NCBI RefSeq assembly: GCF_006151785.1
Contig: NZ_VDDD01000014.1
Span: 1-40,631, forward strand
From: Paracoccus marcusii
GTDB lineage: Bacteria; Pseudomonadota; Alphaproteobacteria; Rhodobacterales; Rhodobacteraceae
Reading direction: 5' to 3'
Length of the DNA stretch: 40,631 nucleotides
Shown here: piece after piece, positions 1-40,631 of the stretch
Position numbering within the stretch: the first letter of the stretch is position 1
How the letters are laid out: every line of letters begins with the position of its first letter
Notes under the pieces: generated by a model
Database searches by the model: none
What the model saw: the letters and a program-made list of their open reading frames with translations, nothing else
Told to the model about the DNA's origin: nothing
Position numbers and translations under genes: made by a program

Positions 1-807
1 GGCGACGGGTGCGGGTGCCGCGGCAACCTGCGTCACGCGGGGGCGCGGCGTGGGGCGGGCCGATGCGACGACCACGGCGGGGTTCGCCTCGGCCTGGGCC
101 TGGGCCAGCGCCTCGGCGATGGCTGCGGACTGTGCAGGAAGGCCGTTCTCGTCGGTGACGACCTCGGTCACCGCACCCTCGCTGGCGGGGGCGTCGATGA
201 TCGCGGCCTGGTTGACGGCGTGATCGGCCAGGGCGCGTTCGGCGGCGGCGGCCGCCTCGGCCTCGGCCAGGGCGCGGGCCTCGCTGTCGGACAGCGGCAC
301 GATGGGCTCGCCCGCGAAGGTCAGCGGCGTCTCCGACGGGTTCGAGGGTTCGCGGGCGATGGCGCCCAACTCTCCCATGGCGACGTCATCGGCGGACAGG
401 TCCACCGGCGCCGGCGCGATCGCGACCTGCTCGGTCGGCGACAGGACCTGCCCACCGGCGACCGAATTCACGGCCAGTCCGGTATGGTTGGTCAGCTGAC
501 CGCCCGGATCCTCGGCGGTGGTGCGGGCCTCGCCCTGGACGGCGCGGATGACGGGCACGCCCGACACGTCGCGCGACACCAGCTGCCAGCCCCAGGCCAT
601 CAACCCGACCATCAGCGCCACCGATGCGACCGCGCCCATGTAATGGGTCACCCGCGCCAGCCGCGCCGGCAGGCCGTCGGCCTGCCCGGGGTGCTGTGCC
701 TGACCGGCAGCTGCCGCCGGCTGTCCGTTCTGATCGTAAGAGAATTCGCGCTTCACCTTGTGACGCGAGAAAACGTAGCCGCCTTCGCGGAAGTCCATCA
801 CTGCCAT
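1..807 (-). CDS. SPOR-domain-type envelope protein, N-terminal part (C-terminus outside window)
   Basis: The reading frame starts at the ATG at 807 and stays open to base 1, giving 269 codons with no stop, so the gene is cut by the window edge. A short cytoplasmic N-terminus (MAVMDFREGG at 1-10) is followed by one membrane segment at about residues 54-77, then a long Ala/Pro/Glu-rich periplasmic linker. This architecture, lying directly downstream of argS on the same strand, is that of the Rhodobacteraceae SPOR-repeat protein, whose C-terminal SPOR domain binds denuded peptidoglycan at the septum. The SPOR domain itself would lie beyond the window, so the family call rests on the N-terminus and the argS neighbour. 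Only 73 bp separate it from argS, so co-transcription is likely. The linker could also belong to another single-pass envelope protein. Confidence 0.72.
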   Translation of the reverse strand, partial: MAVMDFREGGYVFSRHKVKREFSYDQNGQPAAAAGQAQHPGQADGLPARLARVTHYMGAVASVALMVGLMAWGWQLVSRDVSGVPVIRAVQGEARTTAEDPGGQLTNHTGLAVNSVAGGQVLSPTEQVAIAPAPVDLSADDVAMGELGAIAREPSNPSETPLTFAGEPIVPLSDSEARALAEAEAAAAAERALADHAVNQAAIIDAPASEGAVTEVVTDENGLPAQSAAIAEALAQAQAEANPAVVVASARPTPRPRVTQVAAAPAPVA

Positions 808-880
808 GTTCGCCTGCCCGCCGGTTGCCCCGGATTAACTTTTGCCTGCTCTCAGCCTTCCCCGACGGCGACGCATTCGG

Positions 881-2626
881 TCAGCGCATTTCTTCCGCCG
901 GAGTGACGCCCAGAATAGCGAGACCAGATGAAATAACAACGCCAACCGCCCGGACCAGCGCAATTTTTCCTTGGCTTGTGACCGCGTCGCCATCCTGGAT
1001 GAATCGCAGCGACATGTCGTCATTGCCGCGATTCCACAGCGAATGCAGGTCGGATGCCAGTTCATACAGGAAGAACGCCACGCGATGGGGCTCGTGCGCG
1101 CGGGCCGCGTTCTCGACCAGGCGCGGCCATTCGGCGACCTTGCGGGCCAGCTCCAGCTCGGCCGGGTGGGACAGGACGGACAGATCGGCATCCGCCAGGG
1201 TCGAATCGTCGACCGCGATCCCGGCCTCGGTCGCGCGGCGCAGCACGGAATGGACGCGGGCGCTGGCATACTGGACGTACCAGACCGGGTTGTCCTTGGA
1301 CTGCTCCAGCACGCGGGCAAAATCGAAATCCAGCGCCGCGTCGTTCTTGCGCGTCAGCATGATGAAGCGCGTGACGTCGGCCCCCGCCTCCTCGACCACG
1401 TCGCGCAGGGTTACGAAGGTGCCGGCGCGCTTGGACATCTTGAACGGCTCGCCGTTCTTGTACAGCTTGACCAGCTGGATCAGCTTGACGTCCAGCGGCA
1501 CGCGGCCGTTCGACAGCGCCTTGACCGCCGCGTTCATCCGCTTGACATAGCCGCCGTGATCGGCGCCGAAGACGTCGATCAACTGATCGAAGCCGCGGTC
1601 GATCTTGTCCCAGTGATAGGCGATGTCGGGCGCGAAATAGGTCCAGGCCCCGTCCGACTTCTGGATCGGCCGGTCCACGTCGTCGCCATGCGCGCTGGAC
1701 CGGAACAGCAGCTGCTCGCGCGCCTCCCAGTCCTCGGGCAGCTTGCCTTTCGGCGGCTCCAGCACGCCGCGATAGATCAGGCCCTGCGTGTCCAGGCGCG
1801 CGATCGCATCCTCGATCCGCCCGGTGCCGTACAGCGCCTTCTCGCTGGAATAGACGTCCATCTCGACGCCCAGGATCGCCAGGTCGCCGCGGATCTGCTC
1901 CATCATCGCCTGCGTCGCGAATTCGCGGATCTCCTCCAGCCATTCGGCCTCGGGGCGGTCCAGCAGGCTGTCGCCGTACTTGGCCTTCAGCGCCTCTCCG
2001 ACGGGGATCAGATAGTCGCCGGGATACAGCCCCTCGCGGATCTCGGGCTCCAGCCCGTTCGCCTCGCGATAGCGCTCGTATGCCGAGCGGGCCAGCACGT
2101 CGACCTGCGCGCCGCCGTCATTGATATAGTATTCGCGCGTGACGTCATGGCCGGAAAACGCCAGCAGCCGCGCCAGCGCATCGCCGAAGACCGCGCCGCG
2201 GACATGGCCCACATGCATCGGACCGGTGGGGTTGGCGCTGACGAATTCGACGTTGACCTTGGCATTCGCCCCAAGGTCGGACCGCCCGAATTCGGTGCCG
2301 GCCTGCAGGGCCGACCGGATCACGCCCTGCCAGACCACCGGAGACAGGCGCAGGTTCAGGAAACCGGGGCCCGCGACCTCGGCCGCGCTGATGCGGGGGT
2401 CGGTCAGGCGCGCGGCCAGGCGGTCGGCGATCTCGCGCGGCTTCATGCCGGCGGGCTTGGCCAGCACCATCGCGGCATTGGTTGCCATGTCGCCATGCGC
2501 CGGGTCGCGGGGCGGTTCGACCGTGACATTGGCGGTATCCAGGCCTGCGGGCAGCTCTCCTGCGGCGGCCATCTGGTCCAGCGCCTCGACGACGACGCCG
2601 CGCAAATCGGTGAAAAGGTTCATCAT
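881..2626 (-). CDS. argS: Arginyl-tRNA synthetase
   Basis: Charges tRNA-Arg with arginine in the cytoplasm. The 581-residue class I synthetase has the expected length. An N-terminal Arg-tRNA synthetase domain precedes the HIGH-box equivalent HVGH at about residue 137 within [15 protein letters not shown], and the KMSKS-box equivalent KMSKRAG lies at about residues 395-401. The C-terminal DALR anticodon-binding domain is present ([12 protein letters not shown] onward). The start is the first of two adjacent ATG codons (MMNLF); the second, at 2623, is equally possible. It is followed by the SPOR-type gene 73 bp downstream, the usual Rhodobacteraceae order. Confidence 0.97.
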
Positions 2627-2649
2627 GGGCTTCCTGATTGACCCCCGGG

Positions 2650-2678
2650 GGTTACCCTTTCGGACGGGGAGAGGTCAA
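2650..2678 (-). promoter_or_regulatory. Candidate sigma-70 promoter of argS
   Basis: On the minus strand TTGACC (2678-2673) is followed after 17 bp by GTAACC (2655-2650), about 24 bp upstream of the argS start. The -35 box is good and the -10 box poor. It overlaps a palindrome, ACCCCCGGGGGT at 2641-2652. Called by eye only. Confidence 0.35.
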
Positions 2679-2728
2679 CCGAAAGCCCCGCGCCACCGCC
2701 CCGCCGGCGGGACGGACGACGCAAAAGA

Positions 2729-2757
2729 TTGACGCGGCAGCGCCTTTGGTCTACGCG
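2729..2757 (+). promoter_or_regulatory. Candidate sigma-70 promoter of the DEAD-box helicase gene
   Basis: TTGACG (2729-2734), a 17-bp spacer and TACGCG (2752-2757) form a good housekeeping-type promoter. The predicted transcript start is near 2764, giving a leader of about 130 nt before the ATG at 2894. This promoter lies inside the open frame upstream of the helicase ATG, which argues against the longer upstream start. Confidence 0.5.
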
Positions 2758-2763
2758 ATGCGG

Positions 2764-2873
2764 GCCTGCATCCGGCAGGCATCAAGGCGGGGCGTCCGTG
2801 TTTGCGTCCCAACTTAGCCGCCACTGCGCCAGACGGGCGCGCGGCTTGGAACGCATCGCGCCAGAACGGGCGC
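2764..2873 (+). promoter_or_regulatory. Structured 5' leader with three successive hairpins, two near-duplicates
   Basis: Three perfect inverted repeats fill the leader. GCCTGC(ATCCG)GCAGGC lies at 2764-2780. GCGCC(AGACG)GGCGC is at 2826-2840, and GCGCC(AGAACG)GGCGC at 2858-2873. The last two are copies of each other in stem and almost in loop, and both continue into CGGCTT, so they form an imperfect direct repeat with a 32-bp period. The third hairpin ends about 20 nt before the helicase ATG. A role in temperature- or self-dependent control of helicase synthesis is only inference from the position. Confidence 0.5.
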
Positions 2874-2893
2874 GGCTTAATGGAAAGCCCCGA

Positions 2894-5017
2894 ATGACCA
2901 AGTTCTCTGATCTGAAGCTGGACCCCAAAGTGCTGCAGGCCGTGCTGGAAGCCGGCTACGAGACGCCGACGCCCATCCAGCAGGGGGCGATCCCGCCCGC
3001 CCTGGAAGGCCGCGACGTGCTGGGGATCGCGCAGACCGGAACCGGCAAGACCGCCAGCTTCACCCTGCCGATGATCACGCTGCTCGGCCGTGGCCGGGCC
3101 CGCGCGCGCATGCCGCGCAGCCTTGTGCTGTGCCCCACGCGTGAACTGGCCGCCCAGGTGGCCGAGAATTTCGACACCTATGCCAAGCACACCCGCCTGA
3201 CCAAGGCGCTGCTGATCGGCGGCGTCAGCTTCGGCGAACAGGACAAGCTGATCGACCGCGGCGTGGACGTGCTGATCGCCACCCCGGGCCGCCTGCTGGA
3301 CCATGTCGAGCGTGGCAAGCTGCTGCTGACCGGCGTTCAGATCATGGTCGTCGACGAGGCCGACCGCATGCTGGACATGGGCTTCATCCCCGATATCGAG
3401 CGCATCTTCCAGCTGACGCCCTTCACCCGCCAGACGCTGTTCTTCAGCGCCACCATGGCCCCCGAGATCGAGCGGATCACCAACACCTTCCTGCACTCGC
3501 CCGAACGGGTCGAGGTCGCGCGCCAGGCCTCGGCCAGCGAGACGATCACGCAGCGCCTGATCCAGCTAACCCCCACCCGCCGCGACATGGCCGCCAAGCA
3601 GAAGCGCGACCTGCTGCGCGCCCTGATCGACGCCGAGGGCGAGGGGCTGACCAACGCCATCGTCTTCTGCAACCGCAAGACGGACGTCGACATCGTCGCC
3701 AAGTCGCTGGCGAAATACGGATACGACGCGGCCCCGATTCACGGTGACCTGGACCAGAGCCAGCGGACCCGCACGCTGGAATCGTTCCGCGACGGCAAGC
3801 TGCGCCTGCTGATCGCGTCCGACGTCGCGGCGCGCGGCCTGGACATCCCGGCGGTCAGCCACGTCTTCAACTATGACCTGCCCAGCCACGCCGAGGACTA
3901 TGTCCACCGCATCGGGCGCACCGGCCGCGCGGGCCGTCTTGGCACCTCGATCAGCATCGCCGTGCCGTCCGACGACAAGTATCTGGCCGCGATCGAGCAG
4001 TTGCTGAAATCCTCGCTGCCGCGGGTCGAGGCGCCGGCAGGATTTGCCGGTGGCGACGCACCTGCGCGCGACGACCGCAAGGCCGAAGGCAACGCCACGG
4101 AGGATCGCAAGGGCGGATCGCGCGAACGCGGCCGTCGCCGCCGTCGCGACGAACCCCGCCCCGAGGCGGAAGCCGCAGCGCCCCCCGCACCCGTCGCGAC
4201 CGCAGCCGAACCGGAGGCCCGCATGGAGCCCAAAGTGCAGCCTGAACCCCGCCCCGAACCCGAAGCCCGCGCCGAGCAGCCGCGCCGCGAGGAGACCCGC
4301 AAGGACGAACGCCGCGAGGATCGTCGTGACGACCGCCGGGATGACCGTCGCGACGGACGCCGTGGTCGCGATCAGGACAACCGCGGGTCACAGGTGATGG
4401 GCATGGGCGATCACATCCCCCAGTTCATGCTGGTCGAACTGCGCAGCGTCGGCCTGTCGGACGACACCCCGACCGAGACCGTGGCAGAGGCCCCCGCCGC
4501 CGATCCCGCCCCCAAGCCCGCACGCCGGTCGCGCGGCCGCGGTCGCGGCAAGGCGCAGGCCGAGACGGCGACCGAAGCCCCCGTCGAAGCCCAGCCCGAG
4601 GCCCTGCAGCCCGAGACCGTACCGGCCGATGCCGTGCAGGACGCGCAGCCCGTGGCTGAAGCGCCCGTTCAGGCAGAGGCACCGGCGGTCGAACCCGCCG
4701 CGGAACCCAAGCCCAAGCGCACCCGCGGCCGCAAGAAGGCCGAGACGGCCGAAACCGACGCCCCCGCCGCCGAGCCGGTCGAGGAGACAGCGCCCAAGCC
4801 CAAGCGGACGCGCAGCCGCAAACCCGCCACCGATGTGGCAGAGGCGCCCGCCGAAGCCTCGGTCGATGCGCCCAAGCCCACCCGTCGCCGCAAGGCCGCG
4901 ACCGCCGATGCGCCCGCCGCCGATGCCGCGACGGACGCGCCGGAAAAGCCCAAGCGCACCCGCCGCGAGAAGGCCGACGCCGACGCGCAGCCCAAGGACG
5001 CTGACGCGCAGGCCTGA
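2894..5017 (+). CDS. RhlE-like DEAD-box ATP-dependent RNA helicase with long disordered tail
   Basis: Unwinds RNA duplexes using ATP; likely works in ribosome assembly or mRNA turnover. The 707-residue protein has a core at about 1-380: Q motif (TPTPIQ), Walker A AQTGTGKT at 46-53, PTRELAAQV, TPGRLLD, DEAD at about 154, FSATM, ASDVAARGLD and HRIGRTGRAG. VDEADRMLDMGFIPDIERI is RhlE-like. The remaining ~320 residues are low-complexity: an Arg/Asp-rich box (about 471-492), a short hydrophobic island GMGDHIPQFM (about 502-511), then Ala/Glu/Pro-rich linkers with repeated basic KPKRTR-type motifs. The open frame extends 55 codons upstream from a TTG, but ATG 2894 (MTKFSDLKL) matches the family start and leaves the promoter and leader intact. 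The stop overlaps the lnt start. Confidence 0.93.
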   Translation: MTKFSDLKLDPKVLQAVLEAGYETPTPIQQGAIPPALEGRDVLGIAQTGTGKTASFTLPMITLLGRGRARARMPRSLVLCPTRELAAQVAENFDTYAKHTRLTKALLIGGVSFGEQDKLIDRGVDVLIATPGRLLDHVERGKLLLTGVQIMVVDEADRMLDMGFIPDIERIFQLTPFTRQTLFFSATMAPEIERITNTFLHSPERVEVARQASASETITQRLIQLTPTRRDMAAKQKRDLLRALIDAEGEGLTNAIVFCNRKTDVDIVAKSLAKYGYDAAPIHGDLDQSQRTRTLESFRDGKLRLLIASDVAARGLDIPAVSHVFNYDLPSHAEDYVHRIGRTGRAGRLGTSISIAVPSDDKYLAAIEQLLKSSLPRVEAPAGFAGGDAPARDDRKAEGNATEDRKGGSRERGRRRRRDEPRPEAEAAAPPAPVATAAEPEARMEPKVQPEPRPEPEARAEQPRREETRKDERREDRRDDRRDDRRDGRRGRDQDNRGSQVMGMGDHIPQFMLVELRSVGLSDDTPTETVAEAPAADPAPKPARRSRGRGRGKAQAETATEAPVEAQPEALQPETVPADAVQDAQPVAEAPVQAEAPAVEPAAEPKPKRTRGRKKAETAETDAPAAEPVEETAPKPKRTRSRKPATDVAEAPAEASVDAPKPTRRRKAATADAPAADAATDAPEKPKRTRREKADADAQPKDADAQA

Positions 5018-6534
5018 TGCGCGGCACGCCTCGCCCGCTATCCCGACTGCGCGGGGGCCGTCCGCCCCTGCGCAGTCTTCTGCCCGATCTGGCCCTGGGC
5101 CTGATCGCCGCCCTGGGCCTTGCACCCCTGGGCATCTGGGCCGCGACGCCGCTGGCGATGGCCGCGCTGATCTGGCGGCTGTCCCCCCTGCCCGCCGCCG
5201 CCGTGTTCTGGCACGTGCTGGCCGCGGGCTTTGGCTGGTTCGCCCTGTCGCTGTCCTGGATCACCGAACCCTTCCTGGTCGACATTGCCCGCCACGGCTG
5301 GATGGCGCCCTTTGCGCTGATCCTGATGGCGCTTGGGGGTGCCCTGTTCTGGGCGGTGCCGGCCGGCGCGGCCGCGCGTCTGGCCCGTGGTCCCGCTGCG
5401 CAGGCCACGGCGATCGCTGCGGCACTGGTCCTGTCGGACTGGCTGCGGGGCTGGATCTTCACCGGCTTCCCCTGGGCCCAGATCGGCCACGCATGGATCG
5501 ACACGCCCGTCGCCCAGATGGCCGCGTGGACCGGGGCCCTGGGCCTTGGCACGCTGACGATGGCGCTGGCCGCAGTGCCGGTCCTGTTGCGCGGGCGCGC
5601 GGTGATGGCGACAGCCCTGGCCGCGGCCCTGCTGGCAGGCCCGTGGATCGCGGGGACGATGCGGCTGGCCGCACCGATGCCCGCCGACCGGCCCGTGACC
5701 CTGCGGATCGTGCAGCCCGATGCGGCGCAGCACCTGAAGTGGGACCCCGAATGGTCCACGGTTTTCTTCCAGCGCCTGCTGGACCTGTCCGCCGAACCCG
5801 GCCCCCGCGATCTGGTCATCTGGCCCGAGACGGCCGTGAACTTCCTGCTGGAGGATGCCGACGCGGTCCTGCCGATGATGTCCCAGGCCGCGGGCGCGCC
5901 TTTGGTCATGGGCATCCAGCGCCGCGAGGGCAGCCGCTTCTTCAACAGTCTTGCGACCGTCGTGCCGGGCGGAGAGGTCACCCAGGTCTATGACAAGTTC
6001 CATCTGGTGCCGTTCGGCGAATACGTCCCCTGGGGCGACGCGCTGGCCCATCTGGGCATCGGCGCCTTTGCCGCGCGGCAGGGCAACGGCTATTCCGCCG
6101 GTCCCGGACCGCAGATCATGTCCGCGCCGGGCGTCCCCGACTTTCAGCCGCTGATCTGCTATGAGGCGATCTTTCCCCAGCACCTGCGCCATCTGGACCA
6201 GCGCCCCGGCTGGCTGCTGCAGGCCACCAACGACGCATGGTTCGGCACCTTGTCGGGCCCGTACCAGCATCTGGACCAAGCCCGCCTGCGCGCGATCGAG
6301 ACGGGGCTGCCGCTGGTGCGCGCCGCGAATACGGGGGTCAGCGCGGTGGTGGACGCCCGCGGGCGCATCCTGGCCAGCCTGCCCCTGAACCAGCCCGGCA
6401 AGATCGACGCGGCGCTGCCCGGCGCGCTGCCCGCGACGCCGTGGCTGGCGGTCGGGAACGTGCCGGTCGTGACGCTGCTGCTGCTGGTTCTGGGCCTGGC
6501 CCTGTGGCCGCGCCGCCGAGGGCGCGCGGCCTGA
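5017..6534 (+). CDS. lnt: Apolipoprotein N-acyltransferase
   Basis: Transfers an acyl chain from phospholipid to the N-terminal cysteine of lipoproteins, the last step of lipoprotein maturation, in the inner membrane. The 505-residue protein has an N-terminal block of hydrophobic helices (about 25-210), a periplasmic nitrilase-like domain (about 220-480) and a C-terminal membrane helix. The catalytic triad is visible as Glu271 (WPETAVNF), Lys327 (YDKFHLVPFGEY) and Cys381 (PLICYEAIF). The ATG shares one base with the TGA of the helicase gene (TGATG), implying translational coupling. The neighbouring gene on the right is convergent, and the two stops are 19 bp apart. Confidence 0.96.
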   Translation: MRGTPRPLSRLRGGRPPLRSLLPDLALGLIAALGLAPLGIWAATPLAMAALIWRLSPLPAAAVFWHVLAAGFGWFALSLSWITEPFLVDIARHGWMAPFALILMALGGALFWAVPAGAAARLARGPAAQATAIAAALVLSDWLRGWIFTGFPWAQIGHAWIDTPVAQMAAWTGALGLGTLTMALAAVPVLLRGRAVMATALAAALLAGPWIAGTMRLAAPMPADRPVTLRIVQPDAAQHLKWDPEWSTVFFQRLLDLSAEPGPRDLVIWPETAVNFLLEDADAVLPMMSQAAGAPLVMGIQRREGSRFFNSLATVVPGGEVTQVYDKFHLVPFGEYVPWGDALAHLGIGAFAARQGNGYSAGPGPQIMSAPGVPDFQPLICYEAIFPQHLRHLDQRPGWLLQATNDAWFGTLSGPYQHLDQARLRAIETGLPLVRAANTGVSAVVDARGRILASLPLNQPGKIDAALPGALPATPWLAVGNVPVVTLLLLVLGLALWPRRRGRAA

Positions 6535-6553
6535 CGCTGTCCGCCTGGCGACC

Positions 6554-7183
6554 CTAGTCGCGGATGAACCGGCTTTCCTTGATCTGATCCCAGGCCCAGA
6601 CCACCTCGGACAGGCGATCCTCGTCGGAACGGTCGCCGCCGTTCATGTCGGGGTGCAGGTCCTTGACCAGCGACTTGTACTGCTTGCGGATCTCGGCGCG
6701 GGTCCAGTGATCCTTGGCCTCCAGGATGTCCAGAGCGCGGCGTTCAGTGGGCGGCAGCTTGCGCGCGCTGGACTGCGCGCGCGATTCCGGCGCGGTGCCG
6801 TTCGCGCCCAAGATCTCCAGCGGGTCGCTGACGCCGTGGCGGGCCCACTTGTCCTCGGCCGCGGCGCGACCGAAGGGCTTGGTGGGGCGTTCCCAGACCG
6901 TCGCATTGTCGATGAACTGCTGGAACTCCTCCTCGGACTGGCCTTGGAAGTAGTTCCAGTTCGCGTTGTAGTCGCGGACATGCTCTTTGCAGAACCAGAA
7001 ATAGTCGTCCAGGTTGCGCGGGTTCTTGGGCGCGCGATACTGGCCCGGCTCGTCGCATCCCTCGCGCTCGCAGGTGCGGGTCGAGGTCTCGAACGCCCCC
7101 GACATGCCGCGCCGCCCTTTGGTCTTGCGCTTCTTGTCCTTGGCGGCGGAAATGTCGAAACCGAACGGGTCGTTCTTGCTCAT
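6554..7183 (-). CDS. J-domain protein with N-terminal Cys/His-containing region
   Basis: A 209-residue protein whose C-terminal ~70 residues form a J domain with the HPD signature (DLHPDMNGG, HPD at about 176-178), so it should stimulate the ATPase of a DnaK-type Hsp70. It lacks the Gly/Phe and zinc-finger regions of true DnaJ. The N-terminal half carries Cys38, Cys43, Cys65 and His68 (TCEREGCDEPG and FWFCKEH), a possible metal site; this is inference. A ribosome-binding sequence, AGGTGCCCCAGG, precedes the ATG. It is divergent from the BolA gene with 82 bp between starts, an arrangement I remember from other Rhodobacteraceae, often next to cobalt-chelatase genes; those genes are not in this window. 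Confidence 0.88.
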   Translation of the reverse strand: MSKNDPFGFDISAAKDKKRKTKGRRGMSGAFETSTRTCEREGCDEPGQYRAPKNPRNLDDYFWFCKEHVRDYNANWNYFQGQSEEEFQQFIDNATVWERPTKPFGRAAAEDKWARHGVSDPLEILGANGTAPESRAQSSARKLPPTERRALDILEAKDHWTRAEIRKQYKSLVKDLHPDMNGGDRSDEDRLSEVVWAWDQIKESRFIRD

Positions 7184-7265
7184 CCTGGGGCACCTTTGCG
7201 ACTCAAGGCGGGCAGTTTAGGCTATCTGACGGGACATGAAACCCCTTGACGGAAAGGATATGCGG

Positions 7266-7526
7266 ATGATCGCGGACCAGATGACCGAACGGCTGGCAGC
7301 CCTGCAGCCCACAACCCTGCAGGTGCTGGACGAAAGCGAGGATCATCGCGGCCATGCAGGCTTTCGCGACGGGGGCGAAAGCCATTTCCGCATTCGCATG
7401 GCCAGCCCGGCCTTTGCCGGACTGACGCGGATCCAGCAGCACCGCCTGGTCCATGCGACCCTGGGCGACATCGTGCCGCGGATCCACGCGCTGGCGCTGG
7501 AACTGTCGGAAAGCCCGGACCGTTAG
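7266..7526 (+). CDS. BolA family protein
   Basis: A small (86-residue) BolA-like protein; the family partners monothiol glutaredoxins in iron-sulfur and iron homeostasis. The characteristic ESEDHRGHAGF stretch and the C-terminal HRLVHATLGDI helix with the conserved His are present. Three in-frame ATGs exist at 7236, 7260 and 7266. I chose 7266 because GGAAAGG (7251-7257) is then 8 nt upstream; it is too close to 7260, and 7236 has no good ribosome-binding site. The true start may still be 7260. Which BolA paralogue it is cannot be told from sequence alone. Confidence 0.9.
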   Translation: MIADQMTERLAALQPTTLQVLDESEDHRGHAGFRDGGESHFRIRMASPAFAGLTRIQQHRLVHATLGDIVPRIHALALELSESPDR

Positions 7527-7537
7527 CGCCGTCAGGC

Positions 7538-7566
7538 TTGCTGCCCCCTGCCCCGCCCCCTAGAAA
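7538..7566 (+). promoter_or_regulatory. Candidate sigma-70 promoter of glpX
   Basis: TTGCTG (7538-7543), 17 bp, TAGAAA (7561-7566). The predicted start near 7573 leaves a leader of about 27 nt. The C-rich spacer is unusual but spacing is ideal. Confidence 0.45.
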
Positions 7567-7599
7567 GCCCCCAACCTGCAGCACGAAGGGATGAGGGAC

Positions 7600-8565
7600 A
7601 TGACCGCGCCGAAGGATTTCAACGACAGGATGCTGTCCCTGGGCCTGGCCCGCGTCAGCGAGGCGGCGGCCCATGCCTCGGCCCGGCTGATCGGCCGCGG
7701 CGACGAGAAGGCCGCCGACCAGGCCGCGGTGAACGCGATGCGCGACCAGCTGAACATGCTGGACATCAAGGGCGTCGTCGTCATCGGCGAGGGCGAGCGC
7801 GACGAGGCGCCGATGCTGTTCATCGGCGAGGAGGTCGGCACCGGCGAGGGCCCCGAGGTGGACATCGCGCTGGACCCGCTGGAAGGCACCACCCTGACCG
7901 CCAAGGACATGCCGAACGCGCTGACCGTCATCGCGATGGCGCCGCGCGGCACGCTGCTGCACGCGCCCGACGTCTATATGGACAAGCTGGCCGTGGGGCC
8001 GGGTTATCCCAAGGACGTCGTCGGCCTGGACATGAGCCCGTCCGAACGCGTGCGCGCCCTGGCCCGCGCCCGCGGCTGCGAGGACGGCGACATCACCGTC
8101 TGTATCCTGGAGCGTCCGCGCCATGAGGAGATGATCGCCGAGGTTCGCCAGACCGGCGCCGCGATCCGCCTGATCACCGACGGCGACGTGGCCGGCGTGA
8201 TCCACTGCGCCGAGGCCGAGCTGACCGGCATCGACATGTACATGGGTTCGGGCGGCGCGCCCGAGGGCGTCCTAGCCGCGGCCGCGCTGAAATGCATGGG
8301 CGGGCAGATATGGGGACGCCTGATGTTCCGTAACGACGACGAACGCGGACGCGCGAAGAAGGCCGGGATCACTGACCTGGACCGCATCTATGCCCGCGAC
8401 GACCTGGTCACCGACGACGTGATCTTTGCCGCGACCGGCGTCACCGACGGCTCGATCGTCGCCGGCGTCAAGCGCGAGCCGGGATACCTGACGACCGAGA
8501 CCATCCTGATGCGGTCCAAGACCGGATCGGTGCGGCGCATGACCTATCGCAACCCGGTGAAGTGA
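7600..8565 (+). CDS. glpX: Class II fructose-1,6-bisphosphatase
   Basis: Hydrolyses fructose 1,6-bisphosphate to fructose 6-phosphate in gluconeogenesis. The 321-residue protein carries the GlpX signatures IGEGERDEAPMLFIGEEVG and ALDPLEGTTLTAKD (metal and substrate binding), GDVAGVI, and the C-terminal FAATGVTDG. An upstream ATG at 7591 is in frame, but GAAGGG (7585-7590) sits 9 nt before 7600 and directly abuts 7591, so 7600 (MTAPKDF) is preferred. recJ follows 70 bp downstream on the same strand after a GC hairpin. Confidence 0.96.
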   Translation: MTAPKDFNDRMLSLGLARVSEAAAHASARLIGRGDEKAADQAAVNAMRDQLNMLDIKGVVVIGEGERDEAPMLFIGEEVGTGEGPEVDIALDPLEGTTLTAKDMPNALTVIAMAPRGTLLHAPDVYMDKLAVGPGYPKDVVGLDMSPSERVRALARARGCEDGDITVCILERPRHEEMIAEVRQTGAAIRLITDGDVAGVIHCAEAELTGIDMYMGSGGAPEGVLAAAALKCMGGQIWGRLMFRNDDERGRAKKAGITDLDRIYARDDLVTDDVIFAATGVTDGSIVAGVKREPGYLTTETILMRSKTGSVRRMTYRNPVK

Positions 8566-8570
8566 GGTAA

Positions 8571-8589
8571 GGGGGGCCCCGCGCCCCCC
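8571..8589 (+). terminator. GC hairpin between glpX and recJ
   Basis: GGGGGGC (8571-8577), CCCGC loop, GCCCCCC (8583-8589) form a 7-bp all-GC stem starting 5 bases after the glpX stop. There is no T-run, so it may be a weak terminator, an attenuator or an mRNA 3'-end stabiliser. Confidence 0.4.
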
Positions 8590-8602
8590 TGTCCCGTCCC
8601 GG

Positions 8603-8633
8603 GACGACCCCGGGGCCCTTGGACAAAGAAGAC
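8603..8633 (+). other. Copy 1 of short intergenic element (CCCCGGGG…TTGGACAAA-AAGA) before recJ
   Basis: GACGACCCCGGGG is followed by CCC and TTGGACAAAGAAGA, ending three bases before the recJ ATG. A closely similar element precedes fabG on the other strand (36229-36260). In both cases the purine-rich end lies where the ribosome-binding site would be. Confidence 0.5.
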
Positions 8634-8635
8634 AC

Positions 8636-10387
8636 ATGACGGCATTTCTGGGCATCGACAGCTCGTTGACCGGGCGGCGGTGGATCGGACCGCCCGCCGA
8701 TCTGGAACGGCTGGCCGAAGGGCTGGCCCAGCAGGCGGCCCTGCCCCTGCCGGTGGCCCGCGTGCTGGCCGAACGCGGCGTGCCGCCCGCCGAGGCGGCC
8801 GGGTTCCTGACGCCCAAGCTGCGCGACCTGCTGCCCGACCCGCTGACCTTGCGCGACATGGACGTCGCCGCCGAACGGCTGGTCGATGCCGCCGTCAACG
8901 GCCAGCGCATCGCGATCTTTGCCGATTACGATGTCGACGGCGGATCGTCGGCCGCCCTGCTGATCGACTGGCTGCACCAGCACGGGCGTCAGGCGACGCT
9001 TTATATCCCCGACCGGATCGACGAGGGCTATGGCCCCAACGTCCCCGCCATGACCGCGCTGGCGGCGGCGCATGACCTGATCGTCTGCGTCGACTGCGGG
9101 ACGCTGTCCCATGACGCGCTGGCCGCCGCTGCGGGCTGCGACGTGATCGTCCTGGACCACCACCTGGGCGGAGAGACCCTGCCCCCCGCGCTGGCGGTCG
9201 TGAACCCCAACCGCATGGACGAGGACGGCGCCCTGGGCCATCTGTGCGCCGCGGGCGTGGTGTTCCTGACGCTGGTTCAGGCCGGTCGCGTGCTGCGCCA
9301 GCGGGGCCTGCCGCAGCCCGACCTGATGGCGATGCTGGATCTGGTCGCGCTGGCCACGGTCGCCGATGTCGCGCCGCTGGTCGGCGTCAACCGCGCCTTT
9401 GTCCGCCAGGGTCTGGCCGTGATGGCGCGCAGGCAGCGGGCGGGTCTGGTCGCGCTGTCCGACATCGCCCGGCTGGACGGCGCGCCAAGCGCGTTCCACC
9501 TGGGCTTTCTGCTGGGGCCGCGCATCAATGCGGGCGGGCGCGTGGGTCGCGCCGATCTGGGCGCACTGTGCCTGTCCTGCCGCGACGCGTCGCAGGCCGA
9601 TCAGCTGGCCCGTCAGCTGGACGCGCTGAACAACGACCGCCGCGCGATCGAGGCCGCCGTCCGCCTGGAGGCCCTGTCCCAGGTCGAGGCGCGGGGCGAT
9701 GCGCGCCTGTCCTGGGCCGCGGGCGCGGGCTGGCATCCGGGCGTGGTCGGCATCGTCGCCGCCCGCGTCAAGGAGGCGACCGATCTGCCATCCGTGGTGA
9801 TCGGGGTCGATCACGGCATCGGCAAGGGCAGCGCCCGGTCGGTCCCCGGCGTCGATCTGGGCCGCGCGATCCAGCGTCTGGCGCATGAGGGTCTGCTGCT
9901 GAAGGGCGGCGGGCACACCATGGCCGCAGGCCTGACCGTCGAGGAGGCAAAGATCCCCGCCGCGATGGACCGCTTGGCCGAACTGATCGCCCGCGATCTG
10001 GCGGGCCGCACCGGGTCGGGCGACCTGCGCATTTCGGGCCTCTTGGAGCCGTCGGGTGCCACCGCGCCCATGTACCGCATGCTGGAGGATGCCGGTCCCT
10101 TCGGGCAGGCCGCCCCCGCGCCGCGCTTTGCGTTTTCCGACCAGCTGATCGACAGCGCCGCGACCATGGGCGACCGCCACCTGCGCCTGCAGTTCCGCAG
10201 CCCCGGCAGCCCCCCGATGGAGGCCGTGGCCTGGGGCGCGATGGACGGCCCGCTTGGTCCCGGCCTGATCGGCGCCAAGGGGCGGCGGTTCCACCTGGCC
10301 GGCAAGCTGGAGCTGTCGACCTGGGGCGGGCGGGAACGCCTGCGCCTTCGCCTGGACGATGCGGCACCCGCGACCGGCAACCTTTGA
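8636..10387 (+). CDS. recJ: Single-stranded-DNA-specific exonuclease RecJ
   Basis: A 5'-to-3' exonuclease on single-stranded DNA acting in RecFOR recombination, base excision and mismatch repair. The 583-residue protein has the DHH-phosphoesterase motifs ADYDVDGGSSAALL and VLDHHLGG, and the DHHA1 motif KGGGHTMAAGL, followed by an OB-like C-terminal region. The ATG at 8636 gives MTAFLGIDSSLTG. It lies downstream of glpX and is likely in the same transcription unit unless the hairpin between them terminates. Confidence 0.96.
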   Translation: MTAFLGIDSSLTGRRWIGPPADLERLAEGLAQQAALPLPVARVLAERGVPPAEAAGFLTPKLRDLLPDPLTLRDMDVAAERLVDAAVNGQRIAIFADYDVDGGSSAALLIDWLHQHGRQATLYIPDRIDEGYGPNVPAMTALAAAHDLIVCVDCGTLSHDALAAAAGCDVIVLDHHLGGETLPPALAVVNPNRMDEDGALGHLCAAGVVFLTLVQAGRVLRQRGLPQPDLMAMLDLVALATVADVAPLVGVNRAFVRQGLAVMARRQRAGLVALSDIARLDGAPSAFHLGFLLGPRINAGGRVGRADLGALCLSCRDASQADQLARQLDALNNDRRAIEAAVRLEALSQVEARGDARLSWAAGAGWHPGVVGIVAARVKEATDLPSVVIGVDHGIGKGSARSVPGVDLGRAIQRLAHEGLLLKGGGHTMAAGLTVEEAKIPAAMDRLAELIARDLAGRTGSGDLRISGLLEPSGATAPMYRMLEDAGPFGQAAPAPRFAFSDQLIDSAATMGDRHLRLQFRSPGSPPMEAVAWGAMDGPLGPGLIGAKGRRFHLAGKLELSTWGGRERLRLRLDDAAPATGNL

Positions 10388-10456
10388 CCCCGCCGGGGGT
10401 TCTGGTCACGACCGGACGCGGCCGCTAACCTGCCGCGACAGCGCGAAGGAGACCCC

Positions 10457-11149
10457 ATGAAACTGACCTGGCTTGGCCATTCCGGCTTTCGTCTGCAGAT
10501 CGAACAGGCCGTGATCCTGATCGACCCTTGGTTCAGCGGAAACCCCGTCTTTCCCGACGACCGGCGCGCCGAGGCCATCGACGGCGCCACGCATATCCTG
10601 ATCACCCACGGCCATGGCGATCATACCGGCGACACGCTGGCCCTTGCCAAGGAGCTGAAGATCCCCGTCGTGGGCATCTTCGACCTGATCGGCCATTGGG
10701 AAAAGACCGACAAGATCGAGGGCATCGGCTTCAACAAGGGCGGCACGGTCGATCTGGGTGGCGCGCAGGTGACGATGGTCAACGCGACGCATTCCAGCTC
10801 GATCAGCGGGCCGGACGGTCCTGTCTATGCGGGCCACGAATCGGGTTACATGATCGCGGGCGACGGGCATGTGATCTATGTCTCGGGCGACACCGACATC
10901 ATGGCCGACATGGAATGGATGGGCGACCTGCACAAGCCAGACATCGGCATCCTTTGCGCGGGCGGGCATTTCACCATGGACATGTCGCGCGCGGCCTATG
11001 CGGCCAAGCGCTATTTCGACTTTAAGACCGTGATCCCCTGCCATTACAAGACCTTCCCCCTGCTGGAACAGTCGGCGCAGGTGCTGATTGACGCCCTGTC
11101 CGGCGTCAACGTGATCGAACCCAAGGTGATGGAGGCCATCGCGCTGTGA
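10457..11149 (+). CDS. UPF0173-type metal-dependent hydrolase (metallo-beta-lactamase fold)
   Basis: A 230-residue cytoplasmic protein of the UPF0173 family, beginning MKLTWLGHSGF. The zinc-binding signature THGHGDHTGD is at about residues 51-60, with further ligands in VNATHSSS and SGDTDIM and a late His in IPCHYKTFP. The substrate of the family is not established to my knowledge. GCGAAGGAG (10442-10450) is a good ribosome-binding site. Its TGA overlaps the GTG start of the aminopeptidase (GTGA), so the two are translationally coupled, which may mean related roles in peptide or metabolite turnover; that is inference. Confidence 0.93.
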   Translation: MKLTWLGHSGFRLQIEQAVILIDPWFSGNPVFPDDRRAEAIDGATHILITHGHGDHTGDTLALAKELKIPVVGIFDLIGHWEKTDKIEGIGFNKGGTVDLGGAQVTMVNATHSSSISGPDGPVYAGHESGYMIAGDGHVIYVSGDTDIMADMEWMGDLHKPDIGILCAGGHFTMDMSRAAYAAKRYFDFKTVIPCHYKTFPLLEQSAQVLIDALSGVNVIEPKVMEAIAL

Positions 11150-12951
11150 GCTTTCAGACCTTCGACGACCCGGCGGGCGGTGGCGATCATGCCGCCCGCC
11201 TGACCGCCCTCCGCCAGTTGATGGCCCGCGAACAGCTGGACGCGGTCATCGTGCCGCGGGCCGATGTGCATCAGGGCGAATACGTGGCCGATGCCGACGC
11301 CCGACTGGCCTGGCTGACCGGGTTCACCGGCAGCGCAGGATTCGCGATCGTGACGGCTGACCAGGCGGGCGTCTTCATCGACGGCCGCTATCGCGTGCAG
11401 GTGCGCAGCCAGATCGACCTTGGTCATTTCACCCCGGTGCCCTGGCCCGAGACTCGTCCCTCCGCCTGGCTGGCCGAGGCCTTGCCGCAGGGCGGGCGCG
11501 TGGGTTTCGACCCTTGGCTGCACACCCGCAAGGAGATCGCCGGGATGGAGGGCGCGCTGACCGACACCGGCATCGCCCTGATCGCGCTGGACCACAATCC
11601 GGTCGACGCGATCTGGCCCGACCGCCCCGCCCCGCCCGTGGGCCCTGCCCGCATCCACCCCGACGCCATCGCCGGAGAGAGCGCGGCGCAGAAACGCGCC
11701 CGCCTGGCCACCGATCTCAAGGCGCAGGGCCAGGCAGCGGCGCTGCTGACGCTGCCCGATTCGATATCCTGGCTGCTGAACATCCGCGGCAGCGACCTGC
11801 CCAAGAACCCGGTGGTGCAATCCTTTGCGGTGCTGTCGGACAGCGGCGATCTGGCGCTGTTCGCGGACCCGGCCAAGTTCGACGCCGACCTGCGGGCGCA
11901 TCTGGGCAATCATGTCCACATTTTGCCGCATGATGCGCTGGCTGCGGCGCTGACCGACCTCGAAGGCCCCGTGCGCCTCGATCCCGGCTCCGCGCCCGAG
12001 GCCGCGTTCCGCATCCTGGAGACCGCGGGCACCACCGTCGTCGCAGGCCCCGACCCCGCCGTCCTGCCCAAGGCCCGCAAGAACGCGGCAGAGCTTTCGG
12101 GCATGCGCAGCGCCCATCACCGTGACGGGCTGGCCATGGTGCGCCTGTTGGCATGGCTAGACCGTCAGGACCCCGCCGCCCTGTCCGAGATCGACGTGGT
12201 CCGCCAACTGGAGGGGCTGCGCCGTGATCAGGGCATCCTCGACATCAGCTTCGACACGATCATGGGCGCCGGTCCGAACGGCGCCATCGTCCATTACCGC
12301 GTGACCGAGGCGACCAACCGTCGGCTGGCCGCGGGCGACCTGCTGCTGATCGATTCCGGCGGCCAATACGCCGACGGCACCACCGATATCACCCGCACCG
12401 TGCCCTTGGGCGATCCGCGCCCGGACGCGGTCGGGCCCTTCACCGCAGTGCTGCGCGGCATGATCGCCCTGTCGCGGGCGCGCTTTCCGACCGGCGTGAC
12501 CGGGGGGCATCTGGACGCCCTGGCGCGTCAGTTCCTGTGGTCGCAGGGTCTGGACTACGATCACGGCACCGGCCACGGCGTCGGCGCGGCACTTTGCGTG
12601 CATGAAGGCCCGGCGCGGATCAGCCGCGTCAGCGACGTGCCGCTGGAACCCGGCATGATCCTGTCGAACGAGCCCGGCTACTACCGCGAAGGCAGCTTCG
12701 GCATCCGGATCGAGAATCTGATCGTCGTGACCCAGGCCGATGCCGAACCGGGCCGCCAGATGCTGGGCTTCGACACGCTGACGCTATGCCCCATCGACCG
12801 CCGCCTGATCGACCGCGCCGCGCTGTCGGCCGACGATGTCGCCTGGCTGGACGCCTATCACGCCCAGGTTCGGATCAGCCTGTCGCCCGATCTTCAGGGA
12901 CAGGACCTGGACTGGCTGACGGAGGCGACCGAACCGCTCGGCCAGGTGTGA
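11146..12951 (+). CDS. Xaa-Pro aminopeptidase (peptidase family M24B)
   Basis: Removes an N-terminal residue that precedes proline. The 601-residue protein has two creatinase N-terminal-type domains (about 1-310) and a C-terminal pita-bread M24 domain. The dinuclear metal ligands are visible: the two Asp in LIDSGGQYADGTTDITRT, the His in GTGHGVGAALCVHEGP, and the two Glu in NEPGYYREG and IRIENLIVV. The start is a GTG inside the four-base overlap with the upstream hydrolase gene. The length fits the large APP1-like class rather than the ~440-residue PepP. It converges on the SDR gene, with a palindromic repeat between. Confidence 0.95.
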   Translation: MSFQTFDDPAGGGDHAARLTALRQLMAREQLDAVIVPRADVHQGEYVADADARLAWLTGFTGSAGFAIVTADQAGVFIDGRYRVQVRSQIDLGHFTPVPWPETRPSAWLAEALPQGGRVGFDPWLHTRKEIAGMEGALTDTGIALIALDHNPVDAIWPDRPAPPVGPARIHPDAIAGESAAQKRARLATDLKAQGQAAALLTLPDSISWLLNIRGSDLPKNPVVQSFAVLSDSGDLALFADPAKFDADLRAHLGNHVHILPHDALAAALTDLEGPVRLDPGSAPEAAFRILETAGTTVVAGPDPAVLPKARKNAAELSGMRSAHHRDGLAMVRLLAWLDRQDPAALSEIDVVRQLEGLRRDQGILDISFDTIMGAGPNGAIVHYRVTEATNRRLAAGDLLLIDSGGQYADGTTDITRTVPLGDPRPDAVGPFTAVLRGMIALSRARFPTGVTGGHLDALARQFLWSQGLDYDHGTGHGVGAALCVHEGPARISRVSDVPLEPGMILSNEPGYYREGSFGIRIENLIVVTQADAEPGRQMLGFDTLTLCPIDRRLIDRAALSADDVAWLDAYHAQVRISLSPDLQGQDLDWLTEATEPLGQV

Positions 12952-12956
12952 CATCC

Positions 12957-13007
12957 GGGGGGTGCGGGGGGGCAGGCAGCCCCCCGCGCCGCCGCGGGAC
13001 GCAAACC
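12957..13007. repeat. Copy A of dispersed palindromic intergenic repeat
   Basis: Between the convergent aminopeptidase and SDR genes lies GGGGGGTGC, a stem GCGGGGGG/CCCCCCGC around an eight-base GC-rich loop (12964-12987), then CGCGGGACGCAA running up to the SDR stop. Copy B at 24896-24943 has the same order of blocks. It probably acts as a two-way terminator. Confidence 0.65.
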
Positions 13008-13673
13008 TCACAACAGCGACAGGATGCGCGCCGCCTCGTCCCTGCACGGTGCCAGCGCGCCGCGATCCTCGCCCGGATGGAACCGCGCACGGACCGCGGT
13101 CGGCATGGGCGCCGGCGAATCGATCAGCACCCGCGGGCCGGTCTGCACCGTCTCGGCCTGCCAGCTGCGCGCCAACGCGATCTGCGCGGCCTTGGACGCG
13201 CCATAGGCGCCAAAGAACTTCTGCCCGCCCCGCGCATCGTCAAAGAACAGCGCCGTTCCCCGGCGCTGGCGCAGCAGCGGCTCCAGCATGGCGATCAGGC
13301 CGCGGGTGACCTCGACATTGACCAGCATGGACTTGGACCAGTCGCGCCCCTCGATATGGGGCGCCGGCGACATCGGCGCCGCATGAACCGCGCAATGCGC
13401 CCACAGGTCCAGCCCGCCCCACCGGCCGGCGATGGCCTGGGTCATCTGCTTCATCGCCTCGGGTTCGGTCACGTCCATCGGCGCCAGTGTCGCCTGGCCA
13501 CCGGCCGCACGGATGCGGTCGTCCAGCTCCTCCAGCGCGCCCACGGTCCGCGCGACCGCCAGCACGTGATAGCCCTGCGCCGCCAGCCCTTCGGCCAGCG
13601 CCGCCCCAAGCCCCCGAGAGGCCCCCGTCACCAGCGCCAGCCGGGTGGCGCCTGTCTGTTCGATCTCGCTCAT
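13008..13673 (-). CDS. SDR-family protein with altered catalytic motifs
   Basis: A 221-residue Rossmann-fold short-chain dehydrogenase/reductase. The nucleotide-binding motif VTGASRGLGAALAEG is intact and Tyr157 and Lys161 (YGASKAA) plus the helix Asn119 are present. However, the usual NNAG motif reads AHCAVHAAP (92-100), and the catalytic serine expected about 13 residues before the Tyr is Phe144 in LFFDDARGG. It may therefore not be a standard oxidoreductase. The start is ATG 13673 (MSEIEQ) with AAGGGA six bases upstream; an in-frame extension to 13742 would read through the gltA terminator and is rejected. It follows gltA on the same strand behind that terminator. The substrate is unknown. 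Confidence 0.85.
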   Translation of the reverse strand: MSEIEQTGATRLALVTGASRGLGAALAEGLAAQGYHVLAVARTVGALEELDDRIRAAGGQATLAPMDVTEPEAMKQMTQAIAGRWGGLDLWAHCAVHAAPMSPAPHIEGRDWSKSMLVNVEVTRGLIAMLEPLLRQRRGTALFFDDARGGQKFFGAYGASKAAQIALARSWQAETVQTGPRVLIDSPAPMPTAVRARFHPGEDRGALAPCRDEAARILSLL

Positions 13674-13714
13674 GTCCGGTCCCTTGCCACCGCGCGTCCC
13701 CCCGCGCAACCACG

Positions 13715-13739
13715 AAAAAGGGGCCCCCGAAGGGACCCC
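13715..13739 (-). terminator. Rho-independent terminator of gltA
   Basis: On the minus strand GGGGTCCC, a TTCG tetraloop and GGGGCCCC form an 8-bp stem (one U-G pair), followed directly by TTTTT. It starts 22 bases after the gltA stop. The SDR start is only 41 bp further on, leaving little room for an independent promoter. Confidence 0.85.
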
Positions 13740-13761
13740 CATGCCTGACCTGCCAGGACGC

Positions 13762-15051
13762 TCAGCGCGCCTTCAGGTCCACATAGTCGCGGCGGTCGCT
13801 GCCGACATACAGCTGGCGCGGACGGCCGATCTTGTTCTGCGGATCGCCGATCATCTCTTTCCACTGCGCGATCCAGCCCACCGTGCGCGACAGCGCGAAG
13901 ATCGGCGTGAACATCGACGTGGGGAAGCCCATCGCCTCCAGGATGATGCCCGAATAGAAATCGACGTTGGGGTACAGCTTCTTCTCGATGAAGTACTCGT
14001 CCTCCAGCGCGATCTTCTCCAGCTCCTTGGCGACCTGCAGCGTCGGGTTGTCGCCCACGCCCAGCAGGTCCAGGACCTCGTCGGCCGATTCCTTCATGAC
14101 CGTCGCGCGCGGGTCGAAGTTCTTGTAGACCCGGTGGCCGAACCCCATCAGCTTGAACGGGTCGGACTTGTCCTTCGCCTTGGCGATGTATTCCGGGATC
14201 CGGTCGACGGTGCCGATCTCGCGCAGCATCTCCAGGCAGGCCTGGTTGGCGCCGCCATGGGCGGGACCCCACAGGCAGGCGATGCCCGCCGCGATGCAGG
14301 CAAACGGGTTCGCCCCCGATGATCCCGCCAGGCGCACGGTCGAGGTGGACGCGTTCTGCTCGTGATCGGCATGCAGGGTGAAGATGCGGTCCATGGCGCG
14401 GGCCAGGGCCGGGTTCACCTCGTATTTCTCGGCCGGGACCGAAAAGCACATGTTCAGGAAGTTCGACGCGTAATCCAGGTCGTTCTGCGGATAGACGAAG
14501 GGCTGGCCGATCGAGTATTTATAGGCCATCGCCGCGATCGTGGGCAGCTTGGCGATCAGGCGGATCGCCGCGACCTCGCGCTGCCATTCGTCGTTCACGT
14601 CGGTCGAGTCGTGATAGAAGGCGGACATGGCTCCCACGACGCCGACCATGGTCGCCATCGGATGCGCATCGCGACGGAAGCCGCGGAAGAAGTTGTGCAT
14701 CTGCTCGTGCACCATCGTGTGGCGCGTGACGCGGGCGCGGAAATCGTCCATCTGCACCTCGGTCGGCAGCTCGCCGTACAGCAGCAGATAGCAGACCTCC
14801 AGATAGCAGGACTTGGCGGCCAGCTGCTCGATCGGATAGCCGCGATACCACAGCTCGCCCTTGTCGCCGTCGATGAAGGTGATCGTCGAATCGCAGCTGG
14901 CGGTCGAGGTAAAGCCGGGGTCATAGGTGAAGACGTCCGCCTGGCCATAGAGCTTGCGGATGTCCAGGACATCCGGCCCCTTGGTCGGGGACAGGATCGG
15001 CAGGTCGTAATCCTGCCCGTTCAGATGCAGTTTAGCGGTCTTGTCGGCCAT
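13762..15051 (-). CDS. gltA: Citrate synthase
   Basis: Condenses acetyl-CoA with oxaloacetate at the entry of the TCA cycle. The 429-residue length and N-terminal domain are those of the hexameric, NADH-sensitive Gram-negative type. Catalytic-site motifs are visible: [32 protein letters not shown] (active-site His) and [13 protein letters not shown] (second His and nearby Arg). Start [12 protein letters not shown] at 15051 is preceded by GGAAGGA. The gene ends in a strong terminator. gltX lies 79 bp upstream on the same strand. Confidence 0.97.
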
Positions 15052-15122
15052 GCGAAGGCGTCCTTCCGGCTAAGGCCGGGCGGTCCGCCGCGTAAACCCG
15101 TCAGACAGCCCTGGCATGTAAG

Positions 15123-15140
15123 GGCAGGCTTCAGCCTGCC
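15123..15140 (-). terminator. Hairpin overlapping the gltX stop codon
   Basis: A perfect 8-bp inverted repeat, GGCAGGCT(TC)AGCCTGCC, includes the gltX stop codon. In RNA it would fold as GGCAGGC, a four-base UGAA loop and GCCTGCC. There is no following T-run. It may be an mRNA 3' structure or a weak terminator. Confidence 0.4.
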
Positions 15141-16519
15141 AAATCGGTCTGGTCCTGCAGCCGGGCCAGCGTCTCCTCGCGGCCAAGCGCAGTCATCATG
15201 TCGAACACACTGGGGGTTGCGCTGGTCCCGGCCAGGGCGGCGCGCAACGGCCCCGCGATCTTGCCCAGTCCGACGCCGTTCTGCTCTGCGACCGCCTTGG
15301 CCGCCCCCTCCAGATCGTCTCGGCTCCAGCTAGCATTCTGCACTGCGGCAGTCAATGATTTCAGCATACCACGGGATACCGTATCCAGCGCCTCGGCCGA
15401 CTTCTCGTCGACCGCGACGGGCCGGTCGATCATCGCGAAGCGCGCCTGGTCCAGCAGCGCAGGCAGGGTTTTCGCCTTTTCCTTCAAGGCCGCCATCGCG
15501 CCCAGGATGCGCTGACGTTGCGTCGCGGTCAGCGCGGGGGCGCCGGTCTCGCGCAGATAATCCTCCAGCGCGGCCAGCACCTGATCGTCTTGCATTTGAC
15601 CGATATGGTGCCCGCTGACATGCTCAAGCTTCTTGAAGTCCAGACGCGCGGGCGCGCGCCCGATCCCCTCCAGCCCGAACCAGGCGCGGGCCTGGGCATC
15701 GTCGAACAGCTCGTCGTCGCCATGGCTCCAGCCAAGCCGCGCCAGATAGTTGCGCATCGCCGCCGGCGGATAGCCCAAGGCCGCGAATTCGTGCAGGCCG
15801 ACAGCGCCGTGACGCTTGGACAGCTTCTTGCCGTCCTCTCCGTGGATCAGCGGGATATGGGCATAGGTCGGGCGCGGCCAGCCCATCGCGTCGATGATCT
15901 GGATCTGGCGGGCGGTGTTGGTCAGGTGGTCGTCGCCCCGGATCACATGGGTCACGCCCATGTCGTGATCGTCCACCACCACGGCCAGCATATAGGTGGG
16001 CGTGCCGTCGCTGCGCAGCAGCACCATGTCGTCCAGCTGGTCGTTGGCCACGCGCACCGCGCCCTGCACCTGATCGTCGATCACCGTCTCGCCGTCGCGC
16101 GGCGCCCTGAGGCGGATCGCATGGGGCGCGTCGGGCAGGTCGGTCGCATCGCGCCAGGGGCTGAGGAAGGGCTGGCGCGGGTTCGCCTCGCGCCAGGCCG
16201 CGATCTCGTCGGTGGTGGAGAAGCACTTGTAGGCCGAGCCCCGCTCCAGCATCTGGCGGGCGACCTCGGCATGGCGGTCCTTGCGTTCGAACTGGCTGAC
16301 GGGTTCGCCGTCCCAGTCCAGGCCCAGCCAGGTCAGGCCCTTCAGGATTGCCGCGGTGGCCTCGGGGGTTGACCGGGCGCGGTCGGTATCCTCGATCCGC
16401 AACAGGAACTTGCCGCCCCGCCCCCGCGCGAACAGCCAGTTGAACAGCGCCGTCCGGGCGCCGCCCACATGCAGGTATCCGGTGGGAGAGGGGGCAAAAC
16501 GGGTAACGATCTGGGTCAT
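15131..16519 (-). CDS. gltX: Glutamyl-tRNA synthetase
   Basis: Charges tRNA-Glu with glutamate. The 462-residue class I enzyme begins [20 protein letters not shown], with the HIGH-equivalent HVGG; the KMSKS-equivalent is KLSKRHG at about residue 240. The C-terminal part is the helical anticodon-binding domain. The frame is open for 244 codons further upstream, but ATG 16519 is the canonical family start and lies after GAAGG. Many Rhodobacteraceae carry two gltX paralogues, so this could be either. comEC starts 107 bp away on the other strand. Confidence 0.96.
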
Positions 16520-16626
16520 GGCGGCCTTCGGGCAGGGTCTGGCGCGGCACGGCGTTAACGCTTTGGTAAGCATCCCCGTGCCATCTTGCGGCCAAGTGAT
16601 AGTCACCGGGTCGCGAAAGGACAAGG

Positions 16627-18768
16627 ATGTTGCCCCAATCGGGTGCGGTCGCGCCTCCCCTGCCCCAGACCGCAACCCGCCCTGTGGCCGCCCCGCGCCC
16701 CGCCGCGGCGCTGCGCGCGGGACTGTTTCCCTGGGTGCCGGTCTGCCTGTCCGCCGGGATCGGGCTGTGGTTCCTGCATCCGACGCTGTTCGGCGCGGCC
16801 CATTGGACGGTGATGGCCTGCCTGCTGGCGCTGTCGCTGACCATAGCACGCCACGCGCCCCTCTGGGCCGACCGAGGCCGGATCGACTGGCCGCAGGCCG
16901 ATGCCGTCCATCTGGCCGCGCTGGCGCTGTCCTTCGTGATCGCCGGCACCGGCCTGGTCGCGTTCCGCGCCGCGCATGTCGCGGCCCCGGTCTTGGAATG
17001 GCGCTATTACGGCCCGGTCGAGGGGCGGGTGATCCAGATCGACCGGTCGGGGCGCGACCGGATGCGCCTGACGCTGGACGGGGTCGTGCTGCATGACCTG
17101 TCGCCCGACCGCACGCCCGCGCGGGTGCGCCTGTCGCTGATGGGCGACGACGCATTGCCGCCCCTGGGCCAGCGGGTGATGCTGACCGGGCATCTGGGCC
17201 CGCCCCCCGCCCCGTCGTCCCCGGGCAGCTTCGATTTTCGGATGTTCGCATGGTTCGACGGCCTGGGCGCCGTCGGCTATTCGCGCACGCCGATCATGGC
17301 CGTGGCGCCGCCGCAGGGGGGCGTATGGTGGGCGCACCGGGCGCGCATGTCGATCAGCGCCGCGATCCAGGACCGCATCGGCGGACAGGCCGGGGCCGTG
17401 GCATCCGCCCTGATGACCGGCGACCGCTCCGGCATCGCCGAGGAGACGAACGAAGTGATGCGCGCCTCGAACCTCTACCACATCATCTCGATCTCGGGGC
17501 TGCACATGGGAATGCTGGCGGCCTTCGTCTATGGCGCGGTGCGCATGGTCCTGGTGGGGGTGCAGGGCGCGGGGATCGGCTTGGCGCGACCGATGCACAA
17601 ATGGGCGGCCGGCATCGCGCTGGCGGCGGCGGCGGCCTATCTGTGGCTGTCCGGCGGCGGGGTCGCGACCGAACGGTCGTTCATCATGGTCGCCGTCATG
17701 CTGGGCGCGATCATCGCCGACAGGCGGGCAATTTCCCTGCGCACGGTCGCCCTGGCCGCGACCATCGTGCTGATCTACTCGCCCGAGGCCGTCGTCAGCG
17801 CCGGCTTCCAGATGAGCTTTGCCGCCACCGTGGCCCTGATCCTGGTCTATGGCCCCTGGGCGCGGGTGTCCCCGCGCCTGCCATGGTGGCTGCGCCCGGT
17901 GGCGATGCTGATCGTGTCGTCGCTGATCGCCGCCGTGGCGACATCGCCCATCGCCGCGGCGCATTTCAACCGCATGGCGCAATACGGTCTGCTGGCGAAC
18001 CTGCTGGCGGTGCCGGTCATGGGCACGCTGGTGATGCCCGCTGGCGTCATCGGCGCCGTCCTGGCCCTGGTCGGCATGGAGGCGCCGGCCCTGTGGGTCA
18101 TGGGCATCGGCACGGAATGGATGCTGTGGGTCGCGCGATTCGTGGCCGATCTGGGCGGGGCGGTGACCGGTGTGGCCAAGCCGCCCGCCGCCGTGGTGCC
18201 GCTGATTGGCTTTGGCGCGGTGCTGGGCATCCTCTGCTGGCGCCCCGCGGCGCGGCGTGGGGTGCTGACGCAGGCAGGCTTCGTGCTGGCGATGACGCTG
18301 CTGATCGCCACCGCCGCGCAGTGGATGACTGCCCGCCGCCCGCTGCTGCTGATCGCGCCGGAGGGCGAGGCCGTGGGCCTGATGACCCCCGAGGGCCGCG
18401 CCATCTCGAAGCCCTCTGGCGGCGCCTTCGTCGTCTCGACCTGGCTGCAGGAGGACGGCGACATGGCCGACCAGGAAACCGCCGCCGCCCGCCCCGCCTG
18501 GACCGGCGACCGCCGCGACCGGCTGGCAGCCCTGTCCGGCGGCTGGCAGGTCTGGCACCTGACCGGAAAGGGGTCGGGGGCCCGCGCCGCCGCCGCCTGT
18601 CGTCCCGATCGCATCGTGGTCGCGACCGAACCCGTCGACATCGACGGCACGCCACGGTGCCTGCTGCTGGACCCGACACGCCTCCGCCGCAGCGGCGCCG
18701 TCGCGATCCGCATGACCGCGGATGGACCGCAGGTTACCACGGGTCAACCGATGCGGCTGTCGCGATAG
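16627..18768 (+). CDS. comEC: ComEC/Rec2-type competence membrane protein
   Basis: A 713-residue multi-spanning inner-membrane protein expected to form the channel for single-stranded DNA during natural transformation. It has an N-terminal membrane segment pair, a DUF4131 OB-like periplasmic domain (about 60-190), and the Competence domain with [12 protein letters not shown] at about residue 290, followed by about eight hydrophobic helices to about residue 575. The last ~140 residues correspond to the metallo-beta-lactamase-like region, but no HxHxDH motif is present, so the nuclease function is not supported. AAGGACAAGG precedes the ATG. A TfoX C-terminal-domain gene lies about 3 kb away; no other competence genes are here. 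Confidence 0.92.
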
Positions 18769-18824
18769 CACGGGCCCGCGGCCCGGGGCGCGATCGCCGC
18801 GCACGGTCGTCCGGACAGGTTCTT

Positions 18825-18873
18825 ACGACCCGCAGGCGAACCCCGCGCCATGCGCAACCGCCGACAGGGTCGT
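18825..18873. other. Long-loop inverted repeat between comEC and the DUF2798 gene
   Basis: ACGACCC (18825-18831) and GGGTCGT (18867-18873) are perfect complements enclosing 35 bases. The right arm ends two bases before the DUF2798 stop codon. Together with GGGCC(CGC)GGCCC near 18774-18786 it is the only structure seen in this 107-bp convergent gap. Function unknown. Confidence 0.3.
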
Positions 18874-18875
18874 CG

Positions 18876-19100
18876 TCAGGCCCGCGTCAGTCGCGCGACC
18901 AGATGCCGCGTCACCGGGGCCACCACCAGCACCGCCGGAAAGGCCACCGCCCAGCTGGACAGCCAGTTCCCCAGCCACAGCCCCGCGACCCCGTCGGACA
19001 GACCCACCGCCCGGACCGTGGCGATCCCCGACACCAGCGACGACATCAGCCCCGACAGGAAGAAGCCGAACAGGATCGGGGCATAGCGTGCGGGTATCAT
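18876..19100 (-). CDS. DUF2798 family small membrane protein
   Basis: A 74-residue protein with two hydrophobic helices (about 7-30 and 42-62). The opening MIPARYAPILFGFFLSGLMS and the WLSSWAVAFPAVLVVAPV stretch match my memory of DUF2798 proteins, whose function is unknown. The ATG at 19100 follows GGAAAGATCG. It lies 36 bp downstream of the aminotransferase on the same strand and may be the last gene of that unit. Confidence 0.8.
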   Translation of the reverse strand: MIPARYAPILFGFFLSGLMSSLVSGIATVRAVGLSDGVAGLWLGNWLSSWAVAFPAVLVVAPVTRHLVARLTRA

Positions 19101-19136
19101 CCGGCGATCTTTCCGAAACCCATCCCCGCCCCTCGC

Positions 19137-20498
19137 TCAGGCCAGCTCGGCAAAGACCTTGCCCAAGGCCTTGTCCAGCTTCTCGAACATCTCGTCCATC
19201 TGCGCGGGCGTCAGGATGAAGGGCGGGCACAGCACGATCGACTGCCCCAGGGGGCGACAGATCAGGCCCATGTCGGTGCACGTGTTGGCAATCCGCTCGC
19301 TGACCGACAGATGCCCCTCGAAGGGCGTCTTGGTCGCCTTGTCGCGCACCGCCTCCAGCGCCCACATGAAGCCCACGCCGCGATATTCGCCGATATTCGG
19401 GTTCTGCGCCAGCTGCCGCAACCCGTCCTCGAAGCGCGGAGCCAGGTCGATGACGTTCTGCGCCAGCCCCTCGTTCATCACCACGTCGATGGCCTTCAGC
19501 GCGATCGCGCAGCCCACCGGGTGGCCCGACGCGGTGAAACCGTGCGGGAACTCCTCGATCTTGTCGATGGCGGCCTGCAGGCGGTCGGTCAGTTCCGGCC
19601 CCAGGATCACCGCGCCCATCGGGAACAGCCCCGCCGTCAGGTTCTTGGAGCTGATGATCGCGTCGGGGACGAAATCATAGGTCACCGACCCCCAGGTGTT
19701 GCCCGTACGTCCGAACCCGGTGATCACCTCGTCCGCGATCATCGGGATGCCGTGCTTTTTCAGCACCGGCAGGATTGCCTGGAAATACCCCTCGGACGGC
19801 GGAATGACCCCGCCCGCACCCTGCACGGGTTCCGCGAAAAAGCCCGCGATGGTGTCCGCGCCCTCGCGCTGGATCGTCTCGTCCAGCTCGCGCGCCAGGC
19901 GCTGCGTGAACGCCGCCTCGGTCTCTCCCTCCTCTCCGAAACGCCAGTAGTGCGGGCAGGTCAGGTGGATGAAGCCCGGCAGAGGCAGGCCGAACACCTC
20001 GTTATAGGGCTTGCCCGTCATGCTGGCCGACACGGCGGTCACGCCGTGATAGGCGTTCCAGCGCGTCAGGATCTTGCGCTTTTGCGGATTGCCCTCGCTG
20101 GCATGCATGAACCACAGCATCTTGACCATGGTGTCGTTCGCCTCAGAGCCCGAGTTCGTGTAGAACACCTTGCCACGCGAAAACGGCGACACCTCGACCA
20201 GCTTCTCGGACAGCATCACGGTCTGGTCGGACATCCGCCCGAAGAACGCGTGATAGCCCGGAAAGCGGTCGTACTGATCCTTGGCGGCCTGGGCCAGGCC
20301 CTTGTGGTCGAAGCCCGCGACCATGTTCCACAGGCCCGAATTGGCGTCCAGATAGCGGTTGCCGTTCACGTCGACGACATAGGGGCCCTCGCCATGGGTC
20401 AGGACGACGGCGCCGCGCTTGTGGACGCTTGGCAGGTCGGTGAAGCCGTACAGCGAGTATTCGTCGGCGCGTGCTTCCCAGCTTTGCGGGGTGGTCAT
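19137..20498 (-). CDS. Class III omega-aminotransferase (PLP-dependent)
   Basis: Transfers amino groups from omega-amino acids or amines to a keto acid such as pyruvate. The 453-residue fold type I protein has the PLP Lys at residue 285 (ISSKNLTAG), the cofactor-binding Asp in MIADEVITGFGRTG and the phosphate-binding NSGSEANDT. The sequence closely resembles, from memory, the structurally studied omega-transaminase of Paracoccus denitrificans, which also uses Lys285; that supports both the function and the genus. GGAGACCGACC precedes the ATG. It is divergent from the secreted hydrolase and followed by the DUF2798 gene. Physiological substrate (taurine, beta-alanine, polyamine) is not decided by sequence. 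Confidence 0.93.
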   Translation of the reverse strand: MTTPQSWEARADEYSLYGFTDLPSVHKRGAVVLTHGEGPYVVDVNGNRYLDANSGLWNMVAGFDHKGLAQAAKDQYDRFPGYHAFFGRMSDQTVMLSEKLVEVSPFSRGKVFYTNSGSEANDTMVKMLWFMHASEGNPQKRKILTRWNAYHGVTAVSASMTGKPYNEVFGLPLPGFIHLTCPHYWRFGEEGETEAAFTQRLARELDETIQREGADTIAGFFAEPVQGAGGVIPPSEGYFQAILPVLKKHGIPMIADEVITGFGRTGNTWGSVTYDFVPDAIISSKNLTAGLFPMGAVILGPELTDRLQAAIDKIEEFPHGFTASGHPVGCAIALKAIDVVMNEGLAQNVIDLAPRFEDGLRQLAQNPNIGEYRGVGFMWALEAVRDKATKTPFEGHLSVSERIANTCTDMGLICRPLGQSIVLCPPFILTPAQMDEMFEKLDKALGKVFAELA

Positions 20499-20621
20499 GG
20501 TCGGTCTCCTTGCCGGATCTTGGGGGCAGGCTAGCCGGGCGCCGGGCGGCGTTCAATGGGGGACGCTTGTGCAGATCGTGCAACCGGGGCACAGTTCGCC
20601 CGAACCGCCGGAGGAGCCCCC

Positions 20622-21917
20622 ATGAGACACCTGATGCTGGCCGCTGCCGCCACCCTGGCCTGCGCCGCCCCCGCCCTGTCCGAAAACCGCATCGACCTGA
20701 TCCGCCCCGACGCGCCGGAACTGGCCGCGCGCGGCCCGCATCCGGTCGGCGTGCGCGCCGCCAGCTTCACCGACCCCGACCGCATCGACGTGATCGCGAC
20801 CACCGCCACGGGCACGCCCCCCACCGCGGAACGCACCCTGCAGGCAGAGATCTGGTATCCTGCGGCCGACGGCACCGAACCCGGCACCACCTATGACACG
20901 ATCCTGCGCGACGGGGTCACGCCCACCACCCTGTCCGGCAGCGCCGCCCGCGACGCGGCGCCGGCCGAGGGGTCTTTCCCGCTGGTCATCCTGTCGCACG
21001 GCTATCCCGGCAACCGCTATCTGATGAGCCACCTGGCCGAGAACTTGGCCTCCAAGGGATACGTCGTTGTCGCCGCAGACCATCCCGACAGCACGTACGA
21101 CGACATGGGGGCGTTTGCCTCGACCCTGGTGAACCGGGCGGTGGACCAGCGGTTCCTGCTGGACAGCATGGCCGGGCTGGAGGACGAGATCGGCGCGATC
21201 ACCGATGCCGACACGGCGGCCGTCGTGGGCTATTCCATGGGCGGATACGGCGCGATGATCTTTGGCGGCGCGGGCCTGTCGCAGACCGCCATCGACCGGA
21301 CCGAGCCCGAACGCTTCATCCCGCCGCAGAAGCTGCTGTCCCGGCTGGCCGCGGGCAGCGAGGATCACGCCGCCCTGGTCGATCCGCGCGTCAAGGCCAT
21401 CGTGGCCATCGCCCCCTGGGGCCGCCAGCACGAGTTCTGGGACGCGGACGGGCTGGCCGGCATGACCAAGCCGCTGCTGCTGGTCGCGGGCAGCGATGAC
21501 GACGTGTCGATCTATGACGCGATCCGGCAGATCTTCGACCAGACGACCGCGGCGACACGGCACCTTCTGACCTTCGATCATGCCAACCACAACGCCGCTG
21601 CCCCGATCCCCGCCCCGGTCGAGGCCTGGGCCTTCTCGGAATCCCTGGGCCGCGCGCCCTTCGACCATTACGCCGATCCGGTCTGGGACAGCGTGCGAAT
21701 GAACAACGTCCTGCAGCATTTCACCACGGCCTTCCTGGACCAGCACCTGAAGGGCGAGGATCGCGGCGCCTTCCTGGACCTGGTGCCCGATGCCGAGGAC
21801 GGGGTCTGGTCGGTCGATGACGCGGGCACGCCAGATGCGACCCACAGCTATTGGCCGGGCTTTCCCGAGCGCAGCGCCAAGGGGCTGATGTTCGAAACCA
21901 AGAACGCCGGTCAGTAG
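20622..21917 (+). CDS. Secreted alpha/beta hydrolase (dienelactone/PAF-acetylhydrolase-like)
   Basis: A 431-residue protein with a clear signal peptide (MRHLMLAAAATLACAAPALS, cleavage after about residue 20), so probably periplasmic. The hydrolase fold shows an oxyanion-region SHGYPGNRY, the nucleophile elbow GYSMGG with Ser205, an acid in AGSDDDVS and the His in FDHANHN. It belongs to the group annotated as dienelactone hydrolase or platelet-activating-factor acetylhydrolase-like; the real substrate is unknown. Start 20622 was chosen over an in-frame 20556 because GGAGGAG (20610-20616) lies five bases upstream and the signal peptide then begins correctly. Confidence 0.9.
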   Translation: MRHLMLAAAATLACAAPALSENRIDLIRPDAPELAARGPHPVGVRAASFTDPDRIDVIATTATGTPPTAERTLQAEIWYPAADGTEPGTTYDTILRDGVTPTTLSGSAARDAAPAEGSFPLVILSHGYPGNRYLMSHLAENLASKGYVVVAADHPDSTYDDMGAFASTLVNRAVDQRFLLDSMAGLEDEIGAITDADTAAVVGYSMGGYGAMIFGGAGLSQTAIDRTEPERFIPPQKLLSRLAAGSEDHAALVDPRVKAIVAIAPWGRQHEFWDADGLAGMTKPLLLVAGSDDDVSIYDAIRQIFDQTTAATRHLLTFDHANHNAAAPIPAPVEAWAFSESLGRAPFDHYADPVWDSVRMNNVLQHFTTAFLDQHLKGEDRGAFLDLVPDAEDGVWSVDDAGTPDATHSYWPGFPERSAKGLMFETKNAGQ

Positions 21918-21921
21918 GCCG

Positions 21922-22242
21922 TCAGGGGCGGCGCAGGCCGATCTGGTCCAGCGCCGCCTCCAGCGCCGTCATCGGGCGACGCTCGGCCACCAGCGCGTCG
22001 AACCGCGCGCGCAGGGCGGCCTTTTCGGCGCCCTTGCAGTCGTTCCAGGGCCGCCCCTGCAGCGCCATGTGCAGCACGTAATATCCGATGAAATGCGGAC
22101 GCTCTCCGGCGTCCATCAAGGCGCGATAGGCCGCGTCCGCCCCCATCGCCCGCAGCGCCGCCGCGTCCGGCACGCCGGCCGCGATCAGCGCCTGCGCGGT
22201 GGCGGGGCCGATGTTGCGGATGGTGGTCAGGTCGCTCTCCAT
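21922..22242 (-). CDS. TfoX C-terminal-domain protein
   Basis: A 106-residue protein consisting of a TfoX/Sxy C-terminal domain only. The helix-hairpin-helix-like opening [17 protein letters not shown] and the [17 protein letters not shown] stretch are typical. TfoX proteins regulate competence in gamma-proteobacteria, but stand-alone C-terminal-domain proteins are of unknown function. Start ATG 22242 (MESDLTTI) follows GGAAAGG; a longer in-frame version would run into the miaB promoter region. It is divergent from miaB (64 bp between starts) and nearly abuts the hydrolase stop (4 bp). Confidence 0.85.
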
Positions 22243-22250
22243 CCCGTGCC

Positions 22251-22279
22251 TTTCCAAAAGCCTGCATTTCCTGTATCGC
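22251..22279 (+). promoter_or_regulatory. Candidate promoter of miaB
   Basis: TTTCCA (22251-22256), 17 bp, TATCGC (22274-22279), giving a start near 22286 and a 21-nt leader. A 6-bp inverted repeat, TTCCTG/CAGGAA (22268-22273 and 22291-22296), brackets the predicted start and includes part of the ribosome-binding site. Confidence 0.35.
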
Positions 22280-22306
22280 TGCGCGACCTTCAGGAACAGG
22301 CATGAC

Positions 22307-23620
22307 ATGACCGCCCATAACCCGGCCGCGAAGAAACTGTTCATCAAGACCTACGGGTGCCAGATGAACGTCTATGACAGCCAGCGCATGGCCGAGGCGA
22401 TGGGCGCCGAGGGCTATGTCCTGACCGAGGATCAGTCGGACGCCGACATGGTCCTGCTGAACACCTGCCACATCCGCGAGAAGGCGGCCGAGAAGCTGTA
22501 TAGCGACCTGGGCCGGCTGAAGCCCCTGAAGGCCGCGCGCCCCGACCTGAAGGTCGGTGTCGCGGGCTGCGTGGCCCAGGCCGAGGGGGCCGAGATCATC
22601 CGCCGGATGCCGCTGGTTGATCTGGTCGTCGGGCCGCAGACCTATCACCGCCTGCCCGCCATGGTGCGCGGCGAGGCGCCCGCCATCGACACCGATTTCC
22701 CCGAAGAAGACAAGTTCGACCACCTGCCCGCCCCCCGCGCAACGCGGCGCGCGCCCGCGGCCTTCCTGACCGTGCAGGAGGGCTGCGACAAGTTCTGCGC
22801 CTTCTGCGTGGTGCCCTATACCCGCGGCGCCGAGGTCAGCCGCCCCGCCGAACGCATCCTGGCCGAGGCCCGCGACCTGGTCGGACGCGGCGTGCGCGAG
22901 ATCACCCTGCTGGGCCAGAACGTCAACGGCTGGCATGGGGGCCCGGGCGGTTTCGGCGCCCTGATCCGCGCCCTGGGCGAGATCGACGGGCTGCTGCGGA
23001 TCCGCTATACCACCAGCCATCCCAACGACATGGCAGATGACCTGATCGAGGCGCATCGCGACGTGCCCCACCTGATGCCCTATCTGCACCTGCCCGTGCA
23101 GTCGGGCAGCGACCGCATCCTCAAGGCGATGAACCGAAAGCACACGTCGGACCAATATCTGCGCCTGATCGACCGCATCCGCGCGGCGCGTCCCGACATC
23201 CTGCTGACCAGCGACTTCATCGTCGGCTTTCCCGGAGAGACGGACCAGGATCACGCCGACACCCTGCGCCTGATCGAACAGGTGGGCTTCGGCATGGCCT
23301 ACAGCTTCAAGTATTCGCCGCGTCCGGGCACCCCCGCCTATGACCGCCCCGAGGTCGACGCCGCCGTGGCCGACGCCCGCCTGCAGGAGTTGCAAGCCCT
23401 GCTGACCCGTCAGCAGCATGCGGTCCAGGACGGCATGATCGGTCGCACCGTCAACGTGCTGTTCGAGAAGGCGGGCCGCGAGGCGGGCCAGATGATCGGC
23501 AAGTCCGACTATCTGCATTCCGTCTTCGTCGACACCGACCGCGTCCAGGTCGGTGACCTGCGCCCCGTGCGCATCATCGGCAGCCAGCGCAACTCGCTGC
23601 ACGGCGAACTGGTCGCATAG
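22307..23620 (+). CDS. miaB: tRNA-2-methylthio-N6-dimethylallyladenosine synthase
   Basis: Radical-SAM methylthiotransferase that adds a methylthio group to i6A37 of tRNA. The 437-residue protein has the N-terminal UPF0004 domain with three cluster cysteines (TYGCQMN, NTCHIRE, AGCVAQ), the radical-SAM motif CDKFCAFC at Cys160/164/167, and a C-terminal TRAM domain ending in [10 protein letters not shown] 22307 ([10 protein letters not shown]) follows AGGAACAGG; the longer upstream frame is antisense to the TfoX-like gene and rejected. Confidence 0.96.
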
Positions 23621-23957
23621 CCCGGCGGCGGGGCGGCCCGTTCGGGTCTGTGACCGGGTCATCCGCCGGGTCCGGACCGGCCTGCCGCCACATGCGACAT
23701 GCGGAACGGCCCTGGACCGGGGTCATGAACCAGGCGGCAGGTCTGTGCCCATGCCGCCACCGTCGTCGGAACGGCAGGATCCGTGATGACGCGGCACTCC
23801 TGCATCGCCCCTCCAGTGCTGCCAGCGCTGCGCCCCGCATCGCCCGCGACCAGGGCCGGCGCGCTACCAGAGCCAACGCGCGGCCGTGACAAGCGTCCTG
23901 ATGGATCCCCGCGGCACGATTGACGGCGTCCCTTCGCTGCTGCGCATCGCGCGGGGT
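23621..23957. other. Gene-free stretch downstream of miaB
   Basis: About 340 bp with no convincing gene. The open frames of 75-80 codons on either strand lack ribosome-binding sites and recognisable protein features. I see GC-rich imperfect repeats near the start (several CCGGGTC-type units around 23640-23690) and a direct repeat ACATGCG (23691-23704) but no clear terminator. It may be a decayed gene or hold an unannotated small RNA. Confidence 0.4.
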
Positions 23958-23971
23958 TTGATCAGGATCAA
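23958..23971 (+). promoter_or_regulatory. Perfect FNR/FnrL box
   Basis: TTGATCAGGATCAA is an exact match to the FNR consensus TTGAT-N4-ATCAA. Its centre (23964.5) is 41.5 bp upstream of the transcript start predicted from the -10 box at 23994-23999, the classic position for a class II FNR-activated promoter. The fnrL gene lies 3 kb away. It predicts induction of the universal stress protein when oxygen is low. Confidence 0.88.
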
Positions 23972-23993
23972 GGCGCCGCCCGCTCCGCACCGC

Positions 23994-23999
23994 TACGAT
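23994..23999 (+). promoter_or_regulatory. -10 box of the universal stress protein promoter
   Basis: TACGAT; predicted start 24006. No -35 match is needed because the FNR box occupies that position. The leader would be 19 nt and contains AGGAGG. Confidence 0.6.
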
Positions 24000-24024
24000 G
24001 GCTTATCCGCAACAGGAGGCGATC

Positions 24025-24864
24025 ATGGCCTACAAGACGATCCTGACAGTCCTCAGCCACCCGTTCCAGGTGCCGCAGCTGGACGATGCCGCGGCGCTTG
24101 CCGCGGCGCATGACGCGCATCTGGATATCCTCTGCCTGGGCATAGACCACAGCCAGGCCGGGTACTTCTTTCCCGGCGGCACATCCTATGGATGGCAGGA
24201 GGCGATCGACAGCGCGCTGACCGATGCCAATGCGCTGGACCGCAAGGTGCGCGACCGCATGGCCGCGTCCCACGACCTGCGCTGGTCCTGCGAGGCCGCG
24301 GTGACCCAGTCCCTGGGCATCGCATCGCTGGTGGGCCTGCGGGCGCGGTTCTCGGACCTGGCGATCCTGGCCAGCCCCTATGCCAAGGGCCAGCCCGGCG
24401 ACGCCGAACTGATCACCGAGGCCGCGCTGTTCGAGGGGGCCTGCCCCGTCCTGGTCCTGCCGCAGGGCTGCGAGCCGGTTGCCGCGCCGCGCCGCATCCT
24501 GATCGCCTGGAACCAGTCCGCCGAGGCCCTGGCCGCCATCCGCCGCGCCCTGCCCCTGCTGCGCGCCGCCGAGATGGTCGAGGTCACCTGCATCGATCCG
24601 CGCAGCAGCGGGCCGGAACGCTCCGATCCGGGGGGGGCGCTGACGCAGATGCTGACGCGGCACGGCGTCCACGCCCAGATCGCGGTGCTGGCCCGCACCG
24701 CCCCCCGCATCAGCGACGAGATCAACCGCCGCGCGATAGAGGTCGATGCCAACATGGTGGTGATGGGCGCCTATGGCCATTCCCGCCTGCGCGAGGCGAT
24801 CCTGGGCGGTGCGACGCGCAACATGCTGGAACAGGCGCGCGTGCCGGTCTTCCTGGCGCGTTGA
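24025..24864 (+). CDS. Universal stress protein (tandem UspA domains)
   Basis: A 279-residue protein with two UspA-like halves. The C-terminal half has the ATP-binding-type pattern GAYGHSRLREAILGGATRNM; the N-terminal half is more diverged. Such proteins support survival under stress and anaerobiosis, and this one has a class II FNR promoter. ATG 24025 (MAYKTILTVLSH) has AGGAGG at 24014-24019, five bases upstream; an in-frame ATG at 23998 overlaps the -10 box and is rejected. It converges on queE with a palindromic repeat in between. Confidence 0.92.
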   Translation: MAYKTILTVLSHPFQVPQLDDAAALAAAHDAHLDILCLGIDHSQAGYFFPGGTSYGWQEAIDSALTDANALDRKVRDRMAASHDLRWSCEAAVTQSLGIASLVGLRARFSDLAILASPYAKGQPGDAELITEAALFEGACPVLVLPQGCEPVAAPRRILIAWNQSAEALAAIRRALPLLRAAEMVEVTCIDPRSSGPERSDPGGALTQMLTRHGVHAQIAVLARTAPRISDEINRRAIEVDANMVVMGAYGHSRLREAILGGATRNMLEQARVPVFLAR

Positions 24865-24895
24865 AGACGTACGCCGCCTTGCGGGGATGCGCGCA

Positions 24896-24943
24896 GGGGG
24901 GTGCGGGGGGACGGCCAGTCCCCCCGCCGTCGCGGAACGCAAC
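24896..24943. repeat. Copy B of dispersed palindromic intergenic repeat
   Basis: Between the convergent usp and queE genes: GGGGGGTGC, a perfect 9-bp stem GCGGGGGGA/TCCCCCCGC (24903-24911 and 24919-24927) around CGGCCAG, then CGTCGCGGAACGCAA reaching the queE stop. Same block order as copy A at 12957-13007. Probably a bidirectional terminator. Confidence 0.65.
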
Positions 24944-25651
24944 TCAGACGCCGCGCCGGTTGCCCCACAGCAGGACATGCAGCTGCGGCAGCAGACGGGG
25001 TCGGAACCAGCCGTCCGCCATCACCTTGTCGACCAGCCATAGCAGCCGGTCCGCGACATCCTGCGCCGCGACGGGCACGTCCGGGTCCACCTCCGGGTTC
25101 CCCGGCTGCAAAACCAGGTCCAGATCCGGATACCGCCCCGCCCAATCGCGCGCCCAGGCATAATCGGCATCGTCGAAGACGACGATCTTCAGCACCGTCC
25201 GCGTGCCCTGCGCCGCCGCCAGACAGGCCTCGAAGGCCGCCGGGTCGGGCGTCTCGCCGCTGGAGGGCGGCTTGGGGCTCAACACCAGCAGCGTCAGGTC
25301 CGCGAACCAGTCGCGCGCCACCGATCCCTGCGTCTCCAGCGCGAAGCCGTAGCCCTCGGCCCGGCCCGTCGCGATCAGCGGCCCAAAGTCCTGGATGGCC
25401 GGATTGCCGCCGGAAATGGATACCGTCAGCGGCCGCCCGCCCGACAGCGCGCGCACCTGCGCCCAGACCTCGGCGGTCTGCATCGCGGCCCAGCTATCGC
25501 GAAAGGCGCTGTCGACCGCATGCATCGAATCGCACCACGAACAGCGGTAATCGCACCCCCCTGCCCGGACAAAGACCGTGGGCTGTCCGATCAGGGCGCC
25601 CTCCCCCTGGATGGTGGGGCCAAAGATTTCCGCGATGCGCAGGGGTTTCAT
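24944..25651 (-). CDS. queE: 7-carboxy-7-deazaguanine synthase
   Basis: Radical-SAM enzyme converting 6-carboxytetrahydropterin to 7-carboxy-7-deazaguanine in queuosine (preQ0/preQ1) synthesis. The 235-residue protein has the cluster motif CDYRCSWC (Cys33, Cys37, Cys40) after the conserved [10 protein letters not shown], and [10 protein letters not shown] further on. Its ATG overlaps the queD stop by four bases (ATGA), so it is the third gene of a tightly coupled queC-queD-queE operon under the preQ1 riboswitch. It ends next to repeat copy B. Confidence 0.95.
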
Positions 25652-26001
25652 GGCCGGTACTCGGCCCAGGTCTTGGGCGTCTCGCTGACCTTGACGGCGC
25701 TGGTCTCGGGCCAGCGTGCCCGGCACCAGTCGAAGAAATGCCGCGCCAGGTTCTCGGCGGTCGAGGGCACGTCCAGCACTTCGTTCAGATGCCGGTGGTC
25801 GAACGTCCCGTCGACATAGGCCTTCAGCGCCGCCAGTTCGTGGTAATCGCGCACGAAGCCGTCGGCATTCAGATCCGGCGCCGCCAATTCGACCACGACG
25901 ATATAGTTGTGCCCGTGCAGCCGCGCGCATTGATGATCGGGCGCCAGATGGTCCAGGCGGTGCGACGCGCTGAAATGGAACTCCTTGCTGATGCGGAACA
26001 T
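25648..26001 (-). CDS. queD: 6-carboxytetrahydropterin synthase
   Basis: Converts dihydroneopterin triphosphate to 6-carboxy-5,6,7,8-tetrahydropterin, the step before QueE. The 117-residue protein of the PTPS fold has zinc ligands His14, His29 and His31 and the catalytic Cys25 within [10 protein letters not shown]. The start ATG at 26001 shares one base with the queC stop (TGATG). A longer in-frame version would overlap queC entirely and is rejected. Confidence 0.95.
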
Positions 26002-26708
26002 CACGCGCCCCCCGCGGCATGGGCGGCCACCGCCGCCTGCCAGAAATCGGCATCGTCGTAGTCGGTCGGATCGGCCACGCCCGCCAGGTGGAACGCCTCG
26101 CGCCGCTCCACGCAGGTGCCGCAGCGTCCGCAATGGCGCGCCCCGCCCTTGTAGCAGGACCAGGTCTGCGCAAAGGGCGTGCCCGCGGCAGCGCCCGCCG
26201 TTACGATGTCGGCCTTGGTGCGGTGAACGAAGGGCACGTCCAGCACGACATCGGCATACCCCTCCAGCGCCGCGCGCTGCATGGCGGCGAAGGCGTCCGT
26301 GAAACCGGGCCGGCAATCGGGATAGATGAAGTGATCGCCCCCGTGGACCGCGGCCGCCACCGCCGCATCGCCATTGGCGGCAGCGATGCCGAAGGCCACG
26401 GTCAGCATGATCGCGTTGCGGTTGGGAACCACCGTCACGCGCATCGTCTCTTCGGCGTAATGGCCGTCGGGCACGGCCAGATCGTCGGTCAGCGCCGATC
26501 CCGACAGCGCCGCGCCCAGTCCCGACAGGTCGACCAGGTGGAACGGCACGCCCAGCCGCAGGGCGCAGGCGCCGGCAAAATCCAGCTCCTTGCGATGGCG
26601 CTGGCCGTAATCAAAGCTGACGATGCGCGACAGGCGCCCCTGGGACGCAAGGACATGGGCAAGCGAGACGGAATCCAGCCCGCCCGAGCAGACAAGTGCA
26701 GTGTGCAT
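26001..26708 (-). CDS. queC: 7-cyano-7-deazaguanine synthase
   Basis: Forms preQ0 from 7-carboxy-7-deazaguanine with ATP and ammonia. The 235-residue protein has the PP-loop CSGGLDS at residues 7-13 and a C-terminal zinc cluster in [18 protein letters not shown] 26708 (MHTALVC) has AAGGG (26720-26716) seven bases upstream, and that ribosome-binding site is part of the preQ1 riboswitch. It is the first gene of the queC-queD-queE operon, 88 bp downstream of fnrL on the same strand but with its own predicted promoter. Confidence 0.96.
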
Positions 26709-26715
26709 GTTTGAA

Positions 26716-26751
26716 CCCTTGTTTTTGTGACCCGGGTAGGCTGCGACCGGG
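26716..26751 (-). promoter_or_regulatory. PreQ1 class I riboswitch (translational) controlling queC-queD-queE
   Basis: On the minus strand the 36-nt element has P1 CCCGG (26751-26747) paired with CCGGG (26735-26731), the loop TCGCAG followed by CCTA, the preQ1-pairing cytosine just before the P1 3' strand, and the A-rich tail ACAAAAACAAGGG. The loop and tail match the known Thermoanaerobacter tengcongensis aptamer almost base for base. The last bases, AAGGG, are the queC ribosome-binding site, so ligand binding should hide it in the pseudoknot. The neighbouring genes are exactly the preQ1 pathway. Confidence 0.93.
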
Positions 26752-26758
26752 AAGCTGC

Positions 26759-26787
26759 CGCTTAGCAGAGCGAGCACGCGATGAAAA
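26759..26787 (-). promoter_or_regulatory. Candidate promoter of the queCDE operon
   Basis: TTTTCA (26787-26782), 17 bp, TAAGCG (26764-26759). The predicted start, about 26752, coincides with the first base of the riboswitch P1 stem, so the leader would be the aptamer and little else. Confidence 0.5.
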
Positions 26788-26796
26788 GCGCCGCCC

Positions 26797-27567
26797 TCAG
26801 GCGGTCGCCCCGTCGTCGCCCGTCCCGCCCGATTCGGCGATCAGCCGGGCGTAATCGGTCAGGGTGACGCCACGCTTGCCCACGATCTCGATGATGCCGT
26901 CGCGGCGCAGGGCGGTCATCTGGCGGCTGACCGTCTCGATGGTCAGGCCCAGATAGGCGGCCATCGCCTCGCGCGTCAAAGGCAGCTCCAGCACGATGCG
27001 GCCCGCCGGGCGGCGCTTCTGCGAGGCCGCCTGCCGCCGCGCGATGATGGCGATGAACGAGGCGATCTTCTCGCGTGCCGTCTTGCGGCCCAGAAGCAGC
27101 ATCCATTCGCGCGCCGCGTCCAGCTCGTCCAGGGTCATCTCCAGCAGGCGATGCGCCAGATGCGGGATGCGCTGCATCAACTGGTCGAACGGCCCGCGCC
27201 GGAAACAGCACAGCACCAGCCCCGTCGCGGCGGTGGCGTTGTAGGCGGCCGTGTCGCGCCCCGGCCGGCCCAGGAAATCGCTGGGCAGCAGCAGGCCCAC
27301 CATCTGGGCGCGCCCGTCCTCCAGCGTCCGGGTCAGCGTCGCCACCCCGCTGACGACCGAGGCCACGAAATCCATCCGGTCGCCCTCCCAGACGATCGGC
27401 TGGCCGGCCTCGAAGCTGCGATAGAACTTCATCCGTTCCAGCAGGGCCAGCTCGTCGCCCTCGCATTGCGCACAGACGGCGCGATAGCGGATGGGGCAGT
27501 CGCCGCAGCGCGCACCGCCTTGCAGGGGGCTTGACGGTTGAACCTGGGTCGGAACGGGGGGGCGCAT
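26797..27567 (-). CDS. fnrL: FNR-family oxygen-sensing regulator (FnrL type)
   Basis: A 256-residue CRP/FNR regulator that binds DNA when oxygen is low. The N-terminal cysteines Cys21, Cys24 and Cys32 (CGDCPIRYRAVC), with Cys35 nearby, and a central Cys120/Cys121 provide ligands for an oxygen-labile [4Fe-4S] cluster. The helix-turn-helix includes IETVSRQM, with the Glu, Ser and Arg that read TTGAT half-sites. ATG 27567 (MRPPVPTQ) is chosen because a good promoter lies directly upstream; the longer frame to 27636 would include that promoter. There is no clear ribosome-binding site, fitting a leaderless mRNA. A perfect target site lies in front of the nearby universal stress gene. Confidence 0.94.
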   Translation of the reverse strand: MRPPVPTQVQPSSPLQGGARCGDCPIRYRAVCAQCEGDELALLERMKFYRSFEAGQPIVWEGDRMDFVASVVSGVATLTRTLEDGRAQMVGLLLPSDFLGRPGRDTAAYNATAATGLVLCCFRRGPFDQLMQRIPHLAHRLLEMTLDELDAAREWMLLLGRKTAREKIASFIAIIARRQAASQKRRPAGRIVLELPLTREAMAAYLGLTIETVSRQMTALRRDGIIEIVGKRGVTLTDYARLIAESGGTGDDGATA

Positions 27568-27576
27568 GGTGACCCC

Positions 27577-27605
27577 AAGATAGGCCCATGGGGTGCGCGG
27601 CGCAA
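27577..27605 (-). promoter_or_regulatory. Promoter of fnrL predicting a nearly leaderless mRNA
   Basis: TTGCGC (27605-27600), 17 bp, TATCTT (27582-27577). The expected start, about 27570, is only about three bases before the ATG, and no Shine-Dalgarno sequence fits between them. Confidence 0.55.
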
Positions 27606-27610
27606 CGACA

Positions 27611-27630
27611 GGCGAACCGAATCGTTCGCC
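27611..27630. other. Inverted repeat between polA and fnrL
   Basis: GGCGAAC(CGAATC)GTTCGCC is a perfect 7-bp inverted repeat just upstream of the fnrL -35 box and 35 bp after the polA stop. It could be a polA 3' hairpin or an operator for fnrL; no T-run follows. Confidence 0.45.
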
Positions 27631-27664
27631 CGCCACAAAGCGCCGGCAGGAGCGAGGTGTGGTG

Positions 27665-30463
27665 TCAGTGCGCCTCGGCCCAGTTCATCCCCTGCCCCGC
27701 ATCCACGACCAGGGGCACCGACAGGCGCACCGACGGTTCGGGCGCAGCCTCCATGATGGTCCGGGCGCGGGCGATCAGGTCGTCCACCGCATCCTCGCGC
27801 ACCTCGAAGACCAGTTCGTCATGCACCTGCAGCAGCATTCGCGCAGGCAGGTCGCGGATCGCGTCGGGCATGCGGATCATCGCGCGGCGGATGATGTCGG
27901 CCGCAGCCCCCTGGATCGGCGCGTTGATGGCCGCGCGCCGCGCGCCCCCGGCAGCAGGCCCTGAGGTGTTGATGCCCGGCGTGTTGATCCGCCGCCCGAA
28001 CAGCGTTGTGACGTATCCGTCCTGCTTCGCGTCGGCGACGGTCTTGTCCATATAGGCGCGGATTTCGGGGAAGCGTTCGAAATAGGTGTCGATGAAGCTC
28101 TGCGCCTCGGCCCGCGGGATGCGCAGGTTCCTGGACAGCCCGAACCCCGAGATGCCGTAGATCACGCCGAAATTGATCGCCTTGGCGCGCCTGCGGATCA
28201 TGGGGTCCATCCCCTCGACCGGGACGCCGAACATCTGGCTGGCGGTCATGGCGTGGATGTCGATCCCCTCGCGGAAGGCTTGCTTCAGCGCCGGGATGTC
28301 GGCCACATGCGCCAGGATCCGCAGCTCGATCTGGCTATAGTCCAGAGCCACCAGCCTGAACCCCTCGGGTGCGATGAAGGCCTGGCGGATGCGGCGGCCC
28401 TCCTCGGTCCGGATCGGGATGTTCTGCAGGTTCGGCTCGGTCGAGGACAGCCGCCCCGTCTGCGCCCCGGTGATCGAATAGCTGGTATGGACCCGCCCCG
28501 TCTCGGCATTCACATAGGTGGGCAGCGCGTCGGTATAGGTCGATTTCAGCTTGCTGATCTGGCGCCAGTCCAGCACCCGCGCGGGCAGGTCGTGGCCTTC
28601 GGCGGCCAGATCCTCCAGCACGTCGGCGCTGGTGGAAAATGCCCCGGTCTTGCCCTGCTTGCCGCCGCTCAGTCCCATCTTGTCGAACAGGATCTCGGCC
28701 AGCTGCTTGGGGCTGCCGATGTTGAAGCTCTGCCCCGCCAGCCCGTGGATCTCATCCTCCAGCCCGGCCATCTTCTGCGCGAATGCGTTCGACATGCGCT
28801 TCAGCACGTCGGTGTCGATGCGGATGCCCGCCATCTCCATCTGGGCCAGGACCGGAATCATCGGGCGTTCCAGCGTGTGATAGACGGTCGAGACCTTCTC
28901 CACCGGCAGCATCGGCGCGAAATGCTGGAACAGGCGCAGCGTGACATCAGCATCCTCCGCCGCATAGGGCGCGGCCTTGTCGATGGCGACCTGGCCGAAA
29001 TGGATCTGGCTCTTGCCTGAACCGATCAGCTCCTTGATGGAGATGCACTTGTGGCCCAGATAGCGTTCGGCCAGCTCGTCCATGCCGTGATTGTGCGTGC
29101 CCGCGTTCAGCGCATAGGACATCAGCATCGTGTCGGCGATCGGGGCCATCTGGACCCCGTGGCGGGCCAGCATCTTCCAGTCGTATTTCAGGTTCTGCCC
29201 GATCTTCAGGATCGCGGCATCCTCCAGCACCGGCTTCAGCGCGGCCAGCACGGCGGCGGGGTCCAGCTGCCCCGCCACCCGCGCGGACTGGCCGAACAGG
29301 TCGTCGCCCCCCGCGACATGGCCCAGGGGGATGTAACACGCCCGCCCCGGCGCGACCGCCAGGCTGATGCCGACCAGATCGGCCTGCATCTCGTCCAGGC
29401 TCGTGGTTTCCGTGTCGATGGCGACCTGCCCCGCCTCGCGGATCGCGGCGATCCAGGCGTCCAGCGCCTCGGGCGTGGTCACCGTCTCATAGCCGCCGGT
29501 GTCGATGGCGGGTTGATCAGGGGCCGCGGGCGCCTCGCTGGCGGGGGCCGCCTGTACGGCCGGGGCCTCGGCGCCCAGGGATTCCGCCACGCGGTTCGTC
29601 AGCGTGCGGAACTCCATCTCGGACAGGAAGGCCAGCAGGCGGTCTGCATCGGGGGCCTTCACCTCTAGCGATTCCAGCGTCACGTCCAGCGGCGTGTCGC
29701 AATCCAGCTGGACCAGGCGCTTGCTGACGCGGATCTGGTCTGCATGCTCGATCAGGGTCTGACGGCGCTTGGGCTGCTTGATCTCCTCGGCACGCGACAG
29801 CAGCGTCTCCAGATCGCCGTATTCCTGGATCAAGAGGGCCGCGGTCTTGATGCCGATGCCCGGCGCACCCGGCACGTTGTCGACCGCATCGCCCGCCAGC
29901 GCCTGCACGTCCACGACGCGGTCGGGACCGACGCCGAACTTCTCGAAGACCTCGTCGGGGCCGATCAGCTTGTTCTTGATCGGGTCCAGCATGTCGACGC
30001 CATCGCCGATCAGCTGCATCAGGTCCTTGTCGCTGCTGATGATCGTGGCCGTGCCGCCGGCATTGCGCGCCGCGCAGGCCATGGCCGCGATGATGTCGTC
30101 GGCCTCATAGCCCTCGGTCTCGATGCAGGCGATGTTGAAGGCGCGGGTCGCGTCGCGGGTCAGCGGGAATTGCGGGCGCAGGTCCTCGGGCGGTTCGGGG
30201 CGCTGCGCCTTGTAGGCGGGATAGATCTCGTTGCGGAAGGTTTTGGAGGAATGATCGAAGATCACCGCCGCATGGGTCGGCGCGGTATGCCCGTCATCGG
30301 TCTGCACATAGCGCCACAGCATGTTGCAGAACCCCGCGACCGCGCCCACCGGCAGCCCGTCCGACTTGCGCGTCAGGGGCGGCAGCGCGTGATAGGCGCG
30401 GAAGATGAAGGCCGATCCGTCGATCAGATGCAGATGACAGCCCTTGCCGAAACGCTCGCCCAT
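27665..30463 (-). CDS. polA: DNA polymerase I
   Basis: Repair and Okazaki-fragment polymerase. The 932-residue protein has the 5'-nuclease domain ([17 protein letters not shown], then [10 protein letters not shown]), a 3'-5' exonuclease domain with its acidic residues intact ([34 protein letters not shown]), so proofreading is expected, and the polymerase domain with [26 protein letters not shown] and [16 protein letters not shown] two codons upstream (30469) is in frame, but ATG 30463 (MGERFGKG) is preferred, with AAGGATAGG just before it. It is followed by fnrL 97 bp downstream. Confidence 0.97.
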
Positions 30464-30545
30464 GATCACCTATCCTTGCTGGTCAGGGCCGCCTTGTGCC
30501 ACGACCGGGACCGATCTTCCAGCGCGATGCCCCCAGGAAACCGTC

Positions 30546-30728
30546 ATGCCCAAGATGCGCCGCAAATCCGACCTGCCGACCAAGATCTGCGCGGCCTGCG
30601 GCCTGCCCTTCGCGTGGCGCAAGAAATGGGAACGCGATTGGGACAATGTCCGCTACTGCTCGGACCGCTGCCGGGGCAAGGGCAAGACCCGCGGGGATGC
30701 GCCGGGCGGCAAGGCCGCCCCGGTTTGA
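30546..30728 (+). CDS. DUF2256 small zinc-finger-like protein
   Basis: A 60-residue basic protein with four cysteines in a treble-clef-like pattern: Cys15, Cys18, Cys38, Cys42 ([16 protein letters not shown] and VRYCSDRC). This matches DUF2256, whose function is unknown and which is often found beside, or fused to, photolyase/cryptochrome genes. No photolyase is visible here. The start is ATG 30546 (MPKMRRK), with AGGAAA upstream. It is divergent from polA. Confidence 0.85.
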
Positions 30729-30733
30729 CGGCC

Positions 30734-30750
30734 CCCTCGATGGGGGCGGC
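30734..30750 (+). terminator. Hairpin after the DUF2256 gene
   Basis: GCCCCC(TCGAT)GGGGGC, a 6-bp stem six bases after the stop, in the gap between convergent genes. No T-run. Confidence 0.4.
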
Positions 30751-30783
30751 AAACCGACGCGGGTCGGGACGATCCTCAGCGGG

Positions 30784-31029
30784 TCAATGGTCGTCGTGGG
30801 CGTGATCGCGGTCGATCACAAAGCGCTTGTCGCAATAACCGCAATCGACAAACCCCATGTCCGGGCTGATCGCCAGCCAGACGCGCGGATGGCCCAGGCC
30901 CGCCGCATCATCGCCGTCGCAGCTGACGCGCCAGCGGGTCACCACCTCGGTCACGGGGGCGGGGCGGGTCGTGGCCTCTGGCCCGGTTTCGGTCGACAGG
31001 GGGGTCTCGGGCGTCACGTGCTGCGTCAT
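30784..31029 (-). CDS. zf-CHCC zinc-finger protein (NDUFS6-like)
   Basis: An 81-residue protein ending in a zf-CHCC domain with ligands Cys37, His47, Cys63 and Cys66 ([22 protein letters not shown]). The family includes the bacterial counterpart of the complex I subunit NDUFS6, so a role in respiratory-complex assembly or accessory function is plausible but not shown. ATG 31029 (MTQHVTPE) follows AGAAGG; the in-frame extension to 31170 overlaps the ABC gene and is rejected. The C-terminus is His/Asp-rich (DRDHAHDDH). Confidence 0.85.
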
Positions 31030-31119
31030 GGCTGGCCTTCTTGTGGCGGCGTGCATCATCTGGTCTAACCCCATTAGCGCAGCGCCGCCTGCCTTCGCAA
31101 GCTCTGCAAGGATCATCCC

Positions 31120-32043
31120 ATGCCCGACGCCATCCAGATCACCGGTCTTCGCAAGACCTATGCCGCCCAAGGCAACGCCCCGGCCAAGGACGCGCTCAAG
31201 GGTGTCGACCTGACCATCCGCGCCGGCAGCATCTTCGGCCTTCTGGGCCCCAACGGCGCGGGCAAGTCGACGATGATCAACATCCTGGCGGGGCTGGTGA
31301 ACAAGACTGCCGGAAAGGTTTCCATCTGGGGGTTCGACCAGGACGTGAACCCGCGCCAGTCGCGCGCCGCCATCGGGGTCATGCCCCAGGAACTGAACAT
31401 GGACCCGTTCTTTTCTCCCCGCGCCAGCCTGGAGGTCCAGGCGGGCCTTTACGGCGTGCCGAAATCCGAACGCTGGACCGATGAGCTGCTGGCACTGGTG
31501 GGCCTGACCGACCAGGCCAACGCCTATGCCAGGAACCTGTCAGGCGGGATGAAGCGGCGGCTGCTGCTGGCCAAGGCGCTGGTCCATCGCCCGCACATCC
31601 TGGTCCTGGACGAACCCACCGCGGGCGTCGACATCACCCTGCGCGAGATGCTGTGGAAGAATGTCCGCCGCCTGAACGAACAGGGCATGACCATCATCCT
31701 GACCACCCATTACCTGGAGGAGGCCGAACAGATGTGCGACGAGATCGCCATCATCAATCACGGCCAGGTGGTGGTGCGTCAATCGACCCAGGACCTGCTG
31801 TCGCGTACTGACGGCAAGACGCTGGTGCTGGACACGGGCGGCGCGGTACCGCACCCGCCCCTGCCCGCGGGCGCGCGCCCAGAGACGCGGCCCGACGGGC
31901 GGCTGGCGATCACCTATCCCCCGTCGCGGCTGCGCGCCGACCAGATCCTGGACGCGGTGCGCGCCGCGGGCGTGCCGATCCTGGACGTCGCCGCCGAACA
32001 GCCCGACCTGGAGGACGTCTTCGTCGAACTGACCCGCGACTAG
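31120..32043 (+). CDS. ABC transporter ATP-binding protein (drug/export type)
   Basis: A 307-residue ATPase with Walker [10 protein letters not shown] at about 43-51, the signature LSGGMKRR at about 140, Walker [13 protein letters not shown] and the switch [10 protein letters not shown]. It resembles the DrrA/YadG group, which normally works with a YadH/DrrB-type permease, but no permease is adjacent: the next gene is on the other strand with its stop one base away. The C-terminal ~90 residues are the usual extra domain of this group. AAGGATC precedes the ATG. Confidence 0.93.
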
Positions 32044-32044
32044 A

Positions 32045-32419
32045 TCAGCCGCGCGCCCCGATCATCGGCCCCATGATCGACCCGCCCATGATGTGCAGGT
32101 GGAAATGGGGCACCTCCTGCACGCCGTCATGGCCTGCATTGGTGATGGCGCGGAACCCGTTGCCCCGATCCAGGCCCACCCCCTCTAGCGCGCAGACCTG
32201 GGCGCACAGCCGCATGAAGCCCGCGATCTCGGCCTCGGACGCGTTGGCCGCGAAATCGTCGAAGGCGACATAGCGGCCCTTGGGGATCACCAGGACATGG
32301 CTGGGCGCCTTGGGCGCGATGTCACGGAACGCCAGGGCGTGATCATTCTCGGCCACGGTGTCGTTGGGGATCTCTCCGCGCAGGATGCGGGCAAAGATGT
32401 TGCTGTCGTCATAGGCCAT
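32045..32419 (-). CDS. HIT family nucleotide-binding protein (HinT-like)
   Basis: A 124-residue protein with the histidine-triad HFHLHIMGG at about residues 104-112, and GEIPND and HVLVIPKGRY in typical places. HinT-like enzymes hydrolyse adenosine phosphoramidates. Start MAYDDSNIF at 32419. It lies 12 bp downstream of the glycosyltransferase gene on the same strand, so they are probably one transcript. Confidence 0.94.
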   Translation of the reverse strand: MAYDDSNIFARILRGEIPNDTVAENDHALAFRDIAPKAPSHVLVIPKGRYVAFDDFAANASEAEIAGFMRLCAQVCALEGVGLDRGNGFRAITNAGHDGVQEVPHFHLHIMGGSIMGPMIGARG

Positions 32420-32431
32420 GAATGTCTTCCT

Positions 32432-34009
32432 TCAGTCGGCAAAAAGATGCGGCGTCTCCGCCAGGGCGCGGGCCTGCGGCTCGGGCACCCCAAGGAACGC
32501 GGCCAGCGCCGCGGCGTTGCGATCGGGCCCCGCGGATTCCGAAATGGTCGCCAGATGGCGGAACCCCGCCTCCCTAAGGCGGTCCGCCTCGTGCTGCAGG
32601 TCGTTGCGCACGATGGGCAGCAGGCGGTGGACGATGTCGGACGGGGCGTCCGGGCTGACCAGGCCGACCCTGCCCATATGACCGCGGACGTAATCGTCGT
32701 CGAACCGGCTGTCCACGAACAGCACCCGCGTCTGCGCCCGGTCGGCGTCGAAATCGGCGATCAGGCTGACCGCCGACGGATCGACGCAGAACACCAGCCG
32801 GTCGCTGCCGAACTGCTCGAACATCAGCTTGACCAGCGCGCGGCGGTGACGCTCGCGCTTGTCCACGGTCGATGCCACGCCGCCCATGTCCGGCAGGTGC
32901 GCGTCCTGTTCGTTGAACACGTAATCGACCGCAGGAATGTCCGTAGCGGCGCGGATGGCCGCCGTCAGCCGCTTGGCGACGTGCCATTTCTTGGCCACCA
33001 CGATCTGGACCACGCGTTCGGCGCCCAGACTGCCGTCCGTCTCCCAGAACCGCGGGGCAAAGCGGCGCCCGATGCGCCCGCGGCCGGTCAGAAAGCTGAA
33101 CAGCCGCCGCCCCTCGGCCGAGATGGTGAAATCCTGCCCCGTGGCCTGCCACAGCGCGCCAAGGCGGGCGCGCAGTTCCTGCGCCTCGGGGCTTATCTTG
33201 CGGGCGAACAGGTAATCCTGGCGCAGCAGCAGGTCGTAATGGTCGTTGTGGAAATTGATCGGCATCCCGTAATCGCTGAAGATCAGGAAGGTCAGCGTGC
33301 GGGTGCGGATCTGCTGGCGCGGCACGACATGGGCCACCAAGGTCTGAAAGAACGTCTCGTCCGGGATCCAGGTGGTGCTGAAGAAGCGCACGATCTCGGG
33401 GCGCGCGCGGATCAGGTCCAGGATCGCCTCGACCGTCTGGCGGCGCAGGCACCACCATTGCGACCCGATCATCACCTGCAGGTCGTCGGGCACCCGCCGC
33501 GTCAGCCCAAGCCGCTGCTGCAGCTGCAGGCTGGCATAGAATAGCGCCTTGTGGCTGCGTTCGTTGAACCAGTGGCGATAGATCAGCCGCTCCTTGCGCA
33601 GGCCGGTCTTGATCCAGTCGCTGTTGAAGAAGTCGAAGCTTTCGATGTAGTCGCAATCTTCGGCATCCAGATAATTGTACGCGAATTCCGCCGACTTGAT
33701 CGGCATGCAGTCGCCCGACAGCATGTAGAAATGTGTGGCCTGGGGAAACGCCGTCTCGGCCGCGCGCAGAGCCTCCAGGGTGGCGGCGACCAGCGACCAT
33801 TCCCCCCATCCGCATCTGCGCCGACGCGCCGCAAAGGTCACGCGGGGATGGTCGTCCAGCGCATCGCGGATCTGCTGGAACATCGCCCGCGGGGCACGCT
33901 TGTCGAAATGGATCGACACGTAATCCCCCGTCGCCGTCAGACGCCGCGCCTGATCGATCACACCCTGCGGGTCCTTGTGCATCAGCAGGATGAAGGCGAT
34001 GCGTGCCAT
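32432..34009 (-). CDS. Core-2/I-branching-type (GT14-like) glycosyltransferase with DUF5928
   Basis: A 525-residue protein. The N-terminal ~270 residues resemble the beta-1,6-N-acetylglucosaminyltransferase family: MARIAFILLMHKDP, GWGEWSLVAATLEAL, the donor-site-like HFYMLSGDCMPIKS, and a late WIPDETFFQT. The C-terminal ~250 residues correspond, by recall, to DUF5928, a domain I associate with Rhodobacterales enzymes of this kind. It likely adds a sugar branch to a surface polysaccharide or lipid; acceptor and donor are unknown. The chosen ATG at 34009 fits the family start; the longer frame runs through an AT-richer promoter region. It is divergent from a sulfotransferase gene, which suggests they modify the same glycan. 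Confidence 0.85.
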   Translation of the reverse strand: MARIAFILLMHKDPQGVIDQARRLTATGDYVSIHFDKRAPRAMFQQIRDALDDHPRVTFAARRRRCGWGEWSLVAATLEALRAAETAFPQATHFYMLSGDCMPIKSAEFAYNYLDAEDCDYIESFDFFNSDWIKTGLRKERLIYRHWFNERSHKALFYASLQLQQRLGLTRRVPDDLQVMIGSQWWCLRRQTVEAILDLIRARPEIVRFFSTTWIPDETFFQTLVAHVVPRQQIRTRTLTFLIFSDYGMPINFHNDHYDLLLRQDYLFARKISPEAQELRARLGALWQATGQDFTISAEGRRLFSFLTGRGRIGRRFAPRFWETDGSLGAERVVQIVVAKKWHVAKRLTAAIRAATDIPAVDYVFNEQDAHLPDMGGVASTVDKRERHRRALVKLMFEQFGSDRLVFCVDPSAVSLIADFDADRAQTRVLFVDSRFDDDYVRGHMGRVGLVSPDAPSDIVHRLLPIVRNDLQHEADRLREAGFRHLATISESAGPDRNAAALAAFLGVPEPQARALAETPHLFAD

Positions 34010-34175
34010 GCGCTGGACGGTCCCCCGGGGCCAAATAGGTGCAGTTTGACGTAAGGCGTTGAATATGTCTGCGGGTTTTGGTTTGAATGTGTAACCTTTT
34101 TTGTCGGTGGGACAAGCAGGACGGCCCGACGCCAGGGCCTCTGACCCGTTGATCGCAAGCGAAGTGGATGTCACG

Positions 34176-34994
34176 ATGGGTTTCCCCGGTGTCTGGATGA
34201 CGGAAAGCGAAAGCCTGATCTATCGGGTGGTGCCGAAATGCGCCTGCTCGACGATCGGCCAGATCATGTTCCATTCCGACCACGGCCGCTTCTTCGACGG
34301 GGACATCCACGATTCGACCGACGGGCTGCACAAATGGGCCCAGGACCACAGCCACGATCCGATCGAACGCGCGGTCCGGGCGCGTTCGGGCGTGACCTTC
34401 ACCTGCGTGCGCAACCCCTATGCCCGGCTGCTGTCGTCGTTCTTCGACAAGATCGCGGGCATCCAGCGCAACGGCCGCCGCTATCGCGGCAACCTGGTCC
34501 CGCAGCTGGTCCAGCGTTACGGCATCGACGTGGGCAGCCCCGACAACGGCTTCGAATTCGACCAGATCGCCAGCTTTCGCCGCTTTCTGCTGTTCGCGCG
34601 CGACACCGTCCGGTTCCGCAAGCCGATGGAGCCAGACATCCACTGGTCGGCCATGTCGGGCCACATCTCGACCTTCATCGTGAACGGCGGGCGCTACGAC
34701 CAGATCTTCTTCACCGAGGCGTTCAACGAGGGCATGGCAAAGGTGCTGGCCGCCGCCGACACCAAGGTCGCGATCGATCTGGATCAGGTGCCCCGGTTCA
34801 ACGAATCCGAAGGCCACGGCCCCAAGCGCGCGCATAAGGTCAGCGATTATTTCGACGACCTGTCGCGGCACCTGATCTGGGAGATCTACAAGGACGACTT
34901 CCGGCTGTTCCGCTACGACTTCGACGATCCGGACAACAAGATGCCCCTGGGCGAGGTCGACCTGGACGAGGTGCACGCCAAGCTGGGACGCTGA
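34176..34994 (+). CDS. Sulfotransferase family 2 protein
   Basis: A 272-residue protein with the PAPS 5'-phosphosulfate loop RVVPKCACSTIGQIM (about 14-28) and the 3'-phosphate motif VRNPYARLLSSFFDK (about 75-89), as in the HNK-1/carbohydrate sulfotransferase family 2. It should transfer sulfate from PAPS to a carbohydrate. Start ATG 34176 (MGFPGVWMTES) is chosen over a TTG at 34101; the ribosome-binding site is weak. It is divergent from the glycosyltransferase gene, and converges on acpP. The acceptor is unknown. Confidence 0.88.
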   Translation: MGFPGVWMTESESLIYRVVPKCACSTIGQIMFHSDHGRFFDGDIHDSTDGLHKWAQDHSHDPIERAVRARSGVTFTCVRNPYARLLSSFFDKIAGIQRNGRRYRGNLVPQLVQRYGIDVGSPDNGFEFDQIASFRRFLLFARDTVRFRKPMEPDIHWSAMSGHISTFIVNGGRYDQIFFTEAFNEGMAKVLAAADTKVAIDLDQVPRFNESEGHGPKRAHKVSDYFDDLSRHLIWEIYKDDFRLFRYDFDDPDNKMPLGEVDLDEVHAKLGR

Positions 34995-35011
34995 TCCGCC
35001 ACCCGGCCATG

Positions 35012-35041
35012 AAAAACGGCGCCTCCCTTTCGGGGGCGCCG
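35012..35041 (-). terminator. Rho-independent terminator of acpP
   Basis: On the minus strand a ~10-bp stem CGGCGCCCCC/GGGAGGCGCCG with a GAAA-type loop is followed by TTTTT. It begins about 40 bases after the acpP stop and also lies just after the convergent sulfotransferase gene. Confidence 0.85.
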
Positions 35042-35079
35042 CAAATCCTGCCGCACCGGGGCGCGGCCAAAAGCGTGGA

Positions 35080-35313
35080 TCAGACCGCGCCCTTGATGAA
35101 GGTCACCGCGTCGCCGACGGTCTGGATGGTTTCGGCGGCATCGTCGGGGATCTCGATCCCGAACTCTTCCTCGAACGCCATGACCAGCTCGACGGTGTCG
35201 AGGCTGTCGGCACCCAGGTCGTCGATGAACGAAGCGGATTCGACCACCTTGTCCTCGTCGACACCCAGATGCTCGACCACGATCTTCTTCACGCGATCAG
35301 CGATATCGCTCAT
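35080..35313 (-). CDS. acpP: Acyl carrier protein
   Basis: Carries growing acyl chains in fatty-acid synthesis. The 77-residue acidic protein has the phosphopantetheine serine Ser37 in [10 protein letters not shown]. Start [10 protein letters not shown] at 35313 has GAGGATATGAC just before it. It follows fabG and fabD on the same strand, but a 170-bp gap with its own promoter suggests separate, stronger expression. It ends in a strong terminator. Confidence 0.98.
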
Positions 35314-35407
35314 GTCATATCCTCATTCTCGCGGGCATCCGCCCAAGTTTTGCACGGACACGCGGTCCGGTTCAGCACAGGGCGGTTCCCCTGCTGCTAA
35401 AGGCGGG

Positions 35408-35435
35408 GATATAGCACCCATGAACCCTCATGCAA
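35408..35435 (-). promoter_or_regulatory. Candidate promoter of acpP
   Basis: TTGCAT (35435-35430), 16 bp, TATATC (35413-35408), the most AT-rich -10 box in the window. The predicted leader is about 86 nt. Confidence 0.55.
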
Positions 35436-35442
35436 CCGATTT

Positions 35443-35458
35443 CGCACGGTTTCGTGCG
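35443..35458 (-). terminator. Hairpin downstream of fabG
   Basis: CGCACG(AAAC)CGTGCG on the minus strand, about 25 bases after the fabG stop and just ahead of the acpP -35 box. A second stem, CCCGGC/GCCGGG, overlaps the fabG end. Neither has a T-run, so termination is uncertain. Confidence 0.4.
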
Positions 35459-35483
35459 CGCAATCCCGGCCGCGGACGCCGGG

Positions 35484-36221
35484 TCAGACCATCGCCATGC
35501 CGCCGTTGACGTGCAGCGTGGCCCCGGTGACATAGCTGGCCTCGGGGCTGGACAGGTACAGGACCGCGGCGGCGATCTCCTCGGCGCTGCCCATGCGGCC
35601 GGCGGGGATCTGGGTCAGGATCTTGCCCTTCTGGTCGTCGGTCAGCTTGTCGGTCATCGGCGTCTCGATAAAGCCGGGCGCCACGCAGTTCACCGTGATC
35701 CCGCGGCTGGCGACCTCGTAGGCCAGCGATTTCGACATGCCGACCACGCCCGCCTTGGCGGCGGCATAGTTGCCCTGCCCCGGATTGCCCGTGGCCCCCA
35801 CGACCGAGGTGATGTTGACGATCCGCCCCCACCGCGCCTTCATCATGCCGCGCAGCACCGCGCGCGACAGCTTGAAGGTGCTGGTCAGGTTCACGTCCAG
35901 CACCTGCGCCCATTCGTCATCCGACATGCGCATGAACAGGTTGTCGCGCGTGATTCCGGCATTGTTGACCAGGATGTCGATCGACCCCATCGCCTCGGCC
36001 GCGGCCTTCGGCAGCGCCAGGACCGATTCCGCATCGCCCAGGTTCGCGGTCACGACATGCGCCCGCTCGCCCAGTCGGTCGGCCAGCGCGCGCAGCGGCG
36101 CCTCGCGGGTCCCGGACAGCGCAACCGTGGCTCCCGCCCCATGCAGCGCCTCGGCGATCGCGCCGCCGATCCCGCCCGACGCGCCAGTCACCAGCGCGGT
36201 CTTTCCCGTCAGATCGAACAT
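35484..36221 (-). CDS. fabG: 3-oxoacyl-[acyl-carrier-protein] reductase
   Basis: NADPH-dependent reduction of 3-oxoacyl-ACP in fatty-acid elongation. The 245-residue SDR has the nucleotide motif VTGASGGIGGAIAE, NNAGITRDNLFMRM, the catalytic serine in NITSVVGATGNPGQ and the YAAAK pair. It sits between fabD and acpP, the usual fatty-acid cluster. Start MFDLTGKTAL at 36221. The 63-bp gap to fabD contains a GC hairpin and a repeated intergenic element. Confidence 0.97.
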   Translation of the reverse strand: MFDLTGKTALVTGASGGIGGAIAEALHGAGATVALSGTREAPLRALADRLGERAHVVTANLGDAESVLALPKAAAEAMGSIDILVNNAGITRDNLFMRMSDDEWAQVLDVNLTSTFKLSRAVLRGMMKARWGRIVNITSVVGATGNPGQGNYAAAKAGVVGMSKSLAYEVASRGITVNCVAPGFIETPMTDKLTDDQKGKILTQIPAGRMGSAEEIAAAVLYLSSPEASYVTGATLHVNGGMAMV

Positions 36222-36228
36222 CCCAAGC

Positions 36229-36260
36229 CTCTTCTTTTTTGTCCAAATACCCCCGGGGTC
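36229..36260 (-). other. Copy 2 of short intergenic element (CCCCGGGG…TTGGACAAA-AAGA) before fabG
   Basis: On the minus strand GACCCCGGGGGTAT is followed by TTGGACAAAAAAGAAGA, ending about eight bases before the fabG ATG. It resembles the element before recJ (8603-8633) in both blocks and in position relative to the start codon. Confidence 0.5.
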
Positions 36261-36262
36261 CG

Positions 36263-36279
36263 GGGCGGCGCCCCGGTCC
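36263..36279 (-). terminator. GC hairpin between fabD and fabG
   Basis: CCGGGGC(GCC)GCCCCGG on the minus strand, starting a few bases after the fabD stop; no T-run. Possibly an attenuator or processing site within the fabD-fabG transcript. Confidence 0.4.
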
Positions 36280-36284
36280 GCCGG

Positions 36285-37211
36285 TCAGCCCTTCAGCGCC
36301 GCCACATCGGCAGGAGTGCCCACGTTGCGCACCGTCACGTCCTTGGCGATCCGCTTGATCATTCCCGACAGGGCCTTGCCCGCGCCGATCTCCCAAAACT
36401 CGGTGACGCCGCCCTCGGCCATCGTGGCGATCGACTCGCGCCAGCGCACGGTCCCGGTCACCTGCTCGACCAGCAGGCGGCGGATGGCGCCGGGCTCGGT
36501 CACGGCCTCGGCGCGCACGTTGGCGATCAAGGGCACGGCGGGGGGCTGGATGTCCACGCCCGCCAGCGCATCGGCCATGACCGCCGCGGCGGGCTGCATC
36601 AGCACCGAATGGAACGGCGCGGACACCGGCAGCATCAGCGCCCGCTTGGCGCCCGCGGCCTTCATCGCCTCGGCCGCGACCTCGACCGCCCCCTTGTGCC
36701 CCGAGATCACGACCTGCGCAGGGTCGTTGTCATTGGCGGCCTGCACGACCTCGTCGCCCCCGATCTCGCGGCAGATGCGGTCGACGGTCTCGAAGTCCAG
36801 ACCCAGGATCGCGGCCATCGCGCCCACGCCCACCGGCACGGCCTCCTGCATGGCCTGACCGCGCAGGCGCAGCAGATGCGCGGTGTCGGCCAGCGTCAGC
36901 GACCCGGCCGCGCACAGCGCCGAATATTCGCCCAGTGAATGGCCCGCGACGAAATCGGCATTCGCGATGCTCAGGCCCTCCGCCTCCATCGCGCGGAACG
37001 CCGCGATCGACGTGGCCATCAGCGCGGGCTGGGCGTTCTGCGTCAGGGTCAGGGTGCCGGCGTCCCCCTCCCAGATCAGCGCGGACAGGCTCTCGCCCAA
37101 GGCCTCGTCCACCTCGTCGAAGACGGCGCGTGCCGCCGGATAGGCTTCGGCCAGTTCGCGGCCCATGCCGATGGTCTGGGCGCCTTGCCCCGGAAACACG
37201 AATGCCCGCAT
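36285..37211 (-). CDS. fabD: Malonyl-CoA:ACP transacylase
   Basis: Loads malonate from CoA onto acyl carrier protein. The 308-residue protein has the nucleophile motif GHSLGEYSAL (Ser at about 92), the Arg in LLRLRGQAMQ and the catalytic His in SAPFHSVLM. ATG 37211 (MRAFVFPGQGAQ) is the canonical start, with AGGGGGG seven bases upstream; the frame is open 13 codons further up. It heads the fabD-fabG cluster. Confidence 0.97.
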   Translation of the reverse strand: MRAFVFPGQGAQTIGMGRELAEAYPAARAVFDEVDEALGESLSALIWEGDAGTLTLTQNAQPALMATSIAAFRAMEAEGLSIANADFVAGHSLGEYSALCAAGSLTLADTAHLLRLRGQAMQEAVPVGVGAMAAILGLDFETVDRICREIGGDEVVQAANDNDPAQVVISGHKGAVEVAAEAMKAAGAKRALMLPVSAPFHSVLMQPAAAVMADALAGVDIQPPAVPLIANVRAEAVTEPGAIRRLLVEQVTGTVRWRESIATMAEGGVTEFWEIGAGKALSGMIKRIAKDVTVRNVGTPADVAALKG

Positions 37212-37269
37212 GGCGGTCCCCCCTGTGATCATTGCGTTGCAGATGGGCATAGCCGTTGGCGGCGCAAAG

Positions 37270-37296
37270 AAAAAGGGGCCACCGGGGGCCCCTTTT
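37270..37296 (-). terminator. Rho-independent terminator of ndk (symmetric)
   Basis: GGGGCC(ACCGGG)GGCCCC flanked by AAAAA on the left and TTTT on the right. It begins about 25 bases after the ndk stop and, being symmetric, could work in both directions. Confidence 0.85.
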
Positions 37297-37321
37297 CAAA
37301 CGTCAGGGACGGTGGACCCGA

Positions 37322-37744
37322 TCAGCCGACCAGTTCCAGGCCCGAGAAGAAGAACGCGATCTCTTCCTTGGCGGTGTCGGCGGCGTCCGAACCGTGGACC
37401 GAGTTCTCGCCCATGGACAGCGCGAATTCCTTGCGGATGGTGCCCTCGTCGGCGTTGGCCGGGTTGGTGGCGCCCATCACTTCGCGGTTCTTGGCAATGG
37501 CGTTCTCGCCTTCCAGGACCTGCACGACGACCGGCTCGGAGGCCATGAACTCGACCAGCTCGCCATAGAAGGGACGGTCCTTGTGGACCTCGTAGAACTT
37601 GCCGGCCTGGGCGGGCGACAGGTGGATGCGCTTGGACGCGACGATGCGCAGGCCGGCCTCCTCGAACTTGGCGGCGATCTTGCCGGTCAAGTTGCGGCGG
37701 GTCGCGTCGGGCTTGATGATCGAGAGGGTGCGTTCGATGGCCAT
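37322..37744 (-). CDS. ndk: Nucleoside diphosphate kinase
   Basis: Exchanges the gamma-phosphate between nucleoside di- and triphosphates through a phosphohistidine. The 140-residue protein has the active-site His117 in NSVHGSD and the family start [18 protein letters not shown] 37744 has AAGGTGA six bases upstream; the in-frame extension to 37882 covers the promoter and is rejected. It is flanked by its own promoter and a strong terminator, so it is likely a single-gene unit. Confidence 0.97.
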
Positions 37745-37799
37745 GGTCTTCACCTTGTCTGATGCGCGGGCCGGGCCCGCATGAAAGGAAATCCGCGCC

Positions 37800-37828
37800 C
37801 GGTTAGCAGGCTTGTCCGCCCCCGGCAA
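37800..37828 (-). promoter_or_regulatory. Candidate promoter of ndk
   Basis: TTGCCG (37828-37823), 17 bp, TAACCG (37805-37800), giving a leader of about 49 nt. Confidence 0.45.
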
Positions 37829-37897
37829 GGCGCGCGCGCAGGGCGGAACCCCCGGCCGCATCGGCGCCTTGTCCCGGTGCACTCTGCAGGAGACCCA

Positions 37898-38977
37898 ATG
37901 ACGCAGCTTTCCCCGGCCCCCGCGCCCGCCCCGCCGACGGCCCGGCGATCCCTGACCACCGGCACCATCGTGGCCACGCTGGCGCTGGCCGTGCTGCTGG
38001 CGGCGGCCTGGTTCTGGTCGAACCTGCTGCTGATGTCCTTTGCGGCGATCCTAATCGCCATCGCGCTGCGCGCCGGCGCACGGGGGCTGAACCGGCTTCT
38101 GGGCCTGAACGTCAAGCTGGGCGTGCTGGTCGTGCTGCTGGGGGTGATGGCGGTGCTGGCGCTTCTGGTGCGGCTGGCCGGACCGTCCGTCGGGGACCAG
38201 TTCGGTCAGCTGGCCGATGCCCTGCCCGGCTCGTGGCAGGCCATCCAGGACTGGGCGTCATCGTGGCCCGTCGCCGACACGGTGATCCAGCGCGGAGAGG
38301 CTGCCGCCGGAGAGGACAACGCCATGCAGCTGGCACAGCGCCTGCCCGACGTGTTCGGCATGGTCCTGGGCGGCCTGAATTCGGTCCTGGGCAGCCTGTC
38401 CTCGGCCTTCCTGCTGCTGATCCTGTCGCTCTACATCGCGATGGAGGCGGACCTGTATCGCGGCGGCGCCCTGCGCCTGGTGTCCCTGCCCCGCCGCGCG
38501 CGGGCGGCGCAGATCATGGACGAGCTGGGCGAACAGCTGGGCCGCTGGATGGCGGGCCAGGCGCTGGACATGGGCATCGTCGCCGTGCTGGCCGGGATCG
38601 GCCTTTACCTGCTGGACGTGCCGCTGGCCTTCATCCTGGCGGTGATCGCGGGCCTGACCAACATCGTGCCGATCATCGGGCCGTTCTTCTCGGGCGCGAT
38701 CGCGGTGGTCGTGGCGGCGCCGCAGGGGCTGGATACGGCCATCTACGTCGCGCTGCTGTTCACCGTCATCCAGGTCTTCGAGGGCGAGGTGCTGATGCCG
38801 ATGATCCAGAAATACGCGGTCCAGCTGCCCCCGGCCCTGACCGTGCTGGCCATCGTCGCGGTCGGTGCGCTGTTCGGGCTGGTCGCGGTGATCCTGGCCA
38901 CGCCGCTGCTGATCGTGGTCATGCATCTTGTCCGCCGCATCTATGTCGAGGACGTGCTGGGCGACCGCATGGACTGA
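37898..38977 (+). CDS. AI-2E family transporter (PerM-like membrane protein)
   Basis: A 359-residue inner-membrane protein with two N-terminal helices (about 22-58), one near 67-85, a soluble segment, and four or five C-terminal helices. The motif [15 protein letters not shown] and the later [20 protein letters not shown] are typical of the family. Members include transporters of autoinducer-2 and Na+/H+ antiporters, so the substrate cannot be named. Start 37898 (MTQLSPAP) has AGGAGA five bases upstream; the 39-codon in-frame extension is rejected for lacking that. Confidence 0.93.
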
Positions 38978-39095
38978 CCCCCTGCCGCATCGCGCGGCAG
39001 GGCATGCAACTTTTGCGTGCGCGGATGCACGCCCGGTCGTGATTTCGACACATGATCCGCCTATGCTGCGGGTGACATTGACCGGGGGTCGCGCG

Positions 39096-39860
39096 ATGCA
39101 ACCGTTCTGCAAGGGCCGCTATCGTGCCCGCCTGGCCGAAACGCCGGGCGATCTGCGCGAATCACAGCGGCTGCGCTGGTTGGCCTTCGTTGCGCGCACG
39201 GGCCGGTCCGACGACGGACAGTCACTGGACGCGGACCATCTGGACGACGACTGCCGCCACATGCTGATCCACGACCTGCGGGATGATCGGCTGGTCTGCA
39301 GCTTCCGATTTCTGCCACTGGCCGACGGTTCCCAGATCGCGCGCAGCTATTCGGCGCAGTTCTACGATCTGGCCGCGCTTGGCCGATTCGACGGTCCGAT
39401 GGTCGAGATGGGGCGGTTCTGCCTGCATCCCGACTGCCACGACCCGGACGTGATCCGCCTGGCCTGGGGCGCGCTGACCCGTTTCATCGAGGAGACCGGG
39501 ATCGAGATGCTGTTCGGCTGTTCCAGCTTCAGCGGCCTCGACCCCGAGACCCATGCCGAGGCCTTTGCCATGCTCAAGGACCGCCACCTGGCGCCACGAC
39601 GCTGGTGGCCGCGCGTCAAGGCGCCGACCGTGTTCCGCTTTGCCCGCGCCCTGCGCCTGCGCCAGCCCGACCCCCGCCGCGCGGCAGAGACGATGCCGCC
39701 CTTGCTGCGCAGCTATCTGGCGATGGGGGGCTGGGTCAGCGACCATGCCGTCGTCGATCCGGCGCTGATGACCATGCATGTCTTCACCGGGGTCGAGATC
39801 CGCGCCATCCCTCCCGCCCGCCGCCGCCTGCTGCACGCGCTGGCCCAGCAGCCCGCCTGA
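39096..39860 (+). CDS. olsB: L-ornithine N-alpha-acyltransferase (ornithine-lipid synthesis)
   Basis: Transfers a 3-hydroxyacyl chain from ACP to ornithine, the first step of ornithine-lipid synthesis. The 254-residue GNAT-like protein has KGRYRARLAET near the start, VEMGRFCLHPDCHD in the acyl-donor region, and LFGCSSFSGLDPETHAEAFA followed by KDRHLAP, all typical of OlsB. ATG 39096 (MQPFCKG) follows GGGGGT; an in-frame ATG at 39063 has no ribosome-binding site. OlsA, the second enzyme, is not in the window. Confidence 0.85.
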   Translation: MQPFCKGRYRARLAETPGDLRESQRLRWLAFVARTGRSDDGQSLDADHLDDDCRHMLIHDLRDDRLVCSFRFLPLADGSQIARSYSAQFYDLAALGRFDGPMVEMGRFCLHPDCHDPDVIRLAWGALTRFIEETGIEMLFGCSSFSGLDPETHAEAFAMLKDRHLAPRRWWPRVKAPTVFRFARALRLRQPDPRRAAETMPPLLRSYLAMGGWVSDHAVVDPALMTMHVFTGVEIRAIPPARRRLLHALAQQPA

Positions 39861-39985
39861 CATCCGCCCCGAAAACGGGCACGCTGCCCAAACCGTGGGC
39901 ACATGCGGGCGATCTGCCCTTGGCGGGTGCAGGATGGCCGGGGGCGGTGATTGACCTTGCCCGATGTCCGGCGCCCCTTGCCCCC

Positions 39986-40631
39986 ATGTTCGACACCGGT
40001 GCCCCATCCATCCGCATGCAGCGCAGCCACGGGGCGGCGCATGTGGTCATGGGGCCGCGCGGCCTGATCGACCTGGCCCAGCGCGGGTCGGCCAAGGCGA
40101 TGCTGCCCCGCATGACCGCGGGCCTGCCCGAGATCGTGTTCCTGAACACCGCGGGCGGGTTGGCATCGGGCGACGGGCTGTCCTTTGGCGTGGACCTGCG
40201 GGCGGGTACGCGCGCCCTGGCCACGACCCAGACCGCCGAACGCGCCTATCGCGCGACGGGCGCGCCTGCGCGGGCCTCGGTCGCAATAACGGTCGGCGCC
40301 GGCGGCTGGCTGGACTGGGTGCCGCAGGAGACGATCCTTTATGACGATGCGCGGCTGGAGCGGGACACGACCGTCGATCTGGCCCCCGGCGCGGGCTGCC
40401 TGCTGCTGGAGATGCTGGTCCTGGGCCGCCTGGCCATGGGCGAACGCCCAACGCGGCTGCATCTGCGCGACCGCCGCGTGGTGCGCCGCGCGGGTCGCGT
40501 GATCCACCACGATGCGCTGTCGCTGGACGACGACGCGCTTGCGCGGCTGGCGAACCCGGCCATGACCGCGGGTGCCCCGGCGCTGGCCACGCTGGCGATG
40601 ATCGCGGATGACGCGCCCGACCGGCTGGCCG
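39986..40631 (+). CDS. ureD: Urease accessory protein UreD, N-terminal part
   Basis: The frame from ATG 39986 (MFDTGAPSIRM) is open to the window end, 215 codons. Typical UreD stretches are visible: LNTAGGLASGDGLSF, TTQTAERAYRATG, WLDWVPQETILYDDARLERDT and LEMLVLGRLAMGE. UreD acts with UreF and UreG to insert nickel into urease, so the urease operon probably continues beyond the window. Assignment of the 125 bp upstream of it: no clear promoter seen. Confidence 0.93.
   Translation, partial: MFDTGAPSIRMQRSHGAAHVVMGPRGLIDLAQRGSAKAMLPRMTAGLPEIVFLNTAGGLASGDGLSFGVDLRAGTRALATTQTAERAYRATGAPARASVAITVGAGGWLDWVPQETILYDDARLERDTTVDLAPGAGCLLLEMLVLGRLAMGERPTRLHLRDRRVVRRAGRVIHHDALSLDDDALARLANPAMTAGAPALATLAMIADDAPDRLA

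Follow-up and report, generated by a model that had tools for sequence, protein, structure and literature searches.

A predicted preQ1 class I type II riboswitch over the queC ribosome-binding site in Paracoccus and related Alphaproteobacteria

Does the short leader of the queC-queD-queE operon in Paracoccus marcusii carry a riboswitch and, if so, of which type and over which genes? The window, the whole 40,631-nucleotide stretch of contig NZ_VDDD01000014.1 (assembly GCF_006151785.1) analysed here, holds the operon on its minus strand. queC (26001..26708; TIGR00364, 159.7 bits against a cut-off of 150.3) is followed by queD (25648..26001; TIGR03367, 91 bits, cut-off 89.25), whose start codon overlaps the queC stop, and by queE (24944..25651; TIGR03365, 338 bits, cut-off 206.1), whose start codon overlaps the queD stop. 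QueC, QueD and QueE each score above an NCBIfam cut-off, in agreement with the first-pass annotation of this DNA, which had placed a preQ1-I riboswitch ahead of genes of the cognate pathway. The gene upstream of queC is fnrL, a regulator gene; a terminator-like hairpin (CCGCCTGAGGGCGG then CGCTTTT; 26791-26804, minus strand) lies just ahead of the queC promoter region and, by coordinates, contains the fnrL stop codon. We conclude, with a probability of about 0.9, that the leader carries a translational preQ1 class I type II riboswitch, resembling that of Thermoanaerobacter tengcongensis (Tte) and lying over the ribosome-binding site.

Read directly, the 36-nt element spans positions 26751-26716 of the minus strand as CCCGG UCGCAGCCUAC CCGGG UCACAAAAACAAGGG. 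The P1 helix CCCGG/CCGGG that had been claimed is present: its 5′ strand (26747..26751) pairs with positions 26735-26731 of the 3′ strand (26731..26735), a pairing that covariation also supports. The strands enclose an 11-nt loop, UCGCAGCCUAC (26746-26736); the loop had been described as TCGCAG, and these bases are there but make up only the first 6 of the 11. This segment, UCGCAG (26741..26746; U6 C7 G8 followed by C9 A10 G11), is the same in 48/48 genus queC elements, which were located for this count by gene position and not by pattern, and it is seldom altered elsewhere (L127, L177, L178 and G669). Under Tte numbering, C9-A10-G11 presumably forms the 5′ strand of P2 in a Tte-like register. 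The loop continues with CCU (CCY across elements; 26738..26740), complementary to AGG of the Shine-Dalgarno sequence, and closes with AC (26736..26737) directly before the P1 3′ strand, where C26736 is the expected ligand-pairing base. The tail, UCACAAAAACAAGGG (26730-26716), holds the queC ribosome-binding site, as annotated at first pass: an A-rich L3, UCACAAAAAC (26721..26730), whose last base C is the counterpart of Tte C30, leads into the Shine-Dalgarno AAGGG (26716..26720), 7 nt ahead of the queC ATG at 26708.

These parts place the element in type II. A 2024 review gives AC before the P1 3′ strand and an A-rich tail as the type II signature, and describes for Tte a C7-G11-C30 ceiling, a specificity C and partial burial of the Shine-Dalgarno (PMC11625349). 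The element has counterparts of the ceiling bases C7 and G11 and of the tail C. It combines a short P1 helix, AC directly before the P1 3′ strand (likewise in 48/48 genus queC elements), an A-rich L3 that runs into the predicted P2 and the expression platform, and linkage to queuosine genes, which extends to 95/95 strong genus matches. Type I has UU at the top of the P1 5′ strand, UC preceding the 3′ strand and CUA in the tail (PMC11625349, PMC8752633), in which places the element has UC, AC and CAA. Type III likewise has UU there, with a short pyrimidine-rich loop (PMC10622847, PMC11625349), in place of which the element has UC and an 11-nt mixed loop. UC in place of UU excludes both types.

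Comparison across genomes argues for the preQ1-I identity and the Tte-like (type II) resemblance proposed at first pass, as well as for control of queC-queD-queE, and it points to queF as a further gene under the element. A QueC search of 125 genus genomes gave 52 matches, 49 of them orthologues; G054, G030 and G105, at 25-43% identity and two of them partial, were dropped. The element lies directly upstream of queC in 48 of these 49 genomes, 46 through one strict pattern and two with a shorter linker, and G098 (L049) is the sole one without it there. Alignment of queC upstream regions had been suggested as a check, and P1 and tail are retained in these 48 relatives, with far more variable sequence farther upstream of the element. 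The gaps that MAFFT introduced into alignment A1 fell at its end, and a covariance model, R1, was therefore built from the nine equal-length copies of alignment A2. Run against the 125 genomes, R1 yields 112 matches with E values no higher than 0.1. The 95 best (E up to 0.0015) comprise 48 before queC, 47 before queF and none elsewhere; the 17 weaker ones (E from 0.009), two of them also near queF, are excluded from the 95. Presence in 48/49 queC genomes, combined with 95/95 strong matches before queC or queF, excludes chance.

The queF copy of the window's own genome (G000:C218:5583-5614) precedes a protein that matches QueF-II at 144 bits (cut-off 86.9). Those copies ahead of queF that were read base by base have CCC for CCU, a shorter linker and carry a tail such as AACAGGAG. 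Among the 125 genus genomes, queC is found in 49 and a queF match in 87. The 87 queF matches, of which one is partial and contains stops, fall into three groups. An element of their own precedes 49, weak elements counted; another 17 stand no more than 2.5 kb downstream of queC on its strand and, given this closeness and orientation, probably share the queC element; for the last 21 there is neither an element of their own nor a queC in the 2.5 kb upstream. In 19 genomes queF carries an element and queC is absent, which suggests preQ0 salvage. At L083, L106, L113, L132 and L139, the copies ahead of queF stand at a longer gap, which in some of them contains an apparent queC start remnant or a hairpin.

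The P1 helix varies in a paired manner. In an alignment of 53 distinct rows, which are related and were fitted to P1, 96.9% of cells are paired and the covariation score is 0.137 against a shuffled mean of 0.029; none of 500 shuffles is as high, and every slid version scores lower. A set of 202 distinct stretches, each the element with a little flanking sequence, shows C-G at pair 2 in 187 and G-C in 15; at pair 3 it shows C-G in 194, A-U in six, G-C in one and U-A in one. Pair 1 is standard in 172/202 and unpaired in 30/202, and pairs 4 and 5 are fixed by the search pattern in this set. For the 36-nt element in isolation the predicted fold is P1; the minimum-energy fold of the 51-nt leader is without it.

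A strict consensus promoter scan of the window found none. A looser search, weighing -35/-10 pairs over 100 nt, gives as the window's best pair a -35-like TTTTCA (26782..26787) and a -10-like TAAGCG (26759..26764), both on the minus strand and 17 bp apart, ending 7 nt before P1; the corresponding distance at the same genome's queF copy is 6 nt. A promoter with 17-bp spacing and a start at the aptamer's first base had been predicted before, and the looser search arrives at the same place, a position conserved in relatives. Of 42 distinct genus queC regions, 30 have their best pair 5-9 nt before P1, against a mean of 2.8 and a maximum of 9 in 200 base shuffles. The same holds for 16 of 22 regions with a queF-type tail (shuffles: mean 1.4, maximum 6) and for 93 of 149 other loci (shuffles: mean 9.9, maximum 18), and T at -36/-35 counts among the more highly conserved columns upstream of the element in the genus set. 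Given this fixed distance the transcript should begin with P1, at a predicted start of about 26751-26752, P1's first base.

Upstream of P1, a GC-rich hairpin abuts or nearly abuts the helix in 18/149 relatives, under a rule that matches 3.3% of shuffles. The hairpin has 6-8 bp and no gap to P1 at L100, L103, L111, L141, L149, L206, L220, L235, L279 and L290, where it is possibly an extra, coaxially stacked helix. At five of these loci (L100, L111, L149, L220 and L279), 23-28 nt separate the best promoter-like pair from P1 downstream of it; at the other five (L103, L141, L206, L235 and L290) that pair is elsewhere or weak.

At the Rfam gathering score the window has no match. At a relaxed score, RF00522 aligns to the element end to end (model positions 1-45) and scores 17.5 bits where its cut-off asks for 39, and this is its sole match in the genome at E≤10 (E 0.88). 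The covariance-model check with the preQ1-I family thus came out under threshold, a result that the first-pass annotation had named as grounds for dropping the element. The same loose search matches in 14/14 control genomes, above the cut-off in one, so the score is no evidence either way. None of 17 further loci (11 alphaproteobacterial, six Firmicutes) reaches the gathering score; one of the six Firmicutes records, L222, is probably a chance pattern match and was rejected as a true element. Among eight loci scored in relaxed mode, six lie at 22.9 to 35.3 bits, and L189 and L218 give no PreQ1 match; the best of the four alphaproteobacterial relatives scored is Roseovarius albus (L193) at 35.3 bits. 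Since four Firmicutes elements that precede queuosine-precursor transporters score just 22.9-31.2 bits, the RF00522 threshold is uninformative here: the standard Rfam cut-off misses such elements.

The predicted element extends beyond the genus. In a family sample of 394 genomes, queC is present in 43, and R1 matches 41 genomes with E values no higher than 1.4e-6. The match lies directly before queC in 37 of the 43; in four genomes it lies elsewhere, before queF or before an apparent queC remnant, and six of the 43 queC genes have no strong match directly upstream. The candidate element class is, by these counts, common where queC is present. At G393 (L304), only the tail and Shine-Dalgarno are left upstream of queC, beside what by eye appears to be a transposase end, and the locus reads like a natural loss of the aptamer. 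Model R2, applied to 292 genomes sampled from the order, has matches in 70 with E no higher than 0.02 (one at 0.019), and 70/70 belong to the window's own family. A class sample of 385 genomes gives nine matches, two of them from that family. In G887, G789, G976 and G932, all of other families, the element precedes queC-like ORF starts at E below 1e-5, and G994 has a weak element before an ORF beginning like queC. In G955 (L306), a weak element precedes an ORF of 10 codons that overlaps, by its stop codon, the start of a QueD-like reading frame (Pfam PTPS 70.8 bits, below the NCBIfam QueD cut-off); the match in G960 is probably due to chance and was set aside.

A pattern scan of named genomes, with loop core and tail fixed, returned at least 119 stretches. 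Among the matches listed are many Rhodobacteraceae, together with Rhizobium, Pseudovibrio, Roseibium, Nitratireductor, Tianweitania, Kiloniella and a Bartonella MAG, and the four non-Rhodobacteraceae downstream ORFs tested (L189, L194, L201 and L218) encode QueC. The Firmicutes among the matches listed (Moorella, Caldicoprobacter, Syntrophomonadaceae and another Firmicutes MAG) have a 10-nt loop, UCGCAGNNAC; of six Firmicutes downstream ORFs tested, five encode QueT (Pfam) and that of Moorella a queuosine-precursor transporter (Vut_1, TIGR00697). A 2013 survey that included 15 Rhodobacterales genomes describes preQ1 switches as mostly limited to Firmicutes (PMC3766115), and the 2024 review reports type II in Pseudomonadota with fewer sequences (PMC11625349). 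Titles and abstract openings in the open literature yielded no report of the element in Paracoccus or Rhodobacterales, and the open literature yielded nothing combining preQ1, riboswitch and Paracoccus. A 2014 paper on preQ1 riboswitch diversity is said to contain sequence lists. Part of the alphaproteobacterial branch may already stand in these lists. The branch, broad in its members (Rhodobacteraceae, Rhizobium, Kiloniella, Pseudovibrio and others), would enlarge a riboswitch class that is among the smallest.

The element's resemblance to the family and its place ahead of queF lead us to infer that the ligand is preQ1. When plentiful, preQ1 would pair with C26736 between P1 and P2, the tail would dock, and P2 would form between the loop and bases at the Shine-Dalgarno. 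Hiding AAGGG would most likely keep ribosomes off queC and lower its translation, with queD and queE following by coupling through the overlapping stop and start codons, and queF would be repressed by its own copy of the element. In the absence of preQ1, the tail would be free and the genes translated. With separate copies at queC and queF, the product preQ1 would shut down both the synthesis of preQ0 and its reduction, so the model predicts feedback on both steps.

An aptamer that senses preQ0 instead is suggested by the product of QueC, which is preQ0, and by the selectivity of the Tte aptamer, which prefers preQ1 over preQ0 only 17-fold (PMC10622847). We consider this unlikely: queF, whose product consumes preQ0 and makes preQ1, is preceded by 47 of the 95 strong genus copies, and this placement favours preQ1 as the ligand. 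More improbable still is that CCGG-N11-CCGG is no RNA switch and acts in the DNA, as an operator where a repressor or activator would bind at the start of transcription. On this side, CCGG forms a palindrome by itself, the element overlaps the predicted start, paired changes such as those in P1 would be expected of a DNA dyad too, and the regulator gene fnrL adjoins the element in the window. Conservation is nevertheless one-sided, with UCGCAG..AC, the A-rich tail and the Shine-Dalgarno in a single orientation beside the start codon. P1 departs in places from the palindrome, to GCGG/CCGC and CAGG/CCUG, the same loop core and tail stand ahead of Firmicutes transporter genes, and the sequence is unlike an Fnr box.

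A closer competitor keeps the switch and changes its knot. Two loop-tail registers offer complementary bases for P2, with little variation between elements, and in Alphaproteobacteria P2 could arise by pairing of CCY (C12 C13 Y14) to the Shine-Dalgarno itself, similarly to type III, or the two registers could alternate; Tte instead uses C9-A10-G11. We give this less than even odds. The 3-nt complement between CCY and the Shine-Dalgarno is kept in 174 of 175 elements with a queC-type tail; 153 of the 174 are the common CCU/AGG, so the informative elements are the others, in which CCC occurs with GGG (17/18) and CCA with UGG (2/2; L107 and G595). G669 has lost C9 and retained CCU/AGG. Between UCGCAG and AC, alphaproteobacterial loops hold CCU, CCC or rarely CCA, and Firmicutes-type loops hold two variable bases and no CCY, with the 3-nt complement in 0/9 of them. 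Against this, the third CCY pair is found in 0/21 elements with a queF-type tail, where the first two bases pair only, and UCGCAG with the tail C, the bases of the Tte-type knot, is as well conserved as CCY. GGGAT is common to 16/17 CCC/GGG elements, which may therefore be one inherited form; the association of C14 with GGG (17/18 vs 92/153, Fisher p 0.003) ignores kinship; and the search pattern fixed ARGG in part of the set. The CCY register would compete with Tte-type pairing for the same G. We take the Tte-type knot to be the probable bound state and CCY pairing to be a possible addition.

On the reading as a Tte-like preQ1 switch, we tentatively suggest an alphaproteobacterial preQ1-I subtype, a proposal that is more doubtful than the class assignment. 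It would be defined by scores below the Rfam cut-off in every copy scored here, CCY as a direct anti-Shine-Dalgarno beside the Tte-type knot, an aptamer that is transcribed first, and a queF copy of its own outside the queC operon. A 36-nt aptamer at the predicted +1, with natural variants, would offer a system for studying how a knot hides a ribosome-binding site.

Compared with Rfam RF00522 PreQ1, an operational model and not a structural definition, the element aligns yet stays below the cut-off. With Tte it shares a 5-pair P1, the loop bases UCGCAG, AC, and an A-rich tail that runs into the Shine-Dalgarno. It differs from Tte in its 11-nt loop (10 nt there), in the conserved CCY of L2, in the placement of P1 at the predicted +1, and in the putative control of queCDE and queF. 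The Tte switch controls a putative preQ1 transporter (PMC3905878). The Firmicutes elements with the UCGCAGNNAC loop share the loop core, AC and, as the search pattern required, an A-rich tail that closes with AACAAGG, whereas their 10-nt loop has no CCY and they lie ahead of transporter genes. Relative to the type III switch of E. coli yhhQ, as described in PMC10622847 and PMC11625349, the element lacks UU atop the P1 5′ strand, has a longer loop and precedes other genes, but shares AC at the specificity base and, if the CCY register holds, would likewise bury the Shine-Dalgarno with a pyrimidine segment.
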